Part shown: piece after piece, positions 1-64,000 of the stretch | Layout: each line of letters starts with the position of its first letter | Position numbering within the stretch: position 1 is the first letter of the stretch | Made by a program: the position numbers and the translations under genes | Assembly (NCBI RefSeq): GCF_003970675.1 | Contig: NZ_CP034562.1 | Span: forward strand, 992,001-1,056,000 | DNA from: Flammeovirga pectinis | GTDB lineage: Bacteria > Bacteroidota > Bacteroidia > Cytophagales > Flammeovirgaceae | Reading direction: 5' to 3' | Length of the DNA: 64,000 nt | The notes under the pieces: model-generated | What the model was told of the DNA's origin: nothing | What the model saw: the letters and a program-made list of their open reading frames with translations, nothing else | Database searches by the model: none

Positions 1-1
1 A

Positions 2-217
2 TTAGCAGAAAGAGCAAGAGAATTGTACTGGGAGGGACATAGACGTACAGATTTAAGACGTTTTGGACAATACTCAAACGGTACTTATGTAGCTCCTTGG
101 TCTTATAAAGGTGGTGTTGTAGATGGTAAGGATGTTGATTCTAAGTATGAGTTATATCCATTACCTGCATCCGATGTTGGAGCAAATCCAAACCTTAAAC
201 AAAACCCTAATTATTAG
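2..217 (+). CDS. SusD/RagB-family outer membrane lipoprotein, C-terminal end (partial)
   Basis: Only the last ~71 codons are in the window; the frame is open from base 2 to the TAG at 215-217. The protein contains RARELYWEGHRRTDLRRFGQ and ends PNLKQNPNY, which match the end of SusD proteins and the same region of the complete SusD at 57906-59522 (AFEGHRWFDLRRWGK, ending NPNLKQNEGW). SusD proteins are surface lipoproteins that capture glycans over a SusC TonB-dependent channel. The SusE-like gene follows at 285, so this is the downstream end of a susC-susD-susE operon. The start lies upstream of the window. Confidence 0.93.
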   Translation, partial: LAERARELYWEGHRRTDLRRFGQYSNGTYVAPWSYKGGVVDGKDVDSKYELYPLPASDVGANPNLKQNPNY

Positions 218-226
218 TAATTTAAT

Positions 227-256
227 AACTCAGTTATATTATAGTATAACTGAGTT
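227..256 (+). other. 12-bp perfect intercistronic hairpin between susD and susE
   Basis: Arms 227-238 and 245-256 are perfectly complementary (AACTCAGTTATA and its reverse complement) around a 6-nt loop. It starts 10 nt after the SusD stop and is followed only by GTTGTTG, not a clean U-tract. It could be a weak terminator, a 3' stabilising stem or a processing site that makes susE less abundant than susCD. The structure is seen directly; the role is inferred. Confidence 0.6.
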
Positions 257-284
257 GTTGTAATGCGATTTAAATTTGATAATA

Positions 285-1403
285 ATGAAATTTAATAAAC
301 TATATATCAGCACTTTAAGTGTTATTTTGATGGCTTTTATGTCTTGTGAAACACAGGATAAAACAGTCTATCATCCAAGTAATGCAACTGCACCAGTTTT
401 AGAAGACCCAATTACTAAAACGGAGTATATCTTTACAGAAGATAATTTACAAGAAGAATGGGAGGTAGTATCTTGGTCAGAAGCAAATTTAGGTGTAACT
501 GCTGCAACACAATATGCAGTTCAGGTAGCTTTGCAAGGGGATAGTGCAAATGTAGCAACAATTGTAGAAACCACTAATTTAACGGCGAATATCACGAATG
601 AGGAGATTAATAAAGCATTAAATGAATTAGCGGTATCACCAGGTAACGTTACAGATTTTGATATTAGAGTTAAAGCTTTTGCTGGGAAATTAGAAACACC
701 AGTAGAAGGTATTCAGGCAATACCATCAAATCATTTTGGTTTTGCAGCAGCTGTTTTTGCGCAAGCATCTGAAGTCTTTTTAGTGGGCTCATTTAGTGGT
801 TGGAATCCAGAATCTACAGATTTCGCATTAGAGAAAACATCCGATATTAAATTTACAGGGATACACTATATCAAAAAAGATGGTGAAAATAATGCTGTAT
901 TTAAAGTATTAGAATTTTTAGGTGATTGGGGTTCTGAGTGGAACTACTCTGCCTTTGAAGGTAGGCATTCATCTAACATCCAAAAAGACGAAGGAGAAAG
1001 CTCAAATATTGTATTAAATGATGAGGCTCGAAATTATCATTTTGAAATAGATGCTACCGATCCAGAAAAGAAAACGCTTCAAGTAAGAAAGTACGGTATC
1101 TTTAAAGTTGGTTCTGAAAATGGATGGAATAATGCTGACGAGACAAATATGGAATTTATACCAACTGCAGAAGATGAAAAGGTACTTGTTTATACAGGAC
1201 CTTTAAAATCTGGAGAAGAATTCAAATTTGTAAATGTGTTGGGTTCTTGGGATTACGGAAACTATGGTTTCAATGAAATATCAGCAGCAGCAAGTAGTAT
1301 TAAATTAGAAGAAAAAGGAGGGAACTTCACTTATACAGGAGCAGATGTAGCTACAGCAACATTTACTTTAAATATAGAAACGATGACGTTGTCGGTAGAA
1401 TAA
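285..1403 (+). CDS. SusE/SusF-like outer membrane glycan-binding lipoprotein
   Basis: I place the start at ATG 285 rather than TTG 276 because it gives a clean lipoprotein signal: MKFNKLYISTLSVILMAFMSC, with the lipid-attachment Cys at residue 21. After the signal comes a SusE-type N-terminal Ig-like domain (about residues 40-150), then two repeats starting VFLVGSFSGWN and IFKVGSENGWNN. These are the tandem starch-binding-like domains of SusE/SusF proteins, with aromatic residues typical of glycan contact. It follows the SusD end by 67 nt with a hairpin between them. The likely substrate is an alpha-glucan, but the ligand is inference. Confidence 0.85.
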   Translation: MKFNKLYISTLSVILMAFMSCETQDKTVYHPSNATAPVLEDPITKTEYIFTEDNLQEEWEVVSWSEANLGVTAATQYAVQVALQGDSANVATIVETTNLTANITNEEINKALNELAVSPGNVTDFDIRVKAFAGKLETPVEGIQAIPSNHFGFAAAVFAQASEVFLVGSFSGWNPESTDFALEKTSDIKFTGIHYIKKDGENNAVFKVLEFLGDWGSEWNYSAFEGRHSSNIQKDEGESSNIVLNDEARNYHFEIDATDPEKKTLQVRKYGIFKVGSENGWNNADETNMEFIPTAEDEKVLVYTGPLKSGEEFKFVNVLGSWDYGNYGFNEISAAASSIKLEEKGGNFTYTGADVATATFTLNIETMTLSVE

Positions 1404-1428
1404 TAGCTACTGATCAATTAAATCAATT

Positions 1429-1458
1429 AGCAGTTCTAGCAATAGGGCTGCTTTTTTT
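1429..1458 (+). terminator. Rho-independent terminator after the susE-like gene
   Basis: Stem AGCAG (1429-1433) with CTGCT (1448-1452), extended inward by G-U pairs, followed by a run of seven T. It closes the Sus operon that enters from the left. Confidence 0.65.
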
Positions 1459-1537
1459 GTTTCTATTTATAATGTTACCTCCCGAATTTGGATAAATATA
1501 TCCATCAACCGATATTCATCATTCTAAAGAATAAAAA

Positions 1538-2029
1538 ATGATAGAGATCGTAAAAGCCACAACAGACCAACAATTAGTAATAATTGAACAACTAGCAGAA
1601 AAAATATGGAAAGCACATTATATACCAATAATAGGCACAAAACAGGTAGATTATATGCTCGATAAGTTTCAGTCTTTTACAGCTATGAAACAGCAAATAT
1701 TAGACGGGTTAGAATATTACGAACTTAAGTTTAATAAAGAAAGTGTTGGTTACATTGGTTTTAAAAACGAAGAGGAAACTGTGTTTTTAAGTAAGGTGTA
1801 TGTAGATGCCGACTACAGAGGGAAGAGTATTGGAAAAAAGGCCATACAGTTTGTAGAAAAACAAGCAAAGGATAGAGGTAAAAAGGGAGTACGCCTCACG
1901 GTAAATAAATACAACGAAAATTCTATTGCTGTTTATAAAAAAATGAATTTTGAAGTAGTTGATGAAGTAGTTGCAGATATAGGGCAGGGATATGTTATGG
2001 ATGATTATGTTTTAATAAAGAACATCTAA
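1538..2029 (+). CDS. GNAT-family N-acetyltransferase
   Basis: The 163-residue protein has the GNAT fold signature. The acetyl-CoA pyrophosphate loop is R-G-K-S-I-G-K at residues 94-100, preceded by the beta-strand VFLSKVYVDADY and followed by a helix; the C-terminal part has NENSIAVYKKMNFEVVDE, the usual motif B region. It transfers an acetyl group from acetyl-CoA to an amine; nothing in the sequence or neighbours identifies the acceptor (small molecule, peptide or ribosomal protein). It stands alone between the Sus terminator and the ahpC promoter. Confidence 0.88.
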   Translation: MIEIVKATTDQQLVIIEQLAEKIWKAHYIPIIGTKQVDYMLDKFQSFTAMKQQILDGLEYYELKFNKESVGYIGFKNEEETVFLSKVYVDADYRGKSIGKKAIQFVEKQAKDRGKKGVRLTVNKYNENSIAVYKKMNFEVVDEVVADIGQGYVMDDYVLIKNI

Positions 2030-2084
2030 TTGTGATGTAAATAAAGGAGTGTATTAGCTTGATAATTATCATTAAAAAAAGGTG

Positions 2085-2122
2085 ACAAAAGTAGGTTTTA
2101 AGCTAATAAAGACTACTTTTGT
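2085..2122 (+). promoter_or_regulatory. ahpC promoter region with a 10-bp perfect inverted repeat over the -7 element
   Basis: Arms ACAAAAGTAG (2085-2094) and CTACTTTTGT (2113-2122) are perfect inverted repeats separated by 18 nt. The right arm contains TACTTTTG at 2114-2121, an exact Bacteroidota -7 element (TAnnTTTG). A factor bound to the palindrome would sit on the promoter, as expected for a redox-controlled peroxiredoxin gene (OxyR- or PerR-type control is known for ahpC in Bacteroidota). The repeat and motif are seen; the regulator is inferred. Confidence 0.55.
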
Positions 2123-2164
2123 GATGACAAAAATAAACTTTGTTTAACGTAAAAAATTAATTCA

Positions 2165-2797
2165 ATGTCAATAGTTAATAAGGCAGCACCATTGTTCACT
2201 GCAGGTGCAGTAATCAACGGAGAAGAGATTGTAGAAAGCTTTTCTTTAGAGCAATTTATTGGTAAGAAAGAAGTAGTACTTTTCTTCTATCCAAAAGATT
2301 TTACTTTTGTATGTCCAACTGAAATCTTGGCATTTCAAGAGAAATTACCTGAATTCGAAAAAAGAGGAGTTCAAGTAATTGGTGTTTCTACAGATACTGA
2401 AGAAACTCACTTAGCTTGGTTAATGACACCAAAAAAAGAAGGTGGTATTGAAGGTGTAACTTATCCTTTAGTAGCAGATGCTTCTAAAACTATTGCAATG
2501 AACTACGGTGTATTAGGTGGAGAGTATACTTTTGACGAAGATAAAGGTCAATGGTCTTTCGAAGGAGCTCCAATTGCACTTCGTGGTACATTCTTAATCG
2601 ACAAAGCTGGTAACGTTAGACACCAAGTAGTTAACGATTTTCCTCTAGGTCGTAACATCGAAGATACATTACGTATGGTAGATGCTCTTCAATTCACTGA
2701 GAAACACGGTGAGGTTTGTCCTGCAAACTGGGAAGAAGGTAAAGATGCAATGAAAGCCACTCGTGATGGTGTTGCAGATTACTTATCTAATCACTAA
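2165..2797 (+). CDS. ahpC: Peroxiredoxin, 2-Cys AhpC/Prx1 type
   Basis: The 210-residue thiol peroxidase reduces H2O2 and organic peroxides in the cytoplasm. The peroxidatic Cys is C50 in FYPKDFTFVCPTEI and the resolving Cys is C185 in EVCPANW, so it is a typical 2-Cys enzyme. Length is slightly above the ~187-200 residues of AhpC. No ahpF follows; a hairpin terminator ends the unit at 2857, so electrons must come from another reductase (thioredoxin or an AhpF elsewhere). A palindrome overlapping the -7 element upstream suggests peroxide-responsive control. Confidence 0.95.
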   Translation: MSIVNKAAPLFTAGAVINGEEIVESFSLEQFIGKKEVVLFFYPKDFTFVCPTEILAFQEKLPEFEKRGVQVIGVSTDTEETHLAWLMTPKKEGGIEGVTYPLVADASKTIAMNYGVLGGEYTFDEDKGQWSFEGAPIALRGTFLIDKAGNVRHQVVNDFPLGRNIEDTLRMVDALQFTEKHGEVCPANWEEGKDAMKATRDGVADYLSNH

Positions 2798-2826
2798 GAA
2801 TATAAAAGAGTTTTAATGCTCTATTT

Positions 2827-2857
2827 AGCCTCAATCGAAAGATTGAGGCTTTTTTTA
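2827..2857 (+). terminator. Terminator of ahpC
   Basis: Perfect 10-bp stem AGCCTCAATC / GATTGAGGCT (2827-2836, 2841-2850) closed by a GAAA tetraloop and followed by T7. Confidence 0.9.
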
Positions 2858-2921
2858 TGCCCTTTGATATATGGATTTAATATAATTATGCGTTATCTAA
2901 AAAAAGCATTAATATCTAATG

Positions 2922-2929
2922 TATATTTG
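2922..2929 (+). promoter_or_regulatory. Bacteroidota -7 promoter element
   Basis: TATATTTG is an exact TAnnTTTG match, 26 nt before the ATG of the exported protein gene at 2956. No convincing -33 TTG is seen. Confidence 0.5.
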
Positions 2930-2955
2930 CGGCAAGTAAAACAACTAACAATGTT

Positions 2956-3807
2956 ATGAGAAAGTCATTAGTATTAACAATTGCAGCTTGTCTACTGACA
3001 ACACTGGCAATTGCTCAAGATTACTACGTACTGCATTTAACTGGAGACATAAAAGAAACTTCTTCACAAAGGAACTTAATAGTAGGTGATGTGATTTCCC
3101 CACAGACAGAACTTACTTTTTTTTCAGCAAATGCAAAGGCACTAGTAGTAAGTGCAGAGAAAGGGAGAATGTTATTGGACGGCTCTAAAGCTAAAGATAA
3201 CAGACGAGGGGAGTTTATTGCATTACTTGAAAATGTAATTATGCCTGTTGCTGCAAATAAAAATTTAAGCAGCAGACGTGTAGGCGTTATCGAGAATAAA
3301 GATATTGAAGATATCAGCGAATTTTTTGGTTCTAATATGAGAGCTGTATTAGGAGATACCTTTACACTTCATTTAGATAAAGAGGTATTTAAAAAGAAAG
3401 GTGGTTTTAGTTATATCTATCAGTATAGTATTGATGGTAAATCAAAAATCAACAAAGTATTAAAAGTATACGATGGGGAGATGATGCTTGATAAAAAAGC
3501 ATTGTATCTTATAGAAGATTACAAGACGCCAGAAAGTGGATCTGAAGTAGAGTTTTATTCTACCAACGTAATTTCAAAACAATCTAACTTATTGGCTAAA
3601 GTAAATATCTGCTACGTAAATGATAAAGATTTATGGAAAGAGATGGATACACTTATTAAAGCTTTAAGTATTTCTGGAAAAGATCAGGAGATTATTCAAG
3701 TAGCTTCAGATTATATTAACGAACAATATGGTGAGCCATTCCCTGGTGAACTAGAAAATTGGTTAATCAAGAAAGGATTTATACCTGCCTCTCAAGAATT
3801 GAAATAA
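2956..3807 (+). CDS. Exported protein of unknown function
   Basis: I do not recognise the family. The 283-residue protein has a Sec signal peptide (MRKSLVLTIAACLLTTLAIA, cleavage after A20) and no lipobox, so it is probably periplasmic. The N-terminal part (YYVLHLTGDIKETSSQRNLIVGDVISPQTELTF) reads as a small beta-rich domain, followed by a longer mixed region ending in an alpha-helix-rich tail. No catalytic motif, transmembrane segment or repeat is obvious. It is monocistronic, with its own promoter motif and a strong terminator at 3831-3874. ATG 2956 is chosen over the out-of-frame ATG at 2951. Confidence 0.8.
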   Translation: MRKSLVLTIAACLLTTLAIAQDYYVLHLTGDIKETSSQRNLIVGDVISPQTELTFFSANAKALVVSAEKGRMLLDGSKAKDNRRGEFIALLENVIMPVAANKNLSSRRVGVIENKDIEDISEFFGSNMRAVLGDTFTLHLDKEVFKKKGGFSYIYQYSIDGKSKINKVLKVYDGEMMLDKKALYLIEDYKTPESGSEVEFYSTNVISKQSNLLAKVNICYVNDKDLWKEMDTLIKALSISGKDQEIIQVASDYINEQYGEPFPGELENWLIKKGFIPASQELK

Positions 3808-3830
3808 TTAAAAAAGGTTATCCTTCAATA

Positions 3831-3874
3831 AAAAAATCGGTTCATCTATTATGTTAGATGAACCGATTTTTTTT
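3831..3874. terminator. Strong bidirectional terminator next to the IS element
   Basis: 18-bp perfect stem, 3831-3848 with 3855-3872, 6-nt loop TTATGT, A-tract on one side and T8 on the other. It ends the gene at 2956-3807 and lies just outside the IS30 left end. Confidence 0.92.
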
Positions 3875-3883
3875 AAAACTTGA

Positions 3884-3903
3884 ATTCTAATAACAATTGC
3901 AAC
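3884..3903 (+). repeat. IS30 left terminal inverted repeat
   Basis: ATTCTAATAACAATTGCAAC matches the reverse complement of 4903-4922 (ATTCTAGAAACAGTTGCAAC) with three mismatches. It sits at the 3' end of the transposase gene, next to its stop codon. Confidence 0.75.
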
Positions 3904-3904
3904 T

Positions 3905-4851
3905 TTAGGCTGCACTAATATCAATATTATTTATAAGCTCAATAGGACTATAAAATCCATACCTTTTACGAGGTCTATTATTGAGTTTATTTTCAATTTT
4001 GGAGATATACTTTAAAAGTACATCTTCCATACTCTGACCTTTAGGAAAATATTGTCTTAATAACCCATTTGTGTTTTCATTTGTACCTCTTTGCCAGCTA
4101 GAGTAAGGATCTGCGAAATAGGCTACAGTATTACATAATTCTTCTATTTTCTGATGACAAGCAAACTCTTTTCCATTATCAAAAGTAATAGTATACCAAG
4201 GAATTGGCGTTCTTTCATACATTGATAACAATGTAGCACCTACATCATTTTCTGATTTACTATTTGCCTTTCCTACTAATAGATACCCACTCTTTCTATC
4301 TACTAAAGTTACAAGCACAGCAGAACGAGCTTTAGTACCAATTACCACGTCAGCTTCCCAATGTCCTATTTCAGAACGATTATCAGCTTCTATTGGTCTA
4401 GTACGTATATTTTTCCTGTTTGTAAGTTTCCCTCTAGTTTCCTTAGAGGCTCTTTTAACGAAGGATTTTGACTCATCTGAGAATATATAATTTGATATAC
4501 TGTTTCAACACACGGAAAGGAGCCTCCTTCTAAGCGTTTCCGATTTACAAGTTGTTCAGGACTATATTGGTTAACCTCTAATGCAGACAGAATTTCATCT
4601 TTATATTCTATTGTAGAACTATGAAAACCAGTTTGTTTACATTTCTTTTTAAGGTATCGTTTATGAGCATACTCAGCATCGTATCCATCAAGGTGATCAC
4701 AACGCTTTAATTCTCTACCTACAGTCGATTTATGAACGTTGATTTTATCAGATATTAAACTATTTGAATATCCTTCTTCTAAATACGTTTCTATTTTATA
4801 CCTTTGTGATAGGGTAAGATCCATCTTTATTGCAATTTTGTTTTTAAACAA
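3905..4851 (-). pseudogene. IS30-family transposase, split by a -1 frame change
   Basis: The 5' part (4851 down to the TAG at 4390) carries the IS30 N-terminal helix-turn-helix (LTLSQRYKIETYLEEGYSNS, then INVHKSTVGREL). The 3' part (3905-~4506) carries the DDE integrase core: D in GHWEADVVIG, D in TITFDNGKEF, E in GTNENTNGLLRQYFP, then NNRPRKRYGF. The second frame stays open upstream of its first start as RGKLTNRKNIRTRPIE, which matches the IS30 linker, so the frame switch belongs between about 4480 and 4506, after TVYQIIYS. Joined, the protein is ~315 residues, the normal size. Either a 1-nt loss killed it or it uses -1 frameshifting; no strong slippery heptamer is visible at that point, so I favour decay. 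Confidence 0.8.
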
Positions 4852-4902
4852 TTTTGGTCAGACTTTAAAGATAGTCTTACCTTTTTTATTTGCCTAAAAT
4901 GG

Positions 4903-4922
4903 GTTGCAACTGTTTCTAGAAT
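4903..4922 (-). repeat. IS30 right terminal inverted repeat
   Basis: GTTGCAACTGTTTCTAGAAT, the partner of 3884-3903. Just inside it, 4856-4881 forms a subterminal imperfect hairpin (GGTCAGACT with AGTCTTACC, 8 of 9 pairs), upstream of the transposase start. Confidence 0.75.
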
Positions 4923-5148
4923 CTAAGAAATGAAAAAGGTACACAAAAAATTCGCATACCTTTAACCTTAACCAATAAACAACACATAAAATAAACACAT
5001 GCTAAAAGCTACGAAGGATTTTCACCTTTTCATCTTAAACCGAAGTTTTCTGACATAGCTTTTCTGTATTTGAATTACAAATTTAGTGTATATTTCAAAA
5101 AATTGAAATCTTTTTAAAGTTATTAATTAAGAATTTCAATAATTGTAA

Positions 5149-5156
5149 TAAATTTG
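5149..5156 (+). promoter_or_regulatory. Bacteroidota -7 promoter element for the Lrp-type regulator
   Basis: TAAATTTG is an exact TAnnTTTG match 27 nt before the ATG at 5184. The remaining 4928-5148 stretch between the IS end and this motif is very AT-rich and shows nothing else I can support. Confidence 0.5.
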
Positions 5157-5183
5157 GGTAAATAATGAAGTGTATTTAATAAA

Positions 5184-5693
5184 ATGGCCGAACTTATGGA
5201 AAAAATACCTGAGATTGATCACGTCGATATAAAGATTTTGTCCGAATTATTGAAAGATGCGAAAACTCCGTACACGGAAATCGCTGAAAGAATATTTGTT
5301 TCGGGCGGAACAGTTCATGTTAGAATGAAAAAAATGGAGAAAATGGGGATCGTAAAAGGTTCAACATTAGATCTCGATTTTTCAAAATTAGGATATGATA
5401 TTACATCGTTCTTGGGCATCTATTTAGAAAAGAGTAGTCTGTACGAAGAAGTATGTACTGAGCTAGAAAAAATTCCTGAAATCCTTAATTTGCATTATAC
5501 AACTGGAGATTGGAGTATATTCGTTAGAATTGCTTGTAGAGATACAAATCACCTTCGCCAAGTATTGCATGATAAAATACAAAGCATATCAGGTATATCT
5601 AGAACAGAAACATTTATTTCGTTAGAAGAGAAGTTCAACAGGCCGTTAGCTTTTGACGAATCTGAAATGACTAGTTCTGAAGAAGAAGTCTAA
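5184..5693 (+). CDS. Lrp/AsnC-family transcriptional regulator
   Basis: The 169-residue DNA-binding protein has an N-terminal winged helix-turn-helix (residues ~14-62: DHVDIKILSELLKDAKTPYTEIAERIFVS split across two helices, then VRMKKMEKMGIVKG) and a C-terminal RAM ligand-binding domain (~70-155; LGIYLEKSSLYEEV, HYTTGDWSIFVRIACRD). Lrp-type proteins form octamers and respond to amino acids. It is monocistronic with its own terminator (5741-5776) and faces the McrBC-like operon tail to tail. It is slightly longer than typical because of a short acidic tail (ESEMTSSEEEV). Confidence 0.92.
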   Translation: MAELMEKIPEIDHVDIKILSELLKDAKTPYTEIAERIFVSGGTVHVRMKKMEKMGIVKGSTLDLDFSKLGYDITSFLGIYLEKSSLYEEVCTELEKIPEILNLHYTTGDWSIFVRIACRDTNHLRQVLHDKIQSISGISRTETFISLEEKFNRPLAFDESEMTSSEEEV

Positions 5694-5740
5694 GTCTATC
5701 ATAGATTATTTAGATATGTCGACTTAAAGTCAATTATATA

Positions 5741-5776
5741 AAAAAACGAAGCATAAATAATATGCTTCGTTTTTTT
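5741..5776. terminator. Bidirectional terminator between the Lrp regulator and the nuclease operon
   Basis: 15-bp perfect stem 5741-5755 / 5761-5775, loop AATAA, A-tract one side and T-tract the other, so it can serve both converging units. Confidence 0.9.
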
Positions 5777-5827
5777 ATTTTTTAGCGAAAATGGTTAGAT
5801 ACTAAAATAGTAGATTAACTAATTATT

Positions 5828-7534
5828 TTATACTCCAACATTCCATTCTCGCATCATTTTCTTGATACAATTTTTTATAGGATCATTGCTTTCAGCATTG
5901 TTCATTACAATACCAATAATAGGTAAGAAATTATCATCATAGTTCATTGTCCATACAGGTCTGCCATAACAAGCATTAGGGCAGATTAACCATAGGAAAT
6001 CAGGCTTCTGATGATCTCTTCTTTCTCCTATAACTCGAACACAAGTATAATACTTAAACGAAGACTCTTTTAGATCTTGATCTAAGACAGTTTTCGCCAT
6101 CTTATACTTTGCATCCAGAATACCATATCGTAAAGAAAGGTGAGGATCCATATACTCAACAACAAAATCGGGAGTATAATAGAAACTATCTCTATGAGGT
6201 TTACCATGTAAAACCAAGTGGGTATCTGTAGGTTCTCTTCCAATTTGGGGTTGATAAAGGAAATTCATTTGCCAACGTCCTTTAATTGGTTGAATTGATA
6301 CGCGCTTTGGAATAAATTCGCCTTCTTCTAAAGGGCTTTCGTCAATCTTAACATTATAATCTTTAAAGCACTCAACTAACGCATCATAGAGTTGGTAGTA
6401 GGTATAAAGTTCATAAATTTGATCTAAGAATGACGTCTTAAGCGAAGAACTATTTTCATTGGTATCTATCTTTAGGTTATACACCTGTAATAGACTTAAA
6501 AATATCTTAGAATATAGATTTACCGATCCAAAACGCTTTGTTAATCTCGGAGGATGAACATTGGGTTTTGTGTTTGGTAATAATTGCATGTACTTTCTTT
6601 CAAGACGGTATAATCTTGTCTTGATATCATTAACATCCTCTATAGCCTGAGAGTTGATGATAACTTGTGCAGCTTCAAAAGTAGCGTAACCATTACCATC
6701 TCCTTGAAAATAATTTTTAGAATCATTTATTAGATGAATATGAGTGATCAAATCATCTAATAATTTTCTAGCCCAATAAAAGCCACCTAAAATACACTCA
6801 TTTTCGTACGTAGCATACTCCATTTTAACAACGGGAGCTTCAATACGATCAATAACAGTGTACTGTCCATTAATTTCTATAGCATCTGGATGATCTTTTA
6901 ACGAATCATCAAAATAGAGTTCGTCAAGGTGTTCTATTAACCAATCAATACTCTGACTGTCAATATCAGCGGTGGCAAAATCTTGTATTTCCCTTTCTTG
7001 AACTGTAGAATACCTTGGGCTATGTGCCAAATCAGGAAGAATATCTTCCATGTCATTGATAAATTTATCCAAAGGTCCTAAACGGGTCATTGATAAAGTT
7101 GAAGGTTTCTTCTTCTTATCATCCTCAGATTCTTCTCTAGTAAAGAGTTTTAGAATTAACGACTTATTCTTTTTATATAAATAAGTGATCATCCCCTCTG
7201 CATCGTCAGAGCTTAGTTTAGATGCATCTATACGTACCTGAAAAGGTTCTCCGCCACAAGTAACTGTGGCAACACCTAATTGGTTCGAAAAATGCTGACC
7301 TAATCCAACGGTTATTCTACTTTCCCTTTCTGAATTGTGGATTAAAGAATTTTCTACTTCAACACCATCTATAGTGACTTTTGTGTTAACAGGAAGTTCA
7401 AAATATTGGAATTCTAACTCATAGAAATGATGCTCCAAAACAACGTGTAAACCGTCGATTGGGAGCACCTCTTCTCTTTCTGTATTGTAAGGTGGAGAGT
7501 TATCTTTTCTTATATGAAAAATCTTAAACTCCAT
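5828..7534 (-). CDS. McrC-like DUF2357-type protein with C-terminal PD-(D/E)XK nuclease domain
   Basis: The 568-residue protein starts 2 nt after the stop of the AAA+ gene, so the two are co-translated. The C-terminal ~150 residues hold a PD-(D/E)XK nuclease core: D456 in YYTPDFVVEY and D474-x-K476 in YGILDAKYK, followed by a helix with conserved aromatic residues. The N-terminal two thirds (beta-rich start, then helical linker, residues ~20-400) resemble the DUF2357 region of McrC-type partners. In McrBC, McrC stimulates the McrB GTPase and cuts DNA. Predicted role: nuclease arm of a two-gene restriction/anti-phage module. Family assignment is by motif and gene order; the target is unknown. 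Confidence 0.75.
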   Translation of the reverse strand: MEFKIFHIRKDNSPPYNTEREEVLPIDGLHVVLEHHFYELEFQYFELPVNTKVTIDGVEVENSLIHNSERESRITVGLGQHFSNQLGVATVTCGGEPFQVRIDASKLSSDDAEGMITYLYKKNKSLILKLFTREESEDDKKKKPSTLSMTRLGPLDKFINDMEDILPDLAHSPRYSTVQEREIQDFATADIDSQSIDWLIEHLDELYFDDSLKDHPDAIEINGQYTVIDRIEAPVVKMEYATYENECILGGFYWARKLLDDLITHIHLINDSKNYFQGDGNGYATFEAAQVIINSQAIEDVNDIKTRLYRLERKYMQLLPNTKPNVHPPRLTKRFGSVNLYSKIFLSLLQVYNLKIDTNENSSSLKTSFLDQIYELYTYYQLYDALVECFKDYNVKIDESPLEEGEFIPKRVSIQPIKGRWQMNFLYQPQIGREPTDTHLVLHGKPHRDSFYYTPDFVVEYMDPHLSLRYGILDAKYKMAKTVLDQDLKESSFKYYTCVRVIGERRDHQKPDFLWLICPNACYGRPVWTMNYDDNFLPIIGIVMNNAESNDPIKNCIKKMMREWNVGV

Positions 7535-7536
7535 TT

Positions 7537-10107
7537 TTATCCGTCTATTGAGAAGTAATTATAGAAATGATGATTAAATCCTTCTTTAGCACCTCTGTCT
7601 AACATCTTTTGTAAAGTCCACTCAGCATGAGAGTCCTTAAGGTTAAACCCTTTTACAATGTCTAGTAGTGTTTTCAATCCTTCACGAGCTTCTGCTCCTT
7701 GCAAGTTGATACGAGTAAAGACACGTTGAGCTAAGCAATAATCCAATGGACGGAATTGTTCGTTCATTGCACTATGTGCTAAATTACAATACTCAATAAC
7801 TGCTTTTCTAGTTCTTAAACTAATTTGAATTCCAAGGTTGCTTAATTCAGCAGAAATTTGCTCAAATCGTTCTTCAAGTTCAGTATCAATAAACTCAAGC
7901 TGATCTGGAGCTAATTCTTGTTTGAAATCTTTTAAATCAAATAAGTCACGAATACTATCAAATGGTATTTCGTAAGCCTCAGGCATAATAATTTCTGAAC
8001 TGATTAACGGGACGTCCCTCTTTGGCAAGTCTAACCTTACAATATGAGATCTGTCTAATAATCTAGGCGAAATTTGTTCTGTAGTAGAATCTAAGTTTAA
8101 AGTACCAAGAAAACGTAAGTTGTTGGCATATTCAATAAACTCATTATTACCTAAAGAGATTTTTATACCTTTATCCATCTGTGCTTTGGTATCTGTATTC
8201 GAGTAGAATGCAGCCCAATAATACTCAATAGGAGAGAGGTTAGCCTCATCTAATAAGCAATATGACATAGGAGATTGGTGGTATGATGTAGATTTGAACT
8301 CACCATCTAATTGCTTTAAGAGGTCGTACAAATCTGTATTTGCTCTCTGAAAACGTTTAGATAGAGGGTTTGCAAATCCAATAATATCTTTTTGAGATGA
8401 CCATCCTCTTGCAACAGGTATTTCTGAGAAACGTTCTGGCCTTGCTAAAGATTGAATCATGAACCTACTCAAAGATGTTTTACCAGAGCCTGGAGGTCCC
8501 CATAATAACGTAATTGAGTTCTGATGCATGGCAATCAAAACATTAGCAATAAAATGATCAGGGTAATTACGTCCTAATCTTCCCAAACGTTTGTGTACTT
8601 TCTGAGAAAGGTCTTTTAGAGAATTTATTTGTGTTTCATTCTCAATAGAATAATCTTTTAATTCAAAATCATTCTTTTGTTGAGGAAGCTGATTTTGCCC
8701 TGAAGAAGCAGAATTGAAAACATCGAATTGCATCTTTGTTTTTAATAAATTCTTCAAAGATTTATCAGCATCTTCTTGAACCTGAATAAATTCTTCTTTT
8801 AAAGCATCAATAGAAACATCTAGATTATGTTTCACATTTCTTGCGTTATCAATTTCTTCATTGATTCTTGCAAGGTTATCAAATGTGTGTGCTAATTCTA
8901 TAGCCTCTGCTTTATCCGATAATTCTTCACGTACTTTTTCAAGCTTAGACAATCCTTCTTCAATTTCTTTATTGATCGCAGATTCTCTTTCTTTCTGAAG
9001 GCTTTCTCTAATCTTCTGTTCGTTCTGACGAAGATTATTTATGCCATCTTCAAGGTCTTGAATTTCTTCTGAAAAACGAGCACTCTCTTTTTTAATCTGA
9101 TCTCTTTCTCTCTTTTGTTGAGCGATAGAGTTATCCAATTCAAGCTTTTCGCTTTGTAATCCATCTAAACTTGCTTTGAAGAAATCATTTTCTGCCAAAG
9201 AAGTAACGAATTGTTGTAAGTATTGAAGATTTTCTTGAGGTCTAGCAAATAATTTTTCAAGACGTTGATAACGTTCATGAAAAGATGTAATTGTATTGTC
9301 CTTAGAAATTGCTTTCCATACTTTATCAGCAACCTCTAAAGATTGCTTTTTATTTAACTGATCTTCTGCCCATTTAAATAGATCTTGTCTACTAATAAAA
9401 TCAACAGTATCAACAATATAGTATTCAATATCTTGTGTAGAACGAACAAGCTTACGCTTTAATCCTTCTTCAGGCATATTAAATTCTAAATAAGCATCTT
9501 TTGGTAATTCATATACCTCAACGCTTTTACGTACTCCAGTAGCAGAAAGACGAATAGTCTTTGCTTCGGTACTTGTTTTAACGCCCACAAAAGGTCCATA
9601 AATAAGGCCTTCTTTAGTTTGGGCAAAGAACTTGCGTTCTTGGGCTACATAGACTTCGTTAATGATGTCATAGTAGTGCTTGTCTGGATGAAATAAATGT
9701 AATTCAAGGTCAATTTCACCGGGAAAGATTTCTAATAGTTGATCTTCAGATAATACACCTAAGCGATCAGCATGAGTGATGTGTTTGGTTAAAGAATTTT
9801 CTTTATTGTAAGCATCATCGTCCGTTAATTGTTTATTTGGACGTACGCCTTTAACTTTAATTAATTCTTCTAATTTAAAATCAGTAGTTAACGTATAGGG
9901 TGCACTTGCTAAAAATATAGTCTCACCTAACTTATTAATGTCTAATTTAAACCATTCTTCGCCATCAAAATAAAATAATGGAATTATAAATTTTTTATGC
10001 TGCTTAAAATTCTGAGGATGCTGAGCACCAACTATGTAACTATCTTCTCCTAATGCCTTGTAACTATCATAATCATCAAAAATGTCATCTAATTCTGTAA
10101 TTTTCAT
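7537..10107 (-). CDS. Coiled-coil McrB-like AAA+ NTPase
   Basis: The 856-residue protein has three parts. Residues 1-~290: a beta-rich region I cannot assign, in the place where McrB proteins carry target-sensing domains. Residues ~310-460: a long charged coiled coil (runs of E, K, Q such as QQKRERDQIKKESARFSEE). Residues ~510-856: AAA+ motor with Walker A GPPGSGKTS (537-545), Walker B CLLDEAN (617-623) and a sensor strand LGTLNLDSTTEQ (~667-678), followed by SPRLLDRSHIVRLDLP. This strand resembles the McrB/MoxR signature rather than classic AAA+. Gene order (motor first, nuclease second, 2-nt gap) is that of mcrB-mcrC. GTP versus ATP use cannot be read from sequence. Confidence 0.78.
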   Translation of the reverse strand: MKITELDDIFDDYDSYKALGEDSYIVGAQHPQNFKQHKKFIIPLFYFDGEEWFKLDINKLGETIFLASAPYTLTTDFKLEELIKVKGVRPNKQLTDDDAYNKENSLTKHITHADRLGVLSEDQLLEIFPGEIDLELHLFHPDKHYYDIINEVYVAQERKFFAQTKEGLIYGPFVGVKTSTEAKTIRLSATGVRKSVEVYELPKDAYLEFNMPEEGLKRKLVRSTQDIEYYIVDTVDFISRQDLFKWAEDQLNKKQSLEVADKVWKAISKDNTITSFHERYQRLEKLFARPQENLQYLQQFVTSLAENDFFKASLDGLQSEKLELDNSIAQQKRERDQIKKESARFSEEIQDLEDGINNLRQNEQKIRESLQKERESAINKEIEEGLSKLEKVREELSDKAEAIELAHTFDNLARINEEIDNARNVKHNLDVSIDALKEEFIQVQEDADKSLKNLLKTKMQFDVFNSASSGQNQLPQQKNDFELKDYSIENETQINSLKDLSQKVHKRLGRLGRNYPDHFIANVLIAMHQNSITLLWGPPGSGKTSLSRFMIQSLARPERFSEIPVARGWSSQKDIIGFANPLSKRFQRANTDLYDLLKQLDGEFKSTSYHQSPMSYCLLDEANLSPIEYYWAAFYSNTDTKAQMDKGIKISLGNNEFIEYANNLRFLGTLNLDSTTEQISPRLLDRSHIVRLDLPKRDVPLISSEIIMPEAYEIPFDSIRDLFDLKDFKQELAPDQLEFIDTELEERFEQISAELSNLGIQISLRTRKAVIEYCNLAHSAMNEQFRPLDYCLAQRVFTRINLQGAEAREGLKTLLDIVKGFNLKDSHAEWTLQKMLDRGAKEGFNHHFYNYFSIDG

Positions 10108-10152
10108 TTTTTAGTAATTGTATATTTATACTAATTCACCATGAAAAATAGT

Positions 10153-10160
10153 CAAACTTA
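10153..10160 (-). promoter_or_regulatory. -7 element for the McrBC-like operon
   Basis: On the minus strand the sequence reads TAAGTTTG, an exact TAnnTTTG match, 45 nt before the ATG at 10107. The same octamer occurs for the divergent transporter at 10208-10215. Confidence 0.5.
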
Positions 10161-10187
10161 CGCTATAATAAAAGTGATTTTTTTTAG

Positions 10188-10215
10188 TTTGTTATAGATG
10201 TGTTCAATAAGTTTG
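10188..10215 (+). promoter_or_regulatory. Promoter of the YfcC-type transporter
   Basis: TTTG at 10188-10191 and TAAGTTTG at 10208-10215, with a 16-nt spacing that is a little short for the Bacteroidota -33/-7 pair. The ATG is 31 nt downstream. Confidence 0.45.
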
Positions 10216-10246
10216 TGTTAATGTCTTTTAGAATACATCAATCAAC

Positions 10247-11623
10247 ATGAAAAAACTTCCTGATACACTTGTCATCGCTTCTGCGATTTTACTATTATTT
10301 ATAGGCTTTACTTGGCTTATCTCAGCAGGAGAGTACAGTAGGGAGTTAGTAAATGGACGTAATGTTTTGGTACCAGGAAGTTATCAAGAAGTCACTCCAT
10401 CACCTCAAGGAATTACCTCATTTTTTACTGCTCCTTTAAAAGGGTTTATTTCTGCAGCAGAAATAATTGCCTTTATTTTTATTGTAGGTGGTGCTTTTGG
10501 GATGATGACAACAACAGGTGCTATTGAATCTGGATTACAAAGATTAGTTGGATGGAGTAATAAACATGCACTCTATAAAAAGATAATAATTCCGGTAATT
10601 ATCGTATTTTTCTCTATTGCAGGAGCAACATTTGGAATGTCAGAAGAAGTCTTGATTTTTATTCTGATAACACTTCCAATGTCTAGAGCAATGAAATTGG
10701 ATCCTATAGTAGGAGTTGCCATTCCATTTGTTGGAGCAGGTATTGGCTTTGCTGGTGCAATTAGTAACCCGTTTACAATAGGTATAGCACAGGCAATTGC
10801 AGAAGTTCCTCTTTTTAGTGGATGGGAATACAGAATTTTTGTTTGGGTTATTTTTACAATAATTGGTGTTGTGTATATCATGCGTTATGTGTCGAAGATA
10901 GCCAACGACTCTTCTAAAAGTTTAATGGCTGATAGTATTGAACAAAATAATGAGTTGGAAGATGCTGATATCATTCCTTTTACAATAAGAAGATCACTTG
11001 TGTTAATAACGTTTGCCTCTGGGATTGTAATGCTTGTTATTGGTGTAGCAAAATACCATTGGTATATGATTGAAATCGGGGCCTTGTTTTTCGCAATTGG
11101 CGTAATATCGTGTATAATATGTGGTATCCATGTAGATAAAATAAGTGCTGGTTTTGTAAAAGGAGCAAAAGAAATGATGACTGCAGCATTAGTTGTTGCC
11201 TTTTGTAAAGGTATCTTGATAGTAGCATCCGACGGTAAAATTATAGATACAGTATTGCATGGTATTGCAGGTATGGTTAGCGGACTTCCAAAAGTTGCAT
11301 CTATAGAAGCAATGTTTATTTTTCAGAGTGCTTTAAATACATTCCTACCTTCAGGGTCAGGTCAAGCTGCATTAACAATGCCTATAATGGCTCCTTTAAG
11401 CGATTTGTTGGGAATATCAAGACAGGTTGCTGTGTTGGCTTTTCAATTTGGAGATGGGCTTACCAACCTAATAATTCCAACAAGTGGTGTAACGATGGGT
11501 GTGTTATCTATTGCTAAAATCCCATATGAAACTTGGGTGAAATGGATGGGCCCACTTTTGGTTATTTTAATGCTTGCTGCAGGTATTTTACTTTTAATAC
11601 CAATGTATTTTGGTTTATGGTAA
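10247..11623 (+). CDS. YfcC/DcuC-superfamily membrane transporter
   Basis: The 458-residue inner membrane protein has about 11-12 hydrophobic segments and family landmarks FIVGGAFGMMTTTGAIE, FFSIAGATFGMSEE, AGIGFAGAISNPFTIGIAQAIA and FLPSGSGQAALTMPIMAPL. The YfcC group belongs to the ion-transporter superfamily with C4-dicarboxylate and basic amino acid carriers; the substrate cannot be read here. The stop codon overlaps the next start (ATG 11617, TAA 11621), so the two genes are translationally coupled. Confidence 0.88.
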   Translation: MKKLPDTLVIASAILLLFIGFTWLISAGEYSRELVNGRNVLVPGSYQEVTPSPQGITSFFTAPLKGFISAAEIIAFIFIVGGAFGMMTTTGAIESGLQRLVGWSNKHALYKKIIIPVIIVFFSIAGATFGMSEEVLIFILITLPMSRAMKLDPIVGVAIPFVGAGIGFAGAISNPFTIGIAQAIAEVPLFSGWEYRIFVWVIFTIIGVVYIMRYVSKIANDSSKSLMADSIEQNNELEDADIIPFTIRRSLVLITFASGIVMLVIGVAKYHWYMIEIGALFFAIGVISCIICGIHVDKISAGFVKGAKEMMTAALVVAFCKGILIVASDGKIIDTVLHGIAGMVSGLPKVASIEAMFIFQSALNTFLPSGSGQAALTMPIMAPLSDLLGISRQVAVLAFQFGDGLTNLIIPTSGVTMGVLSIAKIPYETWVKWMGPLLVILMLAAGILLLIPMYFGLW

Positions 11624-12522
11624 TTTCAAAAAAATATATCAGTTACTTTTTAAAGACACTCGCTATTTTTTTAGGAGGTTTAGCTATTTATCAATTTGTA
11701 GATAAAACACCTTGGGAAAAGGTAGTTATTACCCATCCTATATTATTGGTTTTCGCATTTTTATTAATGCCTGTAAATTGGTTACTAGAATCTTACAGGT
11801 GGAAATTATTAATTTCACCTTTAGTTAAGCTTAATTTTAAGCAAGCTTTAATTGGTGTTTTATCGGGTTTAGGAGCTGCTTTTTTAGGAGGGAGAGCCAT
11901 CGGTAATTCATTAGGAAGATATTGGGTTTTACCACAAAATATAGAACGAAAAAAGTCGGTTGGAGCACTGTTTTTTTCTCAGTTTACACAAGGAATTTTC
12001 ACCTACATATACGGTACTTTAAGTGTCTTTTTATTGATAGGGTTTCAGTGGTTATTTCCAATTAAATGGACTGCTGTTTTTATTCTTTTTATAGTGATTT
12101 TTATATCGATAATAGGTCTATTTTATAGCATAAAATCATCTTCTAAAATCAAGGAATTATTTATTTATTATTTTGATATGATAAATGAATACGATAAACC
12201 ATTAATACTAAAAACACTTACTGCAGCTCAGTTAAGGTACTTTATATTTTCTTTTCAATTTATTTTAGTGATGTTATCGCTAGATGTACAATTGTCATTT
12301 CAGACTTTATGTTTAGTTGTTCCCTCTATTTTTCTGATTAAAACGCTCGCACCAAGTCTTTCCGGAATGTTAGATTTAGGGGCTAGAGAGCTTTCTACCC
12401 TCTATATCTTTACACTATTGAATGCAGATGTTAATATTGCACTAATGTCTTCACTAATTATTTGGGGGATAAATATTCTTCTGCCATCTTTAGTTGGGCT
12501 AACAATACGTTGGCGATTGTAA
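11617..12522 (+). CDS. Flippase-like / AglD-type integral membrane protein (UPF0104-like)
   Basis: I start it at ATG 11617, 7 nt before the end of the transporter gene; the open frame extends further upstream but that part is antisense-like overlap. The protein is ~301 residues with 7-8 membrane segments. WLLESYRWKLLI, then LGGRAIGNSLGRYWVL near residue 90, and SLSGMLDLGARE near 250 resemble the LPG-synthase/flippase-like membrane domain. Members move or modify lipids; no soluble synthetase domain is present, so lipid lysylation is unlikely. Function remains a family-level inference. Confidence 0.72.
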   Translation: MVISKKYISYFLKTLAIFLGGLAIYQFVDKTPWEKVVITHPILLVFAFLLMPVNWLLESYRWKLLISPLVKLNFKQALIGVLSGLGAAFLGGRAIGNSLGRYWVLPQNIERKKSVGALFFSQFTQGIFTYIYGTLSVFLLIGFQWLFPIKWTAVFILFIVIFISIIGLFYSIKSSSKIKELFIYYFDMINEYDKPLILKTLTAAQLRYFIFSFQFILVMLSLDVQLSFQTLCLVVPSIFLIKTLAPSLSGMLDLGARELSTLYIFTLLNADVNIALMSSLIIWGINILLPSLVGLTIRWRL

Positions 12523-12543
12523 AGTAATTTAACCAGCATTAGC

Positions 12544-13398
12544 ATGAAACCTGCTTGGACTGTTTTTCATACGCATACACTTTTTTGCGATGGAAAATCA
12601 CAATTAGAACAATACATTGAGGCTGCCATTGAATTAGGTATAAAAGCCTATGGATTTTCTTCGCATTCCCCAGTTCCATTTGATACAACATGGAATATGA
12701 AACGTGAAAAATTGAATGACTACCTTAAAGAGATCGAACGTTTAAAAGATAAATACAAAGGTCGTATCCAAATTTATGCAGGTCTAGAAGTAGATTATGT
12801 ACCAGAAGAATGTGGGGTGCATTCTTTCCCTCAAATAGACTATTCTATTGGTTCTGTTCATTTTGTAGAGCAGAACGATGAAGGAGAATATTGGGAAATA
12901 GACAATACAAAAACGATTTTCAGAAAAGGCTTAAAAGAGGTTTTTGAAGATGATATTAAAGCAGCTGTTGAAGATTACATTGCATTAAATATTGAAATGC
13001 TTCAAAATGACACTCCCGATGTATTAGGGCATTTAGATAAAATTAAAATGCACAATACAACAGAAAAATTATTTGATGAAAACGATAAATGGTATCAAGA
13101 TTTAATGACGGAATACCTAGAAGAAATTAAAGCTTCTAAGGTTATTGCAGAAGTAAATACAAGAGGTTTATATAAAGGATATTCTGATTTATATCCTAGC
13201 CCTTGGGTATTAAAAAGAATGAAGGAAATGAAAATACCAATCACCCTTCAGTCTGATGCACATACAACAGGCGAGATTTTAAAAGGATTTACAGAAACTG
13301 CAAAAATCTTAAAAGAGATAGGTTTTACGGAGCTTCATAGCCTTTGGGATAATAAATGGCAACCTTTTAACTTTGATGAAAGAGGCCTATTTATTTAA
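12544..13398 (+). CDS. PHP-domain histidinol-phosphatase-like hydrolase
   Basis: 284 residues. The PHP metal-binding motifs are visible: HTHTLFCDGK (residues ~9-18), FSSHSPVPF (~40), GLEVDYV (~82), IGSVHFV (~100), DVLGHLDKI (~160) and LQSDAHTTGE (~238). This set fits the HisK/HisJ histidinol-phosphatase group, which removes phosphate from L-histidinol phosphate in histidine synthesis. hisC (34031), hisA and hisH are also in the window though not adjacent, which makes the histidine role plausible. Other PHP phosphoesterase roles are possible. It starts 21 nt after the membrane protein. Confidence 0.8.
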   Translation: MKPAWTVFHTHTLFCDGKSQLEQYIEAAIELGIKAYGFSSHSPVPFDTTWNMKREKLNDYLKEIERLKDKYKGRIQIYAGLEVDYVPEECGVHSFPQIDYSIGSVHFVEQNDEGEYWEIDNTKTIFRKGLKEVFEDDIKAAVEDYIALNIEMLQNDTPDVLGHLDKIKMHNTTEKLFDENDKWYQDLMTEYLEEIKASKVIAEVNTRGLYKGYSDLYPSPWVLKRMKEMKIPITLQSDAHTTGEILKGFTETAKILKEIGFTELHSLWDNKWQPFNFDERGLFI

Positions 13399-13436
13399 TA
13401 GCTTTTTTGATTTATGGACTATTTGATAAAAGGAAA

Positions 13437-13979
13437 TTAATGTAATTGTTCTTTTATCAAATGGCCTATATTAGCTTCTTTATTTGTAGGGTTTTCAATA
13501 TACTTTTTTATTGCAAAAGTGGTCGATTCAAATGCAATAGCATCCCAAGGAATATCTTTAATTTCGAAAAGCTCTACATCAATACTTTCAGAAGTAACTT
13601 TAGAAAATTGGTCTGAAGATAACGCAACGAGATAAATCAAATACACTTGATTGTAATTAGGTAAAGAAAATACAGTGTGTAGATGTTTTGCTTCACCTTT
13701 AGCATGTGTTTCTTCATATAATTCCCTTAATGCACCATCATTTGGTGTTTCACCATTTTCTAGAAAACCTGCAGGTAAATTCCAATAGCCATACCTAGGT
13801 TCTATCGCTCTTTTCCCTAAAAGAATTTTCCCATCATAAATAGGTAAACAACCAGCAATAACTCTTGGGTTTTGATAATGAATAGTATCGCATTCATTAC
13901 ACACAAAACGTTGTTTTTGATCACCTTCAGGAATAATGTATTCTAGTTTGCTGTTACCGCAATTGCTGCAAAAATTCAT
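13437..13979 (-). CDS. NUDIX hydrolase with N-terminal zinc ribbon
   Basis: 180 residues. C4/C7 and C27/C30 form a four-Cys zinc ribbon, as in NudC-type pyrophosphatases. The Nudix box is G71-x5-E77-x7-R85-E86-L-x-E89-E90, with H92 where Gly is usual. It hydrolyses a nucleoside diphosphate linked to another group; NADH or ADP-ribose are possible, but the NudC SQPWPFPxS motif is absent so it is not a canonical NADH pyrophosphatase. It converges on the PHP gene with a 38-nt gap. Confidence 0.88.
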   Translation of the reverse strand: MNFCSNCGNSKLEYIIPEGDQKQRFVCNECDTIHYQNPRVIAGCLPIYDGKILLGKRAIEPRYGYWNLPAGFLENGETPNDGALRELYEETHAKGEAKHLHTVFSLPNYNQVYLIYLVALSSDQFSKVTSESIDVELFEIKDIPWDAIAFESTTFAIKKYIENPTNKEANIGHLIKEQLH

Positions 13980-14083
13980 AGCGTTTACTTTTTTAAAATA
14001 TGTTTAGCTAAAAATATTCAATTTTTTTTGAAAAAACTTCATTCTAATAAGAATAGATACTTTTATACGAATATAAAGTAACT

Positions 14084-14091
14084 TACTTTTG
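14084..14091 (+). promoter_or_regulatory. -7 promoter element of maeB
   Basis: TACTTTTG, exact TAnnTTTG. It overlaps the most upstream possible TTG start (14089), which therefore cannot be the real start; transcription should begin near 14098. Confidence 0.6.
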
Positions 14092-14154
14092 ACAGTATTT
14101 AAAACACTAAGTATTTTACATCGAAACCGTATTAACACAAAATATAAATCAAGT

Positions 14155-16431
14155 ATGTCAGAAAACGTAATACGCAAAAAGGACTCTTTGGAATATCATG
14201 AAAAACCTATTCCAGGAAAAATTGAAGTAGTCCCAACTAAGAAGACAAAAACACAAAGAGATTTATCATTAGCGTATTCTCCAGGAGTAGCAGATCCATG
14301 TTTGGAAATTGCAAAAAACAAGGAGGACGTTTATAAATATACAGCAAAAGGTAACCTTGTAGGGGTAATATCGAATGGTACAGCAGTATTAGGTTTAGGA
14401 GATATTGGTCCTGAAGCATCTAAACCAGTAATGGAAGGTAAAGGTGTCCTTTTTAAAATTTTTGCAGGAATTGATGTTTTCGATATTGAAATTGATGCAA
14501 AAGACCCAAAGAAATTTATTGAAGCGGTTAAAACAATGGAGCCTACTTTTGGTGGGATCAATTTAGAAGATATAAAAGCACCAGACTGTTTTGAAATCGA
14601 GCAGACATTAAAGAAGGAAATGAATATTCCTGTAATGCACGATGATCAACACGGTACGGCAATTATTTCTGGCGCAGCATTAATAAATGCAGCAGAAATA
14701 ATAGGAAAAGACCTTAAAGATTTGAAAGTGGTAGTTTCTGGTGCAGGAGCCTCAGCAGTATCATGTATCAATATCTTTTTTGAATTAGGTGTTGAACGTA
14801 AGAATGCTATTGTTTGTGATAGTAGAGGTGTAATAAGAAAAGATAGAGAAGATTTATCAGGTAAGAAACTTGATTTAGCAACAGCTACGGATGTACATAC
14901 ATTAGAAGAAGCATTGGTAGGAGCTGATGTTTTCCTTGGTCTATCAAGAGGTAATGTAATGACACCAGCAATGTTACTTACAATGGCAAAAGATCCAATT
15001 GTATTTGCATTAGCTAATCCAACTCCAGAAATTGCTTACGATTTAGCAATGAGTACGCGTGATGATGTAATGATGGCAACAGGCCGTTCAGATCATCCTA
15101 ACCAAGTGAATAACGTTTTAGGTTTTCCATATATTTTTAGAGGTGCTTTAGATGTACGTGCTACAGAAATTAACGAGCCTATGAAATTAGCTTGTGTACG
15201 CGCTATTGCAGAATTAGCAAAAGAGCCAGTACCAGAAACGGTAACTCAAGCCTATAATGTAGATCGTTTAGTATTTGGTCGTGAATACTTTATTCCAAAA
15301 CCACTTGATACTAGATTACTTACTACGGTTGCTCCTGCAGTTGCTAAAGCAGCGATGGAAACAGGCGTAGCAAAAGCAGTAATCGACGATATGGAAGCGT
15401 ACAAGGAAGAACTTATTAAAAGAATGGGTTCTGGTAACGATATCATGCGTCGTTTATCTGTTAAAGCAAGTTCTGAACGTAAAAAAGTTGTATTTGCAGA
15501 AGCAGATAACCCGCATATTTTACGTGCAGCTCGTATTGCTATGGATGATGGTATTATCGAACCAATTCTATTGGGTAGAAGATCTAGAATTCGTGCAATG
15601 ATTGAAGCACTTGAATTAGATGAGTTATTAAAAGTTCAAATCATAAACCCTCGTGTAGAAGAAGTTACAGAAAAAAGAGAGTATTATGGTGAAAGATATT
15701 ATTCTAAACGTCAACGTATGGGAGCAACACTCTACGAAGCACAAGAATTAATGTCTAAAAGGAGTTACTTTGCTGCAATGATGGTTGAGGTAGGTGATGC
15801 TGATGCTATGATAGCAGGTTTAGGTAGAAATTATATTTCTTCTCTAGCTCCTGCATTAAGAGTAATTGGTACAGAAGAAGATCAGCCAGTAGCTACAATG
15901 TATATGGTACTTACAGATAAAGGACCATTGTTCTTAGCTGATACAACGATGATCGAAGATCCAACAGCAGAAGAAATTGTAGATATTACAGAAGCAGTTG
16001 CAGTAAGAGTAAAAGAATTCTTTAAGCTTGATCCAAGAGTTGCATTATTAAGTTACTCTAACTTCGGATCATCTAAAAAGGGTAAAGATGCTACTAAAAT
16101 GAGAAAAGCGAGAGAGATCTTAAAACAACGTAACCCTGAGTTACCTGTTGATGGTGATATTCAAGCTAACTTTGCTTTAGACCCTCAGAAAACAAAAGAA
16201 ACATTCCCGTTCTCTGATTTGGCTGAAGCAGCAGCAAATATATTAATTTTCCCTAACCTATCGGCTGCCAATATTGCTTTGAAATTATTGGAAGAAGTAG
16301 CAGGGACAAATACAGTAGGACCAATTGTTATGGGCATGAACAAACCAGCTCATATTTTGCAAATGGGTGCTAATGTGCAACAAATTGTAGATATGATTAC
16401 AATCGCAAATTTAGATGCTCAACAGCTCTAG
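14155..16431 (+). CDS. maeB: NADP-dependent malic enzyme (malic enzyme + phosphotransacetylase-like domain)
   Basis: Decarboxylates malate to pyruvate and makes NADPH. Start set at ATG 14155 (MSENVIRKKDSLEYHEKP) because an exact -7 element overlaps the upstream TTG. The 758-residue protein is the usual MaeB size. N-terminal half: malic domain with LAYSPGVADPC and MHDDQHGTAI, then the NAD(P) Rossmann fold VVSGAGASAVSC. From about residue 430: phosphate acetyltransferase-like domain (KVVFAEADNPHILRAA, PNLSAANIALKLLEE), in known MaeB proteins a non-catalytic part that senses acetyl-CoA. Monocistronic with a terminator at 16465. Confidence 0.95.
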   Translation: MSENVIRKKDSLEYHEKPIPGKIEVVPTKKTKTQRDLSLAYSPGVADPCLEIAKNKEDVYKYTAKGNLVGVISNGTAVLGLGDIGPEASKPVMEGKGVLFKIFAGIDVFDIEIDAKDPKKFIEAVKTMEPTFGGINLEDIKAPDCFEIEQTLKKEMNIPVMHDDQHGTAIISGAALINAAEIIGKDLKDLKVVVSGAGASAVSCINIFFELGVERKNAIVCDSRGVIRKDREDLSGKKLDLATATDVHTLEEALVGADVFLGLSRGNVMTPAMLLTMAKDPIVFALANPTPEIAYDLAMSTRDDVMMATGRSDHPNQVNNVLGFPYIFRGALDVRATEINEPMKLACVRAIAELAKEPVPETVTQAYNVDRLVFGREYFIPKPLDTRLLTTVAPAVAKAAMETGVAKAVIDDMEAYKEELIKRMGSGNDIMRRLSVKASSERKKVVFAEADNPHILRAARIAMDDGIIEPILLGRRSRIRAMIEALELDELLKVQIINPRVEEVTEKREYYGERYYSKRQRMGATLYEAQELMSKRSYFAAMMVEVGDADAMIAGLGRNYISSLAPALRVIGTEEDQPVATMYMVLTDKGPLFLADTTMIEDPTAEEIVDITEAVAVRVKEFFKLDPRVALLSYSNFGSSKKGKDATKMRKAREILKQRNPELPVDGDIQANFALDPQKTKETFPFSDLAEAAANILIFPNLSAANIALKLLEEVAGTNTVGPIVMGMNKPAHILQMGANVQQIVDMITIANLDAQQL

Positions 16432-16464
16432 AAATGAGATAATTGTAATAATATGAACTTTTTT

Positions 16465-16494
16465 AAGGGGTATTTTTAAAAAATACCCCTTTTT
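16465..16494 (+). terminator. Terminator of maeB
   Basis: AAGGGGTATTTTT pairs with AAAAATACCCCTT (16465-16477, 16479-16491), followed by a T-rich tract. Confidence 0.85.
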
Positions 16495-16625
16495 CTTTTA
16501 AATCATTTATTAAATGTTTAAAATTGCGTGAGACTATTTTGTAATGGTCTTTTTATTTTGATTATTACTCTACTAATTCGATAGAGAATAAGGTATTAAA
16601 TGTAATCATAACACTGTCACGCACT

Positions 16626-18743
16626 ATGAGGAGTTTTAGAACTGAACTAGAAAACGAAATTGTCGAAAAAGACATACTAGATTTAGAAAAGAAGATTAGA
16701 TTATTTCATGAAGGAAACATTGATGACGATAAGTTTCGTAGTCTTCGTTTAGCACGTGGCGTTTACGGCCAACGTCAAGCGGGAGTACAGATGATCAGAA
16801 TCAAGATCCCTTACGGTAAACTAACAACAAGACAATTAAACAGAATTTGTGAAGTATCTGACCAATATTCAAATGGTAAGTTACACATCACAACAAGACA
16901 AGATATCCAAATTCACTACGTAAGTCTTGATGACTCTCCAGCTTTATGGTCTGAGTTAGAAAAAGATGAAGTGACTTTGAGAGAAGCATGTGGTAATACT
17001 GTTCGTAATATCACAGCATCGGAGAAAGCAGGTATCGATCCAAACGAACCTTTTGATGTTACTCCTTATGCACACGCTGCATTTGAGTACTTCTTGCGTA
17101 ATCCTATCTGTCAGGAAATGGGACGTAAGTTCAAAATTGCTTTTTCATCTTCGGAATCAGATACTGCATTTGCATTTATTCATGATGTAGGAGCTATTCC
17201 AGTTGTAAAAACTGTTGATGGAAAAGAAGTTAGAGGATTTAAAGTATTAATTGGTGGTGGTTTAGGTGCACAACCTTACATGGCTGAAACTGCTTATGAA
17301 TTCTTAGAAGAAGAAAAATTAATTCCTTTTACAGAAGCATTAGTACGTGTTTTCGATCGTTTTGGCGAACGTAACCGTAGAATGAAAGCAAGAATGAAAT
17401 TCTTACTACAAGATATTGGTAAGGAAGAATTATTACGTCTTGCAGAAGAGGAAAGATTAGCACTTAAAAATCAAGAAATTTGGGTAGATAGATCTAAAGT
17501 AGATTCTGTTGTTTTACCTAAAGAACATACTTCTGTAGAAGTAGAAATTCTTGATCAAAAGAAATACGACAAGTGGTTAAATGCCAATGTATTTGAACAA
17601 AAACAAAAAGGTTTCTTTGGTGTATTAGTTCGTTTACAATTGGGTAACTTTGATACTGCTACAGCTAGAAAATTAATCAAGATTGTAGAGAAGTATACTG
17701 CTGATGATATTCGTTTAACAATCCGCCAAGGTTTATTATTGAAATTTATAAGCAAAGAAGATCTTCCTGCTTTATTCAATGAACTTGATGCAATTGGATT
17801 TGCTGAACCTGGTTACGATACAACAACAGATATTACAGCTTGTCCTGGTACGGATACGTGTGTATTAGGTATTTCAAGTAGTACTGGTATTGCTCGTGTT
17901 TTAGAAGATTTGATTAAAGTAGAATATCCTGATTTAATCACGGACGATACTTTCAAAATAAAAATTAGTGGTTGTCCTAACGCTTGTGGACAGCATACTA
18001 TTGCTCAGTTTGGTATTCATGGTAGTTCTTTACGTAACAAAGAGAACAAAATGCAATTACCTGCGGCTCAAATTTTACTAGGTGGTGGTTTTGATGGTAA
18101 TGGTAATCCTCATATTGCAGACAAGGTAATTAAAATACCAAGTAAGCGTATTGAAGATGCTTTCCGTTCTATTGTAGATGATTACGATCAGAATTCTACA
18201 GAAGGAGAATACTATGTAGATTACTACAAACGCCAAGGTAAAGATTACTTCTACGAGTTATTAAAGCCATTACATTCTTTAGAAAACTTAGAGCCTTCAG
18301 ATTATTTAGATTGGTATACTCAAGACGATAAATTCCAATTGCATAAAGCCGTAGGTGAATGTGCAGGTGTAATTATTGACTTAGTACAAACTCTAATCTT
18401 TGAAGCAGAAGAGAAAGTAGGTTGGTCTGAAGAGGCATTTAAGAAAGGTCTTTTTGCAGATTCAGTTTACCATGCTTATGCAGGTTACGTAAGTGCAGCT
18501 AAGGCGTTGTTACTTGATAAAAAAGTAAAATTAAATAGCCAAGCTACAGTTATTAATCGTTTTGCAGAACATTACGATGAGCGTTTCAATTTTGCTGAAG
18601 GAACTTTTGTTGATCATGTTTTAAGAATCAATAAAAACGAACCTACAGAAGAATTTGCAGCACTTTATTTATCAGAAGCAAAAGTTTTCTTAAACGACGT
18701 AAGTGAGTTGAGAAAGCAAGATCTTGCTGCTACCGAAGCTTAA
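16626..18743 (+). CDS. Siroheme sulfite/nitrite reductase with C-terminal HEPN-like domain
   Basis: 705 residues. Two ferredoxin-like half domains alternate with siroheme/[4Fe-4S]-binding domains. Cluster ligands are C406-x5-C412 (TACPGTDTC) and C450-x3-C454 (SGCPNACG). The first siroheme region has VYGQRQAGVQMIRIK and the second TADDIRLTIRQGLLLKF. It reduces sulfite to sulfide (or nitrite to ammonia) in the cytoplasm. The catalytic part ends near residue 560; the last ~140 residues form a helical domain with YHAYAGYVSAAKALLLDKK and TVINRFAEHYDE, typical of HEPN folds. No Rx4-6H RNase motif is seen. cobA and a siroheme-synthesis dehydrogenase follow. Confidence 0.88.
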   Translation: MRSFRTELENEIVEKDILDLEKKIRLFHEGNIDDDKFRSLRLARGVYGQRQAGVQMIRIKIPYGKLTTRQLNRICEVSDQYSNGKLHITTRQDIQIHYVSLDDSPALWSELEKDEVTLREACGNTVRNITASEKAGIDPNEPFDVTPYAHAAFEYFLRNPICQEMGRKFKIAFSSSESDTAFAFIHDVGAIPVVKTVDGKEVRGFKVLIGGGLGAQPYMAETAYEFLEEEKLIPFTEALVRVFDRFGERNRRMKARMKFLLQDIGKEELLRLAEEERLALKNQEIWVDRSKVDSVVLPKEHTSVEVEILDQKKYDKWLNANVFEQKQKGFFGVLVRLQLGNFDTATARKLIKIVEKYTADDIRLTIRQGLLLKFISKEDLPALFNELDAIGFAEPGYDTTTDITACPGTDTCVLGISSSTGIARVLEDLIKVEYPDLITDDTFKIKISGCPNACGQHTIAQFGIHGSSLRNKENKMQLPAAQILLGGGFDGNGNPHIADKVIKIPSKRIEDAFRSIVDDYDQNSTEGEYYVDYYKRQGKDYFYELLKPLHSLENLEPSDYLDWYTQDDKFQLHKAVGECAGVIIDLVQTLIFEAEEKVGWSEEAFKKGLFADSVYHAYAGYVSAAKALLLDKKVKLNSQATVINRFAEHYDERFNFAEGTFVDHVLRINKNEPTEEFAALYLSEAKVFLNDVSELRKQDLAATEA

Positions 18744-18779
18744 ATTAACAAACTGACAAACTTTAAACGCACCGATCTC

Positions 18780-19556
18780 ATGACAAAGACAATACAACCA
18801 GAGTTAACCCTTGTAGGGGCTGGAATCGGCGATCCCGATTTAATCACAATGAAAGGCATTAAAGCTTTAAGAAGAGCAGATGTTGTTTTATATGATGCCC
18901 TTGTATGTGAGGAATTGTTAGAGTATGCACCTCAGGCAAAAAAAATCTATGTGGGTAAAAGAGTGGGACAACATTCTTTTAAACAAGAAGAAATTAATCG
19001 TCTGATTGTATCTAATGCATTTGGTGGAGGTCACGTTGTGCGTTTAAAAGGTGGTGATCCTTTTGTTTTTGGTAGAGGACATGAAGAAATGGTCTATGCA
19101 CAAGAACATGGGATTAGAGTTAATTTAGTACCAGGTATTAGTAGTTCTGTTGCAGCACCTGCTTTACAAGGTATTCCGGTAACACGTAGGGGTGACAGCC
19201 AAAGTTTTTGGGTGATTACTGGAACAACTAAAGAAGGCGAGGTGTCTAAAGATATTGCTTTGGCAGCACAATCTTCTGCTACCGTTATCATATTAATGGG
19301 AACAAAGAAGATTGATCAGATTATGGACAGTTTCAAAGCGGCAGGGAAAGAAGATACTCCTGTAGCTATTATTCAACACGCTTCTACTCCTCATGAGCGT
19401 ATTGGATTAGGAAAAGTACATACTATAGCTGACATAATGCGTGAAAAAGACTTAGGTTCTCCTGCTGTAATTGTAGTAGGAGAAGTTGTTAAGCACCATG
19501 CTCAATATCCTAAAGCATTATCAGAAGTAGTGGCAAAAGCTACTGTAACAGTCTAA
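18780..19556 (+). CDS. cobA: Uroporphyrinogen-III C-methyltransferase (SUMT)
   Basis: 258 residues, single-domain SUMT. It adds two methyl groups from S-adenosylmethionine to uroporphyrinogen III, giving precorrin-2, the siroheme precursor. Motifs: LVGAGIGDPDLITMKG near the N-terminus, VVRLKGGDPFVFGRGHEE (~residues 82-99), VPGISSSVAAPALQGIPVTRRG (~118-139). It lies 36 nt after the siroheme-dependent reductase and supplies its cofactor together with the gene at 19719. Start ATG 18780 follows a short gap and gives the standard N-terminus. Confidence 0.95.
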   Translation: MTKTIQPELTLVGAGIGDPDLITMKGIKALRRADVVLYDALVCEELLEYAPQAKKIYVGKRVGQHSFKQEEINRLIVSNAFGGGHVVRLKGGDPFVFGRGHEEMVYAQEHGIRVNLVPGISSSVAAPALQGIPVTRRGDSQSFWVITGTTKEGEVSKDIALAAQSSATVIILMGTKKIDQIMDSFKAAGKEDTPVAIIQHASTPHERIGLGKVHTIADIMREKDLGSPAVIVVGEVVKHHAQYPKALSEVVAKATVTV

Positions 19557-19577
19557 TTAGATCTTAGAAAATATATC

Positions 19578-19682
19578 AAGTTATCAGTGGATACGTGGCG
19601 TTTGTGTGTTTATTGAAGTTTTATCAAAAGCAGACAATCGGTTAGTGGTTCAACAGTTCTCGTTACGTACCACTGATGACTT
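19578..19682 (+). repeat. 105-nt imperfect inverted repeat / possible structured RNA between cobA and the siroheme dehydrogenase
   Basis: 19578-19600 (AAGTTATCAGTGGATACGTGGCG) pairs with 19661-19682 (CGTTACGTACCACTGATGACTT): every mismatch is a G-U pair except one bulged base. A 60-nt loop between them contains TTGAA (~19613) and TTCAA (~19649), which can pair. It is the only long paired element in the 162-nt gap. It could be a regulatory leader of the downstream gene, an RNA-processing stem, or a small palindromic repeat family. Base pairing is seen; function is not known. Confidence 0.6.
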
Positions 19683-19718
19683 ATTTTTTACATATTAGAA
19701 ATCCATTATCTTGCAGCT

Positions 19719-20297
19719 ATGAACGAAATGTTTCCTATTTTTATTAAAATGTCTGAAATCTCCACATTAATTGTTGGTGGAGGAAATGTAGGGCACGAAA
19801 AATTAGCTGCAATCTTAAAAAATAGTCCAAATGCTGTAGTAACAGTAGTCTCTACAACTTTTGGAGAAGAGCTTTTAGATTTAGCAAAAGATTTTCCATC
19901 GGTAACACTTGTAGAAAGACCGTTTGAAATGTCAGATTTAGATAATCATCACATTGTATTATGTGCAACTGATAGTTATGAGTTGCATGTTGATATACAA
20001 AAGGAATGTAACAAACGTAAGATGCTCGTTAATGTTGCTGATACTCCTCCTTTATGTGATTTCTATTTAGGTTCAGTTGTATCTAAAGGAGATTTAAAGA
20101 TTGGTATTTCTACAAATGGAAAATCTCCAACTTTAGCAAAAAGAATGAGGGAGTTTTTAGAAGATGCTTTACCTAGTGAAACTCAACAACTATTAGATAA
20201 TTTAAAAGGAATTAGAGATAGTTTAAAAGGAGATTTTGCTGATAAAGTGAAACAATTAAATGATATCACTCAGCAAGTGTTTGATAAAAAAGAATAA
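19719..20297 (+). CDS. Precorrin-2 dehydrogenase / siroheme synthase N-terminal (Met8/CysG-B-like)
   Basis: 192 residues with the Rossmann motif LIVGGGNVGHEKLAAIL (~17-33), then VNVADTPPLCDFYLGSVVSKGDLKIGISTNGKSP split between NAD-binding and dimerisation parts. This matches the N-terminal module of CysG and Met8, which oxidises precorrin-2 to sirohydrochlorin and may also insert iron. With cobA and the reductase it forms a siroheme cassette. A second CobA-type domain is absent, so the work is divided between two genes. Its separation from cobA by a structured gap may mean a separate promoter. Confidence 0.92.
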   Translation: MNEMFPIFIKMSEISTLIVGGGNVGHEKLAAILKNSPNAVVTVVSTTFGEELLDLAKDFPSVTLVERPFEMSDLDNHHIVLCATDSYELHVDIQKECNKRKMLVNVADTPPLCDFYLGSVVSKGDLKIGISTNGKSPTLAKRMREFLEDALPSETQQLLDNLKGIRDSLKGDFADKVKQLNDITQQVFDKKE

Positions 20298-20300
20298 CTA

Positions 20301-20341
20301 AAAAAGCTGTATCAAAAATTAATTTCGATACAGCTTTTTTT
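20301..20341. terminator. Terminator shared by the siroheme genes and the deacetylase
   Basis: 13-bp stem AAAAAGCTGTATC (20301-20313) with GATACAGCTTTTT (20327-20339), flanked by A and T tracts. It overlaps the stop codon region of the converging gene at 20340. Confidence 0.88.
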
Positions 20342-21224
20342 ATTTTATTTTTATTGATTTTCCTTCTTTTGTAACCCAAATAGGAATTGAACTATTATTT
20401 ATTATTTCTCCGTTTTCAATTGTACTATTCTGAATAGCTAATATATAATCCACATATTCTGCTGCTCCTACATACCAAATATCATCTTTTCTACCTACCT
20501 CTTGACAAATTCTTTTCATCATTTCCCAATTGTTATCTGGTTTACCCTGATCAAATTCCCAACTGTGTCCCCAAAGTACATAAACTGTAGGATTGGTAGG
20601 AACTAACGAAATGTACTCCTTAATAGATGGTAGTGCATTAGAATGATGTGATGTTGGATGCCATACAAGTAAGCTATCGGGTAAATCAAAGGAGTAAGTA
20701 CTTATTACTGTTCTCGCATTTGTTATTTCTGATGTAGTAAGAGTTTTGATTACAAAATCATTGTAAGCTCCAAAGGGGTAGGCCATACTTTTTACTTTAT
20801 AGTCAACCAAATCAGATAAATATTTTGCATCACCAATTACTTCATTAATAATTTCAGCTTCTTTATTAATTGTATTTAGTGCGGGGTGGTTTACGGTATG
20901 AACAGCAACCTCGTGGCGACGATAAATACTTTTTATGTCAGATGATTTTATATAATTTCCTTCCTGACCAATTAAGTCGTTTAACCATGGAGCAGTACTT
21001 CCCATCAATCCAGAATTTAGATTAAATGTACCTTTAATATGGTATTTATCAAGTAATTTAATTAGATGTATATCCTGTTTTAGGCCATCGTCATAACTTA
21101 AAATCACAGCTTTCTTTTTACCATTTGGGTAGGAGAATTTCTTGCTCTCGTAAATAGTAGAAGATTGAGCTCTAATCATTAGAGGGATATAGAATAATAC
21201 TAAAAAAGAGATCGTTAACTTCAT
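20340..21224 (-). CDS. Exported polysaccharide deacetylase (NodB-like, CE4)
   Basis: 294 residues with a short signal peptide (MKLTISFLVLFYIPLMIRAQ). NodB motifs: VILSYDDG (catalytic and metal-binding Asp pair, ~40-47), VAVHTVNHPAL (metal His pair H-x3-H, ~110) and a later VLWGHSWEFDQ. CE4 enzymes remove N-acetyl groups from glycans such as chitin fragments or peptidoglycan. It is preceded by 2 nt by the alpha/beta hydrolase gene in the same operon. The substrate is not evident. Confidence 0.85.
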   Translation of the reverse strand: MKLTISFLVLFYIPLMIRAQSSTIYESKKFSYPNGKKKAVILSYDDGLKQDIHLIKLLDKYHIKGTFNLNSGLMGSTAPWLNDLIGQEGNYIKSSDIKSIYRRHEVAVHTVNHPALNTINKEAEIINEVIGDAKYLSDLVDYKVKSMAYPFGAYNDFVIKTLTTSEITNARTVISTYSFDLPDSLLVWHPTSHHSNALPSIKEYISLVPTNPTVYVLWGHSWEFDQGKPDNNWEMMKRICQEVGRKDDIWYVGAAEYVDYILAIQNSTIENGEIINNSSIPIWVTKEGKSIKIK

Positions 21225-21226
21225 TG

Positions 21227-22606
21227 TTATTTATTTTCCCAATCGATAAGGTTCTTTTTACTACTAACCAAACCATCTTTATCAACATAAACAAAGTGGC
21301 CGTCTACAAATTCAATTCCTGAAACTGCTGCATGATAATGTATTTCTATTAAATTATCTTCAGTCGGAGCAATAGCTTTCCTCGGGTATGCCTTGTTTGC
21401 CATAATTCCAGTTCTAAGTTTACAAATTTCTTCTGTGTTTCTGTAGTTTCCATTTGTAATTATTCCTTCCCATTCTTGGTGCATTAAAGCAAAAACGAGT
21501 TCATCATCAATAACGGCATTATCTGTATCAGCTATCCATTCAATAACAAGTACTTTCCCTTTTCCATTTTCTTCTTCAATTCTGTCAAAAATAACTTTTC
21601 TATTGTTCGTTTTTATACAAAGAACACTTCCATGAAAAGAATCTTTTTCAGTGATAGATTGAAGCCCAATTTCTCCAACTCGTATGTTATCAGAAAATTT
21701 ATCACAAAGGGTAGTTGTTTTAACTTTTGTACCGCTATCAAAGGCTTTATTTTCTAAAAATTTAATAGAGTCTTTAACTGATTTATCAGGAATTTCTTCC
21801 ATTGCAATATGTCCCACACCTTCATAAATAATCAATTCTGAATTGGGTAGACTGAATTGAAATTTATAGGCATTAGCTAATGGAATCCAATGATCTTTTT
21901 CTCCCCAAATGATTAAAGTTGGCGTGTCTAAATCTTTTAAACTAGAGGAATTATCAGTTACACCACTATTAGCAAGATTTAAAAAAGCTTCTTTATTTCC
22001 TTTTCGTGCAAATAGTTCGTGATAACGTGTTGTTGTTGTAGGCTCTAATCTATTTGCATCACCGTAGGCATTCTTTAAGAAAAATTCAATAAATGTTTTA
22101 GGTGCTTTTACATATTCTGCAAAGCCATGAAAAAGTTTAAATTCTTTTATTATAGGATTTTGAACCAATTTGTAAAGTAGAGGAATAGATTGTTTGTCGT
22201 TAAAACCGGCAGCGTCTAACAAGATTAATCTCCTAACTTTTTCTTTAAAACGGTAGGCGTATTCCCAAGCTATCCATCCTCCTAATGACGATCCTGCCAA
22301 ATAAAACTTATTAATTTCTAAGCGTTTCAAAAAACGATCTAGAAAATCTAAATAGATTTCTACGGAATAACTTTTATCAGGTCTTGGTCCAGTTAAAGCG
22401 AAACCAGGTAGATCTAAGCGAATAACCTTATATTTTTTCTTTAATGTATCTGTCCATCTATCCCAAGTATGTAAAGAGGCGAAAGTTCCGTGAAGCAAAA
22501 CAATCGGGAAACCTTCTCCTTCTACTTTATAATGAACTTTCATTCCATCAATTTCCATAAATTGAGAAACGTTATCTGTATATTTTTCAAATAGATCAAT
22601 AGCCAT
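21227..22606 (-). CDS. Alpha/beta hydrolase with an extra C-terminal NTF2/SnoaL-like domain
   Basis: 459 residues. Residues 1-~280: alpha/beta hydrolase with oxyanion region VLLHGTFAS, nucleophile elbow GSSLGG (S107), Asp in IIWGEKDHWIPL and His in YEGVGHIAMEE. The family is usually ~280-300 residues. The remaining ~165 residues (from SDNIRVGEIG to the end) are a separate alpha+beta domain with KVLVIEWIADTD and IEIHYHAAVSGIEFVDGHFV, which resembles an NTF2/SnoaL-type fold; this is tentative. No signal peptide, so cytoplasmic. Substrate unknown. Confidence 0.8.
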   Translation of the reverse strand: MAIDLFEKYTDNVSQFMEIDGMKVHYKVEGEGFPIVLLHGTFASLHTWDRWTDTLKKKYKVIRLDLPGFALTGPRPDKSYSVEIYLDFLDRFLKRLEINKFYLAGSSLGGWIAWEYAYRFKEKVRRLILLDAAGFNDKQSIPLLYKLVQNPIIKEFKLFHGFAEYVKAPKTFIEFFLKNAYGDANRLEPTTTTRYHELFARKGNKEAFLNLANSGVTDNSSSLKDLDTPTLIIWGEKDHWIPLANAYKFQFSLPNSELIIYEGVGHIAMEEIPDKSVKDSIKFLENKAFDSGTKVKTTTLCDKFSDNIRVGEIGLQSITEKDSFHGSVLCIKTNNRKVIFDRIEEENGKGKVLVIEWIADTDNAVIDDELVFALMHQEWEGIITNGNYRNTEEICKLRTGIMANKAYPRKAIAPTEDNLIEIHYHAAVSGIEFVDGHFVYVDKDGLVSSKKNLIDWENK

Positions 22607-22747
22607 AAACTGGAGAGTAATTTAGATTGAAATGAATTTTACACTTTAATTTAAAATTATTTATCGAAGATGGGTCTGTGATATAAATAATTAGTTAAAC
22701 AAGTTAATATTATAGAGTGAATATTTACTCATCTATATAGAATTTAT

Positions 22748-24730
22748 TTATTGAAACGGTATTACATTTGGTTTCATAGGTTTGAAATCTTGTAATGGTA
22801 AATCAATTTCTGTAGATAACGAGATTTCTACAGCAGAGTTATTAAAATTAGCATTAGGGTAGTATTGAATTTCCAAAGCAAATGTATTAAATACTAAGTT
22901 CTCATTTCTTGTTCTGATACCAGCACCTATAGAAGAAAAGAAGTTATCATGAGAGATAGAAACTCCTTCTTTATCATTTAACATACCAAATTGAAAATTT
23001 TGAAAAACAGCAAACTTAAACCCATAAAAAAACCATTTTGTAAACCATACATTTTCCTGTTTTATGCGTAACCTTTGCGTCCCTTTTTTAGAATTTCTTC
23101 TTATCTGAAAATCAGTATAAAGATCACTTTGATCAAAAAATAAATAATCTCCAGGTACTCTATCAGTACCAGATAATAGGTCTATATCGAGAAAGAAACG
23201 TAAGAAGTTATCATTAACGGCAAGAAGGTTTGAAAAGTAATTAAACTGAAGATGAAAAGTCTCTTGTTTGTATTTGTCAACTATAAAAGAACCAAATTCT
23301 CCTTGTATTCTAAAGAACCCCCAAGGAGTAAATTGTCCTATTTCTGTATTGAACCCTAGATAAGGTCTAAGGCCAAGAAACTCATTAATTTCAGTACCAG
23401 AAGTTACAGAAAATAGCCACCCATTTGGAACATCTTCTGTACGTCCAAAACCTTGTAAGTAACTTAATTTTCTGTAATTTCTTTCGTTAAACGTAACAGA
23501 ACCTAAATATTGTGATTTGTTTTGGTAGGCGTATAATGTATCAGCACTTACTTGTTCAGGTCTTTCTAATACACTTAGTTTTGCTACTCCACCACTTATA
23601 GTTATGTTTCTATTTTTTTCTTTATTTAATTGAAAAGATCTACCCACCCAAGAGCTTGCGTAAGAATATTCTAATTCTTCCCAAAATCTTTGTGTACTAT
23701 CAATATCAAGATATGCAGAATCAGAAGTAGTATATCCATACCTTGTTCTATTATTTTCTAAATCAACTTCACCAGCCCATTTAGTACTAGAAGTAACAAA
23801 ATCTTTGTACATTTTTATGTTCCATAGATTCTGTAAGTAATTATTCTCAATATTAACTTCTAAGTCTACAAAAGTACCGTAAACGTTTTGGAATTTGTAT
23901 TTAAATGCATAACCATATGGGTCAGGTTCATCTGTCTTAACTACTGCGGCTAAGTATACGTATTGGCCTGTACCAATAAAGTTGTTGTCATAAAGTCCTA
24001 ATTCAAAATCGTTAGTGCCATTAAAATTACCATCTACACCAATAGTCCACTGATCTTGCGTGAAAATGTAAATGTCTAATTGCATACCATCAACATCACA
24101 AGCGTATATTTCAGCATCTTTAATAAAAGGTAGTGCACGTAGTAAACGCTCACTTTCAGAGAGGTCTGTATGGTTTATAGCATCACCAATATTAAAAATT
24201 ATATTTTTAGAGATAACTTTTTCTTTTGTTTTTGAGTGAACACCATTTGCATATTTTTCTACTCTATTTTCTTTACCACGAGGGTATGGGTGTTTTACAT
24301 CTGACCCAAAAGGGGGCATTCGTACAATTTTAATACTTCGAACAATTCTGTTTTCAAAACACATTCCATTAGTAAGTAAATTAATACTATCCTGTCTAGT
24401 ACTTGTTTGATTTCTATTTTTTACAAGCAATAAATTAGAAATTTCTTTGGTGATTCTATTCTTTTGTAGCTTATCTTGGAGATTTTTATAAAAGAAATCA
24501 GATTTTAGAATTAGTGAAGAATCATGGTTGAAGAGATTGCTAGGGAGATAAAGAACGGTATCTTTTTGAAATTTATAAACAGAATCTCCTATTACTATAG
24601 GTACATACGCCTTAACCTTAACTTGTTGAGTTAAAGTATCTTGATCTTGAGCAAGTCCTTGTATTTGAGTAAATAAGAACAGGAAAAGAAAAAAAATACC
24701 GGTTAATTTTCGGTAAAGGTTATAGGCCAT
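22748..24730 (-). CDS. Outer membrane protein with POTRA-like domain (Omp85/BamA-related)
   Basis: 660 residues with a signal peptide (LTGIFFLFLFLFTQIQGLAQ). A POTRA-like segment (about residues 125-215: IVRSIKIVRMPPFG, FNIGDAINHTDLSESERLLRALPFIKDAEI) precedes a region rich in alternating hydrophobic/aromatic strands (QWTIGVDGNFNGTNDFELGLYDNNFIGTG) and the C-terminal barrel, as in Omp85/TamA relatives. It ends FKPMKPNVIPFQ rather than with a classic aromatic residue pattern, which is unusual. Probable role: outer membrane assembly or transport. It is longer than a simple barrel and shorter than BamA. Confidence 0.7.
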   Translation of the reverse strand: MAYNLYRKLTGIFFLFLFLFTQIQGLAQDQDTLTQQVKVKAYVPIVIGDSVYKFQKDTVLYLPSNLFNHDSSLILKSDFFYKNLQDKLQKNRITKEISNLLLVKNRNQTSTRQDSINLLTNGMCFENRIVRSIKIVRMPPFGSDVKHPYPRGKENRVEKYANGVHSKTKEKVISKNIIFNIGDAINHTDLSESERLLRALPFIKDAEIYACDVDGMQLDIYIFTQDQWTIGVDGNFNGTNDFELGLYDNNFIGTGQYVYLAAVVKTDEPDPYGYAFKYKFQNVYGTFVDLEVNIENNYLQNLWNIKMYKDFVTSSTKWAGEVDLENNRTRYGYTTSDSAYLDIDSTQRFWEELEYSYASSWVGRSFQLNKEKNRNITISGGVAKLSVLERPEQVSADTLYAYQNKSQYLGSVTFNERNYRKLSYLQGFGRTEDVPNGWLFSVTSGTEINEFLGLRPYLGFNTEIGQFTPWGFFRIQGEFGSFIVDKYKQETFHLQFNYFSNLLAVNDNFLRFFLDIDLLSGTDRVPGDYLFFDQSDLYTDFQIRRNSKKGTQRLRIKQENVWFTKWFFYGFKFAVFQNFQFGMLNDKEGVSISHDNFFSSIGAGIRTRNENLVFNTFALEIQYYPNANFNNSAVEISLSTEIDLPLQDFKPMKPNVIPFQ

Positions 24731-24868
24731 TTATTTTTTTTAGAATATATATAGTAATGCAATTTAATAAATTATGATTTTTATCTTTGCTTTTTATTGT
24801 CATTCTTAGTGTCGAAACCATAATTCGGTAAAATAGAAGCAAAATTAAGTCAGTTTAAACAGTCTATA

Positions 24869-25405
24869 ATGATTAGATATTTTTCTCTTGGTGTTTTAAC
24901 AGTTATCGCCTTATTTTTTGGCATAGGAATGTTATTACCGTCAGGTTATTTAGTAAATCAGAAGGTATATATAAATGCACCTCAAAAAGAAGTCTTTGAG
25001 TATATTGATAACTTACATAAATGGAATGATTGGGCATTTAAATTAGAAGAAGAGGGTAGTCGGTTGTCTCCTCAATATCTAGGCCCAGATGAGGGAGAAG
25101 GTGCAACACACACTTGGATGAGTTATGATGGTTCTAATGCAAAGTTACAAATAACCGCATCCAACCCGTTTGACGAAATTGATTTACAGATGATTACTAA
25201 TGATGGGGATTTTGTATCAGATATAAAATTTACGATTGAAGGATCTGAAAAAGGTACCATAGTTACTTGGATTGAGAAAGGAGATTTTGGTTTTCAACCT
25301 TCTACAAGGGTGATTGCTTTTATTTCTAATTACCAAGAACGAGTAAGCAATCAATACGCTTCTGCATTAGAAGAATTGAAAGTAGCCGTTGAGAAAAAGG
25401 AATAA
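24869..25405 (+). CDS. SRPBCC/polyketide cyclase-type ligand-binding protein
   Basis: 178 residues. An N-terminal hydrophobic segment (residues ~5-25, YFSLGVLTVIALFFGIGMLL) anchors it in the membrane. The rest follows the START/SRPBCC pattern: YINAPQKEVFEYIDNLHKWNDW, then GPDEGEGATHTWMSYDG and GTIVTWIEKGDFGF. The family binds hydrophobic ligands in a deep cavity; no enzymatic residue can be identified. Monocistronic, terminator at 25410. Confidence 0.85.
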   Translation: MIRYFSLGVLTVIALFFGIGMLLPSGYLVNQKVYINAPQKEVFEYIDNLHKWNDWAFKLEEEGSRLSPQYLGPDEGEGATHTWMSYDGSNAKLQITASNPFDEIDLQMITNDGDFVSDIKFTIEGSEKGTIVTWIEKGDFGFQPSTRVIAFISNYQERVSNQYASALEELKVAVEKKE

Positions 25406-25409
25406 AATG

Positions 25410-25450
25410 AAAAGCTCCTACAATGACTAGAGTCAAAGTAGGAGCTTTTT
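25410..25450. terminator. Bidirectional terminator
   Basis: 12-bp perfect stem AAAAGCTCCTAC (25410-25421) with GTAGGAGCTTTT (25438-25449), A and T tracts on either side. Confidence 0.85.
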
Positions 25451-25522
25451 AGTATGTAATCTCTCTTATCAATTTATCTTTTGATAATTGAGTGATTAGA
25501 GGTATATTCTTAAAAACTAAAA

Positions 25523-26179
25523 TTAGAACTTAAATCCTAAAGTTAATTTCGTTTGATTTGTACTTAATTGTACATCATCAATATCAAAATTTTGAAGTGT
25601 TAGTTTACCAAAATTAGATTCTACACCTAAGTAAAGTACTTTATATCTAAAGCCTACACCTACAGAATGAGACATTCCAAAAGCAGTTTCAACATCTTCA
25701 ACATCTTCAGATCCAACCCAGATATTATTTGGGCGTAGGTTGTAGAAGGCATCAAATCCCATGTCATTATTGATAGCATAAGATACTAAAGGACCAATTT
25801 CAACAAGAGCAAGATCTACAACATATAGTGTTGGGTCAGTATCTTTAGATGTAGAATAACTCACATCTAACCAGTTTGCATTAATGGCAATACCAAAATT
25901 ACCACCTCTGTATACGTACCATTGGTTACCAAATTGAATTCCTAGTGTAGTGTTTAATTCAACACTCCCTCCTAAGTCTTCTCCATCATAACTTGCAGCC
26001 AAGTAATCAGATGTTGGAAATCCAAAATTGAATTTTAAACTGAATCCATTTTTAAGAATTTTATTATTCTTTTTTGAAGCTTGAGAGATGACATCTTGTC
26101 CTTTTACTTCTTGAGCGGATAGAGACAAGCTAGATACTAAAAGTACTAGCAAAAGGTAAAATAGTTTGTTCAGTTTCAT
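25523..26179 (-). CDS. Small outer membrane beta-barrel protein
   Basis: Start set at ATG 26179 (MKLNKLFYLLLVLLVSSLSLSAQ, a clean signal peptide); the longer open frame adds 22 residues before the signal. About 218 residues, rich in amphipathic strands (GFSLKFNFGFPTSDY, WYVYRGGNFGIAINANWLDV, VGVGFRYKVLYLGVESNFG) and ending LTLGFKF, with the terminal Phe of outer membrane barrels. Family: OmpA/OmpX-like or porin-type eight- to ten-stranded barrel. No function can be assigned. Confidence 0.82.
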   Translation of the reverse strand: MKLNKLFYLLLVLLVSSLSLSAQEVKGQDVISQASKKNNKILKNGFSLKFNFGFPTSDYLAASYDGEDLGGSVELNTTLGIQFGNQWYVYRGGNFGIAINANWLDVSYSTSKDTDPTLYVVDLALVEIGPLVSYAINNDMGFDAFYNLRPNNIWVGSEDVEDVETAFGMSHSVGVGFRYKVLYLGVESNFGKLTLQNFDIDDVQLSTNQTKLTLGFKF

Positions 26180-26290
26180 AGTTTGAAGTATTGTTTCAAT
26201 AGTCTTACGTAAATAAATTGTAACGAATTTAGCAAATATTTTCAAAACACCAACAAGTTGTTAATATTTAAAAAATATATACTTATAACA
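26180..26290. other. Gap between the barrel gene and the pseudogene
   Basis: AT-rich. The part next to 26179 is the probable leader of the barrel gene; I see no other element. Confidence 0.5.
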
Positions 26291-26816
26291 TTATCTCTTG
26301 TATTCCACGCGAGCTGTAATTTCTGTTTTACGAAAAGTTCCAGATTGTGAAAGTTCTTGAGTAATGTCAGATGTTGTAATCAATTTATTATCAGTTAAAT
26401 AGATAATTTAAAAAGAGAGAGTTTGAGCACTTTCACCTGTTTCAGTTAGCATTAATTCAGAACCATCGATAGATCATTGCGTAACTTGATAAATAGCAGT
26501 GTTAGGCGATCCAAATACTAAACTATCTGTTGTGTCAAAATACATTACTGTAGAGATATCAGCTGTTCCTTTAGAAGTTAGTGTTCCATCTTCTTTAAAT
26601 TCTGCTGTGGATATCAATGTTTTCATAAGTACTAACATTTTCAATAGACGAATTATAGTCGTCAGATATTGTTATAGTTAAACTAGATGCTTCCGAATAC
26701 GTCATTATCCATGTTCCAAGAATGAGGCTATCTTGAGAGGGGTCGGCATCTTCAGTACATGAAGTGAAGAATAAGGCAAAAAGAGTAACAGTAAATAGAA
26801 GTTTTAAATTAGATAT
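26291..26816 (-). pseudogene. Decayed lipocalin-like lipoprotein gene
   Basis: Read on the minus strand from 26816, a lipoprotein is recognisable: an ATA where the ATG should be, then SNLKLLFTVTLFALFFTSC (lipobox FTSC) and LILGTWIMTYSEAS (lipocalin-like LxGTW). After ENVSTYENIDIH the frame is lost and resumes as STAEFKEDGTLTSKGTADIS. Two in-frame stops follow: TGA after IYQVTQ (a Trp would fit) and TAA after AQTLSF (a Lys would fit), before SGTFRKTEITARVEYKR and the stop at 26291. So four separate lesions: lost start, frameshift, two nonsense codons. The intact protein would be ~175 residues. Confidence 0.82.
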
Positions 26817-26901
26817 GATAGTTTATAGTCTGTTAAATTAACATTTAAAAAATGTTTATGATATTATTTTTTTATCCTGAAAAAAAGTATGAATTAGCTA
26901 T

Positions 26902-27693
26902 TCACTTCAAAACTATTGCACCTCCAAACCTACCAGTCTGTTCAGGTCCATCTCCTCTAGCAGAGAAAAACCGATTATCGGTAAAAGTATTGAAAGGCAT
27001 AAACTCAATGTTTTTTGATAAAATACCACATGTTTTACATTGATTTAATTGAGCTGCTTCAATGTCTAAATAAGCTTTTTGTGGATTAGGGTGGGTACAA
27101 ATAATACTATTATAATCTATAGGGTAGGCCTCTTTAAATATATTGATAACGTCTATTCCAATTTCATAAGTTTCTTTTTTTATGAAAGGGCCAAAAGAGA
27201 TAATAATTGTATGAGGTGAACAATTAAAATCAGTACCCATCTGCTGAATAGCTTCAGTTAAGATTTTTAATGCAGTGCCTTTCCATCCAGAATGGACGGC
27301 ACCAATGACATTTTTTACAGGATCAAAGAAAAGGATTGGTGTACAATCGGCGGCTAAAGTTAATAGACCAATATTTTTAACATCGGTAAGCATACCATCT
27401 GATGCAGGAAAAGGATTTTGTAGCTTTTTATAGGCTTCAACATTCTTTTCAGTGATAGAATAAATTTTATTAGTATGTTTTTGATCTGCAATGAAAAGTC
27501 TATCGCAAACAAGGTTTTCTTTAACTATAGCTCTGTTTTGAAGGACATCTTCAGGTTTGTCATGAATGATGTTTCCTAGATTTAAAGTATCAAAAGGAGG
27601 TTGGCTAACTCCCCCTGAACGGGTAGTCACAAAATGGTGAATCTTATCTTTATATTTTTCTAATTGATGAAATTGTAAAGTAGGAATCTTCAT
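26902..27693 (-). CDS. pgeF: Peptidoglycan editing factor / multicopper polyphenol oxidase family (YfiH/PgeF)
   Basis: 263 residues. Motifs of the DUF152 family: TTRSGGVSQPPFDTLNLG near the N-terminus, LTLAADCTPILFFDP (catalytic Cys), AVHSGWKGTALKI (metal His) and FFSARGDGPEQTGRFG at the C-terminus. E. coli YfiH removes wrong amino acids from peptidoglycan precursors; relatives have adenosine deaminase or phenol oxidase activity. It follows hisA by 15 nt in the same operon. The C-terminal arginine-glycine-rich end is typical. Confidence 0.92.
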   Translation of the reverse strand: MKIPTLQFHQLEKYKDKIHHFVTTRSGGVSQPPFDTLNLGNIIHDKPEDVLQNRAIVKENLVCDRLFIADQKHTNKIYSITEKNVEAYKKLQNPFPASDGMLTDVKNIGLLTLAADCTPILFFDPVKNVIGAVHSGWKGTALKILTEAIQQMGTDFNCSPHTIIISFGPFIKKETYEIGIDVINIFKEAYPIDYNSIICTHPNPQKAYLDIEAAQLNQCKTCGILSKNIEFMPFNTFTDNRFFSARGDGPEQTGRFGGAIVLK

Positions 27694-27708
27694 TTTGTGA
27701 CTATTATA

Positions 27709-28443
27709 TTATTTAGACATATGAGAATATATATCTTCTATTGAAATGGTGTTTTCATAGATTGCTTTACCAACCACCACAGAAGGGATATTAGCTTCTT
27801 CTAAAGCAATCAGGTCGTCAAATTTACTAACACCACCACTTGCAATAAGTTCAATGTTAGGAAATTCAACCATTACCTCTCTGTAAAGTTCGGTATTAGG
27901 GCCTTGCATCATACCATCTTTAGAAATATCAGTACATAGTACTTTTGTAATTCCTTTAGCAGTATAATCTTTTAGGTAATCAAAAAGAGGCAATTTAGAA
28001 TCTTCCTGCCACCCACTTACAGCAATCATTTTATCTTTTGCATCTGCAGCAAGTATCATTCTATCACTACCAAACTTTTCTATCCAAGAAGTGAATTTTT
28101 CTGGCTCTTTAACTGCAATACTACCACAAGTTACCATAGCTGCTCCATGGTCAAATACTTTTTCTAAATCCTCATCAGATTGGATTCCTCCACCAAAATC
28201 AACAATTAAAGAAGTATTAGAAACAATTCTATCTAGTACACCATAATTAACGACATGCTTCACTTTAGCACCATCTAAATCAACCAAATGCAAACGCTTA
28301 ATACCAGCACCTTCAAAGCTTTTAGCTACTTCTAAAGGATCTTCTGCATATACTGTTTTTTGTGCGTAATCACCTTGAGAAAGGCGTACAAGTTTACCGT
28401 CGATTAAATCGATAGCAGGAATAATGTCTATTTTGTGTGACAT
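27709..28443 (-). CDS. hisA: 1-(5-phosphoribosyl)-5-[(5-phosphoribosylamino)methylideneamino] imidazole-4-carboxamide isomerase
   Basis: 244 residues, (beta/alpha)8 barrel isomerase of histidine synthesis (ProFAR to PRFAR). The N-terminal catalytic Asp is in IIPAIDLIDGKLVRL; the second is in VLCTDISKDGMMQGP. Phosphate-binding glycines: IVDFGGGIQS and LIASGGVSKFDDL. It starts 1 nt after hisH. hisF does not follow here. Confidence 0.97.
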   Translation of the reverse strand: MSHKIDIIPAIDLIDGKLVRLSQGDYAQKTVYAEDPLEVAKSFEGAGIKRLHLVDLDGAKVKHVVNYGVLDRIVSNTSLIVDFGGGIQSDEDLEKVFDHGAAMVTCGSIAVKEPEKFTSWIEKFGSDRMILAADAKDKMIAVSGWQEDSKLPLFDYLKDYTAKGITKVLCTDISKDGMMQGPNTELYREVMVEFPNIELIASGGVSKFDDLIALEEANIPSVVVGKAIYENTISIEDIYSHMSK

Positions 28444-28444
28444 A

Positions 28445-29032
28445 TTAGATATTTGTTAGAAAGTTTTGAATAATTTTTTGACCTATTTCTCCACTTTTTT
28501 CAGGGTGAAATTGAGCTGCATAAAAATTATCTTTATGTAACGATGCACTATAAGGATTTACATAGTCTGTTACAGCAATAGTGTTTTCACAAAGTTCTGC
28601 ATAGTAACTATGTACATAGTAAACGTAATCGTGATCTTCAAGGCCTTTGTATAAAGGTGTTTTTAGATCATGTATATTGTTCCATCCCATATGAGGAACT
28701 TTTAAAGTTTTGCTTTCGAATTTTTTGACATTCGTATCAAAAATCCCTAAGCAATCAGTATTTCTTTCTTCTGAATGATTACACATTAATTGTAATCCCA
28801 AGCAAACCCCTAAAGTAGGCTGTTTTAAATCTTTAATTAGCGTATCTAGATTACGTTCTTTTAAGTAATCCATTGCTGATTTTGCTTCACCAACCCCAGG
28901 GAAGATTACCTTATCGGCACTCATTAATTCCTCAGCGTTGTCTGTCAAGATCGGATCAATTCCCAAGCGTTGCAAAGCATAACGTACCGACTGTACGTTT
29001 CCTGCATTGTATTTTATTATGGCAACTTTCAT
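28445..29032 (-). CDS. hisH: Imidazole glycerol phosphate synthase, glutaminase subunit
   Basis: 195 residues, class I glutamine amidotransferase that feeds ammonia to HisF. Nucleophile Cys in PTLGVCLGLQLMC, and the His-x-Glu pair in AAQFHPEKSGEIG. N-terminus KVAIIKYNAGNVQSV is standard. Operon order is hisH-hisA-pgeF; hisF, hisB, hisG and others must be elsewhere. Confidence 0.97.
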   Translation of the reverse strand: MKVAIIKYNAGNVQSVRYALQRLGIDPILTDNAEELMSADKVIFPGVGEAKSAMDYLKERNLDTLIKDLKQPTLGVCLGLQLMCNHSEERNTDCLGIFDTNVKKFESKTLKVPHMGWNNIHDLKTPLYKGLEDHDYVYYVHSYYAELCENTIAVTDYVNPYSASLHKDNFYAAQFHPEKSGEIGQKIIQNFLTNI

Positions 29033-29134
29033 CTTACAGAATAGTTTAAAAGTAGTTTGTGCTTTTCAGCAATTATATTTTAATTCAAAATTAAGATTCT
29101 TTCTATAGAATGAAAAAAACATTAGAATATTTAA

Positions 29135-29177
29135 TAAAAAAGGGGGATATCTATGCCTATATTACATAGATATCCCC
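29135..29177 (-). terminator. Terminator of the GH13 gene
   Basis: Stem GGGGATATCTATG (29143-29155) with CATAGATATCCCC (29165-29177); the A-tract at 29135-29142 is the T-tract of the minus strand. Confidence 0.8.
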
Positions 29178-29202
29178 TTCAAATTGTGAATTTTGATAAA
29201 TT

Positions 29203-31074
29203 CTAGAAAGCTAAATAGTAGGTATCATACGCGTCAAGTTCGATAGGAGTACCGTTCTGATCTGCTTTTTTCATATTTAGATTAATTGTTTTGCCTGAAA
29301 TTAGATCTCTGGCTTTCACATCAGAATCTTCAGAAGCATTTATTATTTTAATTACTTCTGTTGGGATAATGACATCACTAAGTACCTTCTTATTTTCAAA
29401 ATTTGCAATTACTAAGACTCTCTCATTTTCAGAATATCTAATAAAAGCATAGGTCTTATCAACGTCATAATTTGCGTTTGTTCTATTAAATTGTTGCAAA
29501 TCAATTAGGTCACCTTTACGGATAGCCTCACTATTTTTTGCAGCATTTAATAAACTCTTGTATCGTTTTCTTAGTGTGCGTTGAGCATCTGATAGTTGTC
29601 CTCCATCATATTTATGGTTGTTTACCCATTTTTGATGTTCAGGAATACCCCAATAATCAAAAATTGTAGACCTCCCATCATCTCCACTAAAACCGGATTC
29701 TCCTTTAGCAGGTTCTCCAACTTCTTGACCAAAATAGACCATTACCGGTCCGCTACCTAAAGCAGCACTAACAGCCATACCTGGAATACCTGGAAGTGGA
29801 TTGTTAGAAAATTCTTTAGATGCAATTCTTTGTTCATCATGGTTTTCTAAGAAACGTAACATGTGGTTATTGAAACCATCCATACCTTTCCAGACATTTG
29901 TTAAGTGAGAAAGTGATGAACCAGGTCTATCTTCCATTACCGCTCTTAACGAATCGTAAACACCTACTTTGTCGTATAAATAATCAAATTTACCTGTGAA
30001 GATGTAATTTTTATATTCGTTAGGGTTGTACACTTCTGCAATGAAACGAATGTTAGGATTAATTTTTTTGATTTGAGGAATCATCCATGCCCAATATTCA
30101 ACAGGAACCATTTCAGACATATCACAACGGAAACCATCTACTCCTTTATTAGTCCAATAAGTAAGAATAGCTAATGTTTTTTTCCATGTAGAAGGAACAT
30201 CACCGTTTACATCAAATACTTTTTCACCATTTCCAGAAATATGATTTACACCATAATTTAAACGCACTGTTTCAAACCAATCATTTACAGTAGGGGCATC
30301 TGTAACAGCACCATTTCCAGAAACCTTAGCAGGAACTTCTTTAAATTTTCCGTCTGATGTAGGGAATTTATCACCACCTAAAGGAACATAACCACTAGGA
30401 ACTTTAAAAGGCTTACCTGGTATATAGTAGAAATTGTTATTCGGATCAAACCCAACTTTTGTATTGTCTGATTTTCCTAAATCTTCAACTCCTTTTGGTG
30501 CTTTATCAGAGTGGTATTTACGTGCAACATGATTTGGAACAAAATCAACAATTACTTTTAAGCCATTGTCATGTGTTCTTTTTATTAATGCTTCAAACTC
30601 TTCTACACGGTTAGTTACATTGTTGGCTAAATCAGGGTTTACATCATAGTAATCTTTTATAGCATAAGGAGAACCTGCTCTACCTTTTACAACGTCGGCA
30701 TCGTCTAAAGGAATACCATATTTTCTGTAATCTGTAATAACGGCATGTTCAATAACACCTGTATACCAAACGTGTGTTGCGCCTAAATCTTTGATAGAAG
30801 TAAGGGCATTATCATTGATGTCACCAAATTTACCAACACCATTTTCTTTCAGCGTTCCCCATTGTTTATTTGTTGTAGTAGTATTACCAAATAAACGGGT
30901 CATCATCTGGTAGATAATGATTTTGTGGTCTTCAATTTTCTCTGTTGAAGCTGAAATTTTTAAGAGTTTATCCACCTTTTCTTTTTCTTTTTTGTCATGA
31001 GAAGAACAGCTTGTGAAAAACAAACCAAAAGTGATGGATAATAGAATATAAAATGAGGCGTATTTTTTAATCAT
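29203..31074 (-). CDS. Surface/periplasmic alpha-amylase-family (GH13) lipoprotein
   Basis: 623 residues. Lipoprotein signal with lipid-attached Cys in FGLFFTSCSS (residue ~23). GH13 barrel motifs: VIVDFVPNH (region I), DGFRCDMSEM (region II, nucleophile D318), FIAEVYNP (region III, acid/base E347), FLENHDEQR (region IV, D413). The C-terminal ~100 residues form the beta-sandwich domain C. It should cut alpha-1,4-glucans at the cell envelope and so would support the Sus-type genes, although those in the window are not adjacent. Starts 19 nt after the 81-residue small ORF. Confidence 0.92.
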   Translation of the reverse strand: MIKKYASFYILLSITFGLFFTSCSSHDKKEKEKVDKLLKISASTEKIEDHKIIIYQMMTRLFGNTTTTNKQWGTLKENGVGKFGDINDNALTSIKDLGATHVWYTGVIEHAVITDYRKYGIPLDDADVVKGRAGSPYAIKDYYDVNPDLANNVTNRVEEFEALIKRTHDNGLKVIVDFVPNHVARKYHSDKAPKGVEDLGKSDNTKVGFDPNNNFYYIPGKPFKVPSGYVPLGGDKFPTSDGKFKEVPAKVSGNGAVTDAPTVNDWFETVRLNYGVNHISGNGEKVFDVNGDVPSTWKKTLAILTYWTNKGVDGFRCDMSEMVPVEYWAWMIPQIKKINPNIRFIAEVYNPNEYKNYIFTGKFDYLYDKVGVYDSLRAVMEDRPGSSLSHLTNVWKGMDGFNNHMLRFLENHDEQRIASKEFSNNPLPGIPGMAVSAALGSGPVMVYFGQEVGEPAKGESGFSGDDGRSTIFDYWGIPEHQKWVNNHKYDGGQLSDAQRTLRKRYKSLLNAAKNSEAIRKGDLIDLQQFNRTNANYDVDKTYAFIRYSENERVLVIANFENKKVLSDVIIPTEVIKIINASEDSDVKARDLISGKTINLNMKKADQNGTPIELDAYDTYYLAF

Positions 31075-31093
31075 TGTCTATGAATTAAAGGGG

Positions 31094-31339
31094 TTATTTT
31101 GAATCAGATTGTTTGTTATAAGGTCTTTTCTGACTTAATAAATTAGCAATTTTATAAAGGTCAACTTTTTCTAAAATGTTATCATACAACTCACGGTGTT
31201 GATCTACATTTTTTAGTTCTTCTTGCATTTTTACAGCAACTGTAAAAGGGTTAGTATCTTTAAGTTGCTTACGGATAGTACTGAGATAATCTTTGTCTTT
31301 TTTGATTGCATTTAATACAATTTCTTCTATTTCATTCAT
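31094..31339 (-). CDS. Small conserved-type protein of unknown function, 81 residues
   Basis: No family recognised. The protein is acidic/basic mixed and helical (MNEIEEIVLNAIKKDKDYLS, then AVKMQEELKNVDQHREL), without signal peptide or membrane segment. It lies 19 nt upstream of the GH13 gene and is probably co-transcribed with it. Coding is supported by codon pattern and position, not by homology. The 248-nt gap upstream (31340-31587) is AT-rich and shows nothing else. Confidence 0.6.
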   Translation of the reverse strand: MNEIEEIVLNAIKKDKDYLSTIRKQLKDTNPFTVAVKMQEELKNVDQHRELYDNILEKVDLYKIANLLSQKRPYNKQSDSK

Positions 31340-31587
31340 AAACTTGTAGTTATATATGCAGCGTATTTATATAATTATATACTATATTAACTAAAAAAAA
31401 TGGTAATTAAAATTGCAAAATAAAGTGATTTTATTTTTATCAAACAGCCAATTGTTAAAAGGAAAATTTAAGTAATAATTACAACCGATTGAGATGGTTT
31501 CTATTGATTTTTGTAGACTACAGAATTGTTAAAATCAATTTAAATGGCTAAACTTATAGAATTAACAAAGCAAACAAATATTAAGTA

Positions 31588-32064
31588 ATGAAAACATTAT
31601 TATTAATTAGACATGCAGAAGCAGAGAATGCTTATTTTGGAGTTGATGATAAACAAAGAGATTTAACACAAGAAGGTTTTTCTCAGGCTTTACATTTAGG
31701 TAAAAAGATAAATGAGGGCAATTATATTCCTGAAATTATTTTTTATTCTGATGCGGTTAGAACTACAGAAACAACCAAACTTATTTTAGAACAAATAGAT
31801 GTTCCAGAAGAAGCAACTTTTGTTGAACCCTCTTTTTATGAGGCCAATGTAGGAAGGCTTTTAGATTTTATAAATCAAAGAAGTGATGAGGCCGATACAA
31901 TTGCATTAGTGGGACATAATCCTGCAATATCATTTTTAGCAGAGTACTTAACAGGAGAAGATACTGGTAACCTACTGCCTGCAAAATGCCTAGTTATTAG
32001 TTTTGATCTAGATTCTTGGGCATTAATATCGCAGGCAACAGGTAGGTCTTTGTCTCGTTATTAA
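31588..32064 (+). CDS. SixA-like histidine phosphatase
   Basis: 158 residues. The RHG-type motif is L-L-I-R8-H9-A-E at the N-terminus, with a second conserved His in ALVGHNPAIS (~110) and Arg in SDAVRTTET (~53). This short form matches SixA, which removes phosphate from phosphohistidine on signalling proteins. Its last 4 nt overlap the end of the converging HAD gene. Confidence 0.9.
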   Translation: MKTLLLIRHAEAENAYFGVDDKQRDLTQEGFSQALHLGKKINEGNYIPEIIFYSDAVRTTETTKLILEQIDVPEEATFVEPSFYEANVGRLLDFINQRSDEADTIALVGHNPAISFLAEYLTGEDTGNLLPAKCLVISFDLDSWALISQATGRSLSRY

Positions 32065-32837
32065 TAAAGTAAAGAGGGGAGATGGTTAAAGTTTTCGATT
32101 AAGAAATCTGGTTTAACATCTGCTTTATCTGTAAGCTCTTTTCTATACTTTCCAGTTTTAACCTGAATAGCGGTAAGATTTGCCGCTTTTGCTCCTTGTA
32201 TATCTCCAATAATATCATCACCAATCATTAATAATTGATGGCTAGGAAGATTGATTTTTTCTATAGCAGATTCATAAAAACTTTTATTAGGCTTGCCAAT
32301 ACAAGTTGCTTCGGTATTTGTTGCAAATTCTATCCCTTTAATAAAAGCACCAATGTCTATTCTTAATCCCTCAGAAGCTTTCCAGAATTTACCTTTATGT
32401 AAACCAATAATTTTACTCCCATTTAGAACTTTAAGGAATAAATTATTGATCAATTGATAATCCCAATTTTTACCAATATCACTTATAATTATAGCCTCAG
32501 GAGTTGTAGTATTAATTATAAAATTGTCTTTAAAAAGAGCTTTGATAGAACTCCCTGCTAACACTTCAATTTCTTTATAACCTTGTGCTATGGTGTAATT
32601 TAATGCTGCTAAAGGAGGACTCAATATTTCATTTTCTCCAACAGGTATACCCAATGCAATAAGTTTATGATAAAGTTCTTTTGATGTAACTCCAGAAGTA
32701 TTTGTCACAAATAAAAACTGATATCCTTTAGATTTTAAAGATTTGATGGTAGCTATTACTCCATCAATAACTATAGAATCGTTATATAAGACACCGTCTA
32801 GATCGCACAGTATTCCTTTAATTTGATTTAATTTCAT
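32061..32837 (-). CDS. HAD-superfamily phosphatase, subclass IIA (NagD-like)
   Basis: 258 residues. Motif I is D12-L-D14-G (ILCDLDGVLYND), motif II FVTNTSG, motif III lysine around IGKPNKSFYE, and motif IV MIGDDIIGDIQGAKAAN. The large cap between motifs II and III is the C2 type of NagD/phosphoglycolate-like phosphatases. It hydrolyses a small phosphate ester; the substrate is unknown. Confidence 0.9.
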   Translation of the reverse strand: MKLNQIKGILCDLDGVLYNDSIVIDGVIATIKSLKSKGYQFLFVTNTSGVTSKELYHKLIALGIPVGENEILSPPLAALNYTIAQGYKEIEVLAGSSIKALFKDNFIINTTTPEAIIISDIGKNWDYQLINNLFLKVLNGSKIIGLHKGKFWKASEGLRIDIGAFIKGIEFATNTEATCIGKPNKSFYESAIEKINLPSHQLLMIGDDIIGDIQGAKAANLTAIQVKTGKYRKELTDKADVKPDFLIENFNHLPSLLY

Positions 32838-32989
32838 AGGTTATTTTTATCTTTTGATTCGTTCTATTTTTGTATTTAAAATCGTTGATAGTTAATCGTT
32901 TATATAATATTAAATATCTTTTGCGTTTATTTTAACTAAACATAACATCAAACGGTTAATACAAACAATGATACTACTTACTGATGTAT

Positions 32990-32997
32990 TACTTTTG
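32990..32997 (+). promoter_or_regulatory. -7 promoter element of the kelch lipoprotein gene
   Basis: TACTTTTG is an exact TAnnTTTG match 28 nt upstream of ATG 33026. The rest of 32838-32989 is AT-rich divergent promoter sequence. Confidence 0.5.
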
Positions 32998-33025
32998 TAA
33001 TTAAATAACATCTAAAGAGTGTATA

Positions 33026-34006
33026 ATGCTGTCACCTTCAAGTGTACGAAAAATTGTATTTTTAGCTGTTGCAGTTTTGCAATCCTGTGCATCTGCAAAT
33101 TTCTCTCGTGAGTTCGAGAATTCATCTATTCGGTTTAGTCGCCTTACTTCGATGCCTTCTTCTCGTGCCTATATGGGGTATTGCAGTAACGGACAAACAA
33201 CTTTTGTTATTGGTGGTGAAAGCAGAACAGGAGAAAGTTTTGACAATATTCTTTCTTTTAATACTAAATCAAATTCTTGGAACGAGGTAACGCCTGTACA
33301 TATTAATGCTGAGAAGAATATTAATAGTGCAATATCTAGTGGCTCTATGTTTTTGTTTAACGGGACTAAAGGGCAGTTAAATAGCCCTTTATCACCCATA
33401 GATATTAATGTTAGAGAGGTATCATATAATAATAGAATTCCAAAGGTAGATAATGTGAGTATTAACCCTCAGCCATTATTTAAAGCAGGAATTTGTGAGC
33501 ATAAAGGATATATTTATTTATATGGTGGAATGGTAGATCATGAAACATATTCAAATACTTTATATCGTTTTAATGCCAAAAAGAAACAGTGGAAACAAAT
33601 GGCTCACCTTCCAAAACAGATGATTACTTATGGTCAGATTGTAGACAATAAGTTGTATGTTTTTGGTGGTCAGAATGATAAACCTATCGACGAAATTTAT
33701 ATGTATAATATAAAAGTAGATAGATGGGTAAAAGTAGGGAAATTACCAGAACCTATTGTAGATGCTGCAATAACATCTTATAAACATTATATTATTCTGT
33801 TTAGTAATGAACAGGTATTTGTGTACGATACACATAAAGGTAGCCTAATGCGTTTCCAAACAAACATTGGAGAATTAAAAGGAATGGGAGCTACTATCTC
33901 AAATAATAATTTGATTATATTTGGGGGGATAAAGATCAATAACTCGGGGAAAGAAGTTTTTTCTTCTGCAGTTTATAAACTTGATATCTCTAAAATTATC
34001 TCATAA
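33026..34006 (+). CDS. Kelch-repeat lipoprotein
   Basis: 326 residues. Lipoprotein signal ends in AVLQSCASA (Cys ~21). Repeats of the kelch type are visible: TTFVIGGESRTGESFDNILSF-N-SW, GYIYLYGGMVDHETYSNTLYRF..QW, KLYVFGGQNDKPIDEIYMYN..RW and NLIIFGGIKINNSGKE. These form a beta-propeller of about five to six blades at the envelope, usually for binding. It lies 24 nt upstream of hisC and may share its transcript, though a functional link is not expected. Confidence 0.85.
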   Translation: MLSPSSVRKIVFLAVAVLQSCASANFSREFENSSIRFSRLTSMPSSRAYMGYCSNGQTTFVIGGESRTGESFDNILSFNTKSNSWNEVTPVHINAEKNINSAISSGSMFLFNGTKGQLNSPLSPIDINVREVSYNNRIPKVDNVSINPQPLFKAGICEHKGYIYLYGGMVDHETYSNTLYRFNAKKKQWKQMAHLPKQMITYGQIVDNKLYVFGGQNDKPIDEIYMYNIKVDRWVKVGKLPEPIVDAAITSYKHYIILFSNEQVFVYDTHKGSLMRFQTNIGELKGMGATISNNNLIIFGGIKINNSGKEVFSSAVYKLDISKIIS

Positions 34007-34030
34007 TCTAACACGAACTCAAAGGAATTT

Positions 34031-35092
34031 ATGGAAAATTCTACTATTGATATACAAGCATTTTTACGTCAGCACATTAAAACAATGACTCCTTATTCTT
34101 CTGCTAGAGATGAATTTGAGGATGTGTCTACTTCAAATATTTTCTTAGATGCTAATGAAAACCCTTATGGTACTGCTTTAGGAGAACCTTATAACAGGTA
34201 TCCTGATCCATATCAGAGAGCAGTTAAACAAAAGATTTCAGCACTTAAGAATATTCCTACAGAAAATATTTTTCTTGGTAATGGTAGCGATGAACCAATA
34301 GACCTTTTGTACAGAGCGTTTGTTGAGCCAAAAGAAGATAATGTAATTATTTTGCCTCCTACATATGGAATGTATAAGGTGAGTGCAGAACTAAATAATG
34401 TTGCTTGTAAAGAGGTTACCTTAACAGCAGACCTAGATTTAGATGTTGATGGTATTTTAGAGGCAGTAGATGAAAATACTAAAATTATCTTTGTTTGTTC
34501 GCCAAATAACCCAACAGGAAATGCAGTAAGTACCGATAGAATTGTAACTTTAATAGAGCAATTTAATGGTATTGTTGTAGTGGATGAAGCTTACATAGAT
34601 TTTTCTGCACAAGCTAGTTTTATTCAAAAAATTGAAGACTATCCTAATTTAATTGTGTTACAAACGTTCTCAAAAGCTTGGGGAATGGCAGGGCTTCGTT
34701 TAGGGATGATGTTTGCAACTGCAGAAATTGTGCGTGTTTTTAATGTAATTAAGCCACCTTACAATATTAATCAGTTAACACAAGAGAAAGCCTTAGAAGC
34801 ACTCGATAATGTAGATAAGGTTAAGGATATGGTAGCAAAAATGTTATCGGAAAGAAATAGATTAATAGAGGAATTAAAAAAGATGCCTTTAGTAAAAAAT
34901 ATTTTCCCTTCTGATGCTAATTTTATATTAATTCAAGTTCAGAATGCCGATGAAAACTATCAGACATTGGTAGATCAAGGTATTATTATTAGAAATAGAT
35001 CAAAAGTTCTTTTATGTGATCAAGGACTGAGAATATCAATAGGAACAAAAGAAGAGAATGATGTTTTATTAGAAAAAATGAAACAACTATAA
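34031..35092 (+). CDS. hisC: Histidinol-phosphate aminotransferase
   Basis: 353 residues, PLP-dependent fold type I. The Schiff-base Lys is K215 in LQTFSKAWGMAGLRLG. Other landmarks: LDANENPYG (N-terminal), NIFLGNGSDEPID (cofactor phosphate), FVCSPNNPTGN and VVDEAYIDF. It converts histidinol phosphate and 2-oxoglutarate to imidazole acetol phosphate and glutamate (reversible). hisA and hisH lie 6 kb to the left in a different operon. Confidence 0.95.
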   Translation: MENSTIDIQAFLRQHIKTMTPYSSARDEFEDVSTSNIFLDANENPYGTALGEPYNRYPDPYQRAVKQKISALKNIPTENIFLGNGSDEPIDLLYRAFVEPKEDNVIILPPTYGMYKVSAELNNVACKEVTLTADLDLDVDGILEAVDENTKIIFVCSPNNPTGNAVSTDRIVTLIEQFNGIVVVDEAYIDFSAQASFIQKIEDYPNLIVLQTFSKAWGMAGLRLGMMFATAEIVRVFNVIKPPYNINQLTQEKALEALDNVDKVKDMVAKMLSERNRLIEELKKMPLVKNIFPSDANFILIQVQNADENYQTLVDQGIIIRNRSKVLLCDQGLRISIGTKEENDVLLEKMKQL

Positions 35093-35108
35093 TCACTTCA
35101 CTCCATAA

Positions 35109-35148
35109 AAAAAGCATTGAAATTTATCGTTTCAATGCTTTTTTTTTA
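35109..35148. terminator. Bidirectional terminator after hisC
   Basis: AAAAAGCATTGAAA (35109-35122) pairs with TTTCAATGCTTTTT, then a run of T. It also faces the end of the minus-strand aminotransferase gene. Confidence 0.88.
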
Positions 35149-35163
35149 TGAAATATCTATCAT

Positions 35164-35991
35164 TTAATATTGATAAGCTTGTTCGAATAATTTACGCCAA
35201 GCATCAATTATTTTATAATGTTTTTCGCCTACTTTTTTTATCATTGTTACACCTGTAACATTAGCGGTAAGTAAGGCATCAGCATCAAGTAAATCAACTT
35301 TCCTTGCGGTAACTTTTCTTACTTTATACCCTTTACTTTCTAGGTAAACAATAATGTTTTTCCTACCAATTCCAGAAACGCAACCTACACATACTTTAGG
35401 AGTGTAAATCACTTTATCTTTAACCCAAAATACATTTCCACTAATTGTTTCGGCAACATATCCTTCGTAATTAAAAAGAATAAGGTCGTCTAATTCTCTT
35501 TTCTTCTTCTCTAACCCCGCAAAAGTGTAGGTAAGAGAAGAAAGCGTTTTACAGAACGAAACGGGCGTGATTGGAACTTTTATAGATTCAGCAAAGTCGA
35601 CATTAAGAGCATTTGTCTCTAATTTAGGTTCAAATGGAATAATGCTAATCATAAAATTACTTTCAGTACCAGAAGGGGTATATAGGCCACCTTCTTTTCT
35701 CCAAAGCATTAATTTTATGCGACATTCACCTTCAATATTATTTTTCTTTTTAAGCGATTTTACCACTTGAAAATAATATTCAGGATCAAGAAGTTCGTCT
35801 GTTAAATCAAGTTGTAATTCTTTAGCACCTCGTTTTAATCTGTCTATATGATCTTTAATAAAACGAATATGCCCAGAATAAGTAATCATTGTTTCGAAGA
35901 TACCATCACCATATTGAAGTCCTCTATCATTTATTGATAGGGGTGTTTTTGTTGATTTAGTAACTTCATTATTATATAAGATGTAGCTCAT
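35164..35991 (-). CDS. Class IV PLP-dependent aminotransferase/lyase
   Basis: 275 residues, fold type IV (branched-chain aminotransferase or aminodeoxychorismate lyase group). N-terminal SINDRGLQYGDGIFETMITY is the classic start. PLP Lys probably in SFCKTLSSLTY, Glu in YVAETISGNVFWVK, and SGIGRKNII near the end. The size fits 4-amino-4-deoxychorismate lyase (PabC) or D-amino acid aminotransferase better than IlvE. Last gene of a five-gene minus-strand operon. Confidence 0.82.
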   Translation of the reverse strand: MSYILYNNEVTKSTKTPLSINDRGLQYGDGIFETMITYSGHIRFIKDHIDRLKRGAKELQLDLTDELLDPEYYFQVVKSLKKKNNIEGECRIKLMLWRKEGGLYTPSGTESNFMISIIPFEPKLETNALNVDFAESIKVPITPVSFCKTLSSLTYTFAGLEKKKRELDDLILFNYEGYVAETISGNVFWVKDKVIYTPKVCVGCVSGIGRKNIIVYLESKGYKVRKVTARKVDLLDADALLTANVTGVTMIKKVGEKHYKIIDAWRKLFEQAYQY

Positions 35992-36006
35992 CTTTTATCT
36001 CATTTA

Positions 36007-36474
36007 TTACATCTTTATTCTAGATAGTTCACGGCTCTGATCTTTATTTTTAAGATCATTACGCTTATCAAATAGCTTTTTACCTCTACATAAGGCAACT
36101 TCAATTTTAGCTAATCCTCTATCATTTATAAAAAGTTGAGTAGGAATGATTGTATAACCATTCTCTTTTACTTTTTTATCTAATTTAGTAAGTTCTTTTC
36201 TATTTAATAGCAACTTTCTATCTGCTTTTGCAATATGGTTATTAAAACCACCCATCTCATAAGGTGCAATATGCATTGAACGAATAATTAATTCGTCGCC
36301 AATAAAAACACAAAAAGCATCTGCTAAACTTACTTTTTGCATTCTTATAGATTTAATTTCAGAACCTTTTAAAGATACACCAGCAACAAATTTTTCAATA
36401 AATTCGTACTCGTGAGATGCTTTTCTGTTCTTAATTTTAACCTTCTGTTTTATATCTAATTTATTTCCAGCCAT
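36007..36474 (-). CDS. smpB: SsrA-binding protein
   Basis: 155 residues. Family landmarks: ASHEYEFIEKFVAGVSLKGSEIKSIR, then RKLLLNRKEL and ALCRGKKLFDKR near the C-terminus. SmpB delivers tmRNA to stalled ribosomes for trans-translation. The basic C-terminal tail (DQSRELSRIKM) is the part that sits in the mRNA channel. No tmRNA gene is seen in the window. Confidence 0.96.
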   Translation of the reverse strand: MAGNKLDIKQKVKIKNRKASHEYEFIEKFVAGVSLKGSEIKSIRMQKVSLADAFCVFIGDELIIRSMHIAPYEMGGFNNHIAKADRKLLLNRKELTKLDKKVKENGYTIIPTQLFINDRGLAKIEVALCRGKKLFDKRNDLKNKDQSRELSRIKM

Positions 36475-36485
36475 TTTAATTTTCT

Positions 36486-37190
36486 TTAAATACTGATCGC
36501 ATCACCTTTTAAAATAGGGAGAACATTACAAGAATCTTCAGTAGCACAATACGCTAAATCTGATTTAGCTTTTAAGCCACTAAGTCTCTTTGCATGAGAC
36601 GCATTTTCTTGAATCACTTTATCCACATTACCATTAGCTGCACGGTATTGTGTAAGTGCCATGAAAGAAGCATCGTCTATAATTTCTCCTTTATCAATAA
36701 TACGATCAATTAATGCACCAGCAAATAAGGTATCTTCTAAGCTAGGATTACCTTTCCATCCAGCGCAAATAATTGCAATATCTTTTCCTTGTTTTAATAT
36801 ATAATCTGCTACTGTACTTACATTTAACATGGCACCAATTACAACCTGATCGGCACTTTTTCTAGCTTCTGTAATAGCAACAGTACCGTTGGTTGTTGTC
36901 ATGCAAATATCTTTACCATGGTATTCTTCTCTCATATGTTCAAAAGGAGAATTGCCAATTGTAAACTCTTCAACCTTAACACCACCACGTTCACCTGCAG
37001 TAACAAAGCCTTTTTCGGCATAGACTAAAGCCTCTTGTACTGTCATTACAGGAATGACACTTTTTATACCAGCATGTAAACCAGCTACCATACATGAAGT
37101 AGCTCTAAGTACATCTGTTACAACAGCAATCTTACCTTCCAATTTATGTAAGGAGATTAATTCGGGGGTGAGACAAGTCTCTATTTTCAT
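36486..37190 (-). CDS. comB: 2-phosphosulfolactate phosphatase family protein
   Basis: 234 residues. Motifs of the ComB family: VVTDVLRATSCMVAGLHAG, FTAGERGGVKVEEF region, MTTTNGTVAI and IICAGWKGNPSLEDTLFAGALIDR. In methanogens ComB makes sulfolactate in coenzyme M synthesis; many non-methanogens keep it without that pathway. It lies between smpB and an HMG-CoA lyase gene. Its product here is unclear; in Bacteroidota sulfonate metabolism (e.g. sulfonolipids) is a possible link. Confidence 0.9.
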   Translation of the reverse strand: MKIETCLTPELISLHKLEGKIAVVTDVLRATSCMVAGLHAGIKSVIPVMTVQEALVYAEKGFVTAGERGGVKVEEFTIGNSPFEHMREEYHGKDICMTTTNGTVAITEARKSADQVVIGAMLNVSTVADYILKQGKDIAIICAGWKGNPSLEDTLFAGALIDRIIDKGEIIDDASFMALTQYRAANGNVDKVIQENASHAKRLSGLKAKSDLAYCATEDSCNVLPILKGDAISI

Positions 37191-37197
37191 AACTTAG

Positions 37198-38049
37198 TTA
37201 ACCGATATAACGCTTTTGAAAAGCAACTGCTTCTTGGAATTTATCTTCGTTAATCGAAGGTCGAAAAGCGGGCAAATCTGTAAGCGCTTGTATTAAATAT
37301 TCTGTGGCGAGGTTACCCGTTAAATCATCTTTAGCCATTGGGCAGCCACCAAGACCACCAATAGCAGTGTCTATTCTAAGGCAACCGGCTTCTAAAGATG
37401 CTTTAGCAAGATCAAACGCCATATTAGGATTACAGTGCAAATGTACACCCAATTCAGTGTTCGGCAATATTTTTGATGCTTTTTCGAACAAATCTTGAAT
37501 ATCTTTTACACTTGCTTTCCCTATAGTATCTGCAAAAGAGATAATTTTTACACCCATCTCCTTTAAATCTAGCGCCATTTTTAATACTTTATCAAAAGAA
37601 ATATCCTCATTATAAGGGTTTCCGAAGCTCATAGATAAGTAAACGACAGGTTCTTTATTGTTCTCTTTGCAAATACTAATTATATCTTTCAACATTAATT
37701 TAGCTTCGCTGATAGACTTTTTCGTATTTCTCTGCTGAAATGTTTCTGATACTGATAAAGGAAATCCTAAATAAGTTATTTCATCATATTTAGCAGCTTC
37801 TTCAGCACCTCTTTTATTTACAACAATGGCTAATAATTTAGTTGCTGATTTATTAAGGTTAAGCCCTGCTAAAACTTCCTTGGTATCCTTCATCTGAGGG
37901 ATTGCTTTTGGAGATACAAAACTACCAAAATCTAGTGTATCAAATCCCACTTCTAATAATAAGTTAAGATACTCTATTTTAGTTTGAGTTGGAATGAAGT
38001 TAGATAAGCCTTGCATCGCATCTCTTGGACACTCTATAATTTTTATCAT
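37198..38049 (-). CDS. Hydroxymethylglutaryl-CoA lyase
   Basis: 283 residues, DRE-TIM metallolyase. Substrate-binding Arg in IECPRDAMQG, metal-site His pair in LGVHLHCNP, and the catalytic Cys loop in GGLGGCPMAKDD. It splits HMG-CoA into acetyl-CoA and acetoacetate, the last step of leucine degradation. It begins within the TAA-ATG overlap at the end of the APC permease and is followed 7 nt later by comB, so it shares their operon. Confidence 0.92.
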   Translation of the reverse strand: MIKIIECPRDAMQGLSNFIPTQTKIEYLNLLLEVGFDTLDFGSFVSPKAIPQMKDTKEVLAGLNLNKSATKLLAIVVNKRGAEEAAKYDEITYLGFPLSVSETFQQRNTKKSISEAKLMLKDIISICKENNKEPVVYLSMSFGNPYNEDISFDKVLKMALDLKEMGVKIISFADTIGKASVKDIQDLFEKASKILPNTELGVHLHCNPNMAFDLAKASLEAGCLRIDTAIGGLGGCPMAKDDLTGNLATEYLIQALTDLPAFRPSINEDKFQEAVAFQKRYIG

Positions 38050-39356
38050 TATTTTTTTACTGATTTATCAATTTTATTCTTGAGGTGATTTTGGAATAGC
38101 CATTCACCAACAAAACACAAAGTGAATATTAAAAATGCTGTTAGAATTCCTTCTAAATTATTCTTTGATTGTTGAATAGTTAAGATAAAGAATGCTGCAA
38201 AACAACAGATAAAACCAATTAGTGTGATGACTTTATTAGCACCAACATCTTTTGCTTTTTTAAAGGCGATATAATTTACTATACCAAAAATAATAAGGAA
38301 ACCAGCACTGCCAGAAGTGGATATACTTTCTAAATCAATACTGTTGGCAATCACTAAAGATAAAATGGCAATAATAAACAACCCAAAAGGTTTGCCCCAT
38401 AAAGATCTTGTAAACTCTGTTGGTAACTCATTATAAACGGCAACCTCATGGTTTACTCGACTACCTCCTAATAGTGTTGCATTAATTGCAGAGAATGTAG
38501 AGATCATTGCAGCAATAGAAATTATTGTAAAACCAACTTGTCCAAATTTAGGTTTTGCAGCTTCTGCTAAAACATATTCTGCAGCTTTACCAATAGATGT
38601 AAAATCCAATGAACCTACAGTTACAATGGCAATAGCAATATATAAACAGATAACAAAAATTACTGATCCATAATAGGCTCTAGGAATATTAATCTTTGGT
38701 TTATCTATGTCTGGGGCTGAGTTAGCAATTAACTCAAAGCCTTCGTAAGCAACAAAAATAACCATACCGCCCGCAATTAATTGTAAAGGACTTTCCCAAT
38801 TTTCTGGATTCAGTTGTTGGAAGTTTGGATTATCTGTAATTCCCCAAAATCCTGCAGCTACAAATGCTAAAAGAATTACTAGCTTAATAATTACGGCGAA
38901 TGCCTCTACTTCGCCAACAACTTTTATACTGTAGTAATTTATAAATGTTGAAATGATTATTATCCCAGATAAAAATATATGTTGATCTATCACTACATTT
39001 CCAGTAATCTGAAATAGACTAGAAGCGTATGCACCAAAAGCAGAAGAATAGAGTGATAGCATAATTATATAACTTACCCAAAGCATATTATTGAGTCCGC
39101 CACTAAAAACGGAGTAACCAAACCCTTCGTTAATAAAGCGAACAGTTCCTCCCTCATCAGGATAAGCAACAGATAATTTTGCATAAGAATAGGCCGTCAT
39201 AAGGGCAATCATACCTGCTACAAAAAATGAAATAGGTACACCACCTTTTGCTAAGGTTACTGATAGCCCTAAGACAGCGAATATTCCACCGCCAACCATG
39301 CCACCTATTCCAATTGAAATAGCATCTTTTAAACTTATTTTCGACTTGTCCTCCAT
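38049..39356 (-). CDS. APC-family amino acid permease
   Basis: 435 residues with 12 predicted membrane segments. The N-terminal signature SIGIGGMVGGGIFAVLGLSV, the second segment LMTAYSYAKLSVAYPDEGG and the middle IVFVAYEGFELIANSAPDI match amino acid-polyamine-organocation permeases. Neighbouring leucine-catabolism (HMG-CoA lyase) and an aminotransferase suggest amino acid import, but the substrate is inference. The stop overlaps the HMG-CoA lyase start. Confidence 0.9.
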   Translation of the reverse strand: MEDKSKISLKDAISIGIGGMVGGGIFAVLGLSVTLAKGGVPISFFVAGMIALMTAYSYAKLSVAYPDEGGTVRFINEGFGYSVFSGGLNNMLWVSYIIMLSLYSSAFGAYASSLFQITGNVVIDQHIFLSGIIIISTFINYYSIKVVGEVEAFAVIIKLVILLAFVAAGFWGITDNPNFQQLNPENWESPLQLIAGGMVIFVAYEGFELIANSAPDIDKPKINIPRAYYGSVIFVICLYIAIAIVTVGSLDFTSIGKAAEYVLAEAAKPKFGQVGFTIISIAAMISTFSAINATLLGGSRVNHEVAVYNELPTEFTRSLWGKPFGLFIIAILSLVIANSIDLESISTSGSAGFLIIFGIVNYIAFKKAKDVGANKVITLIGFICCFAAFFILTIQQSKNNLEGILTAFLIFTLCFVGEWLFQNHLKNKIDKSVKK

Positions 39357-39566
39357 TATGATTTTTTCTGGGTTAATTAAATTGAATTGATATCTAATAT
39401 AGATATAAAATATAGCTTTGTATATTATCTAGGAGGATTTAGTTTTTTATTTTTTAGTTGAAATGGTTCAAAATTTAAACTGATGATTATCTTTTTGTAG
39501 AATAAAGCACTTTTAAAAATAAGATTTTATATTCTATAGATACTTGCTACAAAAAGGAAGGTTTGT

Positions 39567-39599
39567 TTGTGTCAGTTAGATATGCAAATTGTATATTTG
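39567..39599 (+). promoter_or_regulatory. Bacteroidota-type promoter of the alpha/beta hydrolase
   Basis: TTG at 39567-39569 as -33 and TATATTTG at 39592-39599 as -7 (exact), 22 nt apart. The ATG is at 39640. The remainder of the 283-nt gap (39357-39566) is the presumed promoter of the divergent permease operon. Confidence 0.6.
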
Positions 39600-39639
39600 T
39601 AATTTAAATACTAAAAGCAAGAACTAATAATAGCAAACA

Positions 39640-40467
39640 ATGGCTTACTTAGAAGTTAACAACCAAGAACTATTCTATGCAGATCATGGCGATAAATCTG
39701 CACCTCCAATATTATTCTTACACGGTTTTTTAATGAATTCAGAGATGTTTGATGCTCAAGTAGCCTTTCTTTCATCAAATTATAGAGTGATTACTATAGA
39801 TGCTCGTGCATTTGGTAAAACAAAGTGGGACGGGGAGCCATTTTCATTATATGATTTAGTAGATGATGCAATTTCATTATTAGATCATTTAAGTATAGAA
39901 AAGGTAATTCTAGCAGGTATGTCTCAAGGAGGATATGTTGCATTAAGAGCTGCGTTAAAATATAAGCATAGAATAAATGGTTTGGTATTAATTAGTACCT
40001 CTGCAGTTGTAGACCCGATTACTGTAAAAGACATTTATACAGAATCTAGAGATGTTTGGGTAAATAATGGTTTAGTACCTCCTTTACATGAAGGCTTAAT
40101 GACGGGTATTATAGGCCCTAAAGTAAAATATAAAATGTATTGGGATAAATGGACTCCTGAATGGAAAAAAAGAACAGGAGAAGAAATTTATCATGCCATG
40201 AACGCTTTGATTAATAGAGATGATATAGAAGAATTTATTAAAGAAATTGATGTGCCTTCTTTAATAATTCATGGAGACGCCGATCAAGGTATACCTTATG
40301 AAGCTGGTTTGTTTTTACACAATACGTTACAAAAATCTATTGGGATGATTAGTATTGAAGGTGGATGCCATGCTTCTATTATGACACACGCAGATTCAGT
40401 AAATGCTAGCTTGCTCTATTATTTAGAAAATGATTTTACGAAAACAAGGGAGTCAAGTAGATATTAA
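39640..40467 (+). CDS. Alpha/beta hydrolase
   Basis: 275 residues. Catalytic triad candidates: Ser in GMSQGGYVA (~98), Asp in IHGDADQGIP (~219), His in GGCHASIM (~249); oxyanion LFLHGFLMN (~28). The architecture is that of small soluble esterases / meta-cleavage-type hydrolases. No signal peptide. Monocistronic. No substrate can be predicted. Confidence 0.9.
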   Translation: MAYLEVNNQELFYADHGDKSAPPILFLHGFLMNSEMFDAQVAFLSSNYRVITIDARAFGKTKWDGEPFSLYDLVDDAISLLDHLSIEKVILAGMSQGGYVALRAALKYKHRINGLVLISTSAVVDPITVKDIYTESRDVWVNNGLVPPLHEGLMTGIIGPKVKYKMYWDKWTPEWKKRTGEEIYHAMNALINRDDIEEFIKEIDVPSLIIHGDADQGIPYEAGLFLHNTLQKSIGMISIEGGCHASIMTHADSVNASLLYYLENDFTKTRESSRY

Positions 40468-40556
40468 ATTGCGATCAATAAATTACAAAAGTGATTTAAA
40501 CAATATTCTATCCTTTATTTAATTTTACGTTGATTGGATTAGAAATTACCAAAAAA

Positions 40557-40597
40557 AAATGGCTGTCTCACTATTAAAGTAAGACAGCCATTTATAT
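40557..40597. terminator. Bidirectional terminator before gdhA
   Basis: AAATGGCTGTCT (40557-40568) with AGACAGCCATTT (40582-40593). It sits between the converging hydrolase and gdhA units. Confidence 0.8.
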
Positions 40598-40653
40598 ATA
40601 TGATCTTGAAATGAATCAAGTAGCTATAAATCAAAAGGTGTATAAGTGATTTA

Positions 40654-41997
40654 TTAAATTACACCATAAGCTAAAAGTGCATCAGCAACTTTTACAAAGC
40701 CACCAATGTTAGCTCCTTTTACGTAATCTACCCAATCTTCTTCTTGACCGTATTTAAGGCATTTCTTATGAATTTTCTTCATAATATCTTGAAGTTTTTC
40801 ATCAACCTCTTCAAAACTCCATTGTAAACGCATAGAGTTTTGCGTCATTTCCAATCCAGAAATAGCAACACCACCAGCATTGGCAGCTTTACCAGGACCG
40901 TACATAATTTGATGTTTCTCAAAGATTTTAACAGCACCAATAGTAGATGGCATGTTTGCTCCTTCGCAAACAAGTATACAACCATTTGCTATTAATTTTT
41001 CAGCATCTTTATCGTCTAACTCATTTTGAGTAGCTGAAGGGAATGCTAAATCTGCCTTAATACTCCATGGTCTATCACCTTCATGGTAAGAAGACCCTTC
41101 ATACTTAGCGACATACTCTGCAAGAGAAGTACGTTTTACATTCTTCAAGTCTTGAATATAAGCTAATTTTTCTTTGTCAATACCGTTAGGATCGTGTAAA
41201 AATCCACCACGGTCAGACATAGTAATTACTTTAGCACCTAATTGTGTAAGTTTCTCTACAGTATATTGAGCAACGTTACCAGAACCAGAAACAATAGCCA
41301 CTTTATTATCGAAGCCATCATTACGTACTGCTAACATTTCTTTAGCAAAATATACAGATCCATATCCAGTAGCTTCAGTTCTTGCATTAGAACCTCCAAA
41401 AGCTAAGTTTTTACCTGTAAGTACACCTGTAAATTCATTTTTGATTCTACGGTATTGACCATACATAAAACTTACTTCTCTACCACCAACACCAATATCA
41501 CCAGCAGGAACGTCAGTGTCTTTACCGATATGTCTGTAAAGTTCTGTCATAAATGCTTGACAGAAACGCATTATTTCGTTGTCAGTTTTTCCTTTCGGGT
41601 TAAAATCTGACCCACCTTTAGCACCACCCATAGGTAGAGTAGTTAAAGAATTCTTAAGTACTTGTTCAAAGCCTAAGAATTTTAGTGTACCTAAAGTCAC
41701 AGATTTATCAAAACGTAAACCACCTTTATAAGGACCGATAGCACCATTAAATTGTACACGGTATCCACGGTTTACACGGATATTACCTTCATCATCTTGC
41801 CAAGTAACTCGGAAACTGATAACTCTATCAGGTTCAGTCATTCTTTCTAAGATAGAAGCATCAAGGTATTTTTGATTTTCATTGATGAAAGGGATTAATT
41901 TTTCAGCAACTTCTTCCACAGCTTGGTGGAATTCTGGTTGCCCAGGGTTTCTACGTACGAGACCCTGCATGAAGCTATTTAATTCGAGCTCTTGCAT
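40654..41997 (-). CDS. gdhA: Glutamate dehydrogenase (hexameric, NADP-type)
   Basis: 447 residues, the ~450-residue class of hexameric enzymes. Glutamate/2-oxoglutarate pocket: YKGGLRFDKSVTLGTLKFLG and TLPMGGAKGGSDFNPKGK (substrate Lys); dinucleotide fold VAIVSGSGNVAQYTVEKL. Family known to interconvert 2-oxoglutarate plus ammonia with glutamate. The NADP preference is assumed from family type. Standalone gene, long leader upstream, terminator shared with the hydrolase. Confidence 0.96.
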   Translation of the reverse strand: MQELELNSFMQGLVRRNPGQPEFHQAVEEVAEKLIPFINENQKYLDASILERMTEPDRVISFRVTWQDDEGNIRVNRGYRVQFNGAIGPYKGGLRFDKSVTLGTLKFLGFEQVLKNSLTTLPMGGAKGGSDFNPKGKTDNEIMRFCQAFMTELYRHIGKDTDVPAGDIGVGGREVSFMYGQYRRIKNEFTGVLTGKNLAFGGSNARTEATGYGSVYFAKEMLAVRNDGFDNKVAIVSGSGNVAQYTVEKLTQLGAKVITMSDRGGFLHDPNGIDKEKLAYIQDLKNVKRTSLAEYVAKYEGSSYHEGDRPWSIKADLAFPSATQNELDDKDAEKLIANGCILVCEGANMPSTIGAVKIFEKHQIMYGPGKAANAGGVAISGLEMTQNSMRLQWSFEEVDEKLQDIMKKIHKKCLKYGQEEDWVDYVKGANIGGFVKVADALLAYGVI

Positions 41998-42073
41998 TTG
42001 ATTTTTAACGAGGTTAGTGTTTTTATTTATGTTTATTGTGGATTATCAATCAGATAATCTATGTGTTTCGTCC

Positions 42074-43303
42074 TTATTTGTCTAAATCAACCTTACAAGA
42101 TAATAATGTGATATCATCTGCATAAGCCTGGTGACCTTTAAATGTGTTTAATAATGCAATTAGATTTTTGTGCATTTCTTTCTGATTACAGTTAAGATTT
42201 GCAAGTAAAAATTCTTCTAATTTATCATCACCCAATTCTTCATCTTCATCATTGTATGTTTCTGTAAAACCATCTGTGAATCCGAATACGAAGAACTTAC
42301 GCAAGTTATTAATTTCTCCGACTTCTAAAAAGGGTAATTTAGTGAATGATCCTAAAATTGTTGTCCCAGTTTCTAATCTAGAGAATTCGCCATTTACTAC
42401 AAGAAATGGAGGATTGTGCCCTGCATTAATAAACTTTATTGTCTGGTTCTTTTTAGAATATTCCAAAAAGAAAGCAGTAATGAAATTTTCTCCCTGTGCA
42501 CTTTCTAAGATTTGAGTATTTGCTTCATGTACAATACTTTCTAAATCCATACCTCTTCTAGCCAAGGCTCTAATTGTTCCTTGGAAATTAGACATAAGTA
42601 TAGCAGCAGGAACGCCTTTACCAGAAACATCTGCAATAGACATTAAAAATTTATCGTCAGACATCTGGATAAAATCGTAATAATCTCCGCCTATAGAATG
42701 GTGAGGCATATAACTGGCATGAACAGAGACAGGTACATTATCACCATAAGGTAGTTTTTTTGGGAAAAGCATTTCTTGAACATGAGAGGCTATTTCTAAT
42801 TGCTTCTTTGTTTCCTTTTGCTTTTCTTCTTTACGAGCTAATTTCTTATTTTCAATAGCAACAAGAATAATGTTACTAAGAGCCTCAGCAAACCCAGTAT
42901 CTCTTAAATCGCTTAAATGTTTTTCTTCTGCAAACCCTACTAATGCGTAAGCTAAAATTTCATTTTTATGCTTAATAGGCATTATAGATTCAAATTGTTC
43001 AAATCCAGAAGGGTGATTTTTTATTTTTGATAGCTTTTTATATTCTTCAAAAGCCTTAGGGAATCGTTCAGTAAGATCATGGTCATGGTTACCATGGTTT
43101 ACCTCTCTAACAAGCTCATCTTTGTCTTCATTAAAAACAAATAAAACTAGGTTAGTAATACTAGGGTTTGACGTTAAAGTCAATTTATAAATCGTATATA
43201 AGTCTTCTTCAGACTGATTGGCGTTAATTGCACTTATGGTTTCAAAAAGAGACCCTAATTGCATTTGCTTAAGCATTAATTGCTTTTCTGTTGAATTCGC
43301 CAT
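42074..43303 (-). CDS. GAF-like plus PP2C/SpoIIE-type serine phosphatase
   Basis: 409 residues. N-terminal ~160 residues: sensor of GAF type (NPSITNLVLFVFNEDKDE, IMPIKHKNEILAYALVGF). A short coiled linker (NKKLARKEEKQKETKKQLE) leads to a SpoIIE/RsbU phosphatase domain: VQEMLFPKK, SIGGDYYDFIQMSDDKF (metal Asp), MSIADVSGKGVPAAILMS and the final GHQAYADDITLLSC. Such proteins control partner-switching regulators (anti-sigma factor antagonists). No partner is nearby. Confidence 0.9.
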   Translation of the reverse strand: MANSTEKQLMLKQMQLGSLFETISAINANQSEEDLYTIYKLTLTSNPSITNLVLFVFNEDKDELVREVNHGNHDHDLTERFPKAFEEYKKLSKIKNHPSGFEQFESIMPIKHKNEILAYALVGFAEEKHLSDLRDTGFAEALSNIILVAIENKKLARKEEKQKETKKQLEIASHVQEMLFPKKLPYGDNVPVSVHASYMPHHSIGGDYYDFIQMSDDKFLMSIADVSGKGVPAAILMSNFQGTIRALARRGMDLESIVHEANTQILESAQGENFITAFFLEYSKKNQTIKFINAGHNPPFLVVNGEFSRLETGTTILGSFTKLPFLEVGEINNLRKFFVFGFTDGFTETYNDEDEELGDDKLEEFLLANLNCNQKEMHKNLIALLNTFKGHQAYADDITLLSCKVDLDK

Positions 43304-43321
43304 GTTATTAAATAAGTATCT

Positions 43322-44596
43322 TTAATTATTTGTTTTTGAATGAGGATCATAAGCATCTCTCAATCCATTACCGATTAAATTAAAAGCCAATACGGTGAGA
43401 CTAATAGCAAGACACGGGAAAATAATTAAATGCCAGTGTCCGGTTGGTGTTAATTCTGTTAAACCGTCTTTAATCATAGTACCCCAAGATGGCATAGATG
43501 GAGGGCCACCTAAACCTAAGAAACTTAACCCAGCTTCAATTAAAATTGCTGATGCAAAATTAGAAGCACAGATAACTGCTAAAGGCCCTAATATATTTGG
43601 TAAAATATGGTGTATTATGATACGGTAATTTGAAAAACCTAATGCTTTTGTCGCCTCAATATAATCTTTTTGTTTAATCGATAGAATTTGACCACGCACA
43701 ACACGTGCAACTTCTACCCACATTGTTAAACCTACTGCTACAAACGTAACCCAGATTCCTTCACTTTGTAATGCCAACCTAACAGCCACAACCAACATAA
43801 TAGCAGGTATAGACCAAGTAATTGTCATTAGCCAAAGTGCTAATTTATCAATATAACCACCAAAGTAGCCACTTAATGATCCCATTAATATACCAATACT
43901 TAGGGATATGATCAATGATATAAATCCAATTGTTAGAGATACTCTAGTTCCAAAGATTAATCGGCTCAGCACATCACGTCCAATTTTATCTGTTCCTAGA
44001 ATAAAAGTTCTTGTTTCAACACATTTATCCCAAAATTCGTCCTCAAGTTTATCTTTATCTATTGTTCTTATTATCTGATTTTCATCTAAATAAGTAATAC
44101 TCTTAGGTTTTATGATAAAGTTATGAGCTAAGTTTTTACCAAGAACTTCAGAGGGAGATGCATATATAGGTTTAACCACAGATATTAAGGGTAAACTAAG
44201 TTTTAGTCTACGAGTGGTTCTAAGCGATCTTTTTTCAAGTCCAGGATATAAAATAAAGAAAACAGAATCCTTGCTTATAGTAGGAGTACCCACAATTGGA
44301 ATTTCGTGGTATTTACTTTCCTCACCATTAATAAGTTTATCTAAAATAGATGGTGTAGGAACATGTGTATTTTTTCTTTCGCGAATAACATCAACAGTAA
44401 AAAATGGTCCTTTTCTTGGAACTTCAAGGAGGCCATCGTTTGCAAAGTTAGAGCCATCGGGCATAATTAAATATCCTAATATGGCAAGACAAGTCATGAG
44501 AAATACATAGGCAACAGAAATAACAGCAAGTGTGTTTTTCTTGAACCTTTTCTTCACAAAATGTGTGGGAGATTTATGTATTTCGTAATTTGTCAT
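43322..44596 (-). CDS. OppC-like ABC transporter permease with enlarged periplasmic region
   Basis: 424 residues versus ~300 for most DppC/OppC. TM1 at residues ~25-45 (LAVISVAYVFLMTCLAILGYL), then about 170 residues of likely periplasmic sequence, then the BPD_transp_1 core (from ~205: FILGTDKIGRDVLSRLIFGTRVSL) with EAA loop EATKALGFSNYRIIIHHILPN. The permease should pair with an OppB partner and ATPases; none is adjacent. The enlarged loop is common in Bacteroidota versions. It shares an operon with the 84-residue ORF. Confidence 0.9.
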   Translation of the reverse strand: MTNYEIHKSPTHFVKKRFKKNTLAVISVAYVFLMTCLAILGYLIMPDGSNFANDGLLEVPRKGPFFTVDVIRERKNTHVPTPSILDKLINGEESKYHEIPIVGTPTISKDSVFFILYPGLEKRSLRTTRRLKLSLPLISVVKPIYASPSEVLGKNLAHNFIIKPKSITYLDENQIIRTIDKDKLEDEFWDKCVETRTFILGTDKIGRDVLSRLIFGTRVSLTIGFISLIISLSIGILMGSLSGYFGGYIDKLALWLMTITWSIPAIMLVVAVRLALQSEGIWVTFVAVGLTMWVEVARVVRGQILSIKQKDYIEATKALGFSNYRIIIHHILPNILGPLAVICASNFASAILIEAGLSFLGLGGPPSMPSWGTMIKDGLTELTPTGHWHLIIFPCLAISLTVLAFNLIGNGLRDAYDPHSKTNN

Positions 44597-44630
44597 TAAT
44601 GATTAAACAATATGTATAGAAAGCTAGATT

Positions 44631-44885
44631 CTATTGAGAGTTGTGTGCAAAAAGGCCTTTTTTAGAAGCTAAATAATGATATGATGTAAAATTAGTGTCA
44701 AAATCCTTAATTTCAATTTCTATTTCATCAGCTGGAGATGAAAAACATCTTACCCAATCTTTTTGAAGCAGTGTTTTAAGTTCTTTGCCTAAAGTAGCTG
44801 TTTCAATATTTACCTCTTCTTTTAATGATGAAAAGCTGGTAACAAAGTATAATTCATCAAGAATTTTGTATTGAATTTCAGTCAT
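44631..44885 (-). CDS. Small winged-helix-like protein, 84 residues
   Basis: Not recognised as a known family. The helices MTEIQYKILDELYFV and TATLGKELKTLLQKDWVRCF followed by a beta-rich tail (EIEIEIKDFDTNFTSYHYLASKKG) look like a small winged helix, perhaps DNA-binding. It lies 34 nt upstream of the OppC-like gene, in the same direction. Coding is inferred from frame, position and fold-like pattern. Confidence 0.6.
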   Translation of the reverse strand: MTEIQYKILDELYFVTSFSSLKEEVNIETATLGKELKTLLQKDWVRCFSSPADEIEIEIKDFDTNFTSYHYLASKKGLFAHNSQ

Positions 44886-44936
44886 AAAAAATAGTTCTAC
44901 TCTAAATTAAAAGTCAAAAATAATAAATTCAATTGA

Positions 44937-46046
44937 TTAAACGCTAAATATTCTGTTCTTCCATGAATACTTCGTGAAAGTAGCTAATAATCCTATAAAT
45001 ATTGCATAAAAAGGATAAAAAAGAGACAGTATTGGAACAGTGTAGAGGAGCGATAAATCATTAAACCATTTTAAAGCAGATTTCATGTAGAATAATTCAC
45101 TAACCCACCTTAAACAAAGTGCAATTATGAATATATCTGTATGTTCTTTAAAGATGATAACATGAATACCACTTAGATAGAACATTAAGTGAAAAAGAAA
45201 GATAAAAACTGCAGTCCATTGCGGTCCTTTATTTTTGTAATGTTTCCATTTACTAGCCCATCGTACTCTCTGATTTATAAAACTAGAAAATGTAGCTGGT
45301 GGGGAAGTAGAAACAATAGTATCGTGGTTTTTTAAAAAGACAATTTTAGAAGGATCTTCTTTTGCTAATTGATGCAGAAAGAACTCATCATCTCCCGTTG
45401 GTATATGTGCGTGTTCACTGTAATTGTTTTGTTTTAAAAAAGCAGTTCTTTTAAAAGCTAAATTAGCCGCATTACACATATTTGGAGTTTGATTTCTAAT
45501 AGAAGCTGCTCCCGTAATAATTAAAGATGAAAATTCTACACTCATTAAACGCTCTAATAATGAGTTGTAAGAAAAATGAACAGGGCCAGATATCATCAAT
45601 GCATTAGTCTTTTGATAGCAATTGACAATACTCTCAATCCATCTTTTAGGTTGAGTACAATCTGCATCTGTGGTAATAATTAAATCAGCGTCTGTATGTT
45701 GAATGCCAAATCTTATGGCTTGTTTTTTACCTTGTAGATGATTAGGTAGGTTTAAAACTGTGGATTTCTTTAAAGTATTATTTTCTAATAGTCGATAAGT
45801 AGCATCATCAGAATGGTCGTTTATAAAAACAAACGCAACATTTTGGTACGATTGATTACTCAAAGACTTAATCAGCTGATTAATATTATTGGCTTCATTT
45901 CTTAAAGCAATAACAACACAGACTGTAGTGTTTTCAAGTACGTTATTAGGTGTATTATCATAATCAAAAGACTGGTTCCACCCATTTGATAAACGTATCA
46001 AACCAAAAAAATAAATAACGACAAGGAGTAAAAAGAAAATTTCCAA
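44937..46046 (-). CDS. Family 2 glycosyltransferase (membrane-bound)
   Basis: 369 residues. N-terminal membrane segment (FFLLLVVIYFFGLI), then GT-A fold: VCVVIALRNEANN, FINDHSDD, DxD-type TTDADCTQP, GDDEFFLH and the QxxRW motif QRVRWASKW. Three C-terminal membrane segments follow. It adds sugars processively or to a lipid acceptor at the inner membrane. No glycan biosynthesis cluster surrounds it, so the product is unknown. Confidence 0.9.
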   Translation of the reverse strand: MEIFFLLLVVIYFFGLIRLSNGWNQSFDYDNTPNNVLENTTVCVVIALRNEANNINQLIKSLSNQSYQNVAFVFINDHSDDATYRLLENNTLKKSTVLNLPNHLQGKKQAIRFGIQHTDADLIITTDADCTQPKRWIESIVNCYQKTNALMISGPVHFSYNSLLERLMSVEFSSLIITGAASIRNQTPNMCNAANLAFKRTAFLKQNNYSEHAHIPTGDDEFFLHQLAKEDPSKIVFLKNHDTIVSTSPPATFSSFINQRVRWASKWKHYKNKGPQWTAVFIFLFHLMFYLSGIHVIIFKEHTDIFIIALCLRWVSELFYMKSALKWFNDLSLLYTVPILSLFYPFYAIFIGLLATFTKYSWKNRIFSV

Positions 46047-46130
46047 TGCTCAGGTTTTGCTAAATGTATTGTATCATGCAATATTGTAAATACAAAATTG
46101 ATTTTATCAACTTTAAAAGAAAAATAAAAA

Positions 46131-46580
46131 ATGGCGTTAGAAATAGGACAAGTTGCTCCAGATTTTACAAGTATCGACCAAGACGGAAATGAAATTAAGC
46201 TTTCTGATTATCAAGGAAAGAAAGTAGTTTTGTATTTCTATCCAAAAGATATGACACCTGGTTGTACAGCAGAAGCATGTGACCTAAGAGATAATTACGA
46301 AAAATTACTTGCAGAAGGGTGGGTTGTTTTAGGAGTAAGTACAGACGCAGCAGAAAGACACCAACGTTTTATTGCTAAATATGAGTTGCCTTTTCCGTTA
46401 ATAGCAGATGTAGATCATAAAGTCCATGACTTATATGGTACTTGGCAATTAAAGAAAACCTTCGGAAAAGAGTACATGGGGACCGTTAGAACCACTTTTT
46501 TAATAGATGAGAAAGGAATTTTAACGGACATTATTAAAAAGGTGAAGACGAAAGAGCATACTAAACAGATAATTAGTTAA
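46131..46580 (+). CDS. bcp: Thiol peroxidase, Bcp/PrxQ type
   Basis: 149 residues. Peroxidatic C45 and resolving C50 in DMTPGCTAEACDLRDN, the one-helix spacing (C-x4-C) typical of Bcp/PrxQ. It reduces hydroperoxides using thioredoxin. It is a second peroxidase besides AhpC at 2165. Followed 72 nt later by the transketolase gene. Confidence 0.95.
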   Translation: MALEIGQVAPDFTSIDQDGNEIKLSDYQGKKVVLYFYPKDMTPGCTAEACDLRDNYEKLLAEGWVVLGVSTDAAERHQRFIAKYELPFPLIADVDHKVHDLYGTWQLKKTFGKEYMGTVRTTFLIDEKGILTDIIKKVKTKEHTKQIIS

Positions 46581-46652
46581 GTTTGCACTTGGAAAAATAA
46601 ATGAGAATCGAATCTCATCAATATATAATACAATAGCTTACATCAAAAAAAG

Positions 46653-47495
46653 ATGGCAGAAGTAGCAGAATTGAAAAGAATAGCGTCTCAAGTTAGACGT
46701 GACATCGTTAGAATGGTTAACGGTGCAGGAAACGGTCACCCAGGTGGAGCCCTAGGATGTGCTGATTTATTTGTAGCACTTTACTTTAAGCACATGGAAC
46801 ACAACACTGAGTTCAACATGGATGCAACAGGTGAAGATGTTTTCTATCTTTCAAACGGACATATTTCGGCTGTTTTTTATAGCACGCTTGCAAGAGCTGG
46901 ATACTTCCCAATTTCAGAGTTAGCTTCTCACAGAAAGCTTAATTCTAGATTGCAAGGTCACCCAACTCCTTATGAGCATTTAGAAGGTGTTCGTATGGCT
47001 TCAGGTTCTTTAGGACAAGGTTTATCAGTTGCGGCTGGTACTGCTTTAACTAAGAAAATGAATGGCGATGACAAAATGGTTTATTGCCTAATGGGAGATG
47101 GTGAACAACAAGAAGGTCAGGTTTGGGAAGCTGCAATGTATGCTGCTCATAATAAAATTGACAATCTTGTAGGTGTTATAGATTATAATAACCGTCAGAT
47201 TGATGGTGATGTTTCTGACGTATTAAGCTTGATTGATATCGAAGCGAAATACAAAGCATTCGGATGGGAAACTTTCGTTGCTGATGGAAATGACATGGAG
47301 AAATTGGACGCTGCGTTAACTAAAGCAAAAGAGCTTTCTGGTAACGGTAAGCCGATTATGATTATTATGAAAACAGAGATGGGTTTTCCAATCGATTTCA
47401 TGGTAGGAACTCATAAATGGCATGGTGTTGCTCCAAATGCAGAGCAAACAGAAGCTGCTTTATCTCAGTTAGAAGAAACGTTAGGAGATTATTAA
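46653..47495 (+). CDS. Transketolase, N-terminal (thiamine diphosphate-binding) subunit
   Basis: 280 residues: only the first half of transketolase. ThDP-binding motif GDGEQQEGQVWEAAMYAAHN-K and then GVIDYNNRQIDG; substrate-channel HPGGALGCADLFVALY. The pyrimidine-binding C-terminal subunit is not downstream: a strong terminator follows at 47519. In other organisms the split subunits are normally adjacent, so the partner must be coded elsewhere. Pentose phosphate pathway enzyme. Confidence 0.93.
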   Translation: MAEVAELKRIASQVRRDIVRMVNGAGNGHPGGALGCADLFVALYFKHMEHNTEFNMDATGEDVFYLSNGHISAVFYSTLARAGYFPISELASHRKLNSRLQGHPTPYEHLEGVRMASGSLGQGLSVAAGTALTKKMNGDDKMVYCLMGDGEQQEGQVWEAAMYAAHNKIDNLVGVIDYNNRQIDGDVSDVLSLIDIEAKYKAFGWETFVADGNDMEKLDAALTKAKELSGNGKPIMIIMKTEMGFPIDFMVGTHKWHGVAPNAEQTEAALSQLEETLGDY

Positions 47496-47518
47496 TCTTT
47501 TAATTAAAAAAAATATTC

Positions 47519-47557
47519 TAAAGGCAGGTTTACTTCGTGTAAGCCTGCCTTTTTTTG
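47519..47557 (+). terminator. Terminator of the transketolase N-half gene
   Basis: AAGGCAGGTTTAC (47521-47533) with GTAAGCCTGCCTT (47539-47551), one G-U pair, loop TTCGT, followed by T7. This separates the gene from the histidine kinase. Confidence 0.9.
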
Positions 47558-47653
47558 TTTTATAAAGGGATAATGTTGGATTATTTGTGAATATCTAACA
47601 TAGCTGATTATTAGATACTTATATTGCAATAAGGACTAATTACGTTATCTGTT

Positions 47654-48793
47654 ATGAAACTATCTGATCTTGAACTTACAAATATTAATACCCTAGATGT
47701 TGAGGAAAATTATGATGTATTTTACAATTATTCTCCTGACATGCTTCTTTCCGTTGACCCAAAAACACATTGTGTAATCCAATGCAATCAAACGTTATGT
47801 GAAACAACTGGGTTTCTAAAAGAAGAGGTAGTGGGAATGAATATTTTTGATTTGTACCACGTTGATTCTCACGAAGCTGTTAAAAAGGCATTTCTAGAAT
47901 TTTTAGAAGTTGGAGTTGTAAAAAATGCCAATCTTATTGTTAGAAAAAAGAATGGCAAAAAACTATATATACTTCTTAGTGTAATTGCTATTCGTGATGA
48001 TAACAATGATATTATTTACAGTAATTCATGCTGGCGAGATGTTACACATATAAAGGTGCTAGAGGACTCTTTAAAGGAGACCAATAAGAAGCTAAATCAA
48101 AAAGTAAAAGAACTGGGGAATAAAAATAAGGAGCTTGAACAGTTTGCTTATGTTGTTTCTCACGATTTAAAAACACCTCTAAGAAATATTGATGGAATGT
48201 TATCAATCATCAAATCTGAATGCAAAGGGGTAGTAGACTCTAAATGGGAGTGCTATTTTACATACATCACAGAAAGTGCGGGTAGAATGGGACGACTTAT
48301 AGATACTGTACTTGAGTTTAGTCAGATTGGAATCAAAAGTAAAAAAGAAGAAATAGATACTGATTTAATTATAGACAATGTTCTTGATGATTTTAAGTTA
48401 TCTATTGAAGATAAAAAAGTACAGATTTTTAGGAGCAAGTTGCCTAAGTTATCTGGGTATGCGATTGAATTTCATATGCTAATGCAAAACTTAATTGGCA
48501 ATGCGATTAAGTTTCATAGAGAGAATACTAATTCTATCATAAAGATTTCTTGTGATGAAGAACGTGATCAATATTGTTTTACAGTAAAAGACAATGGCAT
48601 TGGTATTAATAAGGATAACCATCAAAAGATATTCTCTATATTTAATAGAATCAGTGAGCAATATAAAGGAACGGGAATTGGCTTGGCACAATGTAAAAAG
48701 ATTGTAAAACTCCATGGAGGAGTTATTTGGATTGAAGAAAACGAACAATTTGGCTCCACTTTTAATTTTACTATCCCAAAAGAACTTAATTAG
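47654..48793 (+). CDS. PAS-domain sensor histidine kinase
   Basis: 379 residues, no membrane segment. PAS domain ~residues 25-135 (YSPDMLLSVDPKTHCVIQCN, GFLKEEVVGMNIFDL), coiled linker (NKKLNQKVKELGNKNKELEQ), HisKA with phosphoacceptor H170 in AYVVSHDLKTPLR, and HATPase: N box NLIGNAIKFH, G1 DNGIGI, G2 GTGIGLAQCKKI. The sequence near the H-box resembles the phytochrome/bacteriophytochrome kinase class. No response regulator is next to it, so it is an orphan kinase. The promoter region upstream is short and AT-rich. Confidence 0.93.
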   Translation: MKLSDLELTNINTLDVEENYDVFYNYSPDMLLSVDPKTHCVIQCNQTLCETTGFLKEEVVGMNIFDLYHVDSHEAVKKAFLEFLEVGVVKNANLIVRKKNGKKLYILLSVIAIRDDNNDIIYSNSCWRDVTHIKVLEDSLKETNKKLNQKVKELGNKNKELEQFAYVVSHDLKTPLRNIDGMLSIIKSECKGVVDSKWECYFTYITESAGRMGRLIDTVLEFSQIGIKSKKEEIDTDLIIDNVLDDFKLSIEDKKVQIFRSKLPKLSGYAIEFHMLMQNLIGNAIKFHRENTNSIIKISCDEERDQYCFTVKDNGIGINKDNHQKIFSIFNRISEQYKGTGIGLAQCKKIVKLHGGVIWIEENEQFGSTFNFTIPKELN

Positions 48794-48851
48794 TTTTTCA
48801 ACTAAATAAAAAATCATAGAACTATACACATCATATTAAAATAAAACCGTT

Positions 48852-48859
48852 TATTTTTG
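48852..48859 (+). promoter_or_regulatory. -7 promoter element of the ABC ATPase gene
   Basis: TATTTTTG is an exact TAnnTTTG match, 22 nt upstream of ATG 48882. Confidence 0.45.
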
Positions 48860-48881
48860 CATTCGGAAAAACGAAAATTAT

Positions 48882-49898
48882 ATGGCAAAGAGAAAAACGG
48901 TTTTAAGAGTAGATGGGTTTTCAAAATCCTATGAAAAAGGAAAGTTAGCTGTTGATAACCTTTCTTTTGATGTGAAAGAGGGTGAAGTTTTTGCTCTTAT
49001 AGGAAGAAGTGGATGTGGTAAAACAACTACACTAAAATTATTGTCAGGTCAGATGCGCCCAGATAAGGGAGAAGCTTATGTTGATGGAGAACGTATTCTT
49101 GGACCTCATGAAAGATTATTAGCAGGACATGATAAAATTGCTTTAGTAGAGCAAGATTATAATCTTTTTAATCATCAGACGGTTTCTGATAATATTAAAT
49201 ACCCAATTAGAAGGTCTAGCAAAGAATACCAAGAATATAGATTAAAAGAATTACTACGTATTTGTCAGTTAGAAGAATATGCAGAAACTCGTCCGAAAGA
49301 ACTCTCTGGAGGGCAAAAACAACGTGTAGCTATTGCAAGAGCTATTGCAGACGAACCACCCGTTTTATTATTAGACGAACCATTTTCTCATTTAGATATG
49401 GCACTACGAAGTGACCTAAGAAGAATGGTGAAAAATATTGCGGTAGAAGCAAATATCTGTGTCGTTTTTGTAACACATGATACACATGATGCCTTGGCGA
49501 TGTCTGATAGAATTGGTGTTATGTCAAAGGGACATTTATTACAAATAGCAACGCCTAACGAAATTTATACAAAACCTTTAAATAAATACGCTGCTCATTT
49601 CTTTCCACATTGTAACGTCTTAAATCAAGAAGAATTGAAAAAGATGGATGTTGAAAGAGAAAACGGACTTTATATGGCTCGCCCTGAGTGGTTAAAGGTT
49701 ATTGATAAGGAAGTGAAAAATCATACAGCAAAATTAGTCCACGTAGATTACTTTGGTAACGCAAGTTATGGAGAATGGGAAATCGAAGACGGACTAAGGT
49801 TATGGGTACATCACGATAGTTTTTATAATTATGAAATAGGCGAAACCAAAAGTGTAGTCTTAATAGAAGGTACAGATTGGTGGAAACTTGAGGATTAA
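48882..49898 (+). CDS. ABC transporter ATP-binding protein, PotA/MalK-like
   Basis: 338 residues. Walker A GRSGCGKTTTLKLLSG, Q-loop near VEQDYNLF, signature LSGGQKQRVAIARAI, Walker B VLLLDEPFSHLD, H-loop FVTHDTHDA. After ~230 residues there is an extra regulatory domain of ~100 residues, as in PotA/FbpC/MalK importers (LYMARPEWLKVIDKEV, then an OB-like part). No permease or binding protein is near, so the substrate is unknown. It is followed by a TlpA-like lipoprotein gene 31 nt later. Confidence 0.92.
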   Translation: MAKRKTVLRVDGFSKSYEKGKLAVDNLSFDVKEGEVFALIGRSGCGKTTTLKLLSGQMRPDKGEAYVDGERILGPHERLLAGHDKIALVEQDYNLFNHQTVSDNIKYPIRRSSKEYQEYRLKELLRICQLEEYAETRPKELSGGQKQRVAIARAIADEPPVLLLDEPFSHLDMALRSDLRRMVKNIAVEANICVVFVTHDTHDALAMSDRIGVMSKGHLLQIATPNEIYTKPLNKYAAHFFPHCNVLNQEELKKMDVERENGLYMARPEWLKVIDKEVKNHTAKLVHVDYFGNASYGEWEIEDGLRLWVHHDSFYNYEIGETKSVVLIEGTDWWKLED

Positions 49899-49929
49899 AA
49901 CTTACTAACAAACTTATATCGTCAAAAGA

Positions 49930-51147
49930 ATGAGAAACAACTTAATTTTATTTGTACTAACAATCTTCGTTTTTTCTAGTTGTTCTGATCATACAAATCA
50001 AAAGACTGGAGAAAGTAATGCATTAATTACAAAATGGAGAGGTGTTATTAAGAATGATCATCAAAAAGAAGTTCCTTTTTATTTTACAATCCAAGGTGAA
50101 GGTAAAGAGCAAATATGGACTTTAATTAATGGTGAGGAACGTATGGAAATGGATCAACCTTATTACGAGGGAGATTCCTTACATGTTCCATTACTAATTT
50201 ATGAAGCAGAGCTTGTAGTGAAAGAAAATGATACTACTGTAACTGGAGAATTTGTTAGAAATGGTGCATACAGATTACCTTTTGAAGCCATAAAAGGGAA
50301 TGCACAAAGATTCAGCAAAAACCAAAAAGCAGCTTCAAATATATCTGGTACATATGCTGTTAAGTTAGGGAAAACAGATGCTATTGGTTTATTTAATCAG
50401 CACGAAAATTATTTAACGGGAACATTCCTTACCTCAACAGGAGATTACCGTTATCTAGAAGGTAAAATAGCTGATAATAAACTCTTTTTATCTTCTTTTG
50501 ATGGAATGCATATTCTTTTATTTGAAGCAGATATTGATGGAGACAAGCTTGTAAATGGTAAAATGTGGTCGGGTAAATCAGCCAACAAAGAATGGAATGG
50601 TGTAGCTGATAAAGAAGCAAAACTGCCAGATGCAAACAAATTAACCTTTTTGAAGAAAGGCTATGATAAATTTGCGTTCTCATTTAAAAATCAGAAAGGA
50701 GAAACGATTTCATTAACAGATAAAAGATACAAAGGTAAAGTTGTAGTCGTTCAGATTATGGGTTCTTGGTGTCCAAACTGTTTAGATGAATCTAAGTTTT
50801 TTTCGCCTTTATATGATAGGAAAAAAGAGGAAGGTTTAGAAGTAATTGGTCTTTCTTTTGAAAGATCTTCTGACCCAGAAAAAGCATATAAAAGAATTAA
50901 TAGTCTTAAAAAACGACTTGATATAAATTATGAGGTTGTGTATGCTGGTACAACTAAACAGGCGGCTTCAGCATTGCCAATGCTAAATCATATTATGTCT
51001 TTCCCAACATCTATTATTGTAGATAGAAAAGGGGAGGTGCAATTAATTCATACTGGGTTTAACGGACCAAGTACGGGGCATTATTATGAGGATTATGTTT
51101 CTGAAACAACCTCATTAATCAATAATTTACTTAAAGAGCCAAACTAG
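49930..51147 (+). CDS. TlpA-like thioredoxin-fold lipoprotein
   Basis: 405 residues. Lipoprotein signal with Cys in FVFSSCSDH (~19). N-terminal ~230 residues: beta-rich part of unknown fold (DUF4369-like position; EGDSLHVPLLIYEAELVV). C-terminal ~170 residues: thioredoxin fold of the TlpA/ResA type with active site C281-P-N-C284 in MGSWCPNCLDES and cis-Pro in MSFPTSIIVD. Probably a periplasmic thiol-disulfide oxidoreductase for cytochrome or envelope protein maturation. Ends at a terminator (51176). Confidence 0.9.
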   Translation: MRNNLILFVLTIFVFSSCSDHTNQKTGESNALITKWRGVIKNDHQKEVPFYFTIQGEGKEQIWTLINGEERMEMDQPYYEGDSLHVPLLIYEAELVVKENDTTVTGEFVRNGAYRLPFEAIKGNAQRFSKNQKAASNISGTYAVKLGKTDAIGLFNQHENYLTGTFLTSTGDYRYLEGKIADNKLFLSSFDGMHILLFEADIDGDKLVNGKMWSGKSANKEWNGVADKEAKLPDANKLTFLKKGYDKFAFSFKNQKGETISLTDKRYKGKVVVVQIMGSWCPNCLDESKFFSPLYDRKKEEGLEVIGLSFERSSDPEKAYKRINSLKKRLDINYEVVYAGTTKQAASALPMLNHIMSFPTSIIVDRKGEVQLIHTGFNGPSTGHYYEDYVSETTSLINNLLKEPN

Positions 51148-51175
51148 TTTTTCTAAACAGAGAAACATAATATAG

Positions 51176-51214
51176 AAACGAGTGATAGTATTAACTGCTT
51201 TCATTCGTTTTTTT
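51176..51214 (+). terminator. Terminator of the TlpA-like gene
   Basis: AAACGAGTGA (51176-51185) pairs with TCATTCGTTT (51201-51210) with one G-U pair, followed by Ts. Confidence 0.75.
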
Positions 51215-51320
51215 ATGAAGATCATTCAATATTCTCTACCTTGAACTTTGTTGTGTAAAATCTCTTAATATTTATAGAGATTATAGTAATCGCAATTTAA
51301 TAATTCACGAAATTTGAAGC

Positions 51321-51920
51321 ATGTTAGCATCAAGCTTTACGAAAGATAAAATAGAAGCAGGATTAGACGAAGCAGGACGAGGATGTCTTGCTGGGCCTGT
51401 AGTAGCGGCAGCTGTAATTTTGCCAAAAGATTTCATACACCCAGATTTAGATGATTCAAAAAAGATATCAGCTAAAAAACGTATGCTATTGCGTGAGGTA
51501 GTGTTGGAAAATGCATTGGCTTATGCAGTTGTAGAAGTACAGGCAGAAGAAATTGATAAAATTAATATACTTCAAGCTTCTTTTACAGCTATGCATAGAT
51601 GTATAGATAAATTAAAAATAAAACCAGAACTATTGTTGATTGATGGCAATAGATTTAGACCATACGATGGAATTCCAGATGAATGTATAGTTAAAGGCGA
51701 CGGTAAATTTTTAAGTATTGCAGCAGCCTCTATTTTAGCAAAAACACATAGGGATATGCTGATGGAAAAGCTTTCTGAGGATTTCCCAGAATATGGATGG
51801 GAAAGAAATGCAGGTTACCCGACCAAAGCACATAGAGCAGCGATAGCTAAATTTGGAACTACGCCTTGGCATAGAACATCTTTTAAGCTTTTACCAGAAC
51901 AAAAAACAATTGATTTTTAA
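51321..51920 (+). CDS. rnhB: Ribonuclease HII
   Basis: 199 residues. Catalytic carboxylates: D16, E17 in GLDEAGRGCLAG and D108 in LLLIDGNRF, with conserved VAAASILAKTHRD and the C-terminal GYPTKAHRAAI. It cleaves RNA-DNA hybrids and single ribonucleotides in DNA. The next gene begins directly at base 51921, so they are a coupled pair. Confidence 0.97.
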   Translation: MLASSFTKDKIEAGLDEAGRGCLAGPVVAAAVILPKDFIHPDLDDSKKISAKKRMLLREVVLENALAYAVVEVQAEEIDKINILQASFTAMHRCIDKLKIKPELLLIDGNRFRPYDGIPDECIVKGDGKFLSIAAASILAKTHRDMLMEKLSEDFPEYGWERNAGYPTKAHRAAIAKFGTTPWHRTSFKLLPEQKTIDF

Positions 51921-52646
51921 ATGAAATTAGCAAGGTTATTCTTCTTTTTTGTAATTGGTATATTGTTTATTCAATGTAAAAACCCAACACCTTATGGAGA
52001 CCTTTATGTTCAAGTTAGAGATGAACAAGGTAATGCTGTAGTTGATGGGGTAGTAACACTTTATGGATCTTTAATAGATTTTGAAAATCAAACGAATAAA
52101 CTTTTACCACCTTCAAAAACTGATGAAAATGGATTAGCATTTTTCCTGAATTTATCTGCTGGTACGTATTATATAGCTGCTGAATATGAAGATAAAGAAA
52201 CAGGAAATAAGAAAAATAATTTTCTAGTTGATACCGAAATAAATGTTGTCTCCACAGAAATAGGATATCGAAATTCTATAACTGTTATTATTTGGGATTC
52301 ATTTTTATCAAACCTTACCTCTTCAACAGGTAAACAATGGGAAATTAATAGAATTGTAGATGTTCAATCTGGAGATACTGTGGCTATTGAAGAATGTCTA
52401 AAAGACGATTTAATGGTTTTTTATACAAATGGTGTATTTGAATATATCAGTACAGATATTAATTGTAATGAAGAAATTGATGATAACTTCACGGGTAATT
52501 TTGCCCCTGTAAGTAACGGTTCTTTTATTGTAATTACAGATGAACTAGGAAAAACACGGTATGGATTATACATTATATCTGTAACGTCGTCACAAATGAT
52601 AACACATTATGGGGATAATTTTATTTACTATAATAATGTCCTTTAA
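51921..52646 (+). CDS. Lipoprotein with carboxypeptidase-regulatory-like domain, function unknown
   Basis: 241 residues. Lipoprotein signal (MKLARLFFFFVIGILFIQC, Cys 19). Residues ~28-100 fit an Ig-like carboxypeptidase-regulatory domain (GDLYVQVRDEQGNAVVDGVVTLYGS). The C-terminal half is a lipocalin-like beta-rich domain (SSTGKQWEINRIVDVQ, NGVFEYISTDINCN). No activity can be assigned. The start directly abuts the rnhB stop. Confidence 0.8.
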   Translation: MKLARLFFFFVIGILFIQCKNPTPYGDLYVQVRDEQGNAVVDGVVTLYGSLIDFENQTNKLLPPSKTDENGLAFFLNLSAGTYYIAAEYEDKETGNKKNNFLVDTEINVVSTEIGYRNSITVIIWDSFLSNLTSSTGKQWEINRIVDVQSGDTVAIEECLKDDLMVFYTNGVFEYISTDINCNEEIDDNFTGNFAPVSNGSFIVITDELGKTRYGLYIISVTSSQMITHYGDNFIYYNNVL

Positions 52647-52664
52647 TATTATAAAAATACGAAA

Positions 52665-53648
52665 ATGAATATTGGTGATAAAGTGAGAAGCCTCCATGAT
52701 GCAATGGAAGGTATAGTAGTTAGTTTTAAGAAAAATAGTATTGTAGAGGTAGAAGTAGAAGACGGTTTTAGAATGGATTTCCTTTCTAAAGATTTAGCAA
52801 TAGTATCTAATGTTGAATCTAAAGAATTTGGAAGTGTTGAAGAAGAAGACCGTATAGTCTCTGTTACACAAAAGAAAAAGTATAAAGATAGACCTAAAGC
52901 GGCATTACCATTAATTTCTGAAAGAGGAGTATTTATTGCTTTTGTACATCAGAACGATAAAATATTAGATGTTTACGTTTCTAATAATTCGGATTTAACA
53001 ATACCATTTGTTCTAGGGTCTGAGAGAAAAGGTGATTATAAAGGTATTTTTACATCTACATTAGTGCCTAGATCACAGGTTAAGGTAGACCAAGTAACAC
53101 TACAAAATTTTGAAGAGTGGCCTGCACTTATCTTTCAAGCTTTATTCTTCTATCCGGGAGCTAGTGTAAATCATGAACCATTAGTAAAAAAGCTTCGATT
53201 TAAAGCATCAACATTCTTTAATAATAAGAAAGAAGTACCTGGAATGAACAAAGAAGGGTACCTGTTTCAATTAGATATTAAAGCGCTTGAAGCTGTAGAT
53301 GCATCAAAATTAAAAGATGGTATCCTAGAGAAAAAAGAAGTTGCACAAGTAGCAGAAAAGGTTGTTCAGAAGCCGGCATCAGAGATTGATCTTCATGCAG
53401 AAGTATTAGGTTTAGACCCTAATATGGGGAACTCTACATTAAGTATGCAAGTATTACACTTTGAAAAAGAATTAGATGCTGCAATCGTAAACGGAATGGA
53501 TCATATTACTTTTATTCATGGTATTGGTAGTGGTAAGTTAAAAAACGAAATTCAAAAAAGGCTATCAAAGCATTCTGATGTTGAATATTTTGAAGATGCT
53601 AGAAAAGAGAAGTTTGGTTACGGTGCAACATTCGTTAAAATAAAGTAA
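52665..53648 (+). CDS. DUF2027-type protein with C-terminal Smr domain
   Basis: 327 residues. N-terminal small beta domain (MNIGDKVRSLHDAMEGIVVS), middle domain of DUF2027 type (GVFIAFVHQNDKILDVYVSN), C-terminal Smr domain from ~240 (EIDLHAEVLGLDPNMGNSTL, THIFIHGIGSGKLKNEIQKR). Smr domains of MutS2 bind and nick DNA or RNA. This combination without MutS is typical of Bacteroidota and its role is unknown. Overlaps by 1 nt (TAATG) with the next gene. Confidence 0.9.
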   Translation: MNIGDKVRSLHDAMEGIVVSFKKNSIVEVEVEDGFRMDFLSKDLAIVSNVESKEFGSVEEEDRIVSVTQKKKYKDRPKAALPLISERGVFIAFVHQNDKILDVYVSNNSDLTIPFVLGSERKGDYKGIFTSTLVPRSQVKVDQVTLQNFEEWPALIFQALFFYPGASVNHEPLVKKLRFKASTFFNNKKEVPGMNKEGYLFQLDIKALEAVDASKLKDGILEKKEVAQVAEKVVQKPASEIDLHAEVLGLDPNMGNSTLSMQVLHFEKELDAAIVNGMDHITFIHGIGSGKLKNEIQKRLSKHSDVEYFEDARKEKFGYGATFVKIK

Positions 53649-54226
53649 TGAATATTAGGTTAGTCTTTGGTATTGTTTTAACAGGCATTGCTGTTCTTCT
53701 TTACGGTGTAGGTAAACCTAAACTGTCTAAAGAGAAGAATTATTTAGACAAAGCAGAAGTGAATGAAGAGCAATTTGTTATTTTTAATGGAATAATAGAT
53801 TCTTCTAACATTCCATTAGAACAATTTTTAGTAGTTGCTTCTAAAGAAGAATTTACGGGTGCAGGTAAACATAGAGGTTTTAAACCTGTAGAGCAAAAAC
53901 TACAACCTGTAACTATAAATAAAGGTACTGATACTTTACTGTTTGAAGAAGCACCTTATAGAGGGGAGATGATTGCTCATATTCTTTTAGATGAAGTGAC
54001 CTCTTCTAATTCTCCAATTCAATGGCAGGGTATAAAGCAAGGTACTCCACTTGTAGGAATCGGCAAAAGAGAAAACAAACATATTAATGTGATGTATAGC
54101 TATGCAGGTGCTTATAGCGATTATGTTGAGCTCTTAACGTATGGAAGTAGGTTGCTTACTCAAATATGTTTTGGTTTAGGTATTGTAGGATTACCTTTAC
54201 TTATTTGGGGTTTTATTAAAAAATAA
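53648..54226 (+). CDS. Two-TM membrane protein of unknown function
   Basis: 192 residues. N-terminal segment (LVFGIVLTGIAVLLYGVG) and C-terminal segment (LTQICFGLGIVGLPLLIWGFI) flank a ~130-residue soluble part that should face the periplasm. The soluble part reads as beta-rich (KNYLDKAEVNEEQFVIFNG) and has no known motif. No family is recognised with confidence. ATG overlaps the preceding stop (TAATG), so it is translationally coupled to the Smr gene. Confidence 0.75.
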   Translation: MNIRLVFGIVLTGIAVLLYGVGKPKLSKEKNYLDKAEVNEEQFVIFNGIIDSSNIPLEQFLVVASKEEFTGAGKHRGFKPVEQKLQPVTINKGTDTLLFEEAPYRGEMIAHILLDEVTSSNSPIQWQGIKQGTPLVGIGKRENKHINVMYSYAGAYSDYVELLTYGSRLLTQICFGLGIVGLPLLIWGFIKK

Positions 54227-54245
54227 ATACTCTAAATGATTCTTG

Positions 54246-54281
54246 AAGGCATCTTTATGTAAAAGTAAAGATGCCTTTTTG
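54246..54281 (+). terminator. Terminator of the rnhB-Smr operon
   Basis: AAGGCATCTTTA (54246-54257) with TAAAGATGCCTT (54266-54277), followed by T-rich sequence. Confidence 0.88.
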
Positions 54282-54823
54282 TTTTTGCTACTTTAAATAA
54301 AAGTTAACAGTGTTGTGTGTTGAATTTTATATTTACAGATGTTTAAAATTAGAGGTTTTTTTTAATAGATTTTTTTAAGTGATTTTGATGTTATTTGATG
54401 TGGAAAATGTATTGACTTTTCCCTTATTACTATCTGTAACTCTCTTTTTATCAGCTGTTTTGTTCTGTAATTGTGAAACAATGTAGTATTCGAAGTGAAT
54501 TAATGTGTGTAATATTTACGATTCATAATTTTTCATTTATTTAAGAACTCTTTAATCTTGTAATGTGATCACAAACTAATTGAAATGAAATTCAAATAAA
54601 GTTGAACCTTTATGAAGCAAAACCTAAATCAAGTGATTTAATAAAACAATTAAGAATGAAATAAACTTTTCAACTCTTCTCTTATAAAAAGCACCGCCTA
54701 ATAAAATACACTTCAATTAAGGTGCATATAGAATGGGAATATCAGCTTACTCTTACTGGTATCAAAGCAATCTAAATAGGAACTCTATTTAGGAAATTTA
54801 TTACTCTTTTTTCAAAAATAACA
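54282..54823 (+). promoter_or_regulatory. ~540-nt AT-rich leader region of the susCD operon
   Basis: No open frame with coding character. I see no exact TAnnTTTG, no tRNA and no long repeat; the only structure I can support is the hairpin at 54772-54792. A long region of this kind upstream of susC suits a regulated promoter plus leader (sigma/anti-sigma or hybrid two-component control is usual for such loci), but the regulator is not in the window. Confidence 0.55.
54772..54792 (+). other. 8-bp perfect hairpin in the susC leader
   Basis: CTAAATAG (54772-54779), loop GAACT, CTATTTAG (54785-54792). It ends 31 nt before the susC ATG and could affect translation initiation. Confidence 0.55.
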
Positions 54824-57800
54824 ATGCTAAGCAAATACAATATTAAAAGTAGCATGTGGCTTTTCACATTTACTTTGTTCATGATGGTGCATGCCAATAC
54901 TTTTGCACAAGACAAGACCTTATCGGGAACAATTTTAGATGGAGAAACATCGACTCCTTTACCTGGAGTAAATGTTCAAGTAAAAGGTACTGTTATAGGT
55001 ACAGTAACAGACTTTGATGGGAAATTTACACTATCTGTTCCAGAAGAAAGTCAGATTTTAATGTTTTCTTTTATTGGATATAAAACTCAAGAAACACAAA
55101 TTGGAAGTAAAACTAAATTTTCTATTTCGTTAGAAGTAGATGCAGAACAACTAGAGGAAGTTGTTGTTGTTGGTTATGGTGTTCAAAAGAAAAGCTTAAT
55201 AACAGGTGCAACAACAAGTGTAGATACAGAACTACTTCAAAATAGATCATCTGGTACATTAACAGATGCAATGGCAGGTATTACTCCAGGGGTGTCGTTA
55301 ACACCAAATTCAGGTATGCCTGGTGCAGATGCAAAAGTTAGAATACGTGGAGCAGGATCAAATGGTAATTCGGAGCCGTTATATATAATTGATGGTATAA
55401 AATCTGGATCAATATCAGACTTAGCTCCAGAAGATATTGAAAGTATTGAAGTATTAAAAGATGCTGCATCTGCTGCTATTTACGGTTCTGAAGGTGGTAA
55501 TGGTGTTATTTTAGTAACAACGAAAGCAGGTCAAAAAGGGGAAGCAAAAATATCATATAACTTTAGATACGGAATTCAAAGTGCTGATAAGAGGAACTTA
55601 CCAAAGACATTAAATGCCGATCAATATATTCAGTTTCAAAATGAAATGAATCAGCATAATCCTGGTAATACTCCATTAACGCCAACTGGGTACAATACAA
55701 ATTGGGTAGATCAAGTAGTAGAAAATGCCCCAATTCAGAGTCATACACTTTCAATGCAAGGAGGTTCAGAAACCACTACTTATTATACTTCTTTAAACTA
55801 TTATGAACAAGATGGTATTGTAGGTGGAGATAAAGCAAGTTATGATCGTTTAAACGCTCGTTTTAATGTAAAACAACAATTAAAGAAATGGGCAAATTTA
55901 TCAAGTAATCTTACTTATTCTAGAGAAAATAGGAAATCTCTTACAGATCAAGATGAGTACAGAGGCTTAATGACATCTGCTTTATCTTTAGAACCAACAA
56001 TTCCTGTTGCTTTTGAACCAGGTAAAGAAAATGCAAATACAATTGCTGGTATCAATAGTGGTTTCCCAATGTACAAAGATGCTCAAGGAAGATATTATTC
56101 TACATCAAATCAAGGATTATCAGAATCTACAAACCCATTTGTACAAATGGAATTAGGTAATGGAGGTAAACAACGTGATAAGTTTTTAGGTGTTATGGCA
56201 TTAGAAATTAAGCCTTTTGAAGGGTTTAGTTTTACATCTAGACCATCTATTGAATGGAATACAGAAAGAGATCATTATTATGATAAACCTTTCTGGTCTG
56301 GTGCTGATAATAATAGCAATACTTTAAAAGTGACAGATAATAATACTCGATATTTCCAATGGATGTGGGAGAACTTTGCTACTTATAACAAAACATTTGG
56401 AGATCATACAATTGCTGCTACTGTAGGTATGTCTGCACAACAAAGTGAATGGAGAGTATTAAATACTGCTTCGGGACCTATGAATGTGAATGACCCACTT
56501 TATAATGAGCATGCATATACAGGAGTTGCAAATAACGATTTAAATTCTTGGACGGATGAGAATAGAATGGTTTCTTATTTTGGTAGAGTATCTTATGATT
56601 ATAAGAACCGTTATATGCTTACTGCAACGGTAAGGAATGATATGACAAGTACTGCAATGGTACCTTACAAAAATATTTCTGGTGTTTTTCCTTCTTTCTC
56701 AGCAGGTTGGAATATCTCTAACGAAGAGTTCTTCCCAGAAGATTTTGTGATCGATTACTTAAAACTAAGAGGTTCTTGGGGACAAAATGGTAGTATAAAA
56801 TCTATTCCGGGAAGGTATTTATATTCTCCTTCAATGAGAACAGATAGAATTAACCTTGTTGTTCCTGGTAATGATTTGATTTTTGGAGCTGAACCATCTG
56901 TTCTACCTAACCCAGATTTAACTTGGGAAACTTCAGAACAAACAAACATTGGTATAGATCTTAATGCATTTGATGGTAAAGTATCTTTTGGCCTAGATTG
57001 GTATAGAAAAATTACAAGAGACTTGCTGTCTGTTGCACAAGTTCCTGCATCTGTTGGTAACTGGGCTCCAAGTACAAATTTAGGTGATGTTGAAAATACT
57101 GGTGTAGAGGTCGTTTTAGGATACTCTAATCATGATCATGAGTTTCAGTACGGTGTAAATTTAAACTTTGCTACACTTAAAAATAAGGTGATTAAAGTAA
57201 ATACTCCAGCACCATATATTGCGGGTGCGAATATTGGCCCCGGATGGCAACAAGCAACTGTATTCCAAGAAGGTTATCCAATGTGGTACTTTAGAGGGTA
57301 TGAAACAGCAGGAGTAAATTCTGATAATGGAGACCCTATTTTTGTAGACAAAGATGGTGATGGTGAAATTACAGATGGAGATAAAACAAATATTGGAGAT
57401 CCACATCCAGATGTAACGTATGGAGGTCAAATTTTTGCTTCGTACAAAGGGTTTGATTTTAATATGGTAATGCAAGGCCAAGCAGGCTCTCAAGCAGTAA
57501 TTGGTTGGTTTAGACCAGATAGATTGAAAGCAAATACATTAACTCATTTCTATGACGACCGTTGGACGGAAAGTAATAGAGGAGGATCAATGCCAAGACC
57601 TACAACACAATCTGAATTCTATCAATCAGACTTCTTAGTGCAGAGTGCAGATTTCTTTAGAATTAAGCAAATGCAATTTGGGTATACTTTCGAAAAACAA
57701 TTAATGGAAAAAATTCATGTAGGTGGATTAAGAGTATATGTTTCACTTGATGATTTCTTTACTTTTAATAAATACCCTGGTATGGATCCAATTGCTGGTA

Positions 57801-57886
57801 ATAATGATCCAAATGCACTTGGTATTGACAAAGGAGTATATCCTACACCTCGCAAATTAATGTTCGGACTTAACATTTCGCTTTAA
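54824..57886 (+). CDS. SusC/RagA-family TonB-linked outer membrane protein
   Basis: 1020 residues. Signal peptide ends ...NTFA at ~28. N-terminal carboxypeptidase-regulatory-like domain (LSGTILDGETSTPLPGVNVQ to ~120), TonB box-like EEVVVVGYGVQKK, plug (LTDAMAGITPGVSLTPN, IRGAGSNGNSEPLYIIDG) and a 22-stranded barrel ending LMFGLNISL. An acidic loop DKDGDGEITDGD near residue 850 looks like a calcium-binding site, common in the family. It imports glycan fragments captured by the SusD at 57906 using TonB energy. Substrate cannot be read; no glycosidase is adjacent. Confidence 0.96.
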   Translation: MLSKYNIKSSMWLFTFTLFMMVHANTFAQDKTLSGTILDGETSTPLPGVNVQVKGTVIGTVTDFDGKFTLSVPEESQILMFSFIGYKTQETQIGSKTKFSISLEVDAEQLEEVVVVGYGVQKKSLITGATTSVDTELLQNRSSGTLTDAMAGITPGVSLTPNSGMPGADAKVRIRGAGSNGNSEPLYIIDGIKSGSISDLAPEDIESIEVLKDAASAAIYGSEGGNGVILVTTKAGQKGEAKISYNFRYGIQSADKRNLPKTLNADQYIQFQNEMNQHNPGNTPLTPTGYNTNWVDQVVENAPIQSHTLSMQGGSETTTYYTSLNYYEQDGIVGGDKASYDRLNARFNVKQQLKKWANLSSNLTYSRENRKSLTDQDEYRGLMTSALSLEPTIPVAFEPGKENANTIAGINSGFPMYKDAQGRYYSTSNQGLSESTNPFVQMELGNGGKQRDKFLGVMALEIKPFEGFSFTSRPSIEWNTERDHYYDKPFWSGADNNSNTLKVTDNNTRYFQWMWENFATYNKTFGDHTIAATVGMSAQQSEWRVLNTASGPMNVNDPLYNEHAYTGVANNDLNSWTDENRMVSYFGRVSYDYKNRYMLTATVRNDMTSTAMVPYKNISGVFPSFSAGWNISNEEFFPEDFVIDYLKLRGSWGQNGSIKSIPGRYLYSPSMRTDRINLVVPGNDLIFGAEPSVLPNPDLTWETSEQTNIGIDLNAFDGKVSFGLDWYRKITRDLLSVAQVPASVGNWAPSTNLGDVENTGVEVVLGYSNHDHEFQYGVNLNFATLKNKVIKVNTPAPYIAGANIGPGWQQATVFQEGYPMWYFRGYETAGVNSDNGDPIFVDKDGDGEITDGDKTNIGDPHPDVTYGGQIFASYKGFDFNMVMQGQAGSQAVIGWFRPDRLKANTLTHFYDDRWTESNRGGSMPRPTTQSEFYQSDFLVQSADFFRIKQMQFGYTFEKQLMEKIHVGGLRVYVSLDDFFTFNKYPGMDPIAGNNDPNALGIDKGVYPTPRKLMFGLNISL

Positions 57887-57905
57887 TACTTAACGAACTA
57901 CAACA

Positions 57906-59522
57906 ATGAAAACACTTCTTAAAAATATAGGATTATTAGTCACTTTTATTATTCTTGGCACATCTTGTCAGAAAGAATGGCTAGTAATAGACCAACCAGG
58001 TGCTCAACCCGTTGAAGACTTTTATAAAACGGATGAACAAGCAGAACAAGCATTGGTAGCAGCTTATGCTCAATTGCAAAGACAGTATGCATCTACAGGG
58101 TATGTTAGCCCTCGTTTATTAAAGGCAATTCCATCAGATATGATTAATGCTGGTGGTGGAGATGTTGGTGATCAGGCTTGGTTACAACAAATTAATTTAT
58201 ATATAAATACACAGTCTACTCCTAATGTATGGGATGTTTGGAGGGCCTATTATTTTACAATTTACAGAGCTAACTTGATAATTGAAAAAGTAGAACCAGT
58301 TGGTGCAAAAGCTGCAATTGTAGGCGAAGCAATGGCTTTAAGAGCATATATGTATTTTGAGTTGACAAATATGTTTAAAGATGTCCCTTTAGTTTTGAAG
58401 GAACAATCGACAGAAGAATATTATGTAGAGAAATCAACTCAAGCAGAGATTTATACACAAATAGAAAAAGATCTTTTAGCGGCAATTGATTTAATTCCCG
58501 AAACACAACCTGCAAAATGGAGAATGGGGAAAGGTTTTGCTCAAACAATTTTAGCAAAAACATATATGTTCCAAAATAAAGAATATGCAGCTGCATTTAA
58601 TTTATTAGATAAGGTCATTAAATCTGGAGAATATTCTTTAGAACAAAAATTTGATGATGTTCTTCACGTACCAGGTGAGTGGGGCAAAGAATCTTTATGG
58701 GAGATTGGCTTTAGATCGAACAATCCTTACGGTAATGGTTTTCCTTGGAACCCAGATGATGCTGAAAGTTCTATTAATATGGTACTTTGCGGACCACGTG
58801 ATTTTGCAGGTGCACATACAATAAATAGAGGCGGATGGGGTTTCCAAAACCCAACGGAATGGATTTATAAAAAGTTTGACGCAAATGATCCAAGACGTGA
58901 CCAAAGTTTGATTTCTTGGGATGATTTTAAAGCAAAGTATTATGAACCAGGTGGAGTTTATGAAACTTATATTGCAGATCAACCTGCTGATTACAAACCT
59001 GAAACATCAGATTCTGTAAAATGGTCTGGTTGGGAAGCTAAAAGATGGCAAATTGAAGGGTATTTACGTATGAAATACGATGCTAGAACAACAGAAAGAG
59101 CTGAGCCAGAATGGGAATATTCTGCGGGTACAAATGAACGAATCTTACGTTATGCAGAAGTATTACTATTAGCTGCAGAAGCAAAAGTACAATTAGGAGA
59201 AGGAGGAGCAGCGGCAGGTTACATCAATGAAGTTCGCCAAAGATCAGGTTATACAACTTTAGTATCTAATGTAACAATGGATGATATTGAATATGAAAGA
59301 ATGGCAGAATTAGCCTTCGAAGGGCACAGATGGTTTGACCTTAGAAGATGGGGTAAATTAGATGCTACTTTATCATCATTTTCTGATTTCGAAAATCAAA
59401 AAGTAAAAGATGGAGAGCTAAATTCTGATGTTAGAACATTCGATGCAAAAAATGCATATTTTCCTATTCCAATAGAAGAGTTATCATCAAACCCAAATTT
59501 AAAACAAAACGAAGGTTGGTAA
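57906..59522 (+). CDS. SusD/RagB-family glycan-binding lipoprotein
   Basis: 538 residues. Lipoprotein signal with Cys21 (IILGTSCQKEW). SusD TPR-like helical fold: GEAMALRAYMYFELTNMFKDVP, then the C-terminal SusD_RagB region EIEYERMAELAFEGHRWFDLRR. It captures glycans at the surface and closes over the SusC channel. Begins 19 nt after susC. The terminator at 59584 ends the pair. Confidence 0.96.
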   Translation: MKTLLKNIGLLVTFIILGTSCQKEWLVIDQPGAQPVEDFYKTDEQAEQALVAAYAQLQRQYASTGYVSPRLLKAIPSDMINAGGGDVGDQAWLQQINLYINTQSTPNVWDVWRAYYFTIYRANLIIEKVEPVGAKAAIVGEAMALRAYMYFELTNMFKDVPLVLKEQSTEEYYVEKSTQAEIYTQIEKDLLAAIDLIPETQPAKWRMGKGFAQTILAKTYMFQNKEYAAAFNLLDKVIKSGEYSLEQKFDDVLHVPGEWGKESLWEIGFRSNNPYGNGFPWNPDDAESSINMVLCGPRDFAGAHTINRGGWGFQNPTEWIYKKFDANDPRRDQSLISWDDFKAKYYEPGGVYETYIADQPADYKPETSDSVKWSGWEAKRWQIEGYLRMKYDARTTERAEPEWEYSAGTNERILRYAEVLLLAAEAKVQLGEGGAAAGYINEVRQRSGYTTLVSNVTMDDIEYERMAELAFEGHRWFDLRRWGKLDATLSSFSDFENQKVKDGELNSDVRTFDAKNAYFPIPIEELSSNPNLKQNEGW

Positions 59523-59583
59523 TAATACTTTAGACAGGTAGACGAATTACGTGGCTTCATAGAAGTAGATTTAAATAAATATT

Positions 59584-59619
59584 ACTGGAAGTATCCATTG
59601 GGTACTTCCAGTTTTTTTG
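59584..59619 (+). terminator. Terminator of the susCD pair
   Basis: ACTGGAAGTA (59584-59593) with TACTTCCAGT (59603-59612), stem extended inward by a G-U pair, followed by T7. It overlaps the most upstream TTG of the following frame, which supports the ATG at 59655. Confidence 0.88.
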
Positions 59620-59654
59620 TAATTTATCCCAAATTATACTTAGCAAACTTCAAT

Positions 59655-61535
59655 ATGACTATTAATATTAACAATTTTCTACAGCTAATTTGGTGCTTTT
59701 TACTCTTTTCTACTGCTTCTTTTGCAGATAATGCCGTTGTACAGAAGTACAATAAGCATATAGAAATACATAAAAATAAAAAAATAGAAACGGTTAATGT
59801 CGTTTTAAAAATTAATGCTGTAGATGCAGATCATTATGGTGATATCGCTATACATTTCAATAGCTTAGAAAAATTATCTATACTAGAAGCGTATGTTTTA
59901 GATGCTAATGGTAACAAAGTTAGAACCATTAAAAAAGATGATATTTCAGAAATTAGTAGTATATCTAATGGCGTATTTTATGAAGATAGTAAGCAAAAAA
60001 AGTTTAAACTAAGTTGGTATACATATCCTTATGCTATTCATTATAAATATAAAAAGGTAAGTAGTGAGTTTATTACAATTGCCAATTGGGTGCCTTTTTT
60101 ATATACAGGAATTAAAACCTTGGATGCATCACTAGAGGTTGATTTTCCTAAGGATTATGAAGTCAGTATTATAACACCTGAAATTTATGATTTAGAAGAG
60201 AGTGGAGAAACAGCTAGAATATATAAAAAATGGCATTTGAAAAACAACATTAAGTATAATATTAAAAGTCAACGATTTAGCAAGCCAATTTTTGATATAA
60301 TAAAACCTGTAAATATTGTTCCTACTTATTTTAAGTACGGAGTAAGTGGCAGTAATACTTCATGGAAAGCATTTGGAGATTGGATTTACACTCTTAACGC
60401 AGGATTATATCAGTTGCCATTATCAGAAAAACAATACATTCATAATCTAGTAGATACAATAACAGATAAAAAAGAAAAGGTCCGAAAACTATATCATTAT
60501 CTGCAGGATGAAACTAGGTATATTAATGTTTCTTTTGATGTAGGAGGCTTTAAATCGTACCCTGCAGAGTATGTGGTAAAAAATAAATATGGTGATTGCA
60601 AAGCTCTGACGACATACATGAAAGCACTTTTAGATGAAATAAGTATTCCATCTTTCCCAACTGTTGTTTATGCAGGAGATGTTCCTCGATCGGTTAACAG
60701 TAGTTTCCCTAGCCAACAATTTAATCATATAATTTTGTGTGTAGATATTGATTCTGATACCTTATTTTTAGAGAATACGTCTTCAATTTCACCTTTTAAT
60801 AGTGTGAGTTCATTCACACAAAATAGGAAAGCATTATTGCTTGATAATTCAAAAAGTCATTTAATTGATTTACCCCCTTTAACACTTGCAGATGTTGAAG
60901 AGATAAAAACAATAAATATATCTCTTAATGAACAATTAGAGAATACTATTCAATCAACTTTAGTTATGAAAGGACCTGAGTTTGATTTTTTGAGATATAT
61001 AAGTAGTAAAAAAACAGAGAAGAATCAAAAGGAATATTTAAGAGAGTTTTATACGATAAACCAAAAAGCAGAATTTGAAAATTATACCTTTTTATTAGAA
61101 AATAGAGATAGTACCAGTATTAAACTTGAGTTAAAATACACATTAAAAAAATCACATAGAAAGATTGGAGATATGTTTGTATTTACTCCAAAACCGTTAT
61201 ATGATTTTAAAATAGAAAAACCATCAGATCGTTTACATGATGTGTATATTCCAACTCCTGTCAATAAAATAGAAAAAATCACCTATAAATTTGCTGTATT
61301 AGATGATAGTAAAATATCAGTTTCAAAACCAATTTCTATTAAAACAAAATATGGTGAATATATAGAAAATTACATGTTTAATGACAAGGAGGTTACACTA
61401 CAAAGAAATTTTAAGTTGTACTCTCAATCTGTTCCTTTGAAAGAATATGAAGAATTCTATACCTTTTTTAATGATGTAAAAACAAAAACAAAACAATCTT
61501 CTTTTATTTTACAACAAACTAAAACAATACACTAA
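59655..61535 (+). CDS. DUF3857/transglutaminase-like exported protein
   Basis: Start set at ATG 59655 (signal peptide MTININNFLQLIWCFLLFST, ~residues 1-27), since the longer frame begins inside the terminator. 626 residues. DUF3857 beta-domain first, then a transglutaminase-like core: Cys315 in NKYGDCKALTTYM and His358 in QQFNHIILCVD; the usual Asp is in a position reading LFLENTSS, so the third residue may be replaced. Role of these proteins in Bacteroidota is unknown; a protease or crosslinking role is possible. The stop overlaps the next start by 1 nt (TAATG). Confidence 0.82.
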   Translation: MTININNFLQLIWCFLLFSTASFADNAVVQKYNKHIEIHKNKKIETVNVVLKINAVDADHYGDIAIHFNSLEKLSILEAYVLDANGNKVRTIKKDDISEISSISNGVFYEDSKQKKFKLSWYTYPYAIHYKYKKVSSEFITIANWVPFLYTGIKTLDASLEVDFPKDYEVSIITPEIYDLEESGETARIYKKWHLKNNIKYNIKSQRFSKPIFDIIKPVNIVPTYFKYGVSGSNTSWKAFGDWIYTLNAGLYQLPLSEKQYIHNLVDTITDKKEKVRKLYHYLQDETRYINVSFDVGGFKSYPAEYVVKNKYGDCKALTTYMKALLDEISIPSFPTVVYAGDVPRSVNSSFPSQQFNHIILCVDIDSDTLFLENTSSISPFNSVSSFTQNRKALLLDNSKSHLIDLPPLTLADVEEIKTINISLNEQLENTIQSTLVMKGPEFDFLRYISSKKTEKNQKEYLREFYTINQKAEFENYTFLLENRDSTSIKLELKYTLKKSHRKIGDMFVFTPKPLYDFKIEKPSDRLHDVYIPTPVNKIEKITYKFAVLDDSKISVSKPISIKTKYGEYIENYMFNDKEVTLQRNFKLYSQSVPLKEYEEFYTFFNDVKTKTKQSSFILQQTKTIH

Positions 61536-63499
61536 TGCTAAAAATACTTAAAAGCTTCTTACTATTAATTATAATAAGTCAAATAACTTATGCTCAAAAA
61601 TTATCAACTAATTATAATGATATTAGTACATATGATATAGATTACTTACCAGATGATAAAGATGCCGAAGCAGTAATTTTATTTGACAAAGGGGAAATAG
61701 ATTTCATTGAAAATTTAAAAGGAAATTTTGACATTCGTTATGTAAGAACTAGGAGGGTAAAAATCATTAATGAGAATGGATTAAAATATGCCATGGTCGA
61801 CATCCCTCTTTATATTGGGAGTAATGGTAAGAAGGAAAGTATAGAGAAAATAGAAGGGTTTACTTACAATTTAAATAAAGGTGTACCATCTACTGTTCCG
61901 TTAGATGTGAAAACTATTTACGAAGAGAAAATTCATAAGAACTATCTCGTTAAGAAATTTACATTTCCACAAGTTAAGGTAGGTACTATAGTAGAATATA
62001 AAGTGACAATAATTTCACCATTTCTTTTTCAATTACCTCACTGGGAATTTCAAGACAGAATCCCAACCATTTATAGTGAATATTTTGTAAAAATGATTCC
62101 ATTTTATGGGTATGTATTTTCTGCACCTAATATTCTTCAATTTTCACAGCAGGTATCAAAAAAAGAAAGTGAAGATTATAGATGGGCAGGTATTACTTAT
62201 AATTTAATGGGACATAAATATATAATGGAAGATGTTCCTGCTTTTAAAGATGAATCTTATATAACATCTGTGGACGATTACCTTATGCAGTTAGATTTTC
62301 AGTTGAGTAAATATTATACTCTACAAGGAGCAGAAATTCAAGTTGTATCTACTTGGGCAAAGTTTAATAAGGATCTATTAAAAGATGATCAATTTGGTGG
62401 TTTTATATCAAAAAGTGGTAATGATGGTAAAAAAATAATTGATGAATTATCGATAGATAGTCCATCTAAAGAAGAGTTAGCTAAAAGGATAATCAATTAT
62501 GTAAAGAAGAATTTTAAATGGAATCAGCTTAAAGGAAAATATGCTCGACAAAAAGAAAAAGAATTTTATAAAAATAGAACAGGAAATTCTGCTGAGCTAA
62601 ATTTATTTCTAATAGGACTACTTGATGAAGCAGAGATTGAAGTTTCACCAGTAATATTAAGCACAAGATCTAATGGTAAAATTCATACTGACTACCCTTA
62701 TACTCATTATTATAATTATGTAATACCATATATTACTGTTAATGGTAAGAGTTTCGTTACTGATGCAACTGCAATTCATTTACCTTTTAATTATTTACCA
62801 TTAAGGTGCTTTAATGATAAAGCAATGTTAGTAAATAGTAAAAACCCTCAATGGATCAATATAAGAAGTAAAGTTTACTCAGATGAAATCAATAAACTTT
62901 CGATGGAAATAGATACTGATAAAAGCACAATAAATACTGTTTATTCCTCAATTACATCAAATTATGCTTCATATATAAAGAAAAATACATTTGAGAACGA
63001 TAGTGCTACTATTTCTAAAGATTTAAATGAGAATGGGTTTCAGGAAATAAAGAGATTAAAAACAAGGCACTATGATTCTCCAAATAGAAAATATACAATC
63101 ATTGCACAAGGAGAAAATACTCTTGAAAATATAGCTGGTAGAATTATAGTTAAGCCTTTTCTTAATTTTCCATTACAAGAAAATATGTTAAAACAAGATA
63201 AAAGAACATATCCTGTTGATTTCTTATTCTTGCTGAATACAAAATATGAAACTTTTATTAACATCCCTGATGGATATAATGTAGAAATAAACACAGAATC
63301 AAAAAAAGTGAGTAATGATATTTTAGATATGGATTTTACTACAATTAAAGAGAAAAACAGATTAAAAGTAACTGCAAATTATTCTTTTAAGAAAGATGTC
63401 TACCCTCCCTCTGATTATAAAAGGTTAAAGGAATTTATTGATATTCTTATTGATAATATTAATCAGCCATTAATTTTTGTTCCTATTGAGGAGCAATAA
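61535..63499 (+). CDS. DUF3857-family paralogue lacking the catalytic Cys
   Basis: 654 residues with a signal peptide (MLKILKSFLLLIIISQITYAQ). Same layout as the preceding gene: DUF3857-like N-terminal domain (EAVILFDKGEIDFIENLKG), then a transglutaminase-like core. The catalytic Cys is replaced by Ser352 in RTGNSAELNLFLIGLLDEA, and the His by NYVIPY in HYYNYVIPY; the Asp is kept in FVTDATAIH. So it is probably a non-enzymatic version. Translationally coupled with 59655 and followed 15 nt later by a third copy. Confidence 0.85.
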   Translation: MLKILKSFLLLIIISQITYAQKLSTNYNDISTYDIDYLPDDKDAEAVILFDKGEIDFIENLKGNFDIRYVRTRRVKIINENGLKYAMVDIPLYIGSNGKKESIEKIEGFTYNLNKGVPSTVPLDVKTIYEEKIHKNYLVKKFTFPQVKVGTIVEYKVTIISPFLFQLPHWEFQDRIPTIYSEYFVKMIPFYGYVFSAPNILQFSQQVSKKESEDYRWAGITYNLMGHKYIMEDVPAFKDESYITSVDDYLMQLDFQLSKYYTLQGAEIQVVSTWAKFNKDLLKDDQFGGFISKSGNDGKKIIDELSIDSPSKEELAKRIINYVKKNFKWNQLKGKYARQKEKEFYKNRTGNSAELNLFLIGLLDEAEIEVSPVILSTRSNGKIHTDYPYTHYYNYVIPYITVNGKSFVTDATAIHLPFNYLPLRCFNDKAMLVNSKNPQWINIRSKVYSDEINKLSMEIDTDKSTINTVYSSITSNYASYIKKNTFENDSATISKDLNENGFQEIKRLKTRHYDSPNRKYTIIAQGENTLENIAGRIIVKPFLNFPLQENMLKQDKRTYPVDFLFLLNTKYETFINIPDGYNVEINTESKKVSNDILDMDFTTIKEKNRLKVTANYSFKKDVYPPSDYKRLKEFIDILIDNINQPLIFVPIEEQ

Positions 63500-63514
63500 A
63501 TAATCTTATTTATT

Positions 63515-64000
63515 ATGATTAAAATAACACCGATTCTTCTTATTACTTTAGTTCTTTTGACAAATATGACTCTTGCACAAAAGAAGCTATCAAGAACTTT
63601 TAAAAAAATCTCTAAGGTAGACATGGATTATCAATCAGATTCAGTAGTTGATGCTGTTATACTTTTTGATATTGGGGAAGTGGAGTTTATTGAAAATCAT
63701 TTACACACAGCTGATATACGTCTAATAAGAACCAAAAGGATAAAAATCTTGACGGAAGAAGGAGTCAAATATGCTCAAGCAGAATTAAGTTATTTTATTA
63801 ATGAAGATGGACGTAGCGAAGATATTAGTAGAATTGATGGCTTTGTTTATAATTATGAAGGGAAGAAAATTGTAACTACAAAACTAGATCGAAGTACTAT
63901 TTATGATAAGAAGGTTTCTAGAAATTTTGGTGTAAAAAAAGTAGTTTTTCCTAAGATCAAAGTTGGTAGTATTTTAGAATATAAATATACTCACTATTCT
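63515..64000 (+). CDS. Third DUF3857-family paralogue (partial, cut by window end)
   Basis: The frame is open from ATG 63515 to the end (162 codons). Signal peptide MIKITPILLITLVLLTNMT then LAQ. The protein aligns along its full visible length with 61535-63499: DAVILFDIGEVEFIENHLHT versus EAVILFDKGEIDFIEN, then IRLIRTKRIKILTEEGVKYA and FPKIKVGSILEYKYT. It starts 15 nt after the previous stop, so three family members form one tandem operon. Confidence 0.9.
   Translation, partial: MIKITPILLITLVLLTNMTLAQKKLSRTFKKISKVDMDYQSDSVVDAVILFDIGEVEFIENHLHTADIRLIRTKRIKILTEEGVKYAQAELSYFINEDGRSEDISRIDGFVYNYEGKKIVTTKLDRSTIYDKKVSRNFGVKKVVFPKIKVGSILEYKYTHYS

Follow-up and report, generated by a model that had tools for sequence, protein, structure and literature searches.

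Two adjacent genes of Flammeovirga pectinis, located in the 64,000-nucleotide stretch of DNA analysed here (the window), probably represent a CoCoNuT-like pair of McrBC type from the NxD branch, whose family is mobile elsewhere and which has settled in the Flammeovirga chromosome, with standing innate defence as its likeliest job. The analysis itself established homology and motifs, the pairing of the two genes, their fixation at a single site and purifying selection on them. The motor gene (CnuB/McrB-like, 7537..10107, minus strand, 856 aa) and the partner gene (CnuC/McrC-like, 5828..7534, minus strand, 568 aa) were each defined from the ORF list, a fold model, an alignment and a profile comparison, and both ORFs and the 2 nt gap between them, given in the initial annotation, were confirmed. 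A divergent intergenic region (10108..10246), analysed in a nine-genome alignment, separates the motor gene from a DcuC-family carrier gene (10247..11623, plus strand) that adjoins it in 9/9 genomes. On the other side lies an Lrp/AsnC-type regulator gene (5184..5693, plus strand), found on the same side in eight of nine stretches; we place both flanking genes outside the system. Rfam gave no matches between positions 5000 and 11000 of the window. Beyond the Lrp-type gene, the window also carries an IS-like remnant, which was not seen there in genome G301.

The motor consists of a strand-rich N-terminal region (residues 1-240) that contains the family motif G171-P-F173, a coiled coil (about 309-468) and an NxD AAA+ domain (about 515-850). 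Re-translation recovered the Walker A motif GPPGSGKTS (residues 537-545; 8473..8499, minus strand) and the Walker B motif CLLDEAN (residues 617-623; 8239..8259, minus strand), both reported previously. The strand LGTLNLDST was also present as described, but the earlier description had missed the NxD motif within it (N671-L-D673; 8089..8097, minus strand; re-translated and aligned), which differs from the NxxD of classical McrB and corresponds to GTMNTAD in two classical copies. The Walker glycines, K543, D620, E621, N671 and D673 were invariant in 15/15 aligned motors, that of the window included, although the most distant sequence was only 20% identical. Against the NxD McrB family profile, the motor scored an E-value of 2.6e-28 over 307 columns including the NxD, and PADLOC matched it to the candidate system PDC-M26A (102 bits), as it did all ten aligned motors, this one among them. 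The long coiled coil proposed initially is retained with moderate confidence, on the basis of predicted helices (309-400 and 410-468 in the fold model, blockwise pLDDT 35-76) and of a heptad signal at residues 315-370 (p 0.0005) and 399-454 (p 0.0095), the remaining 8 of 10 blocks being above 0.05. The mean pLDDT of the motor model was 53.8, with values below 50 almost throughout residues 1-240, where strands were predicted. The profile of this N-terminal region had no matches in the PDB at E<=10 and did not resemble the N-termini of the PDC-M26 motors (E 0.12), and neither a CSD nor a YTH/EVE-like domain was found among the Pfam families listed (25 of 32) for the 12 motors scanned. SMC, Rad50 and JetC readings of the motor were set aside because the matches were weak and fell mainly within the coiled coil.

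The partner comprises an N-terminal strand region (about 39-102), a DUF2357-like helical region and a C-terminal PD-(D/E)XK nuclease, whose core P455-D456...D474-A-K476 (residues 455-476; 6107..6172, minus strand) was located by alignment, profile and re-translation. The catalytic residues assigned from the start, D456 and D474-x-K476, were invariant in all 15 aligned partners, again counting that of the window, the most distant being 16% identical to the window protein. Judged from the aligned sequences, the invariance of the nuclease and NTPase residues is far beyond chance, and the intact PD-(D/E)XK site predicts that the nuclease is likely active. The DUF2357-like region stood through the profiles of relatives but not through a Pfam match of the window partner itself, which had none at E<=1 and likewise none in PADLOC or NCBIfam. 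The supporting profile came from a three-member DUF2357+PDDEXK_7 family (E 2.6e-7, 432 columns, PD and D-A-K in register), of which the one member scanned (L064:7151-9412) passes the Pfam cut-offs with 129 bits for DUF2357 and 103 bits for PDDEXK_7. PADLOC matched 0 of 11 aligned partners, NCBIfam gave no matches for 15 partners, and the partner profile had none in the PDB at E<=1. At the structural level, Foldseek matched the partner model to E. coli McrC (6hz4_M, E 8.6e-6; 6ut6_G, E 1.6e-4) with low TM-scores, in agreement with the PD-(D/E)XK fold for which a structure prediction had been proposed as a check. For the strands predicted at 39-102, Foldseek gave only weak Ig-domain matches (titin I10, E 0.77). 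The best Foldseek match was the BsuM-type YdiS/YdjA (PDB 9a5m, an integrative model; E 6.3e-6). We take YdjA to be McrC-like and YdiS motor-like, and presumably both are part of a methyltransferase-bearing system, unlike the Flammeovirga pair, beside which no methyltransferase was recognised.

By profile comparison, the two genes are assigned to the McrB/McrC pairs of the NxD branch and not to those of the NxxD branch. The initial reading of a McrBC relative of the coiled-coil/nuclease-tandem type, distinct from classical McrBC, is therefore upheld, since profiles, NxD and McrC fold agree. Its further suggestion that the module is the best candidate for something not yet characterised is not supported as worded; the class was published in 2024 under the name CoCoNuT (PMC11090510). 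CoCoNuTs combine an NxD GTPase and a long coiled coil in one fused protein; in Type I, CnuB carries a cold-shock-like OB fold at its N-terminus, often with a YTH/EVE-like domain in I-B and I-C, and CnuC an N-terminal immunoglobulin-like beta-sandwich (PMC11090510). The Flammeovirga pair resembles Type I in having two genes only, an NxD GTPase with a fused coiled coil and an N-terminal extension, and a McrC homologue with N-terminal strands, a DUF2357-like part and a PD-(D/E)XK site (PMC11090510). With a coiled coil on an NxD motor and a likely active McrC nuclease alongside, the pair thus fits the CoCoNuT class, Type I, and by composition comes nearest to I-C, a tentative subtype given that the N-terminal domains folded at low confidence. 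In Type I-A, a helical insert separates Walker B from NxD (PMC11090510); the motor has no long insert there (spacing 50 residues) and so was not assigned to I-A, in a comparison that had no known I-A motor as positive control. This spacing was 45-52 in 17 of 19 NxD motors (those in which it was readable) and 53 in two classical McrB. Types I-B, II and III carry the additional genes CnuA, CnuH or CnuE by the pair (PMC11090510), none of which was recognised among the neighbours, judged by size, by identity to genes of the window and by eye, in nine Flammeovirga and two related stretches. In a GTPase tree of 21 motors, in which 7 of 18 inner branches were well supported, classical McrB formed a long separate branch, the NxD motors were mostly unresolved and the coiled-coil motors did not separate from those of PDC-M26 as a single clade. 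PDC-M26 shares with the pair a homologous NxD motor and a McrC partner, but its best PDC-M26A loci (G301, G302 and G305) have motors of 524-543 aa on a branch of their own; two C5 DNA methyltransferases precede the locus in G305 and a PLD-like protein precedes that in G301. Literature searches found no publication on PDC-M26 and, among the matches listed, no title on the Flammeovirga locus, CnuB/CnuC searches included.

CoCoNuTs are reported mostly from Pseudomonadota and Bacillota (PMC11090510), whereas this pair is fixed in a Bacteroidota genus. It was present in 9/9 Flammeovirga genomes examined, at one chromosomal site among housekeeping genes, with DcuC-type, malic-enzyme, NUDIX-like and Lrp-type neighbours. 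Non-synonymous divergence of the motor from seven more distant congeners (dN 0.106-0.127) was close to that of malic enzyme (0.107-0.113), while the partner (0.120-0.161) evolved about like the neighbouring transporter. Of 16 comparisons, 7 allowed dN/dS to be computed, with ratios of 0.018-0.061, and the pair is under purifying selection. The cnuB tree showed the same main groups as that of malic enzyme, a linked neighbour gene. In the intergenic region, 65 of 139 aligned columns were invariant across the nine genomes, with a longest invariant run of 28; the next best match of this conserved promoter block elsewhere in the genome had an E-value of 0.0096 over 39 bp. Defence systems are not usually fixed in this way. 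The claim that the pair is the likeliest anti-phage system of the window is not supported as it was written. The site lies among housekeeping genes with no visible defence island; no defence-like neighbours were recognised in G305 and G307 either.

Outside the genus, the pair was absent from seven other Flammeovirgaceae genomes, and in a phylum sample of 395 genomes only the window's own genome matched. A conserved housekeeping setting across Bacteroidota, named initially as grounds for refutation, therefore exists in the genus (9/9) but not in the phylum (1/395), and relatives are mobile. An order sample of 390 genomes gave three credible further matches (G694, G728 and G648), which look sporadic. 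Six of the 20 order-level matches were weak (E-values between 5.2e-5 and 5.6e-4, covering 69-107 profile positions) and were treated as chance; the one checked, in G684 (L041), lay inside an ORF resembling phytoene synthase by eye. The same two-gene order was found on plasmids of Acinetobacter, near restriction and methyltransferase genes, of Citrobacter, and of Klebsiella, where it adjoins an annotated tyrosine recombinase; tblastn with the partner matched 2 of 72,556 plasmid records at E<=1e-3. Among viral contigs, alignment A1 found none, the motor alignment A4 found eight loci (L046 being the Acinetobacter plasmid and L048/L049 a near-identical pair) and the partner alignment A3 found one, on the same Acinetobacter plasmid. 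A scan of genome contigs returned five Flammeovirga loci and, since it used two peptide patterns, is no evidence of absence elsewhere. The plasmid relatives, together with the PDC-M26A match, suggest a defence origin.

In the mechanism that we propose, the 856-aa motor would form an NTP-driven ring, and its N-terminal region and coiled coil may sense nucleic acid or some signal related to translation. The McrC-like partner (568 aa) would dock on this ring and stimulate hydrolysis via the NxD site, and its intact PD-(D/E)XK site would cleave nucleic acid, either DNA or RNA. The most plausible role would be a standing innate defence in which either nucleic acid of foreign origin is cut or the infected cell is shut down. 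A possible but somewhat unlikely alternative is that the same motor-nuclease cycle acts on host nucleic acid, the former defence module now serving the cell, for instance in RNA or translation quality control or as a stress-dormancy switch. Capture for the cell would explain why the pair is fixed, evolves slowly and lies outside defence islands, and the single locus in all nine genomes, the malic-enzyme-like motor dN and tree, the lack of recognised defence-like neighbours, G305 and G307 included, and the classical McrBC carried by 6/9 genomes of the genus are consistent with it. The near absence outside Flammeovirgaceae, the absence from seven other members of the family, the mobile relatives and the higher dN of the partner argue against it, and the only stress role proposed in PMC11090510 concerns Pseudo-Type I-B in Bacillus. 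Unlikely, too, is the version in which a mobile CoCoNuT-type module was domesticated in the Flammeovirga ancestor and is now a core cellular machine, perhaps co-regulated with the DcuC-type transporter through the 139-bp promoter region that the two share and that is strongly conserved; such a machine might survey RNA or translation, or act as a stress switch. That the pair is an ordinary accessory anti-phage module, universal only because nine genomes were sampled, would suit the mobile relatives, the small sample and the sporadic order-level matches, but is quite improbable given that the same gene adjoins the same site in 9/9 genomes, that divergence tracks the neighbours and that classical McrBC in these genomes illustrates how an accessory system behaves. 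A classical DNA-targeting Type IV McrBC, which E. coli and the Flammeovirga PF10117 copies exemplify and which shares the gene order, the motor with a PD-(D/E)XK partner and the McrC fold, was rejected as very improbable: classical systems have NxxD instead of NxD, a PF10117 match that the partner lacks and motors on the long separate branch, the pair has a coiled coil, the PF10117 copies lie patchily at separate loci in 6/9 genomes of the genus, and hhalign aligned the two classical Flammeovirga copies weakly with both proteins, with the motor in the P-loop only and with the partner at 26% probability, PD...D-x-K in register.

PMC11090510 states that none of the NxD McrB proteins had been characterised at the time of its writing, and the cleavage targets of CoCoNuTs are predicted only. 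As a compact two-gene pair with an apparently active nuclease site and genus-wide purifying selection, the Flammeovirga locus could serve as a practical system in which to ask which targets NxD McrBC machines recognise and cleave, and whether modules of restriction type can turn into fixed genes of the cell. On our reading, a pair of a known kind would have become fixed here, serving Flammeovirga either as a standing innate defence or in a captured cellular function.

The motor gene (7537-10107, minus strand, 856 aa) and the partner gene (5828-7534, minus strand, 568 aa) are separated by 2 nt, in a window that occupies G000:C1:992001-1056000 of the 6.68-Mb F. pectinis genome. We examined the motor with profile and structural searches. 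Its Pfam matches, mostly P-loop families, all fell below the curated cut-offs, and its top PADLOC match was PDC-M26A (102 bits), the motor profile of the candidate system PDC-M26, which was matched by all 10 sequences of a motor alignment (A4) that counted the window's own. The Walker A glycines and lysine, together with D620, E621, N671, D673, R682 and R686, were invariant in a 15-motor alignment that also counted the window's and whose farthest member was 20% identical. The window motor reads GTLNLD, the NxD form, whereas in both classical McrB copies examined the motif is GTMNTAD, and its profile matched NxD motors of 524-543 aa from G301 (of the genus), G302 and G305 (same family) over 307 columns (E 2.6e-28). 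When the A4 profile was compared with PDB sequences, 41 matches were obtained at E<=0.01, and E. coli McrB (6hz4_A, E 0.0046) was the sole one spanning the P-loop to the NxD motif (profile positions 531-670). In the AlphaFold2 model (mean pLDDT 53.8) only the AAA+ domain and some stretches of the coiled coil were usable; the Foldseek matches shown for it were AAA+ proteins, among them dynein, MCM and NorQ, in keeping with the McrB-type AAA+ clade.

The partner matched nothing in Pfam, PADLOC or NCBIfam at E<=1. Among its aligned relatives, PDDEXK_7 was found in 3 of 11 and DUF2357 in 1 of 11 in one alignment (A3), and DUF2357 in 3 of 11 and PDDEXK_7 in 2 of 11 in another with overlapping membership (A6), while PADLOC matched none of 11 aligned partners. 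A comparison profile was built from three McrC-like proteins adjoining PDC-M26 motors; the one scanned with Pfam exceeded both the DUF2357 and the PDDEXK_7 cut-offs. The partner matched this profile over 432 columns (E 2.6e-7) with P455-D456 and D474-A-K476 in register. With the fold model (mean pLDDT 70.1), three Foldseek matches reached E<=0.001: two to E. coli McrC and one to the YdjA-YdiS model 9a5m. Since their TM-scores were low (0.17-0.27), they back homology rather than detailed superposition. The nuclease is predicted to be probably active, because D456, D474 and K476 were invariant in all 15 aligned partners. The initial annotation had read two genes 2 nt apart, with D456 and D474-x-K476 in the nuclease and LGTLNLDST in the motor, and this reading was accurate. 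Its guess of a coiled-coil/nuclease tandem is the best-supported filing of the pair. The main text of PMC11090510, which defines the NxD branch and the coiled-coil fusion of the CoCoNuT class, assigns just two genes each to Types I-A and I-C and describes CoCoNuTs as commonest in Pseudomonadota and Bacillota, yet widespread; the term 'bacteroid' is absent from that main text. Compared with Type I-A, the window pair has a spacing of 50 residues between Walker B and NxD and lacks the insert, and none of the additional genes that mark the other types was recognised next to it, which leaves Type I-C or some neighbouring, undefined type. In a tree built from 21 GTPase domains, two classical McrB proteins lay far from all others and the three PDC-M26 motors came out as a supported branch. 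The Flammeovirgaceae motors and that of G694, from the same order, formed a supported group joining an Acinetobacter plasmid motor (support 82/91). A single clade of coiled-coil motors was not recovered in this tree, which resolves the deeper order of NxD motors poorly (7 of 18 inner branches well supported, 8 open).

The pair was present in all nine genus genomes. In the family, the partner was also found in G305 (39% identity) and G307 (36%) and was not found in seven other genomes, two of them less than 90% complete. At E<=0.001 it was matched in 20 of 390 sampled genomes of the order, of which 11 were the genus plus G305 and G307, three further matches (G694, G728 and G648) were credible and the six remaining, weak ones were probably due to chance; the phylum samples yielded nothing beyond the window's own genome, whether 296 genomes were searched with the single protein or 395 with the alignment. 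In all nine genus genomes the motor gene adjoined a divergent DcuC-family gene, with a malic-enzyme gene on that side inside the fetched stretch, and an Lrp/AsnC-type gene lay on the partner side in eight; in G296 it was not found within the fetched 20 kb. G301, G300 and G296 carried extra genes on the partner side. At three loci (L012, 12456-14801; L015, 12170-16777; L016, 12109-19884), genes between the partner gene and the Lrp/AsnC side looked secreted by eye and differed among genus members, and the module was intact. In the window, two adjacent minus-strand ORFs (3905-4851) match HTH_38 and, below threshold, rve; they resemble a split transposase, of IS30 type by eye, and no transposase-like ORF was seen at the corresponding place in G301, a near relative. 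The neighbours in G305 included a DUF349 gene, an AlgH-like gene and a gene that looked DEAD-box-like by eye, and those in G307 an arginyl-transferase-like gene and, by eye, trmD. No defence-island appearance was found among the neighbours in the genus, G305 or G307, which were judged partly by domain scan and partly by eye.

Within the genus, identity to the window's proteins was 84-97% for the motor and 78-97% for the partner, beside 77-97% for DcuC, 84-97% for malic enzyme and 91-98% for the Lrp-type protein; for the NUDIX and GNAT-like neighbours it was 65-94% and 53-82%. For the seven more distant congeners, dN was 0.106-0.127 for the motor, 0.120-0.161 for the partner, 0.107-0.113 for malic enzyme and 0.119-0.176 for DcuC. 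By these identities and dN values, the motor evolves about as slowly as malic enzyme, the partner at roughly the transporter's pace, and the Lrp-type gene more slowly than both. The dN/dS ratio was 0.033-0.061 for the motor (computable in 5 of 8 comparisons) and 0.018-0.061 for the partner (2 of 8), synonymous sites being saturated in the rest. Among trees of linked neighbour genes, the only ones compared, those of cnuB and malic enzyme had identical main groups, that of cnuC was compatible, and that of DcuC had one discordant node with weak support (0.53). The 139-bp divergent region between motor and DcuC (10108-10246) held 65 invariant columns across nine genomes, the longest run being 28, far above what was seen upstream of malic enzyme (19 of 188, run 2) or a 283-aa gene (11 of 159, run 2, eight genomes). 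Conservation ahead of the Lrp-type gene (5047-5183; gene start 5184) exceeded that of the module's region, with 90 of 149 columns invariant and a run of 23 in eight genomes. No second clear copy of the element in the 139-bp region was found in the genome.

Classical McrBC (PF10117) occurred in six of the nine genus genomes, three out of five in one set and three out of four in another. The window's genome carries it on the same contig as the module (NxxD motor and PF10117 partner; L043, G000:C1:1398781-1399713), with a 1046-aa P-loop ORF and a 204-aa ORF upstream of it; in G301, the nearest relative, contig C1 bears the module, whose proteins share 97% identity with the window's, and C2 bears classical McrBC. 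Between the window's genome and G303, another of the genus, the partner is 78% and the motor 84% identical, compared with 55% for McrC and 70% for McrB between the own classical copy and one of G303. The classical system is thus patchy and more divergent, so that accessory and fixed patterns coexist in the same genomes. Another NxD McrBC family, with the best PDC-M26A scores, was found in G301, G302 and G305 (L064, 4793-9412; L065, 5662-9531; L066, 4046-10366), preceded by a PLD-like gene in G301 and by two C5 DNA methyltransferases in G305.

In other bacteria the pair's family is mobile, as plasmid and viral-contig loci carry relatives. With tblastn (E<=1e-5) the motor matched 260 of 72,556 plasmid records, 158 of them from Klebsiella, all below 60% identity and one alone covering 80% of the query; part of these matches lay in the coiled-coil side only and may represent another family. 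The partner is the more divergent of the two and matched 2 of the 72,556 at E<=1e-3. We examined five plasmid neighbourhoods. The pair lay near annotated restriction endonuclease, cytosine methyltransferase and very-short-patch-repair genes in Acinetobacter baumannii and adjoined an annotated tyrosine recombinase in Klebsiella, a Citrobacter plasmid bore the same pair, and in Acinetobacter indicus a motor relative was followed by an annotated 899-aa DUF2357 protein; the Vibrio stretch was cut off at the record start, which would hide any partner. The motor was matched in 1 of 50,697 phage records. A 573-623 aa ORF followed the motor in six of eight viral-contig loci, the stretch ending there in L047 and the ORFs being shorter in L050, and an integrase-like ORF, recognised by eye, lay near the motor in several.

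A defence role for the pair, the inferred part of the initial proposal, is plausible by descent, and the genomic evidence shows that the window copy is a fixed locus. The coiled-coil NxD kind of McrBC has already been described, and the genus-wide fixation of this module is the part of the finding worth following.
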